DNA of 64,000 nt from Isoetes taiwanensis. Its lineage: Eukaryota > Streptophyta > Lycopodiopsida > Isoetales > Isoetaceae. The stretch's first letter is position 1, and each line of letters starts with the position of its first letter. The translations under genes and the position numbers were made by a program. The notes under the pieces are model-generated. The model saw only the letters and a program-made list of their open reading frames with translations. It ran no database searches and was not told where the DNA came from. This document shows positions 1-64,000 of the stretch, piece by piece. Location: contig JAJEKV010000059.1 of the NCBI GenBank assembly GCA_021234155.1, forward strand, positions 1,754,182 through 1,818,181, given 5' to 3'.

Positions 1-1087
1 GAACCTTAACTCGCCCCAATTGCATAAACAATGCCTTCGAATTTACTAGTAAACTTTGTATCACGATCGGATATAATAATCTTTGGCAACCCATGTAGCC
101 TAAATATCTCTTTGATAAAGAGCGTGCGCACTATAAGCCGATCAACTTATCCGAACAAGGAATAAAATGGCGTGCTTAGTTAAACAATCAACAATTGTCC
201 AAATGGCGGTGTTCTTTGCGAGCTGGGAGGAAGACCAACAATAAAATCCATAGTGATCTGTTCCCACTTTGCCTCCGGAATAGGCAAGGATAAAGGAACA
301 CCATGAGGTTTCTTGTTCGCTTTCTTTATCCGTTGACAAGTAACACAATGCCGAATATGAATCAAAACATTTCTCCGCAACCCAGGCCAAATAAAGTATG
401 GTTCAAGCTTTGCCAAAGTTGCCCCCACGCCATGATGACCCGCAGTAGGAGCATCATGGACTTCTTTAAGAATAGTGACCGAAAGTCCCGCACAATGCAT
501 AGCTTTGGACCTTTATACAAGAATCCATTAACGATCTTATATCCATATGCATTGCCACTTTGAGCTAACAACCAAATATCTTTATAATCAGGGTCAGTGG
601 CATACAATGGCTTCATTTCCTCCAAATGGTTGGATTGTGCTATAGAAAGAGAACAAACTGCATAACGTCTACTTAAAGCATCAGCGACAACATTCTCTTT
701 ACCAGGACGATAATCCACTGAGAAATCGCATTGCTGCATAAAAGCAACCCATTTCAACTGCCTTTCCGATAATGTTTTCTGTGAAACAATGTGCCTAATG
801 CTTTGGTGGTCAGTCAAAATATGAACTGTTGATCCTATAGGATAGTGTCGCCACACTTTCAAAGCATGAATGACAGCCAGAAATTCCTTATCATAAACAC
901 TATATCTACTTTCCTTGTCAGAAAACTTCCGACTTTCATAAGCAATAGGATGACCATCCTGCATCAAAACCGCGCCCAAAGACATACCACTTGCATCAAC
1001 ACATAACAAGAAAGGTAGACCAAACTTTGACAAACGCAGAACAGGAGGATTAACCATGGCATCCTTTAAAACTTGGAAAGCAAACTG
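1..1087 (-). pseudogene. Gypsy RNase H and integrase, frameshifted, incomplete at window edge
   Basis: RNase H-like domain of the RT (LLCVDASGMSLGAVL, RKFSDKESRY, the DKEFLAVIHALKVWRHY motif, ILTDHQS), then the linker KENVVADALSRR. After a frameshift near 480 comes the integrase zinc finger (GHHGVGATLAKLEPYFIWPG and CVTCQRIKKA) and the start of the catalytic core (WEQITMDFIVGLP). A second frameshift near 210 leads to [19 protein letters not shown], which holds the second catalytic Asp region. The remaining core, the Glu and the C-terminal domain lie outside the window. At least two frame breaks make it non-functional. Confidence 0.9.
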
Positions 1088-1093
1088 ATGATT

Positions 1094-1814
1094 ATAATAA
1101 TAATAATAATAATAATATTTATTATCATGCCCCTTTGGACCTTGAGGTCATGGAGCAGCAAATAAACTTTACATGTCTGGTTGTAATTGAGTCAAAAATA
1201 GTCTATGTGACTCAATATTCTTAAAATAACAGCCTAGTTTTTTAGGATCCATCTCCAGAAGGCTATGAAAATTACGGAAATTAATACCAAACTTTGTACG
1301 GAGTCCTGCATATGCTGTACATGACAAAAACACATGTTCCTCGTCTTCAACAACCCTGTCTGTACACAAAGAGCAAAGCCGCTCATCACGCGGGATGCCA
1401 AACCATCTGCCCATCTCTACTTGAAGCTTATGTGAGCCAGTGCGGTAACGTGCAACGGTACGCTTCAGGGACAGCGGGATACTTGCTTGAAGGTAGGTCT
1501 GATCAGAGTACACAAGCATCGGGTTCACCTCTGACATGTAGAATGTCATTTTGGTGCCTGGATTATGCCAGATCCGCTTGAGCACCTGTGACTGCACTAT
1601 ATCCCTTACTCCAATTTCTGAATCTGGCCAGCTTGTTATGTCCCAGCTGGCTGCCCAATCCAACACTTCTTTGTACCAGCCCACATTTACAGATGATTCC
1701 AAAGCTCCCTTCGAAATCCTGTCATCACCTAGAGCAGATATCCTGTTTACAAATGTAATCGTCTGGATCAATGCCTCTGCTTCCAGAGGTAATAGACCTG
1801 CTTCTGCCAACATT
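1094..1814 (-). mobile_element. 5'-truncated LINE with (TAA)n tail inserted in the gypsy RT/RNase H junction
   Basis: The insertion is flanked by ATGATT at 1088-1093 and 1815-1820, and removing it restores the gypsy frame from PFQWN into FAFQVLKDAM. On the minus strand the 3' end is an ATT/TAA microsatellite instead of poly(A), a feature of I-type LINEs. The minus-strand ORF (about 1169-1814) is the C-terminal end of a LINE ORF2. It has YRTGSHKLQVEMGRWFG followed by a zinc-binding pattern C-SLC-(x9)-EHVFLSC. RT itself is missing, so this is a severely 5'-truncated copy. Confidence 0.85.
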
Positions 1815-1820
1815 ATGATT

Positions 1821-3860
1821 CCATTGGAAAGGAACATCTTTTCGTAGCAACAAATATAAATCTGAAGCTAAACGAGCAAAATTCTGTACAAACTTCCTAT
1901 AATAACTGCATAAGCCTAGAAAAGAACGCAATGCAGCAACTGAAGTAGGTACCGGCCAATCCACAATTGCTTGTACCTTACTGGGATCAACTTTAAGACC
2001 CTCAGCGCAAACAATATGACCCAAATATTCAATTTCCGATTGGAAAAATATACTTTTCTTAGGATTAAGAGTAATAGACTCCTCCCTTAACCGACGAAAA
2101 ACCTCCCGCAAATGCAAGCAATGATCTTCCTCGGACTTACTAAAAACTAATATGTCATCAAAGAACACGACAACATAAACACCATGCACATCTTCAAATA
2201 TTCGCCCCATTAGCCTCGCAAAAGAAGCTGGCGCATTTGTAAGTCCAAATGGCATGACTAAAAACTCATAATGTCCAAAGGTTGTCCTAAATGCAGTCTT
2301 GCGAACATCTTCAGGCGCAACCTTAAGTTGCCAATAGCCTGACTTAAGATCAAGACGGCTAAAAACTGTGGCACCTTGGAGTTGATCAAATAAATCATCC
2401 ACCCTTGGTATAGGAAACCGATTCTTTATGGTTATCATTTTCAAAGCGCGATAATCTATACACATGCGCCAAGAATTATCTTTTTTCTTAACCAACAAGA
2501 CAGGAGCACCAAAAGGTGAAGTACTATGGCGGATCAATCCAGCTTGAAGTAACTCATCAAGCTGGCGCCTAATCTCAACTTGTTGGCCAGGCATTCTCCG
2601 ATAAGGAGCTTGATTAGGAGGTTCTTTCCCAGGAAGAAGATCAATCCTGTGGTCCTCCAAACGTTGGGGTGGCAAAGCTTGTGGAATTTCATTTGAAAAG
2701 ACATCATCAAAATAATGCAAAAAGGTTGTTTGACGCTCATTTAATGGGGATACATCTATCGTAGAACGCAAAACCACCAAATACACAAAATGAGTTTTCA
2801 TTGCCAAACGTTTAAACTGGACAACAGAAACTGTTGGAATAGGGGAAACAATATCATCCTTCACAAACTTGAAGGTCTTTTTACCCCCTTCCAAGGATAA
2901 CATAACAATACCCGCTTTCCAATCTATAAGAGGATTAAGAGCCTTATGCCATGGCATGCCTAGAATAATATCCATACCTCCAAGGTCAGAAACGATGAAA
3001 GAACGTTTACAGATATATCCCTGCAATTGAAATTCAACATCCTTGACCATAAATGAAGAAGATGGAGGAGCCACATTCAAGAAAGCAGAAGATAATTCAA
3101 CATCACTTGATAAAGGAATAGAAGTTAATTTTAATTCTTTTACCAAACGAGCAGAAATAAAATCAAACTCACTGCCCGGATCGAACAGGACATGTACTTT
3201 TTGATCCTGAATAGTAGCCCAAAATTGTAAGAGACTACTATTCTCAACAGAATCCATATCCGATTTTTCCCGGACCGTAGCCACCTTCTTCCCTTTTCCA
3301 TCTCCGCGAACAGAAGCTACTTTCTTACTTTTATCCTCTTTCTTAGCCCCAGACTTAAGAATAGGTGTAGCGTCCTTTCTTTCGCCTTTCTTCTTTTCCA
3401 AATAGGTAGGGCATTCATAAAACTTATGGTCAGTTGAATAACAAACAAAACACTTATTCTCCCTCATCAACCGCTTTTTACGCACTTGATAAGATTCCTT
3501 TGGCTCCTTGGCCCCAACGGGCTCATTATCTGCAACGTCTGTGTGCAGCCGTTTGAATGGCCCAGACCCTGGAGCAGATCCCATTGATTTATCACGAAAA
3601 CCACTCGCCTCTTTCATAGAAACTTTGAGGCCACGTTGAGCATTAATGGCTTCAGTAAGGGCCAAACCTTCCTCCTCTACTTTCTCTGCCATCTTACAGA
3701 GCTCACCAAAAGAAAGATTGGCAACTTGCAGGTCGAGCTTTGCTCGTACCCAACGATGAACCCCACCCATGAGTTTTTCAGACTTCTTAGTATCATTTTT
3801 ACTAAGCTGAAGTCCTTGCTTTAAAACTCGTGCGGCAAAGGCTCTAACAGTTTTCGTGTT
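1821..3860 (-). pseudogene. Gypsy gag C-terminus, protease and reverse transcriptase
   Basis: This continues the frame of the preceding gag after the in-frame stop. Gag C-terminus comes first, then a CCHC zinc knuckle (CFVCYSTDHKFYECP), an Asp-protease-like motif (LFDPGSEFDFIS), and a complete RT palm and fingers. Recognisable RT motifs are RMCIDYRAL, the LDLKSGYWQ motif, the MPFGLTNAPASF motif and the catalytic VVFFDDILVFSK, followed by the thumb (EYLGHIV, SFLGLCSYYRKFV). The frame runs cleanly up to PFQWN at about 1821, where a LINE fragment interrupts it. The RT catalytic aspartates are present, so damage lies in flanking parts rather than in the RT core. Confidence 0.92.
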
Positions 3861-4379
3861 TTATTGGGTCAACTTATTCCATTCAGCAATAAGATCGCGC
3901 TCCCAATTATGACCCAAAAAACGATTTTTGATTTGCTTTTCAAATTCCGCAAAGGTAACAATAGGTTGATCGACTGGCTGGTTTTTCTGGATATCCAGCC
4001 ACCAGTCCTTTGCAACCCCATCCAGATGACGCTCAGCAAAATATAACTGAGTGTCTTCGTCATCTCTAGTCTTAGCAAAATATGAATTCAAATCCCGGAG
4101 CCACGCGAAAAGTTCATCCGCATCATCAGTGGCAGCGGAATACTTTTTGAATACAATTTTGACGTTGGCACCCGTTTTGATGCCACTACGTGGACGCCCT
4201 ACAGCTTGCTGCAACTGCGCCACCTGCGCTCGTAGAGAATCCAGTTCTTGCAGCTCCGCAATGCGAGCTTCGGCAGCTGCAAGTTTTTCTCTCATGAGCG
4301 AATTATCTTGCTCTAACTCAAAAAGTTTTTCCTTGAGCTCTTCATCCTCAACGTTAGCATTGGCAGGAGAACCGGCCAT
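3861..4379 (-). pseudogene. Gypsy gag, N-terminal part ending at an in-frame stop
   Basis: Structural Gag protein of the gypsy element. The start chosen is the ATG at 4379, just inside the primer-binding site. An open frame continues upstream to 4427, but that lies across the PBS. Residues about 15-65 are charged and leucine-rich, consistent with a coiled coil. The following stretch has the usual plant retrotransposon Gag pattern (AWLRDLNSYF, DWWLDIQ, FEKQIKNRFL). Translation stops at TAA 3861-3863, immediately after LTQ. The next codons continue the Gag domain in the same frame, so this is a nonsense mutation rather than a real end. CAA-to-TAA would explain it. Confidence 0.85.
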
Positions 4380-4390
4380 CGAAACTTGTT

Positions 4391-4402
4391 GCTCTGATAC
4401 CA
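4391..4402 (-). promoter_or_regulatory. Primer-binding site of the gypsy element (initiator-Met tRNA)
   Basis: Read on the minus strand this is TGGTATCAGAGC, the standard complement of the plant initiator-methionine tRNA 3' end. It lies 12 bp upstream of the gag ATG and just inside the presumed LTR border. Confidence 0.88.
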
Positions 4403-4409
4403 CTAAAAT

Positions 4410-5200
4410 GGACTCTTGACGTGGCACGCTATCTCACCACCCAACCACGAGCCCTCAGCTATGAGACAGCTGCCCCAGAGCTCTCCCCCGAGCTACTATA
4501 TAGCATGCACGCCCCTTTGGTCCATCTTTGGACCAAAGCCCTTCTTGGACCAAAGCCCAAAAAACCACATGGCCTAAAAAGACCTAAAGCCTTTTTTGCC
4601 CATCCACGTCTTAGGCATATAGCAAGCATGAATCATGAAATACTGCTAGAAAGCTAATACAATAACAATACATCAGACATTTACATTCAGTCTTAGCAGC
4701 TCCTAGCAAACAACTTGTATCGTGAGAGGGATAGCTTGGTTAGATGGCCATGTGGACTAGACAGGAACAACCCCTAGTCTTTCATGATTTCTAGCCACAA
4801 AAGAGGAATCTGCAGTTGAGATAGCAATATTATATTGTATTCAAATCCTTAAAACACGATCTCAAATCCTGATTTTGAGCATTTTTTGTCCTCCAAACTC
4901 TCCATCTAGGCTCTGTAGATTCACTGAAACTTCTGTACAAAAATCGTCTCAATGGTCCTGAAGCTGCAGGTGTGAGCAGCTCGACAAAATCAATACCTTG
5001 TAGGAGGGCAAAACTGGTTTCTACACAACCCGCCCAGCAAGAGTTATGACCGATAGTTTACAGACCATAGTGAGTTTTGACAAGTTTTCAGCCCGATAAT
5101 GAGTTTTGACCAGTTTTTGGCAGGCATATGCTAGCATATACCAAGAATGTGCTGAACACCACATTAGCTAGGGATTGCCCCCCTAGGGGCAACCCAAAAA
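4410..5200 (-). repeat. Probable 5' LTR of the gypsy element (outer border not defined)
   Basis: An LTR is expected immediately upstream of the primer-binding site. On the plus strand the candidate begins with TG at 4410. A TATA-like box (CTATATAG on the minus strand, about 4493-4502) sits some 90 bp from the LTR end, where R/U5 would start. The outer border cannot be fixed because the partner LTR lies outside the window. The figure of 5200 is only a guess. No open reading frame of note lies here. Confidence 0.45.
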
Positions 5201-7087
5201 CATGTTTTTGCAGTTTATTGTAACAATGTACAATATCATATGTCTTTGCATACAAACAAGGTTATTGTTGTGGTGATGTGGACTTTCACTAACAATGATT
5301 GGTTCTATGAAATTATTGTATTTTACTTGTTAAAAGTTATGAAAATTATATTGTGTGTTGGATATAATGTAATTTGTTAATTTGCGTCCACATAACTCAT
5401 TGTTTTTTGTTCGATGCTTGTTTAGCAAGGTGTATATAGAAAGGAATGCTATTTGTCTTCTACAATCTTCACATTTTAAAAAAGGCTTTCGCTCGAAAGG
5501 CATTTGTAAAGTAGGGATAGGTTATGGTACTACAAAAAAATTGTCTTTGCAAATTGGCATGTGCAGAATTGAGCTCAAATTAATTTTCCTGCACTTAAAT
5601 AGAATGGCCCTTGAAGCACCAAGTTGTGTTGCTAGATGAGACAAACCTCAACGATTTGGAATATCTTGATACAATATTTGGACTTGGCATCACCTGCATC
5701 ACCTCAAAAATTTTTATTAGCTTTATTCCTGAGCCCATTTATAGTGATTTGAATTAATAAATGAAGCTTCTAAAGGTTGTATGTAGCGTAAGTTGATTCT
5801 CATGGTATTGTAGCACGTACGTTTGCAATTATTCTATTCCATTGTTATTGCTTGAATGGGTTCCATAGTTCATATAGAAAAAAAGTATAGGCGATTTTGT
5901 CTTTGTTAATTAGCTAGATTTTGGTCTACTAACTAAGATGTATGGTAGAGATAAATAGGCATGCATAAAGGAACATATAGCGATACTTCTCTCTTGTTTT
6001 CAGACCATTTTATAAACAGCAATAGTCCTCATAATGGTCACCAAATTATTAACAACCGATGGTCACCGAATTAAGGGTTGCAGCTTCAATGATCAAGGAG
6101 CTCCAAAATATCGTCATCTCTTCCTTTATGTAAGATAATGGCCAAGAGCAGGCCATTTCGTCTAGCTCGGACCTGGCTCGCCCTAACAGGCTCGTCAGGC
6201 CCTTACCATGCGAGATGGCCTGCTCTTGGCCATTATCTATTACATAGTGTGAAGGCATTGACGGGCCATATGAGGTTGAGACAACATATGGTAATCTTGG
6301 GATGATATTGTTCCTTGCCTGGAACTTAAAAAATGCAAGTGCGGACACATGTTCTTTCTTTTGCAGCCACTCAGCTCAAAAGTGCCATGAACCATGGATT
6401 CAGAAATCAGATTCTGGATAAATGAATACAAATTTCAGCATAGTGGCAACGACATTCGTTGCATGTTGACTCATGTTAAAAACATTAGTGACTAAGCACC
6501 AAATTTTTGATAACTTATGCATCACCACAATATCAGTTTGGTGGCATGGAACACTAGAATGGTGGCATGGAACACTAGAATCAATATCTAAAGAGAAAAG
6601 CATGATTAGCCAGGGTATGTTACTTGTTCCGGGCATCACGAATAGTTATGAAGCGTATGTGGATCCTACAAACTTGTTTCATCCAAATCACTCAAGATAT
6701 TATGGGAAAGCCATCATATGATGCAGTTTCTGCATCCCGGCACTTTAAATCTCTTGGGACCACTTTGGGAGAGTCGCTTGGGACCACCTTGGGAGCACCT
6801 TGTGGTATAATCTATTACCTAAAAGATATTTGACAACCAAATAAGGGTGAAATCTGACTTGTCGCTTGGAGCAAGAACTTGGCCTTGATAGCAGCTCAGA
6901 AGCATGCACAGACTTTTACATCATGCCTTAACATAAGCTTTCCCTATTCTCCGTTGTTAATCTGCTTTGCAATCACTGCTAGTTAGTGATGAAATATGGA
7001 CGACCAGCTTGATTCAATTTTGCATGTAGCTATCTGGATGTTTCTAACCATGCAGTTGTCCTTATAACCTTACCTATGGAGTATCCA
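5201..7087. other. AT-rich intergenic stretch without recognised genes
   Basis: Apart from the foldback at 6126-6245 I see nothing coding here. There is a 21-bp tandem duplication (unit starting GGTGGCATGGAACAC) around 6540-6582 and a short duplicated GGGACCAC motif near 6757-6790. Confidence 0.5.
6126..6245. repeat. Foldback: 28-bp inverted repeat with ~50-bp loop
   Basis: Arms at 6133-6160 and 6211-6238 are reverse complements with one mismatch (core GGCCAAGAGCAGGCCAT). Weaker pairing extends a few bases outward on both sides. The loop is GC-richer than its surroundings. It could be a small foldback/MITE remnant or a hairpin precursor of small RNAs. Confidence 0.75.
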
Positions 7088-7486
7088 TCACGATGCTGCT
7101 TTGTCAGCCATAGGTAAACTCAAGATTCCTAAGACTGTTAGAACTTCCTTGTTTTGCTTGCCTATATCATTCTCCTTTCCAGCACTTGAAAAGATGTTTG
7201 CCATGAGGGAATATGAAGGAGCATCTTTATTACCATTCTGAACTATATTTTGAAAGCATTTTAATCCTAGATCCCCTTCCCGATAAGTTCTACATGCACT
7301 GAGCAATGCAATCCATGCTTCTTTTGAAGCTAGATATTGCAAAATTTCAAGTAAAGTTACTGCCTCAAACAAATGCCCAGAGCGTATATGGCTGAATTTT
7401 AGGAAGCAATGGCACTCTGGTGGGGCAGATGAATAACAGCTACTCATGTCACAAGTACAAAGGCCAACTGAAAATGCCTTGGTCAC
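7088..7486 (-). pseudogene. PPR-protein fragment
   Basis: The minus-strand translation contains the typical C-terminal PPR/E-domain signature EAWIALLSACRTYREGDLGL, followed by KDAPSYSLMANIFSSAGK. PPR proteins of this class are organelle-targeted RNA-binding factors of plants. Only one to two repeats are present, with no transit peptide, no upstream repeat array and no DYW end. It is a fragment, possibly captured by a transposon or a decayed exon. Neighbouring repeats give no hint of an intact parent. Confidence 0.7.
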
Positions 7487-7784
7487 ATATATCCCAGCTG
7501 AAAAATCACATGTGCCAAACTAGTATAATAAAAGTACCACATATCCATGATAAGTGCGTTATGACAGTTATTATTGTACTACAGCTTAGAAATTGTATTT
7601 AACTTCATAACTCAGAGACATACCAACTTTACAGGTGAAAGGCCATCTTGAACCATTCCATATGGATTAGAATTCCCGATCAAACTGAAGATAAAGGTGA
7701 TGCACGTGAATCAATTTGTGCCATGTTATTAGCAGACACTGGGAAATGCTTATAGCTGTTTTATAAAGAGTCCGTGACTACATT

Positions 7785-8390
7785 TTTTTTTTTTTGTTGA
7801 AGGACGTGAAGTAACTTATCCCAGGCCCAAGCCCACATCTGCTGCCATTGAGGAGGAGAAAGTTGCAAAGGCCACTTAGGAGAAGGAGGAAGGATATCAG
7901 TATCAAGCAATAATTTATACATAGAACTCACAAGTTTGCGCTCCTTAACCCCTTCATGACAAACCCATATTGAAATATCTGCTTGGTGTGGCAGCATAGG
8001 CTGCAAGTAGTCAAAAACTTTCTGCCAAAGACCTCTATCCCATCGCCCCAACAAAAACTTAAGCTGAAATGCCTCCCATGAGAGCAGCTGGCCTGAGTCA
8101 TACCAGGCTGCAATTGTGAAGACTCCTACTAGTTTCCAACGTCGTTGAGTCAATGGGTGGACTGTGAGACAAAGTGGTGTGTTATCTGCCAGGGGGATCC
8201 ACCAACAAGGGGCATTCAACTGAGAGCAAGCAGCTGGAGTGATGTGAAAGAGTGTGTTGACTGTATGCCAGGAGTCTGACAAGCCCCTTAAGAATGGAGA
8301 AGCATTATGATAAGGCCGCAAATCATAAAATAGACTCCATAGAAGGACAGGGGTAAGTGTAACTTTACCAAATGGCAGATAGTGGGTAAG
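7785..8390 (-). mobile_element. Short LINE insertion with target-site duplication
   Basis: A T-run at 7784-7795 (poly(A) on the minus strand) and the conserved 3' end motif (CGTCCTTCAA on the minus strand) mark the 3' side. The insertion is flanked by an 18-bp duplication with one mismatch (TSD, 7767-7784 against 8391-8408, core GTGACTACATTTT). The minus-strand ORF is the C-terminal part of a LINE ORF2 (NASPFLRGL, HPLTQRRW, LLSWEAFQLKFLLGRWD) and matches the longer LINE at 51.6-53.0 kb residue by residue over about 150 positions. It stops at DKLLH and jumps straight to the terminal 10 bp, so the zinc-binding domain and 3' UTR are deleted. Confidence 0.88.
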
Positions 8391-8654
8391 AGTCTGTGAC
8401 TACATTTTGGATGTCAAAAAAGTGTGGTGTTGACCTTTGTGAGGGTGGAAAAGCACCCATGTCATTGTGAAGAGGATGCATCATCCCATGCATGTGAAGA
8501 ATGCCGCCAATCCCTGTGAGTGTTAAAATTGTGGCAAACATGTGTAAGGTCTTGCAACTGCCCACAGGATTACCTCAGACTAAAACAACTTAGAATACTG
8601 CAATAATAGTATTTAGATCTCGAGTGACAAGAGCTCTTATGAAGTTAGTTGTAA

Positions 8655-8773
8655 ATGCAGATCGATCCACACCATAGGATCGATATTCTCGGGAGAGGAC
8701 GAGCGATATACATTCGAGCCCTCGCGATCCCTCCTCATTCGGCACTCTTCTCATAGCAGCATTGGGCAAACCC
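8655..8773. repeat. Terminal fragment of a TIR element, second copy at 41861-41980
   Basis: About 120 bp are nearly identical to 41861-41980. They hold the palindromic spacer GATCGATCC...GGATCGAT and then the element terminus ATTCTCGGGAGAGGACGAGC. This is one end of the TIR family described at 41.9-42.9 kb. The opposite end is not seen nearby, so it is a solo end or truncated copy. Confidence 0.75.
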
Positions 8774-10309
8774 TCATGCATCCTTTTTCCTGGTCTTTTT
8801 CTATTCGTACCCCTACATCTTGATTCCTATTCCTACCTCTGCATGTTGATTCAATTGATTGGAGTCCGAGACTTTTTCACTTGGACACCCTTCACATGAT
8901 TCCTTCCTCAGGTAAAATTGTTCGAGTACTTCCAAGGTACGAAGTCCCTTTACTAAAATCTCCTCATATGCATTTATCATGAGTTTGTTCACAATGGGCT
9001 ATTGAACTTCAGGATTTGAAGCAATTGGTTATTAAATGTTGATTTTGCTCTTACGTTTGTAGCAATCTTGTCGAGAGATTTGTTTCTTAGTCGGTTATTC
9101 AATCTTGTCGAGATTTGTTTCTTAGTTGGTTATTTAATCCTGAAAATGGTCTGCTGTTATGCTTTCAACAAGGTTTTATTGTTACGCTTTAATTTTTTCC
9201 TACTTGCATGCAAGCCCAGATGGGTCAGCTGCATCAAGTTCATGTGTATAATCATTTAGCCTTTAATCTCATCAGGTATAGGACCTTTGGAATGAAGACA
9301 ATAGGATCACGCTATACAGTTCAGATGGCCATGCGCAATTCCAAGGATATATATCATGGATGCTTAATTCATCTGGAATCGATTGCCCAATTGGTGCAGC
9401 CAAGTGATTACTCCAGTCTATATTTTTCACCTTCTATAAATTCACTAAATTCAACATCTGGAGGGGCCGAATCCGAGTTTCAGCTTCGCCGAAGTTACAG
9501 GCTTCTCGGTTTTGATGATTTGAGGCTCTTCATCGCTTTCCAAGCTTCTTCCTCGACTTGGGTGTTTCTAGTCTAATTCTGTTCTTCTTGTTCTTCTTTT
9601 CGCTGCCTGCAGCAGTCACCTACAAATACAGCAGTTGCCACTGATCCATGCCGTGACCATGCACGCCCTCCTTCTCTCTCTTTTCTTCTGTAGTTTTTGT
9701 GCAGATCCAGGTCCGCAGGCAGGTGCGCAGACATGCAGGGTCAGGCGACCTTGCGCTGTGGTTTTACAGTGACTCCAATCAGCATGCAACTCAGCATGCT
9801 GACTCCAATCAGGCCACTTGTTCGAGCTATTTAGTTTCGACCATGGCTTTTTTGCCATTACAGATTCTAGATCCCATTGAATCCGATTTTTGTGAGCCGG
9901 ATCCGACTAACAAATTTTGATTCGATTCCTTCTTGATCGATTTCATCTCTTACTGACAGATTTTTCTATAATCTGCTTCTCAGAGCTGGACTGGACCAAT
10001 TTTTCTTAGATGGGCTTTCTTTAGCCCCACCAATTAGAACCATTGTTAGACCACCCAAAGTGGACCCAACCAAAGTGGACGAACCCAACTTGTTATTTTA
10101 CGTTAAGGGGAATAGTCACTGTTGTTCCTTTAACTTCGGTGCTTCAACACGGTCATACGACCAATATATCAATGCCTCTTATCATTGTGCACATCATTCT
10201 TTATGCAGGTATATTGCTCTCATATAGTGACGTACCTATTTGAGGCTTATTGCATGAAATTTAGCTTTGTTCTCCCAATACAGAGAGATATAGCTTTCAG
10301 AAGTTATTT
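8774..10309. other. No recognised gene
   Basis: Several short open frames on the plus strand (for example 9208-9576) show no domain I recognise. About 41 bp at 10115-10155 (core GGTGCTTCAACACGGTCA) recur with five mismatches at 21737-21777. This may be a repeat-family terminus next to the Helitrons. Confidence 0.4.
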
Positions 10310-10725
10310 CTCAGGAAATATTCAGAAACAAGCAAATATCATGCTAATAAAGGAAGCCAAGCTGCAAGCTCTCCAATTTGACATTGATGACACAAGAAAT
10401 GGATGCCCGTGGCAGTAAAAAAGGTAACATCATTTATTATCTCAATGAAATTATGGGAAGCAACTACTTACCTTCCTGCATGTCTTTTATAATCTGCATG
10501 AAATATTCAGAAATAAGCAAAGATCATATGCTAATAAAGGAAACCAGGCTGCAAGCTCTCCAATTTGACATTGATGCCACAAAGAAATGGATGCCTGTGG
10601 ATTTGATTATGCAAAAGCAGGAAAAAAAGTACTTTAAAATACTTAATGATCAATTATAATCTCAATGAAATTATGGGAAGCATCTACTTACATTCCTGCA
10701 TGTCTTTTATATGTCTGCAGGAAAT
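10310..10725 (+). repeat. ~200-bp imperfect direct duplication containing an exon-like segment
   Basis: Two copies (about 10310-10500 and 10500-10725) share two blocks, LQALQFDID in translation and TGAAATTATGGGAAGCA. The plus-strand reading KLQALQFDIDDT/KKWMPVDL looks like a coding exon in both copies, but I cannot name the source gene. Both copies lie just upstream of a Helitron 3' end, which fits gene-fragment capture followed by local duplication. Confidence 0.55.
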
Positions 10726-11129
10726 ATCATTCTTATTATGCACTAGAACTCTTGGTAGCTTAGGAAATATCGTTCTTATTATGCAATAGAATATTTTTAT
10801 GTAAATATTTCTTATGTAATATTTTTATGCTGCTTTTTCGTATACTACAGAGACAATTAAAGGTTTTTTGGGTCTTTTCATTTTAATGTTGCAAATAAAA
10901 TCTAAGGGCTTAGCATATCTGGCTTTAAGATTTAAGGGATTTACACCAAGGGATTTACACTTACCTATACTACAGATCAAGGGATCTAAGGGTGTCTCAT
11001 TTACCTAAACTACAGATTAGGGGCTTAGCATATCTTAACAAGGTAGAGATAGACTATTGTGCTGCTGTTGTTAGAAGTTGCGCATAGGAATGTTTAAAAG
11101 GATGAGAAAAGACATATGCTAGAACATTA

Positions 11130-11159
11130 GCCCGGCAACGCCGGGCACCCATTTACTAG
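11130..11159 (+). mobile_element. Helitron 3' terminus
   Basis: The hairpin GCCCGGCAACGCCGGGC at 11130-11146 (7-bp stem, 3-nt loop) lies nine bases before the terminal CTAG at 11156-11159. This is the diagnostic Helitron 3' end (hairpin plus CTRR). The 5' end of this copy is not certain. It lies left of 11130, possibly near 10116. Confidence 0.8.
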
Positions 11160-14100
11160 TCTATGTACTTAAAATGTTTTGGGGGGTTGAAGCTCACGCC
11201 GGCGCTCACGCTTTTTCCGGCAAAAAGCGTAACATTTGGAACACAAAAATATTTCCGGCACCATTTTACCCTTTCCTCCCGTTACTTTTTTTTTTCCTTT
11301 GGCGAGGACCCGTTACAGACCGCCGGTTCTCCTCTCTGGCCAGTTGCACACGTCGGGGGAAAGGTGTATAGCAGGGATTTGAATCGGCGACGACTCCATT
11401 TCGATCGCCGTAGCCAACTCCGGCATTGTTACCTCGCTTTTTTCAATTCTACACAAGTTTTTGTTGGCGGTCCTATCCACCATAGCCGAGCTCAGGTAAG
11501 ATGCTACTTCATCTGTTTTTTTTAACCTTATTGTTAATGCTTTTTCTTATAACGTGGCGATGGATGCCTTACAGAGGTGCTTCCCTGTAACATCTTCTGC
11601 AAGTCTCAGAATGGTCTGGCTGATTACCAAAAGTCTCAAAATGGTCTGTAACATCTTCCCTCAGGCAGGTCTGGCTGAATGCCAAAATGCAGAGGCGGCT
11701 GGGGTGCTGAGAGTCGATTGCATGCTGGAGGAATTCTTCTGTTGGCGCATCTTGGTAAGCATCCTTAGGCCTTCCGCTCTGGCCAGCATTTTATTTTTTG
11801 TGTAAGCAGACAACTTCTCCTTTGCAACCAGCATGGCTCAGTTTTTCTTATCTAGATTTGGAATACATATTTCTTGCATTTGCTTGGTTCCTGGAGAGTG
11901 TTTCTGGATGTTTTGCAGGTAGATTTTTTTGTAAAACAACTCATATCTTAGAGTAACCTCATATGCATGCTGGCATAAAGGGCTACAAGTATCAAACTTC
12001 AATTTCGAAGCTCCTTCCATTTCCTGAAACAGTCAAGCTGGCTGAAACAGTCAAGCTGGAGACCAGCTAAAAGCCTGCCGAAATTGTTTTTTTCAAGCAA
12101 TTTTTGTGGCATTTTTTTTATTTATATTTTTTGTTGATTTTTTGATGGATAGCTTTCTTCCTCTCTTATCCTGATGCTAGACAGAAAATGATTCCTTGTG
12201 CATGCATAGTTGTGAACCAGCAAAACGGTATTTCTATTTTCTTTTGCTTTATATTTCCTTTGTCTTTTTTGATGGGTCTTTCTCTCATACTCTGAATCCA
12301 GACAGAAAATGGCTTGCATTTGCATCATTGCATTTGTGCATGCTTGGTTCTTTCATATGCTATGTAAGATGGCCATATCTTGCTATTTTTAAGATTTTTC
12401 TGCCTTTTTCTTTCAAGAGCTTAGCTAGCGTGTACATGAAGTGAGACATGAAGTCCAAGATGACATGATGATTACGGTAAGTCATATCACATTATGTGGT
12501 AGTTTTATTTAGATTACGGCTGCCTTTACATTGTTGTACATATGATATTTTTAATTTCTCAGATAATCAGCAATAAGTATGTTCAAGATGGTCTGGTAAT
12601 ATACTTTAGAACATAGCTTCTTTTTTGTTGTACACTTTTCATAAGCCACAAATATCATATTTGTCAAATGGCCAAAAATCAAATGCTGTGGATTTTGGTT
12701 TCATCTAGACATGCATTTTTATTAGTAAATGCAGGAAATAGATGAAAAGAATTTTGGTAAATGTATAAATGTGGATAATGGTTTCTGTGTAGATTATTGG
12801 GCAATAAATGTGAAATCATGTTTGGCATGCATGATCTGGAAATGTGCTTTAAGCTATGTGTAATTGTAGATTATGAACTGAAACAAAACTTGATAGGCGA
12901 GAAGGTACTCTTATTTTGTTAGAAATATAATATGGTAGTAGCTTGGTGTATAAATGCTGCAAATCATTATTCTTTTACATGCATTTGAATTATCTTACTG
13001 TGCCATATTCCTTTAGCATCTATAAAGATGAGATTAACAAATCCCGAGTCCAGCTTTTGGTGAATAATCACATCTATAGTAGTGGTATCATTTGGCATTG
13101 CTATCTGTGCTACTTAGTCATAAGAAAACCAGCACTATGGTTGCTTCTGAAGACATTGTTCTGAAGACATTGGCATTCAAATGACATTTCGTCAAGGTAA
13201 TGCTGGCCTTTTCTTGCAGTTGATTTGGCCATGCCAGACTTCTATGTATAGTGAACAGATATAGGCCATATGTTGAAAGAGTATTTATGTTGGGAACCAT
13301 TGTTGTTCTACAGACTGATTGGTATCATGAATGTCGATTCTATGAAATTGTTCTACAGACCGATTGGTATCATGAATTGTTTTATGAAATTTATTGAATT
13401 GCTATAAGGTTTTCATAAAAGTAGATGTTTTCCTTCCTTAAGGAAACATAATGTTGGTAAGTTATATGTGCAAGTAACTAAATTTGTTGTTGATGGCATT
13501 CAGAGTTATCAGAATAGTCTTTGCTCTCCTTTTTATTGTTTGAGGATGTTATCATTGAATTTGAATACAATGAGTTTTTTTTTATAGTTTCTACTTCTAA
13601 TTTTTGTTACTGCTTTCATTGATCTCAGGAGACCAATTGAGGTGATATACCAATGTGTGCAGAGAGGCGGTTGTTGGCAAATGCGTTGCGTGACTATTCT
13701 AACAAGGGTTGTGCTTTTATCAAAATCTTGCATCCTACGATACAAGTTCAGCACATTTCTATAAGTATTTCTTGGAATGTAAACACAGTTTTGTTGTTTC
13801 CTTTGACATGGAGTGCTTGAAAGTCTGCCTCAGTCTGCCTCAGAAAGCCCCAACAGCCTCTGATGCCAGGTACGTGACATGCCCTCTCAATCTTCAATTG
13901 CTTTAGGGTTACGAGCGAATCACCTAGAGGCAGCTTAGAGCAGGGCTGAAAGCAATATTATCATTTTTTTTTTTCGTTCAAACCATACTGCACATGTACT
14001 GGTTTTGCTCAAAATGCTTACTCGGTAGCAAGAAACCACACCAACTTATCCAGGGCCACTCATCTTTGACATCTGCAAATTTTTTTATCATATTGGCAAG

Positions 14101-15384
14101 CCATTTCGGCCAAGGGATGTGTTTCTGTCAAAAAAGGTATTGACCATCTGCATCTCTTCATGACACTCCAAGGTAACAAATCTCTTTCACATATAAATTT
14201 CATTTCTGGTTGCAGTGATCCTCATATAACTTCAAATAAGAAGACAGAAACGGTTTTGGACATCTGAGATAAGCTTTATTTGAGGAGTTGATGATTCAAC
14301 CCCTTTCCCCTTTCAAAATAATTCGTCTACTTTCCCCTTTCAAATTTGAGTTGATTTTTTGCAGAGAGGGAAGTGTTTTTCTCACGATGCTGGCAGTTAT
14401 GATCATGGGGTATGCTCCTCTGCCTTCTATGATTATCGAAATGGTGTTTAAATCTGCTTATGTTTTGTGTGTAAGTAGGTTTACCGTCAATTTTGGGCGC
14501 CAGTTCCCTGGATTTCGCCACAAGATACCTATTTTGTTTTCTTCTCGGGCTGACTGGTTTTGTCTATAAGCTATCTTGAGACACTGGGAGCAGGTACAAG
14601 CCTAACACTTTTGGTTTTGTAATTTACAGAAGGTTTAACAATCAAGAGTTTTATTTGCTAATATGGTCTGTTTCATTTTTCAGAAGCCCCTAGATTTATG
14701 CATCAATCGGCTGGAGCACTTGAGTTATGGTTCAAATCCATCATGATGTATGCGAAATCTTACATCTTTTTGAATTAGCACTTGCATCCTTGCTATATAG
14801 ATGGTTTTGTATGGTTTAACGCCTAAATGAACTTAGACTTTCTTGGTTTTGTATGGTTTAATGCCTAGAATTCCAAGGTACTAAGGACGTTTTTATGGTT
14901 CTACAAGGAATTCCAAGATACTAAGTACTAATGTTATGGTTCTACATCTTTGTTAAGTAATTTTGTGTGGATCAATGAAGAAAACATATATTCTGGGAAT
15001 CCACATGCTTTAAATCAATAAGCCCTTATTTGTGCAGAAGTATGCCTGCATTCTTTGATTTAATATGCAGACAATAGACCAAGTCAATCTCTTTTTCTGA
15101 TATATTGTTGCACCAAGGTATGTACTTTATTTGCTCAAATCCAGTCAATGTCTATTTCGGAATATTGCTGCACCAAGATACATATCATATTTTCACAAAT
15201 TCTAAATGCGATCTAGATTAAAGTTATCAGTATTAAATCAAACCAATGCATGGCAAATGTTATAAATCTTGATACTTTTGCCAGGTTTGTTATTACGAAG
15301 GCATGTCATCGTGTGTGCACTATTGAGCGAGGTCATTAACACGTTCCAAATTTAGCCCGGCAACGCCGGGCACCCGTTTACTAG
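11160..15384 (+). mobile_element. Non-autonomous Helitron, complete unit (4,225 bp)
   Basis: It starts TCTATGTACTTAAAATG directly after the CTAG of the preceding Helitron. It ends with the hairpin GCCCGGCAACGCCGGGC (15355-15371) and CTAG (15381-15384). The TC...CTAG format and hairpin position match Helitrons. The first ~150 bp (repeated CGCCGG and TTTTTCCGGCAAA motifs) are shared with the next unit and so belong to the family. No Rep/helicase coding sequence is visible. Inside are short open frames, GT/AG-bordered pieces and AT-rich sequence with no product I can name. Confidence 0.75.
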
Positions 15385-15860
15385 TCTACTTACTTAAAAT
15401 GTTTTTGCCCATTCTCTCTCACGCCGGTGTCCCCTTTTTCCGGTTCCAAAAGTAACGCTTTTTCCGGCAAAGCGTGAGTTTTGGAGCACAAAAATGTTTT
15501 CCGGCGACAACTTTCTCTCTCCTCCCTTTCTGTGTGCTCGATACGCACGACCTTGCAGCCGCCGTTACAAAGGGCTTTGTAGAGTGGGATCTGCGGGCAG
15601 TATATTGAATCATGTGGGCTTCTACAGGCTCCTCTACTCGGCAAGGATGTTTTCCTGCCCAGCGAAGCTGTACAAGGGTTTTTTTTTCTGGGGTAGGATT
15701 GCGCCACTATCACAGGGCCGTGTCATCTCCTTATATTGCTTCTTGGACCAACAAATGTGGCGTATGCTCATCCGGTAGATAACCTGATGGTTTGCTGGGA
15801 TGTTTTGATTGCTTTTATTAAGTTATCTTTCACTGTTGATCTGATTCACGTTGTCAGCCT

Positions 15861-16331
15861 TTGAAGAGCAACACGGAGCTCCAGATTTTTGCCAGTGGGA
15901 GTGGGAGGACTACCGTTGCTATCTGGCGAGAGATACTCCTCCCTTTTCTTAGTGGTCTGGCCGAAAAGACTGTTATCCTTCTCTGCCTTCATTCCAGAAG
16001 TGAAGCTGCTCTGCAACCACATCTAATTTATGCCCTTTGCAACCAGCATGCCTTTTTTCTGATGCCCCTGTGGAACGGTGGAGAGGAGTACATCGATCTA
16101 CACCAAGCGTTGTTCATGCACAAACTGAGATTAATGTTTGAGCTTTTGCATCCGGCCAGATTCGTGGCCTTAAGAAAGATGTCTAAAGCTTTTAGAATGG
16201 AGGTATGGCATCGCCGTATTTACACCCTATTTCTTCTTCCTTGGGTTTTCTGGCAAATCAAAGTGTTCCGTCATACTAGGAACAATTTTTTGCATTATCA
16301 AATCCGTTCAATGTGCAATCAGACTGGCTAG
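15861..16331 (+). other. Unidentified 156-codon open frame inside a Helitron
   Basis: This plus-strand open frame is flanked by a possible 3' splice site (GTTGTCAG near 15856). The translation is leucine-rich and aromatic (the ILLPFLSGLAEKTVILLCLH stretch, HPARFVALRKMSKAF). I recognise no domain. It could be a captured gene fragment or a chance frame. Confidence 0.25.
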
Positions 16332-18299
16332 AATTCTAGCAGAGTATTTGGAAAACACGAAGCTTGAGTATATTTGTGTTAGAAATGAATTGGTTTATGC
16401 AATTTGATGCAGGAGGTAATATTATGGAGGCTCTGTATTTTGCAGGTTTATAATAATCTGTCTCTCCTCTTTCCTCGGCCGCATGGTTTTCCTCCTCTAT
16501 CTTCCATGATTCTAGCCCAATTTCAGAATGGCAAAAGAGCTTCATCACAGTGTCGGACGTTGCCGAGCTAATTGGAGCAAATCGTTGCCACTTGACCTCT
16601 CAGTTTCGGCAAGGTATTTTATATTTTACTGCCCAGCATGTATTGCACATCCAGATACAAGGATTTTTCACACACCTAAAATGTATCAGGGCAGAGCTTG
16701 GGTATCAGGGCAGAGTGTGGAGACGAGATTTGAGGGCAGCACTGAGCTTGGAGCCGTTGTGAAAGTTCAATTCATGAATCCATGAAAGGTTTTAGAATGG
16801 TTTTTTACGGTAAGAATGGCTAGGGTCAGAATGGTTTTTTAGAATGCTTAGGGTTGAAATGGTTAAGTAACAGTTTTTTAGAATGCTTAGGCTTGAAATG
16901 GTTAAGTCTGCCAAAAAATTTATCCCTTTTGCCATTTTGCTGCTCTCTCCTGCGGCCACTTCTGTAGAAACAGACTGACTCTTTTCAGATTTGAGGCGCC
17001 AATAGCATTTATGCTGTTTTATTCTCCTCTTAGTAGAGATTTTATATTCCATGTTTCTTGCTTCTTCTGGGCATATGTATTCTGCAGCAGAAATAACAAA
17101 TTAAAATGGCTTAGGCTCATCTTTTTCGTGATTATGTAATATGCTTAAGTTATCCATAAACAAGAAAGTATGGTAATAAAGGACGGATTTGCCTCTGTCA
17201 TTTGTGTTTGTGGTGCAGATTAGCAACATTGTTTTGGATCTGTGGAGTTGGAATTTATGGTGCAAATGTTTTGGACATGTGGAGTTGGATTTATAATGCA
17301 TACTAGCAACGCTTTGTGGATGGATCAAACTGGGACATTGTGATGCTACATTCTTGGTAACATTTCCATTTTGCCTGAAGGTTATTTCCACCAATGAACA
17401 TTGTCTCAATGGCATACCCGCAAAGCCCTGCCATCCCCATTATGACCAATTCTAGAAAACCAATTTCCATGGCTCTTTTCAGAATAAAGAGGGCTTTGCC
17501 TGTACAAAATACAAGATGTGCTTAGTTTATGTTGGATTTGGTGGCGATTTTATGCTGATTCGATTCACTTTTTTTGTGTCCCCCTTTTTTCATAACACAG
17601 ATGAATTAATGGGTAGCTGTCTGTAGCAATTGGGACCTGATTTCTAGCTCGGAACTGTCTTCTTAACTTTGGCATTTCTATAAGGGGCAACAACGGGCTT
17701 ATCATCGGTTTATCCAGGTAGATTCTCATTTTCTTTTGTATCATCTCCTTGCTTGCTTGCATAACCGAAGCTTCCGATATATTGGCTTTTCAGCCTGGTT
17801 CTTTGTGGTGCTAACTAGGCTACATGACAAGGCTTGAGTGTCAATTTCTTTCCATTTTACAGAAGCTTTTTAGAAAGGTTTACTTATAGAAGCTTGCTTT
17901 GGGTTGAGATGGGTTGAGTTTATTTATGTTGGTTACATTAGTCATGTTGAGGTTTAGAGTTTTTCTTATTCTGCTCTTCTATAAGTTGAACGTGGCATAT
18001 TTTTATTGTGTGTTTTTTAGGGAAAGAGCCATACGTTGAATGGTTTTGGCTTGATAGCTGGCTTTTAGCAGGCAAAGCGATAACTACTTCTGATAGTGCC
18101 AAATGCAACCATGATTTCTGATTGCAGTCCTGAATCTGACTTGGAGCATGGTGTAAGAGAACAAAAGGTTCAATTTATTCTAGCTTTCAAATTAAATAGG
18201 TGTATTTTGGCATTACTTAGGTTCTTGCTGGATGTCACAAGAAGTAAATGTCACATTGGTAGTACAGTAGTAAAATTGTAAATCATTCGGAATTACTGG

Positions 18300-19598
18300 A
18301 AACTGTAAAACTGATCATAAATAAACAACACTTTTCAGCAATCATGGATGCATTGCAAGACATGCATGAGTGCAATAAGAAACGTTTGGATGCCGTAGCA
18401 CATGAAGTATTGAAGATTGCAAGGGGTTTTCCAACACCCATGAATCTAGCCGTGATTATTCCGGTCTGTAATCCGTGTTCAAACCCTCCATAGCCATGAC
18501 TTTCTGTCCTTACTTCCATTTTGCTGGACACAAGATCATATAAATCAAGTAAAGGTATGTATCCACATATATCAGGCGAGGATTCATATTTCTGGTCAAA
18601 ATCCTTCCATTTGCCATCAACAACAATACATGAGAGTTGCTTGGGAAGTATGCCAAGCTAAATACTTGAAGGGCTCATGAAAAAGCCTGGAATATGCGCT
18701 CAAGCTTATGCAGCATCCATTAGATAGCGGCCAAGTATGCTCTTCAATATTTCAAGCTACCAAATTAGAAGGCTTTACAAGTTGGGCAGTAATATGTTGA
18801 TGCAGACATGCATCGAATGGTTTAGATAAGCAAATTTTGGAGAGATGTTAAAAAATGCTTCATCCCGCAGGCCAAACATGCGCACAGCTTTATTCACCAA
18901 GGTTTGCCATGATTTGCCTGGAAAGTCTGTTGGTTGGATAGAAGAGCTACTTGAGAGATAGAAAAAAACTGTAAAACTGATCATAAATAAACAACACTTT
19001 TCAGCAATCATGGGTGCATTGCAAGACATGCATGAGTGCAATAAGAAACGTTTGGATGCCGTAGCACATGAAGTATTGAAGATTGCAAGGGGTTTTCCAA
19101 CTAGCCGTGATTATTCCGGTCTGTAATCCGTGTTCAAACCCTCCATAGCCATGACTTTCTGTCCTTACTTCCATTTTGCTGGACACAAGATCATATGAAT
19201 CAAGTAAAGGTATGTATCCACATATATCAGGCGAGGATTCATATTTCTGGTCAAAATCCTTCCATTTGCCATCAACAACAATACATGAGAGTTGCTTGGG
19301 AAGTATGCCAAGCTAAATACTTGAAGGGCTCATGAAAAAGCCTGGAATATGCGCTCAAGCTTATGCAGCATCCATTAGATAGCGGCCAAGTATGCTCTTC
19401 AATATTTCAAGCTACCAAATTAGAAGGCTTTACAAGTTGGGCAGTAATATGTTGATGCAGACATGCATCGAATGATTTAGATAAGCAAATTTTGGAGAGA
19501 GGTTAAAAAATGCTTCATCCCGCAGGCCAAACATGCCATAGCTTTATTCACCAAGGTTTGCCATGATTTGCCTGGAAAGTCTGTTGGTTGGATAGAAG
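18300..19598. repeat. Direct duplication, two ~640-bp copies 666 bp apart
   Basis: Copy 1 is about 18300-18944 and copy 2 about 18967-19598. They are nearly identical by eye, apart from a short deletion in copy 2 near 19101 and scattered substitutions. On the minus strand both contain the same coding-like piece (FPGKSWQTLVNKAVRMFGLR, DEAFFNISPKFAYLN), which looks like a captured exon of an unidentified gene. After the duplicated part the two copies diverge abruptly at GATAGAAG. Confidence 0.8.
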
Positions 19599-21696
19599 GC
19601 TTCCTTGCACAGAGAGCAGATTTGGAGCTTCAAGTAGCTTTTTTTAGTTTTGACCATGCTTCAGGGTCAGGCAGAATTATTTGTATTTTTCCATGTCCTT
19701 TGCCAGAAGAAGCAACTTTGATCAGTTTATGTTGTCTTGCAGCTCCTTGCAGGGGTTAAATTTTTTTAAGAATCTGAGGTTACGAAGGTGAGAGCATTTG
19801 CAGCAGCCATGAGCTAATAGGAGAAACTTGCAGAATCTGTTAATAAAATTGTGAAAGCTTTCATGTGTAGGATTTCTGTTCATCAAGTAATTGTTAATTG
19901 GGCTTTGAACTTTGACTGCAGGTTGTCACATGCTCCTTCTGTATTGCATCATAACCGATCCGCCGAGTTGCATGCATAAGTGTTTCCATGCATAAGTGTT
20001 TCCAGGTTAGGGAAGTTTTCCAAGCTACTATCTATTTAGGTTACATTCACTTGATTCTGTCTTGCAAAGAGCAAATTAGATGGAAAAGGAAGAGATTGTC
20101 TAACTGCCCATTGGAGAGTCTATAAGCTGTGTTGAATCAACTCTTGATTGCCCGTAGAATTGCGATCGTGTCTTAAAAGGTTAGTCATTGCTATTTACTT
20201 GAAGTAATTTCAGCACTTCTTATTTTCTTTGCTCATGCTCTTACATTTTCGATTTGCAGAGCTTTTACATCCCATCAAATTATTGATAGCCATTTATTTG
20301 GTTTCGGATTACAATGTCACTGGAATATGAGCACTATGGGGATATGGGTTCATTATATGCAGCATCATGTTTGGTGCCATTAAGGTATTTCCATCGTAGG
20401 TATTATCCTATTCATCATTTTTGTAATTACTGAAATTTTGAGAGGCAGAGCAGACTCTTTATAACATAATTTTTGTGCTGAACATTGTTTGGACTTGCAT
20501 GTGAAATGGGTCTACGAGCTTGATCAGTAATTCTTACCAGCAATGGAGTACTTTATCTGGGAAGCCTTCTTTGATTTGTTGACATTTCTGGACACTAAAC
20601 ACCTCTAGGTGTTTGGAGTTCAGAGAAGCTTCAAACGACCTTTTTACTATATATTCATGTATAGGAGCATCAAGAATTGGAGCAACCATGTATAGGAGCA
20701 TTAAGATTTGGAGCAAGCAATTATTATTTCAGATTTGTTTCCAAATAATTTGATAATTGTTTGCAGATTTGCAGATTATATGGATCAAGCAACTTAAGGA
20801 ATAAAACAACCTTAATGTCCATCCTTAAGAAATAAAAACGTAATAATGTTTTACATGTGTTATTATAAATGTTCCATCTCTTAAGAAATAAAACAACCTC
20901 CATCAAGAAGATGAGAAATATTTGATGAAGCAAGGCAACATTCGAGGCACACGTTAAAGATCTTTTTTCTCTAAATTAAGAAATATTATACATTATCATG
21001 TTATAGAGAGACACAACAAAACCGGTTAGGTAGGACCTAAAGGATCCATAGGGTATCTATTCTATATGATCAATCTTTCCTTAAAGCCTCATATAGCACA
21101 CGCCCTTACTCATGCACGGCAATGCCGGGCACATGTTTACACATTTCATTATGTTGGTTCGTTCACTTGCAAGATCCCACTAACTTTAACACGGAAACAT
21201 GTCAATTGACATTACAACAATATCTTGACATTACAACAATATAGCACATAGACACGTTTCCATAAGCTTTATATTCAGGTTTTGGCTGGCCATATAGTTT
21301 TCCACCCATGTTGTGGTACTACTCACCTTCCCTTGCGAAATGCACTCAAACTTTTCTTTATGCAATGCCAAGTATTGCCTACGTCGTTCATTACATAGGA
21401 AGGACAAGATTGTCACGAGCCATCAACTTCATAAGATGAAGTCTATATTGTCAACAAGATTGTTTGTTCCAAAAAATAAACCAAGAAACTTATATCCCAT
21501 CAAGGATTGATCATCAATTTACACAAGTGCAAGAAAGGTCGCATCAGCTTGCACATTTATTCCAAATGGTTGTGAGATTTAGAATTAAGAAAGGTAAGTT
21601 TAAGCTATTGTCGAAGTTGCACATATGGACGTTAAAGGCCGAGTATAAACACATATGAGGACATTAGCCCGGCAACGCCGGGCACATGTTTACTAG

Positions 21697-22328
21697 TCTT
21701 ATCTTCAAATGCACTATTTTACAAGGTTTTTGCATCGTCACCGTTGTTACTTTAACTTAGGTGCTTCAACATGGTCATCTTATCTTCAAATGCACTATAA
21801 TGTTTAGTTTGTACCTAGGATCATCAACACTCTTTTTTGGTTTCAATTTAATTTTTGGTTTTTCCTCCCTTTACATTCTTTTTGGCATTTATTAGGATAT
21901 TATATTTAACCTTGCTCTAGAATGAGGATGTCAAGTAACATTCCAACTCGGGCTTTTTATTTTTATCAGTATCAGCATTGCAAAGTGGGTTTCAGGGCAT
22001 TGTTTCAATGGATGTGCTGGGGGGTACATTATTTAGAATTGGGGCAACAACTTTGGGTTTCTATCTCAATACCACATATTCATTTAGGACAGTCTCATAT
22101 TGCACAGGTGTGGCCTTTGTTTTTTATGTCATAGGTGTACCATTCACTCATTCCCATTTATCTTCATATGGTTCCCTGGACTTCTTTTGTAGCATGGAAA
22201 TTCTATTTTGGGGGTCTTTGTTATTGATAGCCTAATTGGTCTTCCTTGTTTCTTGAATATTCGTCTTGGCACACTTTATTCCAACTTATCCTTTTTGTCA
22301 TATACTTCCGTGTTCTCCTTATGAACAT
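21697..22328. other. Helitron-copia interval with a 21-bp direct repeat
   Basis: A 21-bp sequence starting right after the Helitron CTAG (21697-21717) recurs exactly at 21778-21798 and encloses 60 bp. Forty-one of those 60 bp resemble 10115-10155. Two overlapping plus-strand open frames (21922-22235) show no recognised domain. Confidence 0.5.
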
Positions 22329-22852
22329 TGTTAGAATTCAAAGATTCTAATCAACCTAGTTTGCTTAAGATTGAAATTCTATTACTCAAGCTCAACTATA
22401 TCTTAGCAAACTAAGGTTTAATCTTGGACAATATTTCTATTGAAATATGAACTTCAAGATCATACAAAGATCATAACTCAATGGTATTATTAACACCCGA
22501 GAGCCCAAGCACTAAACCAATTAGGTTTAGTCTAAAAGCTGAAGATCTGCACACACAAATCATGCATTCCGGCTCATCTCAATCACCTTCATCTGTACAA
22601 TGCATCTGTTATTTATTTTTTCTTATGATCCCAGCGGTTTAGGCCGGGATCAAGCTAGGCAAGCCACCTAGCTCCGGATCCGAAGACTCAGCCTGTCGGT
22701 TAGGCACGAGCAGTATTATCCCACAAGCACTGTTTCACAAATGTGCCCTAATATTTTCAATGGTCCAAACTGCATTGATATGTTGAATTTCAACTGAGCT
22801 CACTCCAGTAACCTGTTTATGTACTTAGATTATGACATGACTAATGTTTTCA
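22329..22852 (-). repeat. Copia LTR (left; 3' LTR of the minus-strand element)
   Basis: 524 bp, TGTTAGAATTC...TTTTCA, nearly identical to 37427-37949. It begins with TG and ends with CA on the plus strand. Confidence 0.95.
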
Positions 22853-24154
22853 TTCCCCCTTCATGTCATAATCAAGAATATTTATTGCACCCTTAAGTTT
22901 TTCAAACCTGTACTCTGCTAACGGCTTTGTCATTATATCTGCTAATTGATTTTCACTGCAAACATAAACTGGTCTGATAACTCCTTTTGCCACCACCTCT
23001 CTGATATAATGGAGTTCTAATTCAATGTGTTTAGACCGTTCATGCAATACTGGATCTTTTGTCATGGCTATACAGCTGGTGTTATCACAGTTCAACTCTG
23101 TGGATTGAGAGCAGTCTATTCCAATTTCACTTAACAATCTTCTTTCCCAAACCACTTCTTTTGCTACCAATGTAGCAGCAGCATATTCTGCTTCTGCACT
23201 TGACATGGTTATGGCTGCTTGCTTTTTACATTTCCATGATATTGGTGCTCCTCCTAGAAAGATTAAATAACCTGAGGTAGACCTTCTTTGATCAAGATCA
23301 CCACCCCAATCTGCATCACAAAAGGCTTTAAGTTTTAACTCTTTGCCACAGAATTGAATTCCATTAAACATTGTGCCCTTGAGATACCTAAGTACTCTCT
23401 TGGCTGCAGTCCAATGCAATTTACTTGGGTTATTTAGATATCTACTCAACATATTCACAATATATGCAATATCTGGTCTTGAATAATTAGCCACATAGGC
23501 TAAACATCCAACAAGTGAGCTATATGGTGTATTCTCCATTTCAAGTCTTTCTTGCTCATCCTTTGGACACATTTCTCCTGATATCTTCATGCCTGGTGTT
23601 GCTGGAGTTTTGCAAATTTTACATTCCTGCATTCTAAATCTTTCAAGCATTGATTTTATTTGGCCAGCTTGTGTTAAGGTCAATGTCCTTAAATCTCTGT
23701 TTCTGTGCACCTCGACCCCTAGAAACTTTTTTAACTCCCCTAAATCTGTCATTTGAAATCTTTTGCTCAAAATTTGTTTGCATGTTTGCAGCACTTCCAA
23801 ATCTGTGGCTACCATAATATTGTCATCGACATAAAGGGCTATTATACACCACTGACTCCCAATACTGTATTTATACAAATTTCCATCATTTTTAAGTTTC
23901 AGAAATCCCTGTTCTCTTAGATAATTGTCTATGCATTTGTACCACTCTCTTGGTGATTGTTTAAGACCATATACTGCTCTATTTAACTTCCAAACTTTAT
24001 TCTTACCTTGTTCAAAACCTGGTGCTTGCTTCATAAATATTTCTTCCTCCAATTTTGCATTTAGAAATGCTGTATTAACATCCATATGATGTATCTCATA
24101 ATTATTAGCATTTGCTATTGAAAGCAGCATTCTAATACTGTTCATTTTCACCAA
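22850..24154 (-). CDS. Copia reverse transcriptase and RNase H
   Basis: The 434-codon frame contains the copia RT motifs (HHMDVNTAFLNAKLEEEIFM, VYGLKQSPREWY, catalytic ALYVDDNIMVA, DLGELKKFLGVEV), the connection (YSSLVGCLAYVANYSRPDIA, LSRYLNNPSKLHWTAAKRVL) and RNase H (FCDADWGGDLDQRRSTSGYL, ISWKCKKQAAITMSSAEAEY, ELNCDNTSCIAM, HIELELHYIRE). It ends just before the polypurine tract. The catalytic YVDD is intact. The start codon listed is arbitrary, because in the living element this is part of the polyprotein. Confidence 0.95.
   Translation of the reverse strand: MVKMNSIRMLLSIANANNYEIHHMDVNTAFLNAKLEEEIFMKQAPGFEQGKNKVWKLNRAVYGLKQSPREWYKCIDNYLREQGFLKLKNDGNLYKYSIGSQWCIIALYVDDNIMVATDLEVLQTCKQILSKRFQMTDLGELKKFLGVEVHRNRDLRTLTLTQAGQIKSMLERFRMQECKICKTPATPGMKISGEMCPKDEQERLEMENTPYSSLVGCLAYVANYSRPDIAYIVNMLSRYLNNPSKLHWTAAKRVLRYLKGTMFNGIQFCGKELKLKAFCDADWGGDLDQRRSTSGYLIFLGGAPISWKCKKQAAITMSSAEAEYAAATLVAKEVVWERRLLSEIGIDCSQSTELNCDNTSCIAMTKDPVLHERSKHIELELHYIREVVAKGVIRPVYVCSENQLADIMTKPLAEYRFEKLKGAINILDYDMKGE
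22853..22862 (-). promoter_or_regulatory. Copia polypurine tract
   Basis: Minus-strand GAAGGGGGAA directly abuts the 3' LTR. This is the position and composition expected for the plus-strand primer of reverse transcription. Confidence 0.85.
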
Positions 24155-24776
24155 GGGTGAAAATGTGTTTCATAATCCATGCCCTTCCTTTGAGAAAAAC
24201 CTTGAGCTACTAATCTGGCTTTGAACTTTGGGGTCTTTCCATCTGCTTCTGTTTTGATTTTATACAACCACTTACAGCCAACTATGTTCTTATCTTTAGG
24301 CATGTCCACTAGGGTATAAGTTTCAGTCCTTTTGAATGACTCCATCTCATCTTCCATAGCTGACATCCATTTCTCCTTTGCTGCAGATTTTACTGCTTCT
24401 CTAAAATTGCTAGGGACATTTAAATCTGAAAGCACTAAAATCTCAAACAGATCAAGTAGCTCACCTTTTTTATTTGCTAGCCTTTTGCTTCTCCCTTGTG
24501 CATCTCGTCCATGTTCTTCAATTCCACCAGCTTGATCTTGTAGAAGTTTATCGACCTCTGTTTTCCTTCTTTTCTCAATTTGAGCCACTGGTTCTTGAGG
24601 GACCTCAGCCTCATCCTGCACTTCTACATCATCTGAACCTGTCTTGACAATCTTATTATTAATGCTGTCATCATCATCATCTATCACAAACCTTACCCTT
24701 TTTTCTTCAGAGTTATTATTCCAAGTGCCTTGTTCTTCTTCATCAGGGTCTTGATCTTTTACAGATTCTGCGGCAG
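24148..24776 (-). CDS. Copia polyprotein: integrase-RT linker and N-terminal RT
   Basis: The frame picks up directly beside the CACTA target site (TAAESVKDQDPDEEE) and runs through an acidic linker (FVIDDDDDSIN) into the RVT_2 region: FREAVKSAAKEKWMSAMEDE, NIVGCKWLYKIKTEADGK, KARLVAQGFSQRKGMDYE. The frame breaks at 24150 by a 1-base deletion in the sequence for TFSPLV, and the rest of RT continues in another frame. Joining 35046 to 24776 restores an uninterrupted reading frame, which shows that the CACTA insertion is secondary. Confidence 0.92.
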
Positions 24777-24894
24777 TTACACTACAAGAGAATAACCATT
24801 TAGCGTCAATTTTATATCACTTATAATCTAAAAGAAAATTGTATGATGTTAAAAATGCTATTGAGGACATGTGACCCTATTAATGACGCAAATT

Positions 24895-25470
24895 GTAGCA
24901 CCCGTAGCATCATGCATAGTATCACAATTAATGTCATAATTATATCAGTACTCACTAATGACAATATACTTGGTGTTAATAACATCACTATCAATACCAC
25001 ATCTTACATCACCCTTACTATCAATAGTTAGCGTAGTTCTAGTAATGACCATACAAGTGCTACCAAATATAGCAGGTATAGTATTAGTTATAGCATCATC
25101 TATTGTATCACACGTGCTGCAATAGTTATATCAGTATTCACAACTGACATTACATATGCTGCTCATAATATCATGAATATTATCACCACTTGCATCACTT
25201 GTATTATCAATAGTTATTGTATTTCTAATAATGACCATACAAGTGCTATTAGTTATAGCAATTATCGTATCAGTTATAGTGTCATCTATTATATCAACCG
25301 TGATGCAATAATTATATCAATACTCACAGATGCCATTATATATGTTGCTACTAGCACCATGAACATTATCTCCACTTGCATTACTCGTACTGTCAATGAT
25401 TATTCCATTTATAACATGAGCATACAAGTGTTACAACTTATATCCATTATAGCATTGCCTATTATGTTTA
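24895..25470. repeat. CACTA left subterminal repeat array (~190-bp unit)
   Basis: About three degenerate copies of a ~190-bp unit carry the shared motifs AATGACCATACAAGTGCTA, AATTATATCA and ATGAACATTATC. Open frames through it are low-complexity (Ile/Thr/Ser) and not genes. Such subterminal repeats are normally the transposase binding regions in CACTA elements. Confidence 0.7.
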
Positions 25471-26060
25471 TTAGTTAGTCTATCATATAGCATTGTAAAA
25501 TGTTTGTTTCAAAATTTGAATATCAATATAAAGTCTTTTTAGATACTTGAATCCACTTGGAATGCTTTAAATATGGTTTGAGTTTTTATATATGAAGCAA
25601 AGTATTAATGAATGGCAAAACTCAAAATTAAAAAGTCAAATAAAAAAAATAAAAGTATCTATTCAGAGGCCACTGATGGTTTTTTCTTTAGCTCACAGGC
25701 ATATGCATGCTACAAAGTTGTTAACAATATCCTAGATATGACTTCCCTAGAATATTCTTTGTTGAGCCATTGATGACATTTCATTGAGTGTGCACTATTA
25801 ATAGTATCTTTTTCATGCATTGTTGCAAAGGACATTGGCATATAGGCAAGTAGATACGAGAAAGTTCTATAAGAGAATTGCCTAAACAAGATTTAGTACT
25901 TGGGCACCTATACTTAGAATGATATGGCACCTATAGAGCAAGTTACTAACGACTCCATGTGTTTGGATTTTCTAGATTCAGTGGCCTGCTCATGACGTGA
26001 GAATATTATTTTTGAGAGGCAAGTCTGCCTCTAATAAACAGCAAGTCCCTTGCACACTGT

Positions 26061-26157
26061 TTTTTTTTTCATTGAAGGACGATTGTCTATTAATCATGCA
26101 AAAATCACGGCACATACAAGAGGTCTTAGGGGACTATCGAGCCCACTAAGAATCCAT
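26061..26157 (-). mobile_element. 97-bp LINE 3' end insertion with 12-bp target duplication
   Basis: The T-run at 26061-26069 followed by CATTGAAGGACGA matches the 3' end of the LINE family at 7.8 and 51.6 kb. It is flanked by an exact 12-bp duplication, CTTGCACACTGT, at 26049-26060 and 26158-26169. It is an extreme 5' truncation, inserted after the CACTA element formed. Confidence 0.88.
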
Positions 26158-27129
26158 CTTGCACACTGTGGTATGATACATTTGAACATAATCTTTTATG
26201 ACTATGCCACTTTGTGGATTTATACATTATAACTAGGGGGAGATCCAATTTGATCAAATTGTACACATGGAAACACAAATAATGCATGAGGATGCGAGTT
26301 TGGCAATATGATAAGGTATGTGGCTTTACGTTGGTACCTAGACTTTATAAGGTGCTCATTCACAAAGATACTTTTGGGCTTGGACTTTTTTTAATGCTTG
26401 GCATGAATGCCATTTGTCATTTTGCATATTCCATGCACATTTAACATTATCTTCTTTCTTATCAATGTTTCTTGGACTTGGGCAAAGAGGGCATCGTTTC
26501 TCTAACTCTTTAGGTGCCACATACAAAATGAGAAATCATGGTGGCAAATGCACAAATATGTGTGCTTTATTTATTTAATTTCTTGGTGTATTTTACGTCA
26601 ATACCATTTGGTGGAAGACATAAGCCCTAGAACCAAGTTTAGGGTTATGGCGGGGTTATGGCGGCAGCATGTTATGGCGGTTGCCACGAGGGTTCCTGCC
26701 TGCGATTGCAACAGCCAATTAACTTATGTCGTCATTGGATGATATGTAACAGGTTCCACCAAGCTCACGAAATCAGGACTTTGCCTTTTGTTGCTACGAT
26801 TCAGCTGTCAAATCTTTGCAATGGATGGAGTGAATATGCAATCCTTAAATTTGAGGTCAGGGTTCTATCCAGCTCACAAAGCAGCGCCTAACCTGTTCGT
26901 TTAATCTATTGTTGCTTTACTAATAAGCTCTGTACATTCAATGTTAGAGTCCAACAAACTCTGATCTGTTTGTTTCATGTGCTGAAAGCGAAAAGATGAG
27001 CTGCATTTCTGATCTAAATATCTTAGAAGTACTTGTAATTCCTCAAGGCCAATTTTTTGAGGGTGTTAATGGTGGTGCTGCTAGCAGTTGATACTGCCCA
27101 AAGCACATTTGACAAAGCTTCTGCATAGC

Positions 27130-27222
27130 AGAAAATGTGCAATGAGATTATTTGATCCTACACCAGCTGATGTGGAGACTGCAAAGAAGGAATCTGATGC
27201 CAACAACTTGCCACTATATCAG
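27130..27222 (+). pseudogene. Unidentified captured exon in the CACTA element
   Basis: The plus-strand reading DPTPADVETAKKESDANNLP ends at a good donor (CTATATCAG/GTTCTT, 27222/27223). Codon texture is exon-like, but I do not recognise the family, and it does not match augmin subunit 1, whose exons follow. Could be part of a different captured gene. Confidence 0.35.
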
Positions 27223-27468
27223 GTTCTTCTATAATTTCATTTGTATAAATGCATCAACATTTGCTGCACGGTTCACAGATATATTGGAATTATGATACCT
27301 ACTCTTAAATTTGCTTACATTAATAGTCTTGTTTCTATGCCATCATCTACTATTGTGTACTTTGCCTTCTAGAATAAGCTATATCTGTCATTGTTTTGAT
27401 TTTGCTCTCAAGCGTGAATAAGAACTATTGCTTTATGATACATAAGCTGTTAATCATTCTTGTTTCAG

Positions 27469-27952
27469 ACTAGTATATGCTTGATTGAGCAAAGGGCATC
27501 CAAAGAATGGCAATATTTGCAACCACTTACTAAGGTGACGATTTATCACTCCCTTTCTCCAAAGACACGTCTTTATTTTATAAGTTTGAAGCTTTTTGAA
27601 TAGCATCAGGACTGGTTTTAGTGACAAGTATATTGTATGCCCCCCCATAGGATCATTGTCCCGATTGGGATACACATGTGAGATTAGTCATGGAGTGTTG
27701 ATGCAAATGGTGGAGCACAAGAAAGATTTGAAAGAAAGGCAAAGCCTATTTTGGAAACACTAAGAAGCTACCAAGACTTACCTCCGGTTTGTACAAATAT
27801 GAATTAATTGCAACTTGATTCAAATTATGTTTATAACTTGCTGCTGGATTTCAGGATAAGGCTTTGGCCGAACTAAGAGAAGGGGGTATGAAGCAGCTGA
27901 GAAGTATTTGGAGGAGGCTCTACAGTCGGCCCTAAACATTTCTGCTGATTAG
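27469..27952 (+). pseudogene. Captured 3' part of augmin subunit 1 (HAUS1-like) gene with introns
   Basis: Augmin subunit 1 belongs to the eight-subunit complex that nucleates microtubules from existing microtubules in the plant spindle and phragmoplast. Three exons are visible. Exon 27469-27534 reads ASKEWQYLQPLTK. Exon 27651-27786 reads GYTCEISHGVLMQMVEHKKD and then, after a frameshift, AKPILETLRSYQDLPP. Exon 27855-27952 begins DKALA and ends KYLEEALQSALNISAD plus a stop. Introns retain GT-AG ends (27535-27650, 27787-27854). The order, the PP/DK junction and the C-terminus match the family's end. The frameshifts show it is a dead fragment. The upstream two thirds of the gene are missing. 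Retained introns mean capture at DNA level, as in Pack-type elements. Confidence 0.8.
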
Positions 27953-30900
27953 TGGGGAAGAAAGTCTTACAATCTGGTGGGTTCTCTCTGTGTCTAGATA
28001 TGAAATGTTAGCTAAGTTTTCATAGTGTATATTGCATGGGGATATGCAAAGACGCTATGCTATGAGTTCAGATTTGTGCAAAAGTGTCAGAAAGTATATA
28101 ATGGCAGTTGTCTTCAAAAAACTCAATGAAGCCTGTACAGAAAAATTATAAATAAAAATTTTGACATTGGAGCAATATATTGTGGTTTTGACATCTTATC
28201 TCTTCCTCGATCGATGTGGGCTGTGTAAACAAAAACAAAATCAAAAATATAATTTGCAAAAAAATGGAAAACTATAAAATAGAAATATAATATTATAACA
28301 AAAGTAATTAAAATGATATTAGAGGTTAAATTATTTGGCCTAACCAAATGGTATTGCATGTGACATAAAGATTAGTATGATAATAAATGTGATACTATTG
28401 AATGCTAGTATGAGTTTAAGAATGATGTAACTTGTGACTCTATATATGGCATTATGGCCAATTATTTTCATGACATATATAAAGCATGTTCCTTTTTTGC
28501 TTTTTCCTATTTTCTTTGATGCAAAAAAAGTTTGAGAGAGACACGTGTCTCTGAAAATGAAAAAAAAAAGAGTGACGGCAACAACAGAGGCTATGAAAAG
28601 CACCAACAGAGAGGTCATTTTCATTCCTTGGGCAATAACTAACCATGACGTCATCGGCTTTGCATTTACGAAGCAATATTCTCTTAGCTCTGGTAATCCT
28701 TCCTCCCGCTGCTGTCGATTGGCCCAATCTACTCTAGATTGGTTTTCGTACATGAAATTAAGGTCTGAAATATTTTGGGTTCAATTCAATCAATCGTCTC
28801 TCTGTGCTAGCAATCGAAGCCGCAATCTGATATGAAGAATAGATTGCCAGTCAGCCTTATTGTTGTTTTGCTTGCAGAAGTTCTCCACCGACTTGCAATA
28901 CAGGGTCGGAGTGAGCTGGAAAAACAGAACTTCTCCACCGACTTCCAATACTGGGTCGGATTGAGCAGCAAAACCCCCATGTATGTTGCTGTGCATCCTA
29001 CATTTACTATGTCAGGCCATTGAGGCCTATGCTTTTTTGTATATTTGGGAACTCTGGAGTTGTGGAGCTCTATTTTTTTTCGTTTGTATTATGTTAATTC
29101 CTGCAAAATAACTTAGAAAGGCATTGGCATATAAAGACTCCAAATTTGCTCCAAAATTGCCACTATCGTCTGTCTATGGCAGGCTTGATCAGCACCTGTT
29201 CATAACTCTGATAACACGCTGCAACAATGTTGGGCAGAGATTTCAATTGCCATGGGTTCGGTATCCAAATAAACAGGGAAACTCAGATTTGACTGGTTCT
29301 GGCTAGGCTCTGGATTATGGAGAGTCGGAGCTGGGAAAGGTGCGTGCTTCCTGCACTCCGGAGCTGGCCTCTCTAATTTCTCTGCTACATGGAATGAAAA
29401 TGGTGTGGTTTTGTTGTCGCATTGCTTGCTGGCGAAGCAAACATTCATGAAGATTTATTATCTTGGTGAAGGCAATTGTAAGGACCTCTTCTCTGCCATA
29501 GCCAGAAGCTCTAACCAGCATGCCGATCTTATCATTTTTGGACATTTTATTGGGGTTATGCAATTCTAAAGCAAAGGCTGCAGCTACAAGCTCAGCTCTG
29601 CCCTATGATTTAGCCATGTCTGGGAAGCATCTACATATCGAAAAGCAAAAGTGATTCTTCTATAAACATGTGGGTTCAGTTTGTCCTCAGTTTGTGCTTT
29701 GGTGGACGAAGCTAGGACAATTCCTCCTAGGAACAGGTTCTCTTTCTTCTGTTATTCTTTCTCATAAGTGTTGCTAGCTTAATGGATCTGGATATGGTTT
29801 CGTCCTGCAAAACTTCCTGGTTTGGCCTCAAGCTGTGTTATGTCCACCTCTTTGAACACTGCTTGCTTCCAACAATAATTTGTGCAGAAGTCTCATAAGG
29901 GGATTAACTATGTTTGGATTCTAAGCCGACACATGTAGACCTTGCAGCTGCGTAAGGAAGAGGAGTTGGGCGTCTGGGGTGCACCTTGGGCTTAAGCCAT
30001 TTCAGACATCCTACTCAATGCTTGAATTCTCATTCGCATTCAGGAGGAGATTGAAGTTGCGAACTGGATAAAAGACACATGCTTCTAGTTTTACATAAGA
30101 TTGGTAAAGCACTGCAATTGTTTTCTGCACCGTAATTGTTTTCAGAAAAATCCGATTATCAGATGTGTTTACATGTATCTAACCTTTTGTTCTTAAAGTC
30201 TTTACTCAACCAGGATCACAAATCCACCATTTTGGTAACATTTTCTTTAGTTGGTCGAATCATTTTGGTAACAATTGAGCTTTGATTATGACTGGATCAA
30301 ACGCAGGTTGTTTGATATATAGCATATTCTGCATTAGTTTAATGATTCTCTATAGTCGTTATGATCAGCAACCAAACGCAGGTTGTTTGATATATAGCAT
30401 ATTCTGCATTAGTTTAATGATTCTCTATAGTCGTTATGATCAGCAACCTTCTATCGTGCAGGCGCTGAACGCACGGTGAAGAAATGCAGGTTCAAATCCT
30501 GCATGTTCTAGCTTAAAATAGACAAGACAGGGAAGAGAAACGTTCGCGGCGGCCTTGGCCGCCGCGATAAGTTTCTTGTCATACCATATATAAAGCATGT
30601 TCCCCTTTCATTTTCTTTGATGCAAAATAAACCTGGGAGAGACACGCGTCCTTATAAACCTCGGAGAGACACGTGTCCTTGAAAAAAAATTAAAAAGAAA
30701 ATCGACAGGATTCTTGCTTTGGAAGCGATCGAATCCCCTGCACTATGAGTCGGATTTGGGGTATGTCGGAACGGAGCCCCAAATATTTTGCAGCTCCTCC
30801 TGGCTATGGCATTGAAGCTCTAGCAACCTGGGCTGCTGGAATATGACCCGGGCTAAATGCGGGGCCAAATGCCTACTTCCAGAGCTCGCTTTCCATTTCT

Positions 30901-33475
30901 AGTCCATTGCATTGCTTGCGTTGCTTGCTTTGTGGGTTTTTGTCGCCTAACTGCGTCCATTTTGCAGGGCGCAATCTGCTTCGGCGCTTCTCTATATGAA
31001 ATTTTACTTTTAGTTCATTCGGCGGATTGTTTCTTCTGGAACAGGGTCAACTTGGAGCAAGTTATCGGCTATAGATCCAGTTTGATTCATTGGTGAAGGT
31101 TCAGAGGGCCCGACAACTGCAAGACATCCGCTTTTATGTTGCAGAAATTCATTTGCAGTTGAATTTCACCAGATCACGTAAACACATTAGGGCTTTTGCT
31201 CTTCATTGCTAGATGTTAGATTTTATTAAGAATTGACTGTCCATGAGAAACACATGACTAATCCGTTGTTTTTTTTTTCTGCAGCATTTATAGCAAAGCA
31301 GCATTGCAAGCAAAGACAGCGATTTGAACTCAAGAGCTTCTCTTATAGTCTAACGCTTGAGAATATTTTCTCGCTATCACCGCCACTAATAGAGATACAA
31401 TGTTTGTTGAGATTGATTCAGTCCCATATTCTTCGAAGATCCCTCATGTGCATGCTTTTTAAGACAGTAATCGAAAATCTGGCTTCATTGTTTAAAAGCA
31501 TATTTTATGACAGTTTCAGCAATACGTTCCAGCAGAAAAAGGGATGTACCAGTAGCTTTTGGTGGTCATGCCTATTCTTGCTTCATATGGATCCGTTTCG
31601 TTGAAGGATTAAAATTTAGCTTGGACATGTTTTCTATATTCAAGTGCTGTGGCCGTAGAATTTTTATGTGATTCTTTCCATACACAGTCCTTTGCAAAGA
31701 TGAATGGCCGTCCAGCTCCTTCAGGTGATTTTGATATTTTTATTTTGTTTAAGAAATGATGATACTGCCAGGACATACGCAAAAATGGTGGAGATGATAC
31801 ACTTGCAAGATGGCCTAATAGAAGAGGATACACTTCCAAATTCATGTATGATTTGAATCCCATATTCTTCGGTAAAGCTTTTTTGTATGGACATCCTTCG
31901 TTTAAAATTTTGTTTGACTTATTTGTTGTGGACAATCTACTTTTTGACTGTTGTAATCACTTGCAGACATTGATAATTTTCTAGACATGTATCAGAACTT
32001 TTGCTTCCCCTTCTTTATACGTGGGATGCTTCTCTATCACTGCCGCTATTAGAGATACAATGTTTTGTTGAGATTGATTCAGTCCCATAGTCTTTGAAGA
32101 TGGAAAGTTCCCTCATGTGCCTGCTTTCTGAGATTTAGTCTGCTCTCCGACTCTGCTTCTATAGTGCATCCAAAACAGGTAAAGGGCTCCTACCCTTGCA
32201 AATCCGTCCTCTAGTCGTCAAATCTGGCACTGTAGAGCCATGCTTCTTTCGGGGTGGCCATGTTTAAAGCCCCATCGACCTAAGAGAGCAAGAAAACAGT
32301 AATCTATTTCCTTTGGCTGAGCGCAGGTTTATCGTTGCAGTAGACAGTTCACAACTCCACTGCCAAATCCACTGATCTTGGGTGCTTAGCTATCTCTTGC
32401 AAATTCACAGCGCGGTTAATCTGGGTGTGTCTTGGCTGGGTTTAGATTACAGGATAAATGATATTATTCCCAATTCTGGAAAGGGTAATTGGTCCATTCT
32501 GGAAACTCTGCAATTGTGGAGCTCTGTTCTTTTCGTTGGTATTATGATTTGGGCGCCAGAAGCAAGGCAAATTTTGCCTAGTTGCAGAGCATAAACTCAA
32601 GAAGAGTAGTTTACAATTAGTCCTTCATGCCCTTACATGGAGCATTGGCATATAAAGACTCCAAATTTGCTCCAAAATTGCCACTATCGTCTGCCTATGG
32701 CCGGCTTGATCAGCATCTGTTCATAACTCTGATAACATGCTGCAACAATGTTGGGCAGAGATTTCAATTGCCATGGGTTCGGTGTCCAAATAAACAGGGA
32801 AACTCAGATTTGACTGGTTCTGGCTAGACCCTGGATTATGGATAGTCGGAGCTGGGATAGTCGGAGCTGGGAAAGGTGCGTGCTTCCTGGGAAAGGTGCG
32901 TGCTTCCTGCACTCCGGAGCTGGCCTCTCTAATTTCTCTGCTACATGGAATGAAAATGGTGTGGTTTTGTTGTCGCATTGCTTGCTGGCGAAGCAAACAT
33001 TCATGAAGATTTATTATCTTGGTGAAGGCAATTGTAAGGAGCTCTTCTCTGCCATAGCCAGAAGCTCTAACCAGCATGCCGATCTTTATCATTTTTGGAC
33101 ATTTTATTGGGGTTATGCAATTCTAAAGCAAGGGCTGCAGCTACAAGCTCGGCTCTGCCCTATGATTTAGCCATGTCTGGGAAGGGCATCTACATATCGA
33201 AAAGCAAAAATGATTCTTCTATAAAACATGTGGGTTCAATTTGTCCTCAGTTTGTGCTTTTTATGCTTTGGTGGACGAAGCTCGGACGATTCCTCCTAGG
33301 AACAGAATCTGTTTCTTCTGTTATTCTTTCTCATAAGTGTTGCTAGCTTAATGGATCTGGATATGGTTTCGCCCTGCAAAGCTTCCTGGTTTGGCCTCAA
33401 GTTGTGTTATGTCCAGCTCTTTGAACACTGCTCCCAGAGTTCCCTATAGCAGGGCAGTTTAATGGCCTGAATCTG

Positions 33476-33841
33476 ATGTATTGTTGTTTTGTGAGAATCT
33501 TTAGCGCATCATGCATTGGAAAGGATCGGCAACGATACCTTGCCAATTCTCAGGGTCAAAAATGTTCCCAGGAAGGCGATGTACCTTTGCTTCTACATTA
33601 CCTGCTGGGATTTAAGTCCATATTCAGAAGTAGTTACAAGAAAAACATGTCCTGTTATGCTGCATTAACTAACATATCAGACCCGATGGAGGTGGAAGTA
33701 GCCAAATTCAATAGGTTTTTGGCAGTGGAAGAAGCTACCACGCCCCCAGGTTCATGGTATACAAGCACTGATTTTGCTGGTATGGAAATGGCGCGAGTTT
33801 TTGGACGAGGCTGGCAAGCTGTAGGTCAGTTCTCTTTCTGA
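33476..33841 (+). pseudogene. Captured exon resembling choline monooxygenase N-terminus
   Basis: Choline monooxygenase is a chloroplast Rieske-type non-haem iron oxygenase that makes betaine aldehyde. The plus-strand frame ends FLAVEEATTPPGSWYTSTDF followed by ARVFGRGWQAVG. This matches the conserved first-exon motif of that family and related plant Rieske oxygenases (TPPSSWYT...RVFxRGWQxVG). Only the segment before the Rieske centre is present. The frame stops shortly after VG, where the exon border is expected. Upstream residues might include a transit peptide but are not diagnostic. It occurs only in the second unit of the CACTA-internal duplication. Confidence 0.65.
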
Positions 33842-34554
33842 CCATAGAGTTTGTTTGGTCACATGGACATTTACAATTAAAAATCGTAGGTAGCTCTCAT
33901 GGGCTAGATAACAGCAATTTGTACGTTTGTGCAAAAGTCTCATAAGGGGATTAACTATGTTATGATTCTAAGCCGACACATGTAGACCTTGCAGCTGCCT
34001 AAGGAAGAGGAGTTGGGGGTCTGGGGTGCACCTTTGGCTTAAGCCATTTCAGACATCCTACTCAATGCTTGAATTCTTATTCGCATTCAGGAGGAGATTG
34101 AAGTTACGAACTAGATAAAGGACACATGCTTCTAGTTTTACATAAGATTGGTAAAGCACTGCAATTGTTTTCTGCACTGCAATTGTTTTTAGAAAAATCG
34201 GATTATCAGGTGTGTTTACATGTATCTAACCTTGTGTTCTTAAAGTCTTTACTCAACCAGGATCACAAATCCACCATTTTCGTAACATTTTCTTTAGTTG
34301 GTCGAATCATACAATTGGGCTTTGATTATGACTGGATCAAACGCAGGTTGTTTGATATATAGCATATTCTGCATTAGTTTGATGATTCTCTATAGTCGTT
34401 ATGATCAGCAACCCTTTATCCTGCAGGCGCTGAACGCACGGTTCCTGCATGTTCTAGCTTAAAATAGACAAGACGGGGAAGAGAAACGTTCGCGGCCAAA
34501 AAAAAAGTGTAGGTTCAAATCCTGCATGTTCTACCACGTATAGATGAGTTGGTG

Positions 34555-34607
34555 AAGAGAAACGTTCGCGGCGGCCGCTAGGCCGCCGCGATAAGTTTCT
34601 TGTAGTG
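34555..34607. repeat. GC-rich hairpin joined to a second CACTA-type terminus
   Basis: GCGGCGGCCGCTAGGCCGCC forms a near-perfect palindrome, extended by GAGAAAC/GTTTCTT arms. It ends in TTTCTTGTAGTG, the reverse complement of CACTACAAGAAA, a very common plant CACTA terminus. A paralogous hairpin at 30541-30578 lacks the final AGTG. Confidence 0.65.
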
Positions 34608-35057
34608 ATAAATGATGCTATTAGGTTTGATACTATCTTTGATCTTGTGTATGGTATTATATTTGACACGATTAATGTTATAATTTATGACCTTTCAAGT
34701 GATATTATATGTGGCACCAATGGTGATATAAGAGTGATGCCATAGGTGATACCGTTGTATCAATATGATTGACACAAGCAATGATACTATTGTCGACGCT
34801 ATAGGTGGTACTAATGGTGATATAAGAGTGATACAATAGATGACACTATTATGTCAAAATGGATGGCACGAGCAGTATACTATTATTGACGTTATAGATG
34901 ATGCTATGGATGACGATATCACTGATGCTATTTCGTCAACGGGTATAGTCACTCATTGTATCAGTTTTTAAAAAATTTCAAAACATGATTTATGATATAA
35001 AAATGATGAAAAATGACTTAAATTGCCTATTCTCTTGTAGTGTTATGTCCTGAGCAT

Positions 35058-36047
35058 TCACATTAGAATTGTTTTATAATACTGATTTTCAACAAAGACT
35101 GCATCCCTGCTTATTAATATCTTTTTCCTTTTAGGGTCAAAAAATCTATAGGCTTTTGATTCAACATCATATCCCACAAGATATGCAATGTAAGACCTAT
35201 CATCAAGTTTTCTTCTGAGTTCTTCAGGTACATGCACAAGTGTTAGGCATCCATATGCTTTTAGCCTATCATATTTTGGCATTTTTCCACTCCAGAGCAT
35301 TTCTGGAATTGCACCATTAATGCTTGATGAGGGTACTAACATGTTTTGCACATATACTACTGTTTTAGCAGCCTCCTCCCAGAGATAGTTGGGCAATCCT
35401 GTGTACTTTAACATACTTCTAACAGCATTTAAGATAGTTCGATTCTTTCTTTCTGCTATACCATTCTGTTGTGGAGAAAACCTGCAAGTTAACTGCCTTT
35501 TAATTCCTCTGTTTTTGCAATATGCTTTAAACTCTGAAGATAAATATTCTCCACCTCTATCAGAGCGTAAGCATTTGATCTTTTCACCTGTTTCCAGTTC
35601 TACTTCACTTAAATATTCTTTAAATGCCTCAAAGGCAAGGTCTTTTGACTTCAAACAATAAATTCTGGTTTTCCTGCTGAAATCATCTGTGAATGTCATG
35701 AAATATTTTTTGCCAGTTATACTAGTCACATTGAGTGGACCACATAGGTCTGTATGCACTAGTTCCAATGCTCTTTTAGCTCTTTTTTGATTTTTCTTGA
35801 ATGGAAGTCTGCAATGTTTCCCTAACATGCATCCTGGACATACTAGAGTTTCATTTCTAGCTTCTGCAGCACTGATCATACCCTTTTTAATCAGTGCTTC
35901 AATGGTTTTATAATTCACATGACAAAGTCTTTCATGCCATTGTTTCTGTGAGGGAATGTCAACCAAATTTATACTTGGAAATAATTTGAGATGCATCCAA
36001 ACCATAGAGGTTTCCCACACGTTTGCCAACAAAAGCCACTTTTCCAT
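35058..36047 (-). CDS. Copia integrase
   Basis: This frame overlaps the gag-protease frame by a frame break near 35985. The HHCC zinc finger is HERLCHVNYKTIEAL followed by CPGCMLGK. The DDE core is complete: D in LVHTDLCGP, D in CLRSDRGGEY, and E in NGIAERKNRT. The C-terminal part (LKAYGCLTLVHVP, YLVGYDVESKAYRFFDP) is typical of copia integrases. The frame stops at TGA about 35057 because of a second indel. The reading NVNAQD, one frame over, continues across the CACTA insertion site into the RT part. Confidence 0.94.
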   Translation of the reverse strand: MEKWLLLANVWETSMVWMHLKLFPSINLVDIPSQKQWHERLCHVNYKTIEALIKKGMISAAEARNETLVCPGCMLGKHCRLPFKKNQKRAKRALELVHTDLCGPLNVTSITGKKYFMTFTDDFSRKTRIYCLKSKDLAFEAFKEYLSEVELETGEKIKCLRSDRGGEYLSSEFKAYCKNRGIKRQLTCRFSPQQNGIAERKNRTILNAVRSMLKYTGLPNYLWEEAAKTVVYVQNMLVPSSSINGAIPEMLWSGKMPKYDRLKAYGCLTLVHVPEELRRKLDDRSYIAYLVGYDVESKAYRFFDPKRKKILISRDAVFVENQYYKTILM

Positions 36048-37401
36048 TCATGGAAATTTTACAATCTAGGTTGTCAAAAACAACCTTATAACCAAGATCA
36101 CTAAGCTTTGAAACTGAAATTAAATTCCTTACTAACCCTGGAACAGCAAGTACATTTTTAAGTTTTATTACTTTGCCTTGCAAATCAAACAACTCAAGCA
36201 TGCCACTATCTTGAATTTCTTGGAGTTCCCCATTTCCAAGCTGCACATGTCCACCACTTCTGCCACTACAGTTCTTGAGCAACTTTGGAGAGCAAGTTAC
36301 TGATCTCTCAGCTCCTGAATCTAAAATCATGAATTTCGGATCATGTTTTTCAGTCATCAAAGAAGCAAATTTTGAGTTACATACCTCTTCAAATTCATCT
36401 GGCTCCTCTTTGCTTTCTTGTGCCAAATTGACTGAAGGATTTCCCCTTGTACCTCCATCTTTATTCTTGTTGAAAGGTTGTCCTCGACCTGCACCTCCTC
36501 TGCCCCTGCCTCTACCTTTAGTAGAGCTTCCCCTAGGGCTAGGACAACTGCTAGAGATGTGACCTTTGCCATCACAGTTATAACAAATCAATTCTTTTCC
36601 AGCTTTAGGACAATCCACTTTCAAATGTCCATACATATTGCAATTGAAACAAGGTCCTACCCTGCCTCTACTATTTTGATTTCCTCCCTTTTTTCCTTTG
36701 AATTTCCCTGTATACAGAACCTCAGTGGTCTGATCTTCATCATCAGCCCCTTGTTCTAACTCTGTTCTTACCATCTGAATGGCGTGCTCTTTTGACCTGG
36801 CCACATTTCTGATTAATGTAGACAACTGAGTATTCGACACTGATCTTGCTATAGCTAGTATTTGATATTGTTCACTTAGCATTACCCCTGCACCCTCAAG
36901 GTCAGCTATAATAGCATCAAATTTTTCAAAAAAGTCAGTAAGCTTGTCTTTATCCTGCAGCTTAAGACTTTTCAATTTCTTTTCCAATACATCAATCTGA
37001 GAAGATGATTTTACCTCATAGTTTTTTACCATATACTGCCACATTTCTTTAGGAGACATGCCCCTCAACTTTAGCTTGATCACTGAACCTACCTTGCATG
37101 TGATAATAGCTTGAGCCTCCATTATTTTAAGACTTTCATCACCTTCTGCACTCAAACCAGATGTTGCAGTGTCAGTGGCAGTTTTGTCCTTTGCTGCAGT
37201 TGAGTCTTCAGAGGTTGAACTTGCACTCGTTCCCCTTGAGCCAGCACTTGTGCCTCTCTTAGTGGCATTATCATCAATTAGGTACCAAAGGTCTTCAACC
37301 TCAAGGACCTGCCTGATACCTTGCTTCCAAAACTGGAAGCCTCCTTCTCCCTTAAATACATCAACTGTATTTAACAAGTTTGCTCCAAATCTGGAAGCCA
37401 T
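35959..37401 (-). CDS. Copia gag and protease
   Basis: The 480-codon frame starts at ATG 37401 next to the primer-binding site. N-terminal Gag begins FGANLLNTVDVFKGEGGFQF, with a variable Ser/Thr-rich insert at residues about 45-75, then the UBN2-type Gag region (LKLRGMSPKEMWQYMVKNYE, LKSLKLQDKDKLTDFFEKFD). Two CCHC zinc knuckles follow (CFNCNMYGHLKVDCP and CYNCDGKGHISSSCP). After a Gly/Arg-rich linker comes the aspartic protease motif MILDSGAERSVT. The frame ends at 35959 in a frame break, and integrase continues in the next frame. Gag forms the particle, and protease would cleave the polyprotein. Confidence 0.93.
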   Translation of the reverse strand: MASRFGANLLNTVDVFKGEGGFQFWKQGIRQVLEVEDLWYLIDDNATKRGTSAGSRGTSASSTSEDSTAAKDKTATDTATSGLSAEGDESLKIMEAQAIITCKVGSVIKLKLRGMSPKEMWQYMVKNYEVKSSSQIDVLEKKLKSLKLQDKDKLTDFFEKFDAIIADLEGAGVMLSEQYQILAIARSVSNTQLSTLIRNVARSKEHAIQMVRTELEQGADDEDQTTEVLYTGKFKGKKGGNQNSRGRVGPCFNCNMYGHLKVDCPKAGKELICYNCDGKGHISSSCPSPRGSSTKGRGRGRGGAGRGQPFNKNKDGGTRGNPSVNLAQESKEEPDEFEEVCNSKFASLMTEKHDPKFMILDSGAERSVTCSPKLLKNCSGRSGGHVQLGNGELQEIQDSGMLELFDLQGKVIKLKNVLAVPGLVRNLISVSKLSDLGYKVVFDNLDCKISMNGKVAFVGKRVGNLYGLDASQIISKYKFG

Positions 37402-37413
37402 ATAAACCTGTAA

Positions 37414-37425
37414 GCTCTGATACCA
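37414..37425 (-). promoter_or_regulatory. Copia primer-binding site (initiator-Met tRNA)
   Basis: On the minus strand this is TGGTATCAGAGC, one base inside the LTR end and about 12 bases upstream of the gag ATG (37401). Confidence 0.9.
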
Positions 37426-37426
37426 A

Positions 37427-37949
37427 TGTTAGAATTCAAAGATTCTAATCAACCTAGTTTGCTTAAGATTGAAATTCTATTACTCAAGCTCAACTATATC
37501 TTAGCAAACTAAGGTTTAATCTTGGACAATATTTCTATTGAAATATGAACTTCAAGATCATACAAAGATCATAACTCAATGGTATTATTAACACCCGAGA
37601 GCCCAAGCACTAAACCAATTAGGTTTAGTTTAAAAGCTGAAGATCTGCACACACAAATCATGCATTCCGGCTCACCTCAATCACCTTCATCTGTACAATG
37701 CATCTGTTATTTATTTTTTCTTATGATCCCAGCGGTTTAGGCCGGGATCAAGCTAGGCAAGCCACCTAGCTCCGGATCCAAAGACTCAGCCTGTCGGTTA
37801 GGCACAAGCAGTATATCCCACAAGCACTGTTTCACAAATGTGCCCTAATATTTTCAATGGTTCAAACTGCATTGATATGTTGAATTTCAACTGAGCTCAC
37901 TCCAGTAACCTGTTTATGTACTTAGATTATGACATGACTAATGTTTTTA
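37427..37949 (-). repeat. Copia LTR (right; 5' LTR of the minus-strand element)
   Basis: 523 bp, the partner of 22329-22852. Its outer end reads TA where the other LTR has CA, one of six transitions between the two copies. Confidence 0.95.
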
Positions 37950-40900
37950 TACATTGTTTTGACTTTCCCTTCCTATTTCCTCTAGCTATGTATTTTTTTT
38001 TTTTTATCTTTGTTTATGTTGCTTTGGCCATTCAATTCAATGCTCCATCATTAGTTAAGGGTTTCCGTTCATCTTGAGACATCTAGACTTCATGAGTGCT
38101 ATCCTTTATTCTTGTAATTTTGTCAGCATGTTCCTTACATTCCTGTTGTGTGTTCATTATGGGGCACACGCCTTGCATTTATTTCTTTTCTGGATCCGAA
38201 CCACTTGTTTGCTTATGTTATATGTTTTTCGGCCCTACTCTTATTGATTTGTTTCTTGTTCATCGTTAACATAACGTCTTTTTTTGGTTATGGTTTACCC
38301 ACTCACATAGCATCTTTTATATAAAGCTAACCATTATGTTAATCATCATCGTAATGTTTTGTGTAAGTATGGTTTTTAGGATTCACGAGGAGTCTTGTCT
38401 TGAGCTGGTTCCTTCATCGACATCGTCCACGGTGTTCTTATCGATCTCCTTGGCTATACACACGGCTAGCTCTTTGTTGGTCGTGGCAATTGTCTCGCTC
38501 ATTGAGGTTACCCATCTTTCTCGCTCTTGTCCTCCATGTCACTCATGGGAACGCCCTTATGACCCATGACCTCGAACTCGGCCCTATTTTCTTTGGACCA
38601 TTGGCCTCGACCCACACTCCGCGGCCACTCCTCCTCGCTTCCCGGTTTCAGCATACATATGCCCTTTCCTTCTCGAGGTTTACCGCTGCTCGCATTCTAT
38701 GAAGTCCCACGCTTCTTCTCCATGGCCTACCGTTCTAAGTGTACCTGGTTTGTTTTGGATCGAGCTTGTGCTCCATTTTTTTCTAGGTGAGTATTTTTCA
38801 TGGGTTATATTGTATTAGAGCTCCATTTTTTTCCTAGGTGAGTATTTTTCATGGGTTATATTGTATTTGAAAAGTGTTGCAGGCTACGACAACCATGTTT
38901 TTTCGAATTTGCTTTTTGGTATCGTTACATATTCATGGGTCGAGAAGATTGGCCATAGTTTTTGGGATGGATTCCTTTATGTGGTTTTTGGGCTTCGTTC
39001 AGTCCTTTCTTTCTTCCTTTTACGTGTTCCTATCATGGTCCTGCATTTTCTTATCGTTCAATGGTAGCGGTTTCTTCCATAGTGCAATTTTGTGTTGGTC
39101 TATTTGGCATATGGTTGTCATTGTATTAGCCTTCACTCACACTCATGTTAAAGTTTTTGCGTATAGGGGTTTACTCATGGTCGTCTAGCCGCTAGGAGTT
39201 GTCGTCATGGAATATTTGGACTTGGGCAGAATTATGTTTTATTATAGAATTTTCTTTTTCCTTGCTATGCATCCCTTGATACAAAAGTATCCCTTCATAT
39301 GCATATTGGTAATTTGATGTTCTCATTTTCTATTTTCTCGTCTAACGTGTTTTGGATCGCTTTACGAGACATGTTGATTTCAGCAACTTGATTACTGAGG
39401 CAACATAGATCATCTCAAGTATTTATCGATTGTCCTTCGCTTCCAGGTCTCTTGTTCATATCCATCCACATGATCTCGTATCTTTCCTCGGCCTTCTCAA
39501 CGTCAACCTTATCCTCGTTTCGCTATCATCTGCGCTCCTCAGACCATGTCCTTCTTTCTTCCCTTTGGCCTCATTGGGTTCGTTGGTATCTTCCTGATCC
39601 AATACAATTAGCCCTTGCTTTTGACTTCAAGCTTATTTTGATCCTGAGAGGTTGGCCTTGCGCTGGGCATGGTTTCTTTTTCACGTTACTTTGCTTTGCA
39701 CATTGGTCTTGCCTTCATCCCCACCACGCCCCTCCACCTTGCCCACCCACCACTCCAACCTCGACGGTTTTATCGGTATCACCTTCCAAACCTTGGCTCG
39801 CCCTCGACCCTGGACTTGGCGCACCTTTTATTTAGCTTCGACTATACTTACCACTGGTTTTCTTTCTCTATTCTTTTGTTGTTTGCATTGCTAAATTCTA
39901 CTGGGCATGTTTAACTCCTTTGTTTTTTCTTTTGGATTCGTTATCTGCTCCACGTATCTTGGTTATCGAGTTGTACCAGCAGGATGGATGTTGTTTTTTA
40001 TGTTAGTTATTTAAAATTCTTTTAAGGTATGTGCAGGCTTCCCTTGCCCTCCATTTTAGCCATACCTCGCCCTCCTGAACATGACCATGACCATGAACAC
40101 GACCCTGGCTTCTTTCAACCTCGTCCTCGACCCACACTCCACCGTGACTCTTTCTCACTCACCTTTTTGGCGTTCCTATCGTTCCTTTTCTTCTAGACAT
40201 TTCATATGGTATTTCTTGAACCAATTACGACCCTGCCCTTGGTCTTGGCACGACGGCCCTCTCATTTAGCTTCGCTTTCGCTTCCAACCGGTTTGTTTTC
40301 TCTCTATATTCTTTTCGCACATTCTTGTTACATTTTCCCTTCGAGTCAGATGTATAATCTAGGTATTAGATATGATATGATATTTTTTGCGTCCTTAGTC
40401 GTCTCTGTCTCCTTTGGCACAATCAATCTTTTTTGAAGATGATGTGGATATTTTTTGCGTGGATTCCTGCTATCCCATTGTTCCTATGTAAATTTGTCAT
40501 TTTTGGAATTTTGTCGATTTTTTCTCATATTTTATTTGAGGCATTGCGGCCGGTGTTTGGTGTCCGTATATCGCGCTCATACCGAGAACCATAATGTTAG
40601 GCTTGTGATGAGAGTGATGTTCTCTTCTTTTTCCCATATTCACCCTTATCTCTGCATCTGCCTATGTCTATGCATTAGTTTGTGATGGCCTTGTAGTTTG
40701 GTTCCCATCCATTTGCATTTATGCTCTTGGTTTTTTAATGTCTCCGCATGATTATCAATGTTTTTCATGGCATTCTAGGTAATATCACATTCATCCATTC
40801 CAGGGCATATTTGCTAATCCTATCAGTTTCTTACGCATTCCTTAGGTCAAGGTTTTTTGCTACGTTCTTGCAGTTCTTGTGCATTCCTTAGTTTAATGTT

Positions 40901-41832
40901 TTTTGCTATATTGTTGTGGGGACATGCTTCGGCATTATGTGCAGGTCCATGATCTTCAATGCCATCGTTGCTGGTGTTATTGTCGGTCTCATCGGCGGCA
41001 CACATGACTTGATCTTTGATCATGCCGTTTCCCTCGACTGTTGTAGTTATACAAATTCCCTCGCTCTTGCCCTACATTTCAACCATGGCCTCGCCATCAC
41101 GAATCACGACCATGAGTATGACCCTACCTTCTTTACCACGACCTCGACCTCACGACATATGCCTACGCTCACGCACCCAGCTTCTTTAGACCTCGACCCG
41201 CACCCCACCGTGATGTATTTGCACGTTTTTCTCTTGGTTTTATCAGTGTTGGGTACTATTTAATCATTCCTTTATTTTCATTTTATGTTCATTTATAGTC
41301 CTCATTATTGTTTTTATGTGCATACTTCAGCTGCCTCATGTCTATGTTTTCCAAGCTGTTTTTCTCATCTCAGGTTGATAGAGTTATTACTAAGATCCAT
41401 ATCGCGTCGTTTTAGACCTAGTTTCAGACAGTCCATTTGATGATTAGCTTGTTGGGCCTCTCGTTTTTTCCATGCATTTTCTTAGCTTCATGTTTTTAGC
41501 TATGTTATTGTAGTTATATGCTCCCAGTATATTGGTTATCGGGTTGTTATGTTTGGTTGTGTGTTTCTTTTTATTAGTTATTTAGGACGACATCGTGCCT
41601 TTTGACTATAGGGTTGGATCCAACACGATATGGTACCCATTCCGCTCGCAGGGGCGGTGCGATAGCAGCAGCAGCTATGGGTGTTCCAGACGATTTATCT
41701 CGATGACATGGCAGGTGGCGTTCCTCCTCGTCTCATACCCAGTACATTCAGCCGGGTCTTCACCAGCAGCCAGTTATCCCGTCATTTGGGCCTATGAGAG
41801 TGGAGTTCTCTTCTTTTCGGCCGGTGTTGTGT
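37950..41832. repeat. Degenerate dispersed and tandem repeats, no intact gene
   Basis: The stretch is pyrimidine-rich on the plus strand and contains diverged repeats of several modules. One is CCTCGACC(C)(A/G)CACTCC (38.58, 40.12, 41.19 kb). Another is a TTATCG(A/G)GTTGT block (39.95 and 41.53 kb). A third is a ~50-bp tandem repeat around GCATTCCTTAG (40.84-40.92 kb). A fourth is a GCGTATATCGCG-type terminus (40.55-40.59 kb). Some modules read His/Asp/Pro-rich in one frame (HDHEHDPGFF at about 40.1 kb, HDHEYDPTFF at about 41.1 kb), but stops and frame changes prevent a gene call. Confidence 0.45.
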
Positions 41833-41862
41833 GCGTATATCGCGAGTCCTCCTCCCGAGAAT
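41833..41862. repeat. Right terminus of a TIR element abutting the next copy
   Basis: GCGTATATCGCGAGTCCTCC TCCCGAGAAT is the same as the right terminus at 42842-42871. It is separated from the left terminus of the next element by a 28-bp palindromic spacer (GATCGATCC...GGATCGAT). Confidence 0.65.
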
Positions 41863-41890
41863 GCAGATCGATCCACACCATAGGATCGAT

Positions 41891-42871
41891 ATTCTCGGGA
41901 GAGGACGAGCGATATATATTCGAGTCCTCGCTATCCCTCCTCATTCGGCGCTGTTCTCATAGCCGCATTGGGCAAACCCACCCGACCCTTCCGTTTTCTT
42001 CTTTCTCTTTTCTTCATCTTTTCAGATAGACATTGTTATCATTATTATTTTGTTATTGTTATTCTTGTGCCTGCCACGCGTGAAAAGCCCCTCCTTGTTA
42101 TAGAGGTTTTTTTATCGCGTGGCACGCATGACCAGCCCATCTGGAGGTTTTTTCTTTCATATTTTTTCAAGTTATGTTATTTCAAGTTATTGTTGCACCT
42201 GGCACGCGTGAAAAGCCCCTCCTTGTTATAGAGGTTTTTTGATAGCGTGGCACGCATGACCAGCCCCTCTGGAGGTTTTTTCTTTCATATTATTTCCAGT
42301 TATGTTATTTCAAGTTACTGTTGTGCTTGGCACGCGTGAAAAGCCCCTCCTTGTTATAGAGGTTTTTTGATCGCGTGGCACGCATGACCAGCCCCTCTGG
42401 AGGTTTTCTTTTTCCTTTTCTTTTCTTTTTTCTGTTATTCTGTATTTTATGATTATATCTTGCGTTGGTAGCATTTTTGCAGGGATTTTTCTCGAAGGAC
42501 ACGATGTTCATCTCTTCATTTTTTTTGACCAGACTTACGGGTGTTGGCATTTGTTTCTTTTCAGGTGTTGTGCCTCGCAGGCATCGACCTTATGCTCTGC
42601 GGCATCACCTTCTTCTCCCATGCACTGTCTTCACTATTTTGTGCCCGACATCGGTACTTTTGGCAAACCCTCTGAGAACATTGGCGACCGTTTCTTATTT
42701 GGGTTTTTCCCGAAAACCCGAAAGGGCGGGGTTTTTTATCCCGGTAAGAAGCTGTTGCCATTTTTCTCTCCTTGCCGCGTACCACCATAGTGATATTTCA
42801 TTCTTTTTTATGGGGTAGTCCGATATTGTTAGGTGTTGTGTGCGTATATCGCGAGTCCTCCTCCCGAGAAT
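41891..42871. mobile_element. Non-autonomous DNA transposon with ~28-bp imperfect TIRs (981 bp)
   Basis: The left end ATTCTCGGGAGAGGACGAGC (41891-41910, continuing GATATA) is the near-perfect reverse complement of the right end (42842-42871, ...GAGTCCTCCTCCCGAGAAT). The interior has the 128-bp tandem array and no coding frame of interest. A solo left end is at 8684. Further right-type ends are at 41833 and, diverged, at about 40556. I cannot assign a superfamily, because the TSD is ambiguous. Confidence 0.6.
42075..42412. repeat. 128-bp tandem repeat, 2.6 copies
   Basis: Units start at CACGCGTG 42075, 42203 and 42331, an exact 128-bp period. Each unit holds two related GC-rich modules: CACGCGTGAAAAGCCCCTCC with TATAGAGG, and GGCACGCATGACCAGCCCC with TCTGGAGG. 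They are separated by T-runs. Copies are more than 90% alike by eye. No spacers as in CRISPR. Confidence 0.9.
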
Positions 42872-42885
42872 TAACAAAACCAACT

Positions 42886-43300
42886 TAAGTTACTGCCACA
42901 TCACTGCTATGAAATTTCTTCCATAAGGCTGAAACTGAGAATATCCAACTATATGAGTGGAAGGACAACCTTAAGGGCAAATCTTACATCTCTAGAAGAC
43001 ATGAATAGTGCAAGTGAAAATTTCGTGCATGTGCATGTTTCCAAGGGATACCAGTAATGCCAGTACCTATATGACTACAGGCTTGAAATATATTTAAGTT
43101 ATTGCCACATCACTGCTATGAAATTTCTTCCAGAAGGCTGAAACTGAGAACATCCAACTATATGAGTGAAAAGACAACCTTAAGGGCAATTCTTACACCC
43201 CTAAAAGACATGAATAGCGCAAGTGAACAATTCGTGCATGTGCATGTTTCCAAGGGATACCAATAACCCAAGTACCTATATGACTACAGGCTTGAAATAT
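42886..43300. repeat. 209-bp direct tandem duplication
   Basis: Copies at 42886-43094 and 43095-43300 share blocks such as GCCACATCACTGCTATGAAA and CGTGCATGTGCATGTTTCC with scattered substitutions. No coding frame is conserved between the copies. Confidence 0.8.
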
Positions 43301-45072
43301 CTCATCAGTTTCAGAGCAATATGAAATAAAGAAAGCCTGTAGATATTAATTCCATCATGTGGACTCATTCCTGTTTCTGTGAGCTGTGTAGAAATTTTAT
43401 CTTCAGCGAATTGGTTTCTACCCTCATGAAATATTCCTCTGCTGCTAGCTTACATTCAGCTAGTCTTATTAGCATCAAATGGCGCACCATAAATCAGTGC
43501 TCAGGTTTGAAAGCCTTAAAATGGTTATTGAAACTGGTGATGTGCCCTATAGCAACAAGTTCCTAACAACTATGCCCCTATCATCCTGTGTTGTTTTGCA
43601 AAGGTTGATAAGGAAAAAAAACATAAAGGCCACTGATATGGATGCAACAATGCCAGCAAAAACGTGAGTACTATACATGGGCAGTTCTGCTTATAGACCA
43701 GAAAAAGATTTGCAGGTTCTTTTATTGAACATATTCTTACATGGCTGCAAAAATAACCATAAAAGCCAAAATATACCATCTACCTGAATCAGACAGAAAC
43801 TCTGACAAGTCTACTGATCCTCTGTGTCTTTTCTCGGGAGCACTAAAACCACCTTCCTCTGCAAAAAACGATTGGAATTTCAAGCTACTGTTAAGCTGCT
43901 ACATAAAATAGTTGCTTTCCTAGATAAGTGAAGTCAAAACCTGAATGCAAATGCTTTGCAGTTGGAGAGCAGTGATGACTCCATTTTGACAGTCTAGGAC
44001 TTGGCCTATAAATGATTGAACTTTCACCCAGGATAAAATATTGGTCCATCTGATGATACTGAATCAATATCAATATAGATGTATTATGCTAGATCAAAAT
44101 AACCTGGAAGAATCCTTCTTTTTGATAAAGAAACTGTCCATGTCTATAGTCCGGAAGCATTTTTACAGGATCAAGTCTGTTTATACCAGCACGAGCTCCT
44201 GCTTGAATAGATTTTAATCAAGCTCTAGGGTTTGATAACAATCACAAAGGAAGAAGGTAAATGCATGCTACAACATTGAGAAATGCGAAGCACTAAACTT
44301 ACCAGATAGCATGATGATCTTTTTAATGTGCCTCATTTTATCCAAGTTGCTTCAAGAACAACCGCAGTATAAAAATGCTTTGGATCAAACAACAAACTAG
44401 GTGAGGCAAGGTTGAGGAGAATGATGCTCCCACAGAGAGCCGATTAACCTATATCTGCTTCACAGCTTCACTTGCACATATCTGCATTCAACACAATGCA
44501 ACGAAACCTCCACGAATCCGGTTACCCGGTTGAACCAGCAGCGACCGTCAACAAAAATGACCGGCATTAAAAAGTTTTTGATCAGTCATTGGAATATTAT
44601 AGGAATATGTCAACATCCCCACAATCAGAGGTCCCCCGGGGCAACCGGATAACTTATGGAGTTCACAAGGTCTACAGTGTCAATTTATTCTTTCTATATT
44701 CCATAACTAATAAAAAAGAACATTAGTCGGAGTAGAGTAGATATGGTTACTTCTTTTCACCCATCAATGCCGTGGGAGCTGGTGTAAGTCAAGTACATCC
44801 ATACTTGGTCCCTCCAAAAGGCTTTGTCCTACCTCGGTTCGAGTAATAACTTATGCAAGATCACAAGGTTTACAGTGCTGATCCGGAGGAAAATTACATT
44901 CTTTGCACTTGTGAAATTTACATTCTCTACAGTTTACATTCATATTTCTATACAAAATTTACATTCTCTGCACCTGTGTATTCGCCACTAGGATCGTCGT
45001 CATCCAGGAAGTCCAGTGCTCCTGCAACAGATCGATTGATTACAGTTTAGAAAAATATTCTAGTTTGTAGAT
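43301..45072. other. No recognised gene
   Basis: AT-rich sequence with short open frames only. A block GGTYTACAGTG preceded by CACAAG recurs at about 44665 and 44868. The right end may include upstream exons or the terminus of the transposon whose coding part resumes at 45073, but I cannot define them. Confidence 0.4.
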
Positions 45073-45136
45073 TTTAAGAGTCAAGCTGCCACCTTTTGAA
45101 AACACATGCATTCAACAATTGTGGCATGTGTTGGGC
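45073..45136 (+). pseudogene. Transposase copy B, N-terminal exon fragment
   Basis: A possible 3' splice site (TTTGTAG, 45064-45070) precedes the plus-strand reading RVKLPPFENTCIQQLWHVLG. It continues in frame across the 11-bp duplication into IALQTFERLKPGF at 48267. This aligns with the N-terminal segment of transposase copy A (QNFVEQHPEADIGIRLFEHL). The in-frame continuity supports the view that 45148-48266 is an insertion. The match is short, so the assignment is moderate. Confidence 0.45.
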
Positions 45137-45147
45137 ATTGCATTGCA

Positions 45148-48100
45148 TAGGGAAAACCTATTCTGTTGAAGGTATACCTGGCAATTGGCTGGAAGCAGGC
45201 TTTTTGCTCCACAGGATCCGGGGACCTCCTTCCTCTCTCTTTCTTCTCTGTGAATTTTTGGCAGTAGCATAGTTTATAGGAGCTTGGGTGCGGGCTTGCC
45301 GATCGGACTAGCAACCGGATTCCCACAGGGCTCCAGCTTCAGCAAAGCTCTTGGCAGGCTCATCGGTACCCCCCTTTTCCTTAATATCCTTGGCCTCAAC
45401 ATTTATATGTAGGTTTTAATCTCAATCATTGATCTCTAGATGTGATGTCCAGTAGCGTTCTGTGGCCCAACTGGTTATGACCATAACAGGATGTTAGGTC
45501 CATAACATTTTCTCTGCTGCCACATTTGGGCCCTCCACCATAGCCAGGCACGAATCCGCCACCATATCCAGGCAAAAATGCCCTCTAGCCAGGCATTAAA
45601 TCCGTTGCCATAGTAGGCCTGTAACAGAGCTTTAAATCCACTTCTTTGCCTCGTACAGATCCTTTCCAATACTTTTTCTGTGTTAGATCTGGAATGCTGG
45701 GGCTTCTAACAACAACATTTTTCGAGAGTTGGTCTTCTTGGCAGATTGTGCTCATCGATCCAATCACCTAGTTTTGTAGCAGATGCACTGTCTCAAAAAA
45801 TTGCCATTTCAACTAGAGCGATTCTGCGTGCAAAATCGGTACTGGGTAGCAAAAAATCACCATCTGGACGATGCTTACATGTGCTTAAAATCGGTATGTT
45901 TTAAACACGACGTTCCGGGGGATTCACCCAGAAGACCCGTATAAACCTAGAGAGTGTATGGAAGGGGTTTTTTTCTCGATGTTTTCGTACGTATACTAGG
46001 GGTCTAAATCCTCCTCTTACTGACATTCTAGTGTATTTTCTCCATGGAAGGGGTGTTTTCCCAACACTTTTCCGTACGTATATAGGGGTGTTTCTTCTAA
46101 CCTTAAGCACGCAGGTGGCATATGCTCATATGATAAAGGTGAATCCCCCGGGCACGACGTGCGTGATTGACATGCTGACATGTAGGGTTCACGCCTGTCA
46201 AATGAAAGACTGAGATAGATAGATAGTAATTTAATGTCACACCACTAAGAATCATTAGCATGAATGGTGTCGAAAACATGAAACCTTTTAGCCTGCCATT
46301 TCTGTGGATGGCGGGCTTGCCCAGCTTGAATTCAAGCAAAATGGAGGGGTTCTTGGTCTCAAAAAAATTGCCCACACCGAAATTCAGGAATTTCCAAGCA
46401 CCAATCAAAACATATAAATCCGATAGAGATGAAACCAAGTTTCTCTTCCTGTTCAATGTATAGAGCAATTGATGCAACCCGAAAAAGAGCTTACAGGCAA
46501 AAATTGTTCGCATAGAAAGTATGAATATAGAAGAATTTTCCTTCTAAAGCTTCACCTTCAAAGAAAAAGAAATTGAGACTGAATGAGCGCAGAATCTGAG
46601 AAATTTCAGGAGAAACCTATGAAGATTCAACCAAATCAGTACAAATGTTGATGACAGTGACAAAGGCCGTATATTTGACAGTCTTCTTTGGAGGGCAAGA
46701 GACCTACCTATTGCTTCCATAAAGAAGCCTAAACAGTTTACTGTGGCCGAGCAAATGGTACTCAATTAGAAGAAAACAATACAAGAAAATCAGTATAAGA
46801 GGAATTATGACATGATTCGTGCAAGAAAATTTACATTCATAATGGCAGTAGCAGGTACAAAGGGTACCAAGCCTATGAACCTAACAAAAGTGGCTAGATT
46901 GCTCCCCATTCCCACAAAAACAATTTCAAATGCTTTTCAAAAAGGGTGCAAGCTAACAGAGGGGATGGACCTTGGACAATGTTTAGAAGGAGGAAGCGGA
47001 TGGATAGCATATTAGATTACAATAAAGAAGCTGTTATCAAGTTCTGGACATAGAATACAATAGTATCTCCATGCAAAAAAGACATGAGGAGATATATATC
47101 AGAGAGACAGGAATAAAGATAGAACATCCAATTCACCTTGTTGAAGTCACCCAAGTAAGTAATTATCCAATATTCTAGGTTCATCATTTTAGAGGCACTT
47201 ATTTGGTATTGACACAAATTCCCTATAGTTGCAATTCTACCTCAGGTTCAGACAGGCCATCCCAGCCGACTTCGTGTAGCTAAACTCTGCTTTGAGATGC
47301 TAGCAAGCCTGGACAGATTATTCCAGGGGCAGAAGAATAGGTATATAGATCTCTTCTTTTTTCTGGCGGCAAGTCTTGGTGCAGCAGGTATCCACTAACG
47401 TGGCTTCTTTCTTTGATACTTTTGTATTATGTCTACAATAGACACGCTAAAAGGGCAGATCTAGCATCTTAGTTGGAGGCTGGTCTATAAGGCGAAGAAT
47501 GAAAGAGGCTGCAAGATTCAGAAAACTGATCTGATATATGGTTTAGAAAGCCACAATCTGATTCTAGGTAGAAAATCTGTTCATGACCTTTCCCTTCCTC
47601 TTACTGTTCTGTACTAGCCTGAAGGTTTAGAGTTCGATTTACTAAAAAAGAAGAAGAGTAGATTGATCTGTTTCTGCCAGATTTGTTGGTGAGCTATAAA
47701 CTGGGTCACATTGCCGAGCTAGGGTTTCTTTTTGTTGCGGGATGACGCTTTTATATTTTGAGTCAAGCTTTGGGAGCAGCTTTGTGTCTACCCTTTTTAG
47801 GCAGACAGTCACATATCCCGACAATGCAACATCTTCTCTGGTTCATAATTTGTTGATTAATCTGTAGAATGGGCTGATTTTTGGAGCCATGGCAACTTCT
47901 TTAAGCAGTGTGCCAGACTGTTGATGATACTCCTTCCATCTTTTTCTCTTCATCTCTACTCTTGCAAGAGGTTTTTTTATTGTGCACTCAAGATTTATTT
48001 GCAGCTTGTGGAAAATTTGTTTTGTCTTCTGTAATATTCTGCTAGCTATGAAGATGTTGATTATGATCCTGTAGTGGTGGTTAGTTGGAAGAAGAGGTTG

Positions 48101-48266
48101 AGAAAAACTTATGAGTACCAAGCTTCAAGTATGATATCTAATCCATATGGAACCCTCTGTACTTCAAGGTTATTTGATCCTTATGGGATCTATGATCTAC
48201 TGTTAATCTTCCTATGAATAGAAATATTTTTCTTTCCTTCAAAAAAAAAAAAAAAAAAAAAAAAAA
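45148..48266 (+). mobile_element. Probable 3.1-kb poly(A) retro-insertion in transposase copy B
   Basis: A 27-bp A-run (48241-48267) is preceded by CTTTCCTTCA, like the 3' end motif of the local LINE family. An 11-bp direct repeat ATTGCATTGCA flanks the block (45137-45147 and 48267-48277), and removing it joins a transposase reading frame. The insert contains no RT frame. It may be a retroposed non-coding or processed transcript, or a decayed LINE, and it later received a MITE at 45907. The TSD is of low complexity, hence moderate confidence. Confidence 0.5.
45907..46160. mobile_element. MITE-like element with 23-bp TIRs (254 bp)
   Basis: Terminal inverted repeats at 45907-45928 and 46138-46160 share CCGGGGGATTCACC exactly and a diverged ACGACGT outer part. 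Inside, CATGGAAGGGG with T-runs and TCCGTACGTATA appear in related forms twice, so part of the interior is also duplicated. No coding frame. Target duplication not resolved. Confidence 0.6.
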
Positions 48267-48277
48267 ATTGCATTGCA

Positions 48278-50090
48278 GACTTTTGAGAGGTTGAAACCAG
48301 GTTTTATAAGGAGAATGCGTGAAAGGCATACATGCTGTTGTATCTACCACTTGAAGATTGAATACATCATGTAGGGGCTGAACAACATGAGGAAATCAGG
48401 GGGAGTTCATGACAATAGCACTTGTAATTGTGACATTTGTGGCCCTGGCCAAGAATGTGCAACCAAGGAGCAAATAATTAAGTGCACCAGTGACTTTTGG
48501 AGACAAGTGGATTGCAGCAAAGGTGAGGACGAGGAGTGGCTTGATCATAACTGTTTGATATTGGCATGTCAAATATGTGGTTTGGATAGACTTAAAAAAT
48601 ATCCGCAGGGAAATGGATGGCACGAGTTCACTGCTAGTTACTTGGAAGACATTTGAAAAGCAACCTGTGGACCAAGACAGAGATTTCAGAGATCCAAGAA
48701 AGGCTTTGAGGTACAAACATGTCTTAAGATTAGTACATAAAGAAAGAAGTCCCAGAGATTTTTAAGAGAATGTGAAGAAGGTGATATCATATTTTGTTCC
48801 ACACAATTACACAGCACATTGGCAGTCCAATAAGTTTAACAATGCGTGTCATCATTTCCAGAAGATACAATTGTATCCGTTATTGACTTTGCAGAAAATT
48901 ATAGCATCAAGATCCAGAATGAGCCCCAATCAATGCACTGGCACACACAGACCAAGTTTCTATACTTGTTCACATAATATATGGACATGACAAGAGTGCT
49001 GATATTCGTGTTCCTGTGCAGTCAGAGGAAGACTGTCCAAAGAGGAAAAAAATACCACTAGATTAAAACAGATCAGAATAGGTTCAACAATGGTAGGAAG
49101 ATTATAAAAGAGACTGATAAAGTGCATGACTCATTATTTGTGGAGCACTTTCTACAAAAGCATATATTGCATGGCTTAAAGAGCAGGGAATAGAGTACAA
49201 GAAGCATTGGGTATGGAGGGAATAGAGTACAAGAAGCATTGGGTATGGAGTGATGGGCAAGTATTACACAATGAATGACAAGGCTGTAATGTAGAACTAC
49301 TTTGCCACTGCCCATGGCAAAGGAGAACATGATGATGTAGGTGTTGTTATTAAAAGGCTGATAAGCAAAGAATAGCTCAAACCTAATGGTGCACAACTGA
49401 GGCATGCTAAAGATATTATATAATTTCTAAGTACATATTTCAGCAGTCTACCAGTTGATGAAACAGATGAGATCAGAAGATATGTTTGGGAAATTGAACC
49501 CGCTATTGTGGCAAACATGAAGGAATATGAAATTGAAACACTCAAGGTCACAAAAAAGATTCACTATATCAGACCTGTTTGCAAGAGTAAACCAAATAGA
49601 CTTGCTCCTAAATGCCTTTCATGTTTCTGTGTTGTCTTTTATGGATCAGAATTGGAGCTCCAGCATAAACACAGGTAGATTTGGAAAATGGAAGGTAGCT
49701 GACTTAAAACCAGGAGTTGAGAAGAGAAAGGAGCTCTTGAACAAGCCAATAGATGGACCAGTCATTTGGTTGAGGTAGGTGAGAATTTTGCAGTGAATGC
49801 TAGTTAGACAATTCTGAGGGTGTGGACTTTTACATCCTCAAGTGCATAGAAACCAAATACATGCTTGAACATTCATACAAAGATGGCTGGGGTTAAAAAT
49901 TTGGAGTTCACGAGGTAATCTTAAGTGGACACTATTATCAATTCTTGGGGAATTTCACGTACACATTGCTTCCTCAACAACCCGAAGCCTCTATGCACAG
50001 CCACATGGTAGGATATCCTAAAATTGATATGGAAAAACTGACATGTACACAATTTCACAGGAGACCCATGAAAAAATTATGGCTAGTCTC
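48278..50090 (+). pseudogene. Decayed DDE transposase, copy B (plus strand)
   Basis: Pieces in several frames follow the order of transposase copy A. They are FERLKPGFIRRMRERHTCCC; the cysteine cluster NSTCNCDICGPGQECATK (48387-48656); VSVIDFAENYSIKIQNEPQS, which carries the first Asp (about 48870); KKHWVWSDG, the second Asp (about 49235); ATAHGKGEHDDVGVVIKRL (49300-49365); and C-terminal VDFYILKCIETKYMLEH (about 49830). There are stops and frameshifts, one of them caused by a 32-bp tandem duplication at 49186-49249. A donor-acceptor arrangement cannot be separated from decay. Same family as 60808-62626, but clearly older. Confidence 0.8.
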
Positions 50091-50506
50091 TCAATAACCT
50101 TGTGATTCTTTGATACTTAACCAAATTTATTTAGTTCTTTACAATAGCGCTTGGTTTTTTCACCACCTTAGCAGGTAAGCATATTCTAAATGTTGAGGTG
50201 CACATTGTAAATGTTAATGATGATGCAAGGGTGGTGTGCATGGACACACACTTCAAAGGACTCAATGGAATATAATAACATTAATTAACTCGGGTCATAT
50301 TTCAATCATTATACCAACATTCTTGAAACATCCTAAATACCTACACAACAAGAATTATTACATGAATAGATAGATGACGATGAAAATATAGGATAGGTTG
50401 AATATAGAAACCTTTCTGTATCAATACCAAGATTCTTTGACATAACAGAACCATCTGGAAATCATAAAGTGAAAGCAAAAAAGAAAATCAATAATGTTCA
50501 ATGATT

Positions 50507-50978
50507 TAAGTGGCCTTGGTCAACTCATCCCAAACCGACTTCTCAAGGTTTGTACGAGCATCAATTACCCGATGAACATCAGGCTCACCTGAAAACTGAG
50601 GGCTTGTGCTTTTCCTTCAAATGGCACTTTCACGAGGATGGTATCATGATTGAGACTGCTAGCTGCATCTTTCTACTGCCTCCTTGTTCTCTTTCTTACA
50701 GTTTGAACAATTTCTTTGCATTCCTCCACCTTACTCCTCTTTGTTCTTCTGCCCTTTTCTTTCACCAAAAATTCACCCAAGTTGCCCTCATCTAAGGGAA
50801 TCACTCCCTGAGCTTTCTTAACTGTTTCAGTGGGTACACCGGGGTCTATTGGCTTTACCACAATTGGTGATGTGGTTACCTCAACAGGTTTTGTTGTTGG
50901 TGCTGGTGGTACATCAATTTCTTGGACAACTGCTTCCAATTTATCATTAATAATTGGTTGTTCCGATGTTACATTCAA
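50507..50978 (-). pseudogene. Unidentified gene convergent with transposase copy B
   Basis: The minus-strand frame 50978-50673 encodes a low-complexity, Pro/Val/Thr-rich segment that becomes basic at its end (KGRRTKRSKVEECKEIVQTV, RKRTRRQ). After a disturbed stretch, a probable acceptor at 50590 opens a last exon reading DVHRVIDARTNLEKSVWDEL before a stop at 50507. I do not recognise it. Its position mirrors the accessory gene of copy A, tail to tail with the transposase, though the two share no obvious sequence apart from charged, repetitive composition. The 5' part is cut near the Helitron terminus at 50999. Confidence 0.4.
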
Positions 50979-50998
50979 ATAGTAACATTAATTGACTA

Positions 50999-51027
50999 CT
51001 AGAAACTGCTGCCCGGCGATGCCGGGC
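50999..51027 (-). mobile_element. Helitron 3' terminus on the minus strand
   Basis: Read on the minus strand, the hairpin GCCCGGCATCGCCGGGC (51011-51027) is followed after eight bases by CTAG (50999-51002) and T. It is the same terminus type as at 11.1, 15.4 and 21.7 kb but in the opposite orientation, so this Helitron extends to the right. Its 5' end was not located. Confidence 0.7.
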
Positions 51028-51636
51028 ATAACAATGGTATTAAATCAAAGGAACTAAGCTTTTGAATATGGTAATGTCGTGTAGATGTAGAGAAAGATGT
51101 TTGAATAATTTTGAGTGTGTGTTTTGATGGTGCAAATATTTAATGGAGTCCTTGCTATAAAAGAAAAACAGGAAGTCCTTGCAATAAAAGGGAAAAAAGA
51201 GGAGGAGGCTATATAATACAATGTGAAGAGTAGCATTGAGTGCATCAAATGTGCTTTTGCAATGGTGTTCTATGTTACACACATCCACGCCATGTTTTCT
51301 CTTGTGCATTATCTTAAAGATACAAAATTTCTCTTGTATTTTGCAGGCAAATATAGCCAATGAATGTCTCAGTAGATTTTAAAATGGGAAGCATCAAGTT
51401 GGCATAAAGTGTTTTTTAACCACACAATCACATAGTGCATGGATAGTGCATACGTAATTGTTCATCAGATTGGCACATGAGTCTATTCTCAACTGAAGTC
51501 CTTTTCAAAAAAATAGCATAAAGTTTTACATGTTTCTCAATATGGTCACTTGCTAAGAGACATTTAACACAGTAGATATTGTTAACACAGCCAAGGTATT
51601 GTTACAATAGATATTAAATACATGAAGAGAGAAATA

Positions 51637-53020
51637 TTTTTTTTTTTTTTTTTGAAGGACGAAAGCCAAGTACTTTATTAATCAACAATAAGAGTACAAG
51701 ATTTACATGTGTTGTCTATCTGTGTAAGCACAAAAAAGATGCCACAGGAACAAGAGCCCGAAGCACAATGTACTTACTCCAGAAGAGGAGACTAATGATA
51801 GGAATCAATCTGAAGATACTGAACCCAAATCCGCTCTGCCATTTCTGAGTCAATGGAAGAACACTCATAGGCTGTCAGTATCTTTTTTTGGGCCACCGCA
51901 ATAACACTATGTGAAGATACAAAAATACCCTGAAAAATGTGATGTCTGCGACGCTCCCATATAGACCACAAGATCCAACCAGAACCAAGATGGAATGCCC
52001 TCTGTTGAGCTGGGGGCCAAGCACTGGGATAGGATGCCAAAAGGATGCATCGGCAGTCCAATGTACTGCTGAACAGACTTTGTAGCCAGGACCACGCCGG
52101 CTGAACCTCTGGACAGAAGAAAAGACAGTGCTCAAGAGTCTCAACATCCGCAAGGCAAAGCGGGCATATCGCAGATGTTTGCGGATCATAACGATGTCTG
52201 AAAGCATTAACACGCAAACACCTGTGGAGAATCTGCCACCAGAGAACTGAGACCTTAGGGTGGAGTAATTTATCCCAGGGCCAACGCCAGGTGCGGCGCA
52301 AAGTGAGCAGAGTGAGCTGTGGAATCTGTAGATGCCACCCATCCGGCAATGGGAGGGGTTGCGGTGCTAGGAGAAGGCGATACACTGATCTGACAAAGTG
52401 CTTGCCTCTGTGAATATTTTCATGACAGTCCCACGGTGTCCTCTCGGCAACACCAACCTGAACCCTCAGGGGCAAATTCTCTGCAACCTTCTCCCATACA
52501 GACACATCCCATCGGGAAAGCAGGAACTTTGCCTGGAACTCAGGCCAAGACAATAGACGGCCAGCTTCATACCAAGCTTGAATAGAGACCACACCTGCAA
52601 GAATCCACCGTCGCTGTGTAAGGGGATGAACTGATGCAGCCACTGGAGGTGCCGAGGGGTTGGGAGGCAGAGGTGCCCACCACCATGGAGTCTCCAACAG
52701 AACGTGGATGGAAGGACACGGCCAAAAGAGGTGTTTGACTGCATCCCATGATGTCAGCAATCCACGCAGAAATGGAGAAGCATTTGGAAAAGGCTGCAAT
52801 GGCTGAAATAATGCCCAAGGGAGGACCGGCTTGACTGCCTTCTTACCTAAAGGGATACAGTGACCAAGAGACTGTCTAAGAAGGCGCAGACACCATTCAA
52901 GATTCTCCAAATGAACTTTGAGATAAGAACTTTGCTTTGCAATAAGAAGTCCATCATACCCAAACCACCCGCCCATTTTGGAAGAATGCACTTCGACCAA
53001 GCCACCTTCACCTAACGTGG
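51637..53020 (-). mobile_element. LINE, 3' half with RVT zinc-binding domain
   Basis: The T-run 51636-51653 and adjacent GAAGGACGA are the 3' end on the minus strand, with a polyadenylation-like AATAAA in the minus-strand tail. The minus-strand frame (51792 to about 53000) begins in the region after RT (KMGGWFGYDGLLIAKQSSYL, LHPLTQ-type HPLTQRRW) and holds the zf-RVT domain WWQILHRCLRVNAFRHRY and CPLCLADVETLEHCLFFCPE. The RT catalytic core is absent. The frame is open for 400 codons, so this copy is relatively young. The right border is approximate and no clean TSD was found. Confidence 0.85.
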
Positions 53021-53168
53021 ACATTGCATTAACATGAATTTTATTAGTCATATATGTAGTCCTAATTAACAACAAAATATGGACTAAGTAGCTATGCCAG
53101 ATCACTGAAATATTTTCTAAGCAACTAAAGACCTGTGAAATATACTGATCCACTTTGAGCTTTGGCTG

Positions 53169-54316
53169 CAAGAAGCTCCAACTCTGCAACTTACATTGTC
53201 CCTTCATAAAATTTTGGTTGTAAGAAGTTGCAACTCTGCAACTTATATTGCCCTTTTGTAGTCAATCTGTATGATCTTAAAGCTACATAGAAACATTCTT
53301 CAGATCTTTATTTCAAATGTGAATGGAAAAAATGTTGCAATGTGGAGCATGGACCGAATGGTTTAAGTATTTCTACAATAAAGTTTTTAAGATATAGCGG
53401 GGTCGTCTAAGATAATGGCCCAAATCTTATTATAAAGCCCCCAATCATAGCCTAGCTTCAAAAGCTTCATGACTATCTAAGTAGCATGGATGGATTACAA
53501 CATTTAACTTATCATACCATAATCAATGTGGGTCTGGGTAACAAAACTCTCTCCCACATGCAACAGTTAAGCCCATTCTCCAAAGAAGACTGATACACTT
53601 GCAGAACAATGGAGTAGAGGAGGCCAATTAAACTTATGAGTGAAACCTCTATCCCTCTATCAAGCACTGTGAAAGTCCTATTATTTTTAAAAGTTCTCAT
53701 TCAATATCACATATCAATGAATGGTTCATGACTAATTAAGTAGCATGGATGGATTAAAGCATTTAACTTATCATACCATAATCATTGTGAGCTTGGCTAA
53801 CAAAACTGTCTCCCACATGCAAAGGTCAAGGTCGTTCTCCAAATAATATTATCATACGCCTGCAGAACAAAGGAGTGACGACGTGAAGTTTAAACCTATC
53901 TGTGAAGCCTTTATCTTGCATGTCATTTTCAATGAACAGGGGCATTCTTACGTGACTAAAAGTATAGCTAAGCTAGTCTAATATGTCTGGATCTGCAGAA
54001 TTTACCTCAAAAATTTCATCAAACATGTCCTGCAAATGATGAAAGTAATCAAGAACTCAGATTAATTATCCTGCATAATTTACACGTACGCATACTGCCT
54101 AATTATATCTATAAAACCTTCACTTGCAGATCCTGACCATTTGTGTAAGATGAGCAAACATGACACCTCCAAAAACTTGGTCTCCAAATTGACATTTATC
54201 AGAATTATGGACATCAAATTGTTTAGATAGGCACTATCCACCTGCAGCCACGAACATCTTTCCTGCATTTGACAACAAAAAGGTAGCTAGAAATTTAATT
54301 TTCAAACGGCCTAAAG
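53169..54316. other. Non-coding interval with two direct duplications
   Basis: A ~50-bp motif (AACTCTGCAACTTA) is duplicated at 53169-53206 and 53219-53256. A ~260-bp direct duplication (53467-53726 and 53727-53950) shares AAGTAGCATGGATGGATTA and TTTAACTTATCATACCATAA. No gene recognised. Confidence 0.55.
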
Positions 54317-54344
54317 GTGAAAATAAAATTAAAGGAGCACGTAT

Positions 54345-54640
54345 TTAAAATCTTAGAAACATCTCTGTGGCAACTGCACTCATTGACAGCAATAATCTTA
54401 GGCTATGGCAATGTCAAAGATGCACCAATGGCTGTTGATATTTTTGAGAGAGTGAAAGAAGGAGGCAGAGAATCAGACAGGATCACACTTCTCAGGGGAC
54501 TCAATTTGTGTGCTTGAACAGCAGCAGTGCAGCAAAGGAGATTATTGCACAACTACATGAGAAATTCAGATTACATGCAGAATTTGTCTTTACATAATCA
54601 TCTAATTAACATCTATGCCAGTTGTGAAAGTATAGGGGTA
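54345..54640 (+). pseudogene. PPR-protein fragment
   Basis: The plus-strand reading HSLTAIILGYGNVKDAPMAV, DRITLLRGLNLCA, then after an in-frame TGA AAVQQRRLLHNYMRNS and LHNHLINIYASCESIG, follows the plant PPR (PLS-type) pattern of about two repeats. The stop and the absence of further repeats on either side show it is a fragment. It lies just outside the accessory gene described next and probably has nothing to do with it. Confidence 0.7.
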
Positions 54641-54905
54641 AAAGCACGCTAGGGTGATAAAAAAAGGGTCATTCCAATACATTACATATTAGGGGATGTA
54701 GTTAATTATAGCAAATTTTTAAACGCCATCATTAAACAAAAATGGCATTATTCGAGTGTACCAAGAATTCCCCCCAATTTTGTTCCCCCTGTTTGTTGGC
54801 TAACCGAGCGGAGCTCGGAGCTCGAATTGTTTTTGATTCTAAGAATTGGCACTGCTAGAACGTTTAAACCGGTTCAGATCCTCGCATTTCCGTGTGATCT
54901 GCCCT

Positions 54906-55125
54906 GTAAGTTTAGATTTTGTGGTTTTGGATTTTTGTGGTTTCGGTCCATCAATGAATTGAAGAAATAGTAGAAGTAAAAGATTAAAATGTAGCATTCT
55001 AAACACTAAATCGATGTAGAAAGAACATGCTTATTACCAATGCCTACGGTTTAAGGTCTGATCTTCAAATGTTTTGGGCGAATTTTTCTTCTGACTCCTT
55101 GTTTGTTGCTTTGTTCAATTTGCAG
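54906..55125 (+). other. 5'-UTR intron of the RING-Ulp1-HAD gene
   Basis: Donor CCCT/GTAAGT at 54906 and acceptor TTTGCAG at 55125 lie upstream of the first ATG (55137). A leader intron is common in plant genes and supports a transcribed origin for this locus. The upstream exon starts at an unknown point after about 54780. Confidence 0.5.
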
Positions 55126-55136
55126 GCCCTGTGAAC

Positions 55137-56358
55137 ATGGCAAAGACCCCAAAGAAGACACCAACCAAGGGTTCGAGGAAGTCTCCAAGGGTTGGAAAGC
55201 CTCTAGCAAATAAAAAAGCTTCAAGTTCAAATGCTAAAAGGGAAATTTTACTTCCCGATGACACCAGGTTTTCTGTAAGGCAGCTCAGACAACTCAATTT
55301 TTGTGATGTTTATGAGAAGTATGATGCTATGGTGAGAGAGATATGGGGAGATGAAGCACCAAGCAGGTATGGCTATAAAGATGACAGAATCGATGTGAGG
55401 TGGACAGAAGAGTTTTACAAATGGTATGAATTTTCTTTCGGCAGAAAAGATGTTATGAATCACTATGTCCCTCTGTACTTTGCAAGGGCATTTGCATTGC
55501 ATTTGAAAGGTGCAGAAGTGGACTGGGAAGATGTTAAAGCATGGGCCAGATCAAAACAAAAGGATTCTGATCTATCTAGTGAGGTGGTGACAGTGAAATC
55601 TAGCAATGCAAATGCAAAAGGGCCAAAAACTTCAGTTAAGAGTTACACAAAGGAGCAATTAGAGATTATCAGTAACTTCTTAGACAGCAGATCTATTGTG
55701 AAGACATCTTTAAGCAAGAAATTAGCAGAGTTACAGGAAAGAAGGCAAGAGATCCTTGATTCATTGAAGCACAAGGAAGGGGAGAGAGCAGTCTATGTTA
55801 GGCTGGTCCAGGAAGCAGAGAGGAATGTTGAAGCAAAAATGGCAGCATTGGAAGATCAACAATCAAAACTTGATCAAACATCAGAAAGTGCCATGAGATT
55901 TCAGCACTTAAAATGGAAAATTGAAGATGCTATCGAGCAAAAAGAATCAAGAATGCTGGACCAGAGGGAGCTGCAAAAATATATTGACATGAATGTTACA
56001 GAGTTAAAAGATGTAGATGCAAGGATTCAATCATTGGTTGCTGATGTGAGCTCAGCTGAGGCAGGAGACAAGAAACTAATGGAATTGAGGGAATTTTTAG
56101 AGCATTCCTCAATTCTTACTTTGCAGCCTCCTCCTCTTCAATCTACAATTGCAGATGAGATTATTGTTCAGCCTTTTTCTTCATGTACATATTGTGAACA
56201 ATGATTCGGTATGAATCCAGTGGTTCTGGCACCTTGCAGACATCCTTATTGTCTCTTGTGTATATCCTACCTTGCGAGCACAAAGGTTTCATGTGTTGAT
56301 CCTGATTGTTCATGGAATAGCAATTTTCCTGTAGCACTTGGACTACTTACAGCAAAAG
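55137..56358 (+). CDS. Accessory gene, exon 2: basic tail, unknown domain, coiled coil, RING finger
   Basis: ATG 55137 opens a Lys/Arg/Ser-rich tail (residues 1-35, KTPKKTPTKGSRKSPR), likely nuclear or DNA-binding. Residues about 40-145 form a compact domain I do not recognise (RQLRQLNFCDVYEKYDAMVR, WTEEFYKWYEFSFGRKDV). Residues about 180-330 are a long charged heptad-rich coiled coil (KLAELQERRQEILDSLKHKE). Residues about 350-400 are a C3HC4 RING: CTYC, then APCRHPYCLLC, then SCVDPDC. RING domains usually bind E2 enzymes and act as ubiquitin or SUMO ligases. TGA at codon 356 (56202-56204) falls inside the RING between its first and second cysteine pairs. The frame continues without change, so this is a point nonsense mutation (for example CGA to TGA). 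Confidence 0.7.
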
Positions 56359-56965
56359 GTTAGTACTGTACATTTGAATTAGAATTTCTTTTCCATTTCA
56401 AGTAGTTAAAAATATTTTTCTTCCATGCGGTTAGGCTTACATGTAGATAGTTAGATACAGTCTTTGTAGGTTCACTCATATGTAATCTGTCAAGTGGACT
56501 ACTTATTCTTAATGATAGAATAGCTGACAGCCTGTTATGTAGATAGCTGATAGCTGATAGCTGATAGCCTGTTATGTAGACAGCTGATAGCTGATAGCCT
56601 GTTATGTAGATAGCTAGAGTAATGTAGATAGCTGATAACCTGTTAATATAGAATGTAGCAATTGATAGATACATTGCTATTTAGCTGTCACCTTACATTT
56701 TGATTCATGTTAAATACTTTATGGCTTATTAGTGGGTTAAGTACAGTATCATTTACATTTACATTGACTGTCTTTTAGAACAGTGAGTTTCAAAATACAT
56801 TTAGTATGTTGAAAGGTTTAGATTAGATGCATGGGTACATTGTTCATTGTCAGTACATTGTGAGTACATTCCGAGTACATTGTTCATTGTCTGTACATTG
56901 TAGAATACATTCTGAGTACATTTCTTAATTGATGGTATGATTTACATAATGTTTGACTATTGCAG

Positions 56966-58377
56966 GTGACCTTGGTAGCATAAGGAAACCAGAAAAAGGT
57001 ATATGATATTGTTTGATGGTTAATCTTAGCTCTTTTTCTTAGCTCAACTCTTTTTTCACTTTGCACTGTAGATGTCAGCAAGAAAGCAGCAGAACTTTCT
57101 TCCAAGGAAATGGATTTGACAGATGGTCAGGAAGATTTGGGAAACACTTCTGCATGGGCATCACCTCTAAACCTTGTGAAGTCTTTTGAAGAAGAGATTG
57201 GGGAACCAGTGAAGTCATTAGACACATGTAAGTAACTATCACATTTGATTAATTTACAATTCCTAATTTAATTTTAATGTCATTTGAGCTTGATCTGTCA
57301 CTTGTAATTACATATAGCACCAAGCAAACCGATTCAAACTTTTGTGGATTCGCAGCCGAGGTGAAGAAGTTGAAGCAGAAAGCAGTAGTTAATACTGCAG
57401 GTATAGTGCATCTTCTATTTGCTTGTGTGTATTGTATTATTTAAACAACATTGTTTCCAGGTTCTTCAAGTCTTTCTACACAGTATAAATTGCCAGAGTA
57501 TAAAGTGCCAGATTCCTCAGGTTTTTCGGCACAGCAGAGTTTTCCAGAGAAACCAATCTGAAAATCTATTAAGCCAATGCCATCATTTGACGAGGAAATG
57601 AAAATGCTTACGAGTGATGAATCAACAGGTATAACAATCTAAAATTATGAATGACAATGCATTGAGTAACTTTGCTGACTAATTTATGCAGAATCTATGG
57701 AACTTGATGATTCTTCTGCAGCCCTTGTTCATGTTCAGGCAACCATTGGCCAGATAGAGGATAGTGGTTGTATTAAAGGAGAGGAAGAGGTGGTGGAGGT
57801 ACAACAGATCCAAAAGGATGATGTGGTGGTGGAGGTACAACGGATCCAAAAGGATGATGTGGTGGTGGAGGTAACCAGGGTTGAGGAAACAAAGGAGCAG
57901 ACCAAGGTTGAGGCAACAAAGGTTGATGAGACAGAGGCAACAAAGGTTGATGAGACAGAGGAAACAAAGGTTGTTAAGCTAGAGAAGTAGACAAGAAAAA
58001 GGAAGGATCAATTGCAAAATACAGCTGCAACAAAAAGGTATTTATTTACTATTTTACTTGAAGCTATTAAAGTATAATAGATGAATAATCTTATGATAAC
58101 TTGTGCAGGACTAGAAGCCACACATCATCTGGTAGTGCTCGATCTTATGCATCTGAAGATGACACCAGAAAAGAGTAAGCAAGATGTTGCTGTAGTTGCA
58201 CTTCATTTGCATTCTCACTAATGCAAGTTTGGTTTACAGAGATCTTGAGACCTTGTTGAAAATAGTTCCATGCTATCCTTTCCAGCAGAAACCTTTAATC
58301 AAGATGACTAAATACTGTGTGGAAGGTCTTTGCAGAGACAGGCACATGTCGAATAGGCATATAGATATATTTGGAAG
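56966..58377 (+). CDS. Accessory gene, exons 3-9: acidic/repetitive linker
   Basis: Seven short exons with in-phase GT-AG introns encode a low-complexity linker. Exon 57692-58037 holds two internal tandem repeats, a 30-bp unit (KDDVVVEVQRIQ) and a 24-bp unit (ATKVDETE), then a basic patch (TRKRKDQ) after an in-frame TAG at 57988. Exon 57461-57628 has an in-frame TGA at 57559. Exon 58240-58377 looks structured (LLKIVPCYPFQQKPLIKMTK, YCVEGLCRDRHMSNRHIDIF) and probably begins the protease region. The intron at 56359-56965 carries an AGCTGATAGCTGATAG-type minisatellite (56520-56640) and a GTACATT-rich stretch (56820-56930). Confidence 0.5.
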
Positions 58378-58449
58378 GTAATTTGGTTAGCTTTTTGTTT
58401 GCAGTCTGATTATAATTGGATCTCTAACCTCACTACTTTTTCTGAATAG

Positions 58450-59258
58450 GTATCTGACTAGCATTATGCCTGACAAATGGCGTGATGCATTTTATTTCTT
58501 CCCATCGGAGAATTTTTTAGCGTACAGAGCAGCATATAACAAGCTGTCATCTGATGCAACTTCCATGGTGCAGTCTGGAACTGTTGCAGTTCAAAAAGGG
58601 CTTCAGGGTTTGGTCTTTAGTAAATGCCAGTACATTGTGGTTCCAGTGCAGATTGAGGATCCTATGCACCATGCACTGGTCATTATTGTTTTAGACAAGG
58701 CCAAAAACTGTAGCAACACACCTTTGTCTTCTCCATCTATACTTAGTCTAAACTCCCTGCAGAGTGCAAAGGTTGACACGAGGATGGTCATGATGTAAGT
58801 GCATTCACTGTTATGAGTTTAATGTTGCACAAATCTGATGTTATTTTCTATTACAGGCTTCATAAAGACATCATTACAGGATTGACTAATTCTAGTTCTC
58901 GCAAGATTGATGTTTATGTGAAGAATTCAGTGCAGAAAGAAACCACACTGGAGGTTCCACAACAAGCTGACCTGGCCTCTTGTGGTCTTTATGTTATGGC
59001 TTATATGCAAGCTTTTGTGGATGCCCAGGTGCAGGCTAAGAGCATGGTAAGAATACATACTAAAAATTCTTTTTTATATAAAATTCTTCAATTTTGAAAA
59101 CTAACTTTTCCCATTATTTCACTAGTTCTCTTCAGAATGGTTTGATGCGGAGTATGCACAGTCCAGGAGACATGTGCTCATTAAAGCCATGATTGATTAC
59201 AAGAACCACCTCAAGACAGGCACCTCTAGCACCTCTAGCTCATCACAAGAGAAGCATG
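58450..59258 (+). CDS. Accessory gene, exons 10-12: Ulp1-like C48 cysteine protease domain
   Basis: Exons 58450-58794, 58857-59046 and 59126-59258 are in phase. The pattern is that of Ulp1/SENP SUMO proteases. It has a Trp/Phe-rich start (PDKWRDAFYFFPSENFLAY), a beta strand YIVVPVQ, the catalytic His region (EDPMHHALVIIVLD), an ILSLNSLQ strand where the family has the catalytic Asp (Asn here), and the oxyanion Gln with the nucleophile in VPQQADLASCGLYVMAYMQ. His, Gln and Cys are kept and Asp is replaced by Asn. Activity is therefore possible (papain-like proteases use Asn) but unproven. Ulp1-type proteases are known cargo of several plant transposons, which fits the context. Confidence 0.72.
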
Positions 59259-59425
59259 GTAGTGCTTAACTTCTTACAATGATATGAATTGAGGCCAATT
59301 GGCTTTATTTTTGTTTGCAAAAAAACTGAGCCATTTTTGGCTTTTTGTAATATTGCTAATATAATCAATGAATGGTGGTTATCCTAGTGGTATCATATGT
59401 TAATTAAACTTTGCTTCCTTACAGG

Positions 59426-60100
59426 CCTCCTTATTTTTGAGATCCAAGGTGTTCTGGGTTACTTTTATAGAAATCCACCAATGAATGTTTCCTCTTTCAA
59501 GCCTATAACTACAGAACATGGAGTTTTCTACTGCAGACCAACTATGAAAGCAATACTTCAATATGCATCCTTTCATTGGCATTTGGCCATCTGGTCAACT
59601 ATAAACTTAGACATCATAACATCAATTTTAGACAAGCTCTATGAAGATGGCATCCCAAAATTTAAACATGTTTATGGAAGAGAGAGTTGCTGGGGACTTC
59701 CTCACACAAATTCAATTGGTGTAAACCCTCAAGTGATGCCTATGGATAGTTTTATCATTGAATATCCTCAATACAATGGTCGGCTCTGTGGTGTTTTTGA
59801 TTCTAAGGAAAAGGCTCTTTTCAACAAAGATAGTTATGTTTGCGTGCCAACCTGGACACCTTTGATAGAACGTGATGACCATTTAAGCTTCTTCTTTGAT
59901 TGGTTGGTAGGGTTCAAATATGCACCAAATTTTGCCACTTACTTGAAGGAGCATAAGTTGGATAACTCTTGGGACATATATGGTGACATGATCATCAAAA
60001 GTGTAGTGGATGAGTATGGTGAAGATATGAACAGGATAAGGGCGTTATGTACAATGCCTTCATTGACTGAATCTGCTCCTTCTCTAGATGTGGATGTGTA
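59426..60100 (+). CDS. Accessory gene, exon 13: FCP1/HAD-like domain with degenerate catalytic motif
   Basis: This 225-codon exon starts in phase with the preceding one. LLIFEIQGVLGYFYR sits where FCP1/NLI-type HAD phosphatases have DxDxT/V, and RPTMKAILQYASFHWHLAIW, then ST (motif II), INLDIITSILDKLYED match the following helix-strand pattern. Downstream are DSFIIEYPQYNGRLCGVFDS and SFFFDWLVGFKYAPNFATYL. Both catalytic aspartates are replaced (E and Q), so a pseudo-phosphatase is predicted. The fold assignment rests on pattern only. Fusion of such a domain to RING and Ulp1 modules is not an arrangement I know. Confidence 0.55.
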
Positions 60101-60216
60101 AGATTCCACACTAGATCTTCTGAACTAATGCTTATATTGATATTTATGTTGAGCAAGTTTCATATTTAATTCTGTTTGTAAATACTAATAACTTTAACCT
60201 CTTGTTATTCATTCAG

Positions 60217-60644
60217 AAATTGAGGAATGTGAAATTGAAGAGGAATGTGTAGATGGAGAACCAGGTGAAGCAGAATCAGCTGAATCACAATATGTACCAG
60301 ATGAACCATTCTCTTATCTTAGCAGCTTGCCTGGATTATGGGAACAGGTCGAACAGGTTGAAAGCAGAAGCGAAAGGGACGAAGTGCTGAAGATACTTTG
60401 GGCAATTCATAGCATTTATGATCCTGATCCTTGGGGAAGAAATCAATTGCCAAGTGCATGCCAGTCAGGTGCGTTGCGTGAAGGCTGGAGTGGGTTACCA
60501 ATTGCAAGAGAAGTAGCAGTAGCCTTTGCCACAGCTAGTGATACCATTTTTTGGGGCTACAAGAACATTGAAAGATTGAATGCAATACCTCTGAGATATC
60601 AGCCACTAGATGATGTAATAGTTAGACATGAAAAAAATAACTGA
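60217..60644 (+). CDS. Accessory gene, C-terminal exon of unknown function
   Basis: The acceptor ATTCAG at 60216 opens a frame reading EIEECEIEEECVDGEPGEAE, then SLPGLWEQVEQVESRSERDE, the WAIHSIYDPDPWGRNQLPSA motif, and ends at TGA 60642. The acidic start followed by a Trp-rich segment is unlike anything I recognise. The phase does not match the end of the previous exon, so there is either a lost splice site or indel near 60100, or this belongs to another transcript. It ends about 160 bp before the transposase stop codon on the other strand. Confidence 0.4.
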
Positions 60645-60804
60645 TGTATACTGTAAGAATGTCAATAACAGAAAACTCAATGTACTCTACCACAATGTAA
60701 TATAAATCATGTTTCAGCAGCTTCTCTCTATTTATCTATTTCTCTATCAAATTGCTTTTCTCCAAATCTGTTTCAGTGATTATCAATAATGTGTTTCATA
60801 AGAG

Positions 60805-62626
60805 CTATTCCAAATCATCTAGCATTTCAGGCAAACTTCCCAGAAGCATTTCATGCACATCATCTGGCAATGCATAAGCTGCAGAAGCACCTTTTACTTT
60901 ATAATTCACTTTTGGCATCCCAAACTTTGCTCCAATAACAGACTCTGCAGGTACCAGAACTTCTTTGTCATCCAGTAACTTATACTTGTGGTGACAACCA
61001 GGCAACTTTTGATAGTAGTAGGCTGCTATGACTGATTCACCCATATGATGATAATTTTTGTAGTCATCTGTGACATTATCTTGCAAAACAAACTTTGCTT
61101 TTTTGCAAAGGAGGACATAGTATGGCACATTTTCCTCATTTCCTGGTATAGCAAAGGAAGCAAACCTGTCACCTACCTGCACTAGATCTTCTAGCTCTTC
61201 ACTTTCAGTTGCAAATGCACCAGTTTCCTCATTCTGTATTTCACAATGAGTACTTGCTATGGGTACTAGCTTCTTTAATTGCCACTTCCCACAGAATGGA
61301 ATGGACTCACAATCGTCCCATTCAAAGTTGATGCAAGCATTGCAGAAGCAAGATAATGGCCTCACCATTACTAAGGTGGGGTCAATTGGACTTATAGAAG
61401 CTATAGCATGCAATTTTTGATTACCAGGAAGAGGTTGCACGTCCAATGCATTGGTTCTATCAATGTCTGACTCCTTCACTTCCCAGTATACTCTGTTAAC
61501 ATTAGACTGCTTGCTCCTCAAGACAACACAAGCATCACGTGCACCTTTAATCTCAGTTCCATGCTCTCGTAACTGCTCAGCTGCAAGTACCTGCTTGGCC
61601 TTGGCAGCTTCTCCATCATGTTCACCTTTTCCATGCCCAGAACCAAAGTAATTCCATTGCATCCGAATGCCATATCCAACATGGTACCTGGTAATGAATT
61701 ATAAATTTCTTCTGGACTTGTATTGTGCAGCACAACCATCAGACCACACAATATGATACTGTACATGAGATCCACCATTCTCTTGCAGCCATTTCAGATG
61801 AAGCTTAAATGCATGTTGTACAAAATGTGTATCATGATTTCTGTCATCAGAAATATACAAGTGAGCTGTCTTCTTTAATTTGCCATTTACCTTTAGCATG
61901 GTAATCTGTACCATTATAGTAATTTGGTCTGCATTCCAATGCTCTGACTGAACCTCTTTGAAAGGCTTCAATGTATAATTTCGGCAAAGTCGACCACTGA
62001 TATCACTGAATCATGTCTCATGTTTTGAACACATCTTCTGAATTCTTTGCTTTGCCAGTGAGCTGCAGAGTTGTGATGGAGAAATGTTTTCATGTGACCA
62101 AACATGGCATCCAGCATTGCAGGTGCATCTGTTGTTTTCTCCACCAATCTGAGTCTTCTTGAGACTCCTTTCTTAGATTTCTCATCCACATAAGAGTATA
62201 TTTGCCAATTCACTTCATTTTCGATATCCTTTTCAGTTTCTTTTGGACACAAGACAATGTTCTGCTTACCACAGCTCTTGCAATCACTTGTAATACAATT
62301 CAGTTTGTGCCACTCTTCATTATCCTGTTTTGGACAAACCATACTCCTCCATAGAGTGCTGACATTGCAATATGTATGCTTGTGTGCCTGACAAATTCCC
62401 TCATTTCTGTTAGCAGCACAAACATCACAATTGCAGCTACAGTTGATGTGGAGCTTAGCCCTCATAGAATTGAATGCTTTCCTATAGTTCTCTGCTTGCT
62501 CATGCTTGACACAACAACATGTGTTTCTTTCCTTCAGCTTCCTTACACAGTCAGGTTTGAGGTGTTCAAACAATCTGATGCCAATGTCTGCCTCTGGATG
62601 TTGCTCCACAAAGTTCTGGTACAACT
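60805..62626 (-). pseudogene. DDE-type transposase, copy A (minus strand)
   Basis: It reads from LYQNFVEQHPEADIGIRLFE (62626) to MLLGSLPEMLDDLE (stop about 60805). In order it has a CCC-x2-H motif (ERNTCCCVKHEQ), a cysteine cluster (CSCNCDVCAAN, SDCKSCG), the first catalytic Asp in SVVDFAENYTLKPFKEVQSE, the second in VWSDGCAAQYKSR, and the third acidic site in GSGHGKGEHDGEAAKAK. A Cys/acidic C-terminal domain follows (CFCNACINFEWDDCESIPFC). A 1-nt deletion near 61975 and an in-frame TAA at 61699 break it. The N-terminus is lost at 62627, where an LTR-like repeat begins. The SDG/HGKG signature is one I associate with animal transposases, possibly Sola-like. The superfamily is uncertain. Confidence 0.75.
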
Positions 62627-64000
62627 TGTGACGTTCCCCAGAATTATACGCTATAAATACGTACAATTCTGAGCCACGTCACTGTACAAACTACCTATGG
62701 TAGCTTTGTACACATATTGGGAAGCATTGGAACCTTAGCTAAATAACTTAGCTAACCTTAGGAAGGGCCATTTCCATGTGGCGCCTCCCTAGTGGTTCCC
62801 CATGACACGTGGCATCGTGCCATTGGAGATGAGGTGGCATAGCTTATACCTAACCAATTTAGGGCCAAACCCTAACCCTAGCCACCTTTCTCAGCCTCCC
62901 CACTCTGTTGCACCTGGAGCTCTGATTCAGGTCCCGTTTGATACGTTCTAGATCGATCTTGCAGCTTTGTAGGAGAGGAGGAATCGCTCTGCAGCATGGA
63001 GACACCAGGATCTGGAGGCAGCGGATCAGGTGGAGGTAGGAAGAGTAGATCTTAGTTCGACCTTGTAGTTGAGCCTCCTAGATCCTGTTCTTGTCATGAA
63101 CCCTAACTGTTAGTTAGGTTAGTGTTAGATGTTCTTGTTGTTCTTCTATGATGATGTTGGGATGATCTCTATGTTCTTGGTTGATCATGTTTTGCTCCCT
63201 TGTATTGGGAAGGGGGTAGAGACCAGCCTAGTAGTATGCTCCTAGATGATCTGTTAGATCCCATTAGTTGCGGCCTGTGCATAGGAGCCCACCTGGCTAT
63301 GGAGGCTATGCGGGGACTTAGCACCAGATAACGGGGTCATAGGCAAGATAGAGGGAGCCCCTTCCCGATGCGCGGCATCTGGGGGCTTGGCATGTGCTAG
63401 GCCTATAGTCGGTCACTTCGTGAGGGCCGGGTATGGGCTCGACACCTCCTGGATCAATGGTGTCGCCCTGATCCTCAAGAGTTGCAAGTGTCGGCTTGGC
63501 TCTTGTTTTGGGGGGTTCAGTCGTGTACGGTTCGTGTGTTGCCACGAACCTCTAGCCACCTATTGAGCCTATGATTTCCGGGAGGGGGAAATGCAACCCC
63601 TCCTGCCTAGTCGGACTGGGGAGATGCAACCCAGAGTAGCCTCATTGGGTGATTCCACGAGGTTGCGTATCCGTAGGCTATAGTCCTGGTTCAGCCTGGT
63701 TTAGCCTATCTGCATAGTATGCACAGGAGGGGCGGATGGAGTGGTCACCCCTAGCCATTGTCTTATGCCAGCCCTGCCATTTGCCGTGACTCGGTCTGCT
63801 CTATCTTGAGGCCCTAGCCGTCAGTTGATTTCCCTTTACGAGTCTGAGCCGGGTAGAATCCATGTGATATGTTGCTATTGATGTTCTATGATGTTCTTTG
63901 GATGGATGTACGATGTATTATGATATTTTGCTAGTGCTGATGTATTGTTTTGCTTCCGCTATTGATAGGAGCCTTAGGGAACGGGCACGAAGACACCTCC
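62627..64000. repeat. Probable LTR of another retrotransposon, continuing past the window
   Basis: The transposase frame ends exactly at TGTGACGTTCCCCAG (62627), a start typical of plant gypsy LTRs (TGTGACG...). CTATAAATACG follows at about 62650, and then about 1.3 kb of GC-richer sequence without a recognised gene, unlike the AT-rich DNA to the left. The five bases before it (CAACT, 62622-62626) would be the target duplication. The other end lies outside the window, so the class and length are unproven. The minus-strand frame at 63318-63545 is Pro/Thr-rich and not recognised. Confidence 0.45.

Follow-up and report, generated by a model that had tools for sequence, protein, structure and literature searches.

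A two-gene DNA transposon of Isoetes taiwanensis with a predicted DDD/E transposase and a partner gene combining Ulp1-like, RING-like, and NIF parts

We analyzed a window of 64,000 nucleotides from the lycophyte Isoetes taiwanensis and found that its positions 54636-62626 are a broken copy of a two-gene cut-and-paste DNA transposon. Elements of this family measure 8.9-10.0 kb. They end in 21-bp inverted repeats, are flanked by 4-bp target duplications, and carry two genes that converge. Gene 1 is probably a DDD/E transposase with a predicted RNase H-like core. Gene 2, hereafter the partner gene, would encode a helical domain, a coiled coil, a C3HC4 RING-like finger, an Ulp1/C48 protease, and an FCP1/NIF domain. 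A first-pass annotation of the window had described one transposon unit, in which a gene with RING, Ulp1, and HAD-like domains and a DDE transposase face each other tail to tail, and the many copies that we found in the genome bear this out. The partner gene is under purifying selection, and the motif ATGTAC is enriched in the elements. We tentatively propose, with rather less than even confidence, that the partner gene is an editor of SUMO or ubiquitin owned by the element, which would counter silencing or stabilize the transposase.

Structure and state of the window copy

The features of the window copy are listed below (coordinates in the window, strand, description).

54636..54656, plus: left terminal inverted repeat, GGGTAAAAGCACGCTAGGGTG, the end common to the alignments with the C1007, C1094, and C1052 (L004) copies
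55137..56358, plus: coding exon 1 of the partner gene (basic start, helical domain, coiled coil, putative RING-like finger), from open frames, the AF2 model of a relative, and the RING pattern; its piece 55137-56201 has at least 120 genome matches
56835..56921, plus: six ATGTAC/GTACAT sites in intron 2 of the partner gene (element positions 2200-2281)
57072..58174, plus: middle small exons (57072-57227, 57318-57400, 57461-57628, 57692-58037, and 58109-58174), with splice dinucleotides mostly common to four other copies, encoding an acidic region with tandem peptide repeats (D1, D5)
58240..59258, plus: predicted Ulp1/C48 domain in four exons (58240-58377, 58450-58794, 58857-59046, and 59126-59258), from a Peptidase_C48 match
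59425..60095, plus: predicted FCP1/NIF (HAD-like) exon, from a NIF match, with a 3' splice donor that varies between copies
60217..60644, plus: C-terminal exon of the partner gene, conserved in L005, L007, L062, and L064
60805..62626, minus: main exon of the transposase, truncated by the retrotransposon, with at least 140 genome matches to its C-terminal 297 amino acids and an AF2 core model of a relative
62627..64000, strand not assigned: LTR retrotransposon that interrupts the transposase gene, with an LTR pair 89% identical

The inverted counterpart of the left repeat was found at the opposite end of complete copies, and the last ~50 bp at this end (54636) also align with C257 and C608. The unit had previously been delimited at 54906-62626. 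Its left end is 54636. The retrotransposon begins at 62627, so position 62626 marks the site of that insertion, and the element does not end there. The first LTR of the retrotransposon spans 62627-64419 and the second 66863-68680, past the window edge. The right end of this copy did not turn up in the 7.8 kb past the window and, because it is missing, a scan of 53500-64000 for inverted repeats gave no terminal repeat pair.

Complete copies, a search for which the first-pass annotation had recommended, carry a terminal inverted repeat at each end, and matching 4-bp duplications were seen in five complete elements (TATT, GGTT, AACA, TTGA, and GGAT). The element in C1054 was excluded from this set, as its flanks do not match. 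The ends read GGGTA..., GGGCA..., or, for one degenerate end, GAATA.... A 4-bp duplication was also present in 19 of the 20 non-autonomous copies of ~320 bp that we examined, which were chosen as plus/minus pairs ~300 bp apart among 100 places listed. The duplications have no fixed sequence, and TTAA is absent among those read.

The window copy is dead, with both genes broken. The partner gene has an in-frame stop at 56202-56204 within the RING exon, as well as a frame break and additional stops in exons 57318-58037, and the transposase consists of three open pieces, separated by one frame change and one in-frame stop. This state had escaped the first reading of the window. The stop codon of the partner gene (60642-60644) and that of the transposase (60805-60807, minus strand) are 160 bp apart, the distance given from the outset.

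Domains of the partner gene

The exon phases had been described as compatible, and exons 58241-58377, 58450-58794, 58857-59046, 59126-59258, and 59425-60095 are in phase over 492 open codons. The RING exon and exons 57318-58037 have the disruptions given above. In the proposed profile search, the spliced product of the five open exons matched Peptidase_C48 (40.0 bits, E 4.9e-10, cut-off 20.7) and NIF (23.3 bits, cut-off 21.8). On single exons, Peptidase_C48 scored 22.8 in the window and 30.4 in L005, with L010 (19.9) and L009 (13.8) both below the cut-off. The Cys, His, and Gln of the protease are retained and the Cys-His-Asp triad is incomplete: at the position of the catalytic Asp, placed via an alignment to SENP7 with an E of 0.09, all nine loci read have an Asn (window, L001, L002, L005, L007, L009, L010, L054, and L065). 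In view of this Asn, the protease is regarded as putative and its activity as plausible.

For the C3HC4 finger, the ligand spacing is as claimed and the profile scores fall short. The best Pfam score was 20.5 bits for the window piece against a cut-off of 25.2, followed by L002 (20.3) and L001 (18.8), and the search of the relative L026 gave no match. The eight-ligand spacing is present and open in 7 of the 11 loci scanned (L001, L002, L026, L054, L056, L061, and L065); no open pattern was found in L009, L010, L062, and L063. In the AF2 model of a relative, confidence is low over the RING. The RING-like finger is hence considered putative.

The FCP1-like HAD domain is recognizable, with NIF scores above the cut-off of 21.8 in window positions 59427-60098 (25.0 bits), L027 (22.1), and L029 (47.5), but it departs from what its name implies. 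The catalytic motif of HAD phosphatases is DxDx(T/V), and the corresponding residues are FEIQGVL in the window, FDLQGIL in L027, and FDIDGGL in L029 and L054. The domain was not detected in one lineage, and it was undetected in 3 of 10 loci scanned with a purpose-built profile, made from the window, L027, L029, and L054, so that the match of L054 is by construction. Since the catalytic motif is lost here and the domain is undetected in one lineage, the HAD-like domain is not a fixed enzymatic part.

The C-terminal exon (60217..60644) has no Pfam match. With the N-terminal part, a PDB profile search returned mostly coiled-coil chains, at E 0.004 or worse, and a fold search with its model gave nothing at E 0.001 or better. 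The VANC-named Pfam domains DUF1985 and DUF287 were absent from the exon scans.

The transposase

The transposase has conserved acidic residues at D213, at D297, and in a cluster at 336-340; L024 lacks the first of them. In the predicted core, they would sit on strands one and four and where the last helix begins. The model, with a mean pLDDT of only 54.7, reached VIA Z scores of 8.5 with Mos1 and 8.6 with a retroviral integrase, the top row being a SPARTA Argonaute-type chain (9.0), and Foldseek gave no match to it at E 0.001 or better. Given this pLDDT and the lack of a Foldseek match, the model indicates a fold class and not a superfamily. The Pfam search of 14 sequences gave no transposase, integrase, or MULE match, and a PDB profile search with the transposase gave nothing informative. 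No relatives of the transposase were found in viral contigs and plasmids.

Linkage and selection of the two genes

Among the matches listed, a partner match lies within 20 kb of 56 of the 64 transposase loci with at least 60% identity, the window being one of these loci, for a chance expectation of 0.23 with the NIF list alone and ~0.4 with both lists and the same formula. All 41 NIF neighbors within 3 kb are convergent with the transposase, and two neighbors within 20 kb are not (one NIF and one N-terminal). These counts dropped 9 second pieces of transposase loci, entered 150 of 153 NIF matches, and dropped 14 of 120 N-terminal rows: 11 second pieces, plus C930:16614569, C963:714827, and C1034:4525643. 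The first two of these adjoin no counted transposase and the transposase of the third already has a same-strand N-terminal neighbor, so the counts are unchanged. Below 60% identity, 8 of the 67 transposase matches have a C-type N-terminal match within 20 kb among the matches listed (7 second pieces of 116 rows were removed), and all eight are convergent.

A partner absent from the neighbor listing is not necessarily absent from the locus. When candidates for partner-less loci were examined closely, the gene or parts of it were present at 7 of 8 (C938:273012, C112:1084503, and C974:12643842 were left out). Of the four loci with at least 60% identity and no listed neighbor, three have such parts: N-terminal, C48, and NIF at C1034:24430496, remnants of NIF and the C-terminus at C1047, and a C-terminal remnant at C1068. 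At C767:105435, a C48 match lies 1.9 kb away. Parts of the partner gene also lie beside all four divergent transposases examined (49-50% identity, open frames). These are C926, with N-terminal, C48, NIF, and C-terminal parts and a transposase without the stretch bearing the first Asp; C1100 and C220, each with N-terminal and C48 parts; and C1048, with NIF and C-terminal parts and one internal stop in the transposase. Further parts were found in C919, C907, and C1030. Intact copies with the transposase and without the partner gene, which the first-pass annotation had regarded as evidence against its proposal, were not clearly seen. The remaining candidate of the eight, C1034:8789010, is a truncated transposase with a 343-codon open frame, in which the match stops at residue 177 of 297, and it has no partner part in 7 kb.

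The dN/dS of the partner gene is 0.12-0.33 in the 9 of 24 pairs with computable dS (e.g., 0.17 for the N-terminal exon of the window and L020, and 0.12 for the C48 exon of the window and L005). For the transposase, it is 0.10-0.19 in 6 of 21 pairs. The dS is saturated in 15 of 24 and 15 of 21 pairs, respectively, which give no ratio.

The ATGTAC motif

Three families have ATGTAC at 2.8-3.3 per kb and a fourth at 1.3, versus 0.3-0.6 in seven stretches used as controls. The 7,991 bp of the window copy contain 14 sites, when shuffled sequences have a mean of 3.6 and a maximum of 10. Among 2,080 hexamers, ATGTAC ranks first by summed z and third by minimum over four families, in a ranking that was run after the motif had been picked out; its z in C919 is only 1.4. 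In one copy, 25 of the 32 sites are non-coding. The clusters in C1007 are intronic, ~2.1 kb and 1.3-1.6 kb from the ends, away from the inverted repeats. The non-autonomous copies of ~320 bp, which lack the partner gene, have 26 sites in 6,450 bp (20 related copies), and there the motif would fit a transposase binding site equally well.

Possible roles of the partner gene

If the partner gene is an element-owned editor, its protein would be nuclear and assembled via the coiled coil, and it would be held at the element, possibly via the repeated intronic ATGTAC motifs. The Ulp1 half would take off SUMO-like modifiers and the RING half may recruit an E2. Modified silencing factors would then be removed or turned over, or the transposase would be stabilized, and the element would stay expressed and mobile. 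Protection of the transposase or opposition to silencing had already been suggested from the first reading, and the intronic clusters of motifs may add some indirect weight to it. In a more specific form, which we regard as unlikely, a lycophyte transposon group would have evolved an anti-silencing system of its own, independent of VANC, where a RING-coiled-coil-Ulp1 protein reads the intronic ATGTAC arrays of both its own genes and edits SUMO or ubiquitin on silencing complexes, the HAD-like part being now a binding module.

The partner gene could instead be a cofactor of transposition that assembles with the transposase, through its coiled coil, and controls the SUMO or ubiquitin state, activity, or turnover of the transposase, with ATGTAC as the binding sites of the latter. 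We consider this a real, if somewhat doubtful, possibility. The two genes are tightly linked and both under selection, and the motif is also found in the short copies, which need only transposase in trans. Moreover, the transposases of Ginger1 are described as fused to Ulp1 and OTU domains, with a suggested role of Ulp1 in transposition (PMC2836005). However, the clusters in C1007 are intronic and not next to the inverted repeats. We find it fairly improbable that the partner gene blocks host defense away from the element, e.g., by genome-wide removal of SUMO from silencing complexes with no sequence targeting. A C48 domain and a RING-like finger would suit such a block, but the concentration of the motif inside elements suggests local action, and a general deSUMOylation would presumably be costly to the host.

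There is little probability that the element captured the partner gene from the host and carries it as a passenger that plays no part in its life. Plant transposons are reported to capture host domains, Ulp1 included (PMC13317346), and many copies are decayed. Yet a passenger is expected to decay and disappear, and here dN/dS is well under 1 between families and the gene accompanies transposases that are only ~50% identical. Finally, the window copy does have stops between its RING and protease parts, but we reject the idea of three unrelated host genes, or chance neighbors, seeming fused, which had been named as a refuting outcome and to which we give almost no credence, given the open C48-NIF frame over 492 codons, the splice dinucleotides mostly common to five copies, the recurrence of the order at many loci, and the purifying selection.

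With a selected gene of this composition beside the transposase, these elements lend themselves to tests of how plant transposons exploit the protein-tagging system of their host. Parts amenable to testing are the open C48 exons, the defined motif, and, as reporters, the non-autonomous copies of ~320 bp.

Comparison with known systems

A literature search, with subscription journals mostly outside its reach (including the 2009 Sola paper), gave no description of this element among the titles and abstract openings listed. Among the close parallels are the VANDAL MULEs of Arabidopsis (VANC/Kaonashi KIU), which are described as having a transposase with accessory genes, some with Ulp1, element-specific intronic motifs, and tandem peptide repeats. 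VANC proteins have tandem peptide repeats and their targets are repeated in introns of element genes (PMC5735166); ATGTAC is likewise concentrated in introns here. Ulp1-bearing relatives of VANC (KIU) are reported, with a precise role of Ulp1 stated as unknown (PMC13317346). In contrast, VANDALs are non-TIR MULEs, and neither a RING nor a NIF part is named in the accessible portions of PMC13317346 and PMC5735166. The target duplications of MULEs are given as 7-12 bp (PMC10741241). With its 21-bp inverted repeats, 4-bp duplications, and no MULE Pfam match, the element is not placed among MULE/Kaonashi.

Sola elements share the 4-bp target duplications and a DDD/E transposase with an RNase H-like core, a likeness drawn from descriptions only. 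They are reported to be mostly 2-9 kb long, with a DDD transposase, and were found in a moss (PMC10741241). The Sola2 families have inverted repeats of 12-13 bp and AWWT duplications (PMC3627910), unlike the duplications without fixed sequence seen here, and the available parts of PMC10741241 and PMC3627910 do not mention a RING-Ulp1-NIF partner gene. Ginger1 also has 4-bp duplications and an Ulp1 domain, but the latter is fused to a Gypsy-type integrase, the ends are TGTNR, and the duplications are CCGG/CCGT (PMC2836005). The element has GGG ends, an Ulp1 in a separate gene on the opposite strand, and no integrase Pfam match, so we do not assign it to Ginger1. Nor do we assign it to Kolobok, whose target duplication is described as TTAA (PMC9587614), as the duplications here differ from copy to copy and those read do not include TTAA.

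CryptonF and CryptonS are mobile elements encoding a C48 peptidase as well; unlike the element described here, Cryptons are tyrosine recombinase elements, with C48 in the oomycete ones (PMC3212892). Chapaev/RAG1 are DNA transposons encoding a RING finger, located within the transposase and not in a partner gene as here, and a 2015 statement holds that the RING and Chapa domains are absent from other known transposable elements (PMC4411706). From these descriptions, Ulp1 recurs in unrelated transposons (MULEs, Ginger1, and Cryptons). Here it lies in a separate gene under selection, joined to a RING-like finger, and beside transposases only ~50% identical. That Ulp1 occurs in a lycophyte element lacking the features of MULEs suggests that it may have been acquired repeatedly, for a shared purpose.

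A dead copy of a two-gene transposon

The transposon copy at 54636-62626 carries two genes arranged tail to tail, a transposase gene and a partner gene that combines RING-like, Ulp1-type (C48) and NIF/FCP1 parts. Its main features are as follows:

54636: left end of the copy and start of a 21-bp inverted repeat, placed by alignment with other copies
55137 (start) to 60644 (end of stop codon), strand opposite to the transposase: coding part of the partner gene
56835-56921: cluster of ATGTAC/GTACAT sites
57781-57981: partner-gene exon with tandem peptide repeats
60805-62626, strand opposite to the partner gene: transposase gene
62627-64000 (continuing past the window to 68680): LTR retrotransposon that interrupts the transposase gene directly after 62626

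This copy is dead because both genes are broken. An in-frame stop interrupts the RING exon of the partner gene, whose small middle exons contain more breaks, and the transposase is split into three open pieces by a frame change and an in-frame stop. In the partner gene the protease and NIF half is still open, with five exons in phase and 492 codons free of stops; the splice donor that follows the NIF exon is ambiguous, differing among copies. The retrotransposon has LTRs of about 1.8 kb each (62627-64419 and 66863-68680) that are 89% identical, with only about 2.4 kb between them, and we did not find the remainder of the transposon in the 7.8 kb read past the window. Just outside the transposon lies an 87-bp direct repeat (53501-53846, 85% identical, 259 bp apart), and immediately adjoining the transposon is a short frame (54299-54517) presumably resembling a pentatricopeptide repeat. 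An open frame of 489 codons on the reverse strand (51792-53261) presumably resembles the C-terminal portion of a LINE-type reverse transcriptase.

Complete elements and short copies in the genome

The first-pass annotation had suggested searching the same genome for intact copies with terminal inverted repeats on both sides. We found five complete elements of 8.9-10.0 kb, defined by inverted repeats and equal 4-bp flanks (C numbers denote contigs and L numbers individual copies).

Complete elements and their 4-bp flanks
C1094:4693855-4703820, TATT
C257:178281-188019, GGTT
C1007:13182443-13192101, AACA
C907:50874240-50883124, TTGA, one end degenerate
C919:13339874-13349036, GGAT, variant repeat

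Across the genome the inverted-repeat pattern has 1,335 forward and 1,350 reverse matches; the reversed control pattern has none. Many of the 100 places listed are plus/minus pairs about 300 bp apart, corresponding to abundant non-autonomous elements of about 320 bp with the same inverted repeats (L034-L053; for example L035, C1:1320439-1320759). A 4-bp duplication, not fixed in sequence, flanks 19 of 20 fetched short copies. Given these repeat pairs and duplications, many non-autonomous copies have been mobilised, presumably by this transposase family.

The partner gene travels with the transposase

To quantify the linkage of the two genes, we used 64 transposase loci (window included) with at least 60% identity among the matches listed. 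A listed NIF or N-terminal match lies within 20 kb of 56 of them, for a chance expectation of 0.23 with the NIF list alone and of about 0.4 for both lists by the same formula. Among the matches listed, the arrangement is convergent at 50 of 51 loci with a NIF match within 20 kb, at 34 of 35 with an N-terminal match within that distance, and at all 41 with a NIF match within 3 kb (median of 892 bp between matches).

No neighbour is listed for eight loci. Of the four examined from this group, one carries N-terminal, C48 and NIF parts and two carry remnants. We also fetched four divergent long-frame transposases (C926, C1100, C1048, C220; 49-50% identical, C1048 with one stop), and all four have partner-gene parts downstream in opposite orientation. 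In all, seven of the eight fetched loci have partner-gene parts; at the exception, which belongs to the first group and has a truncated transposase match in a 343-codon open frame, no partner-gene part was found in 7 kb.

Purifying selection on both genes

Purifying selection has preserved both genes in the lineages behind the copies. By the Nei-Gojobori method, dN/dS of the first coding (N-terminal) exon is 0.17 (window vs L020), 0.22 (L026 vs L010), and 0.31, 0.31 and 0.33 in three further pairs. It is 0.12 (window vs L005) and 0.32 for the C48 exon, and 0.21 and 0.23 for the NIF exon, where dS is near saturation (2.7 and 3.2). Six transposase pairs give 0.10-0.19, the partner gene being constrained somewhat less strictly. 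The remaining pairs, 15 of 24 for the partner gene and 15 of 21 for the transposase, are saturated in dS.

Domains of the two proteins

The C48 domain of the window copy scores 40.0 bits for a Pfam cut-off of 20.7. A PDB match to SENP7, weak at E 0.09, aligns the Cys and has an Asn at the Asp position, as in all nine loci read. Protease activity remains plausible despite this Asn, because papain-type enzymes use a Cys-His-Asn triad. The RING-like finger shows the C3HC4 spacing at 7 of the 11 loci that were scanned, and all its Pfam scores are below the cut-off. The predicted model of the N-terminal part comprises a helical domain at residues 14-110, a coiled coil at 135-284, whose block means of pLDDT exceed 90 over 161-260, and a RING region of low confidence.

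The NIF part seems optional, since a profile search detects it in 7 of 10 loci and misses it in L010, L063 and L065. It exceeds the Pfam cut-off in the window, L027 and L029; the catalytic motif is altered in the first two, and L029 and L054 retain both Asp. A single TGA occurs in the NIF exon of many listed copies. L002 and L004, the two that were read, share its position close to the end of the exon, and the window copy lacks it there; the TGA is possibly a common exon end or a sign of a shortened protein.

D213 and D297 are conserved in the main transposase exon, and an acidic cluster follows 38-42 residues downstream. Overall the AF2 model is of poor quality (pLDDT 54.7), and Foldseek gave no match with an E of 0.001 or lower. 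The core of the model (200-379) aligns with Argonaute-type chains (8i87, Z 9.0, the top rows), retroviral integrases (7ouf, Z 8.6) and Mos1 (4u7b, Z 8.5, 172 residues), values to be read knowing that Z near 8 is common. Argonaute-type chains share the RNase H fold.

A motif enriched in the element

The five complete elements contain 32, 32, 27, 26 and 12 ATGTAC/GTACAT sites (1.3-3.3 per kb), compared with densities of 0.3-0.6 per kb across seven control stretches. In the window copy there are 14 over 7,991 bp. In the C1007 element 25 of 32 sites are non-coding, with clusters both in the partner gene's intron 2 and in the intron ahead of the main transposase exon. Such clusters are common to several element families, and in other copies also lie in a transposase intron. 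The motif is also present in the short non-autonomous copies, at 26 sites over 6,450 bp, an observation equally compatible with a transposase site.

Comparison with known systems

The structure of the element, the linkage of its two genes and the selection on both are demonstrated. The best account is that the partner gene encodes an accessory, element-owned SUMO/ubiquitin editor, whose activity and targeting are inferred. It would keep the transposon active, either by counteracting silencing or through an effect on the transposase.

The element resembles Sola in its 4-bp duplications and DDD/E core, a likeness judged on these features, and we do not file it as Sola. In the VANDAL elements of Arabidopsis, introns of VANC21 and VANB21 contain the target motifs of VANC proteins as tandem repeats, and the proteins themselves bear tandem peptide motifs (PMC5735166); one exon of the partner gene likewise encodes tandem peptide repeats. 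Ulp1 domains are already known in plant transposons, and RING domains in transposable elements were, according to a 2015 paper, known only from Chapaev (PMC4411706). The combination of RING-like, Ulp1 and NIF parts in a separate gene of this element type appears to be new among the open-licence papers listed by the literature searches.
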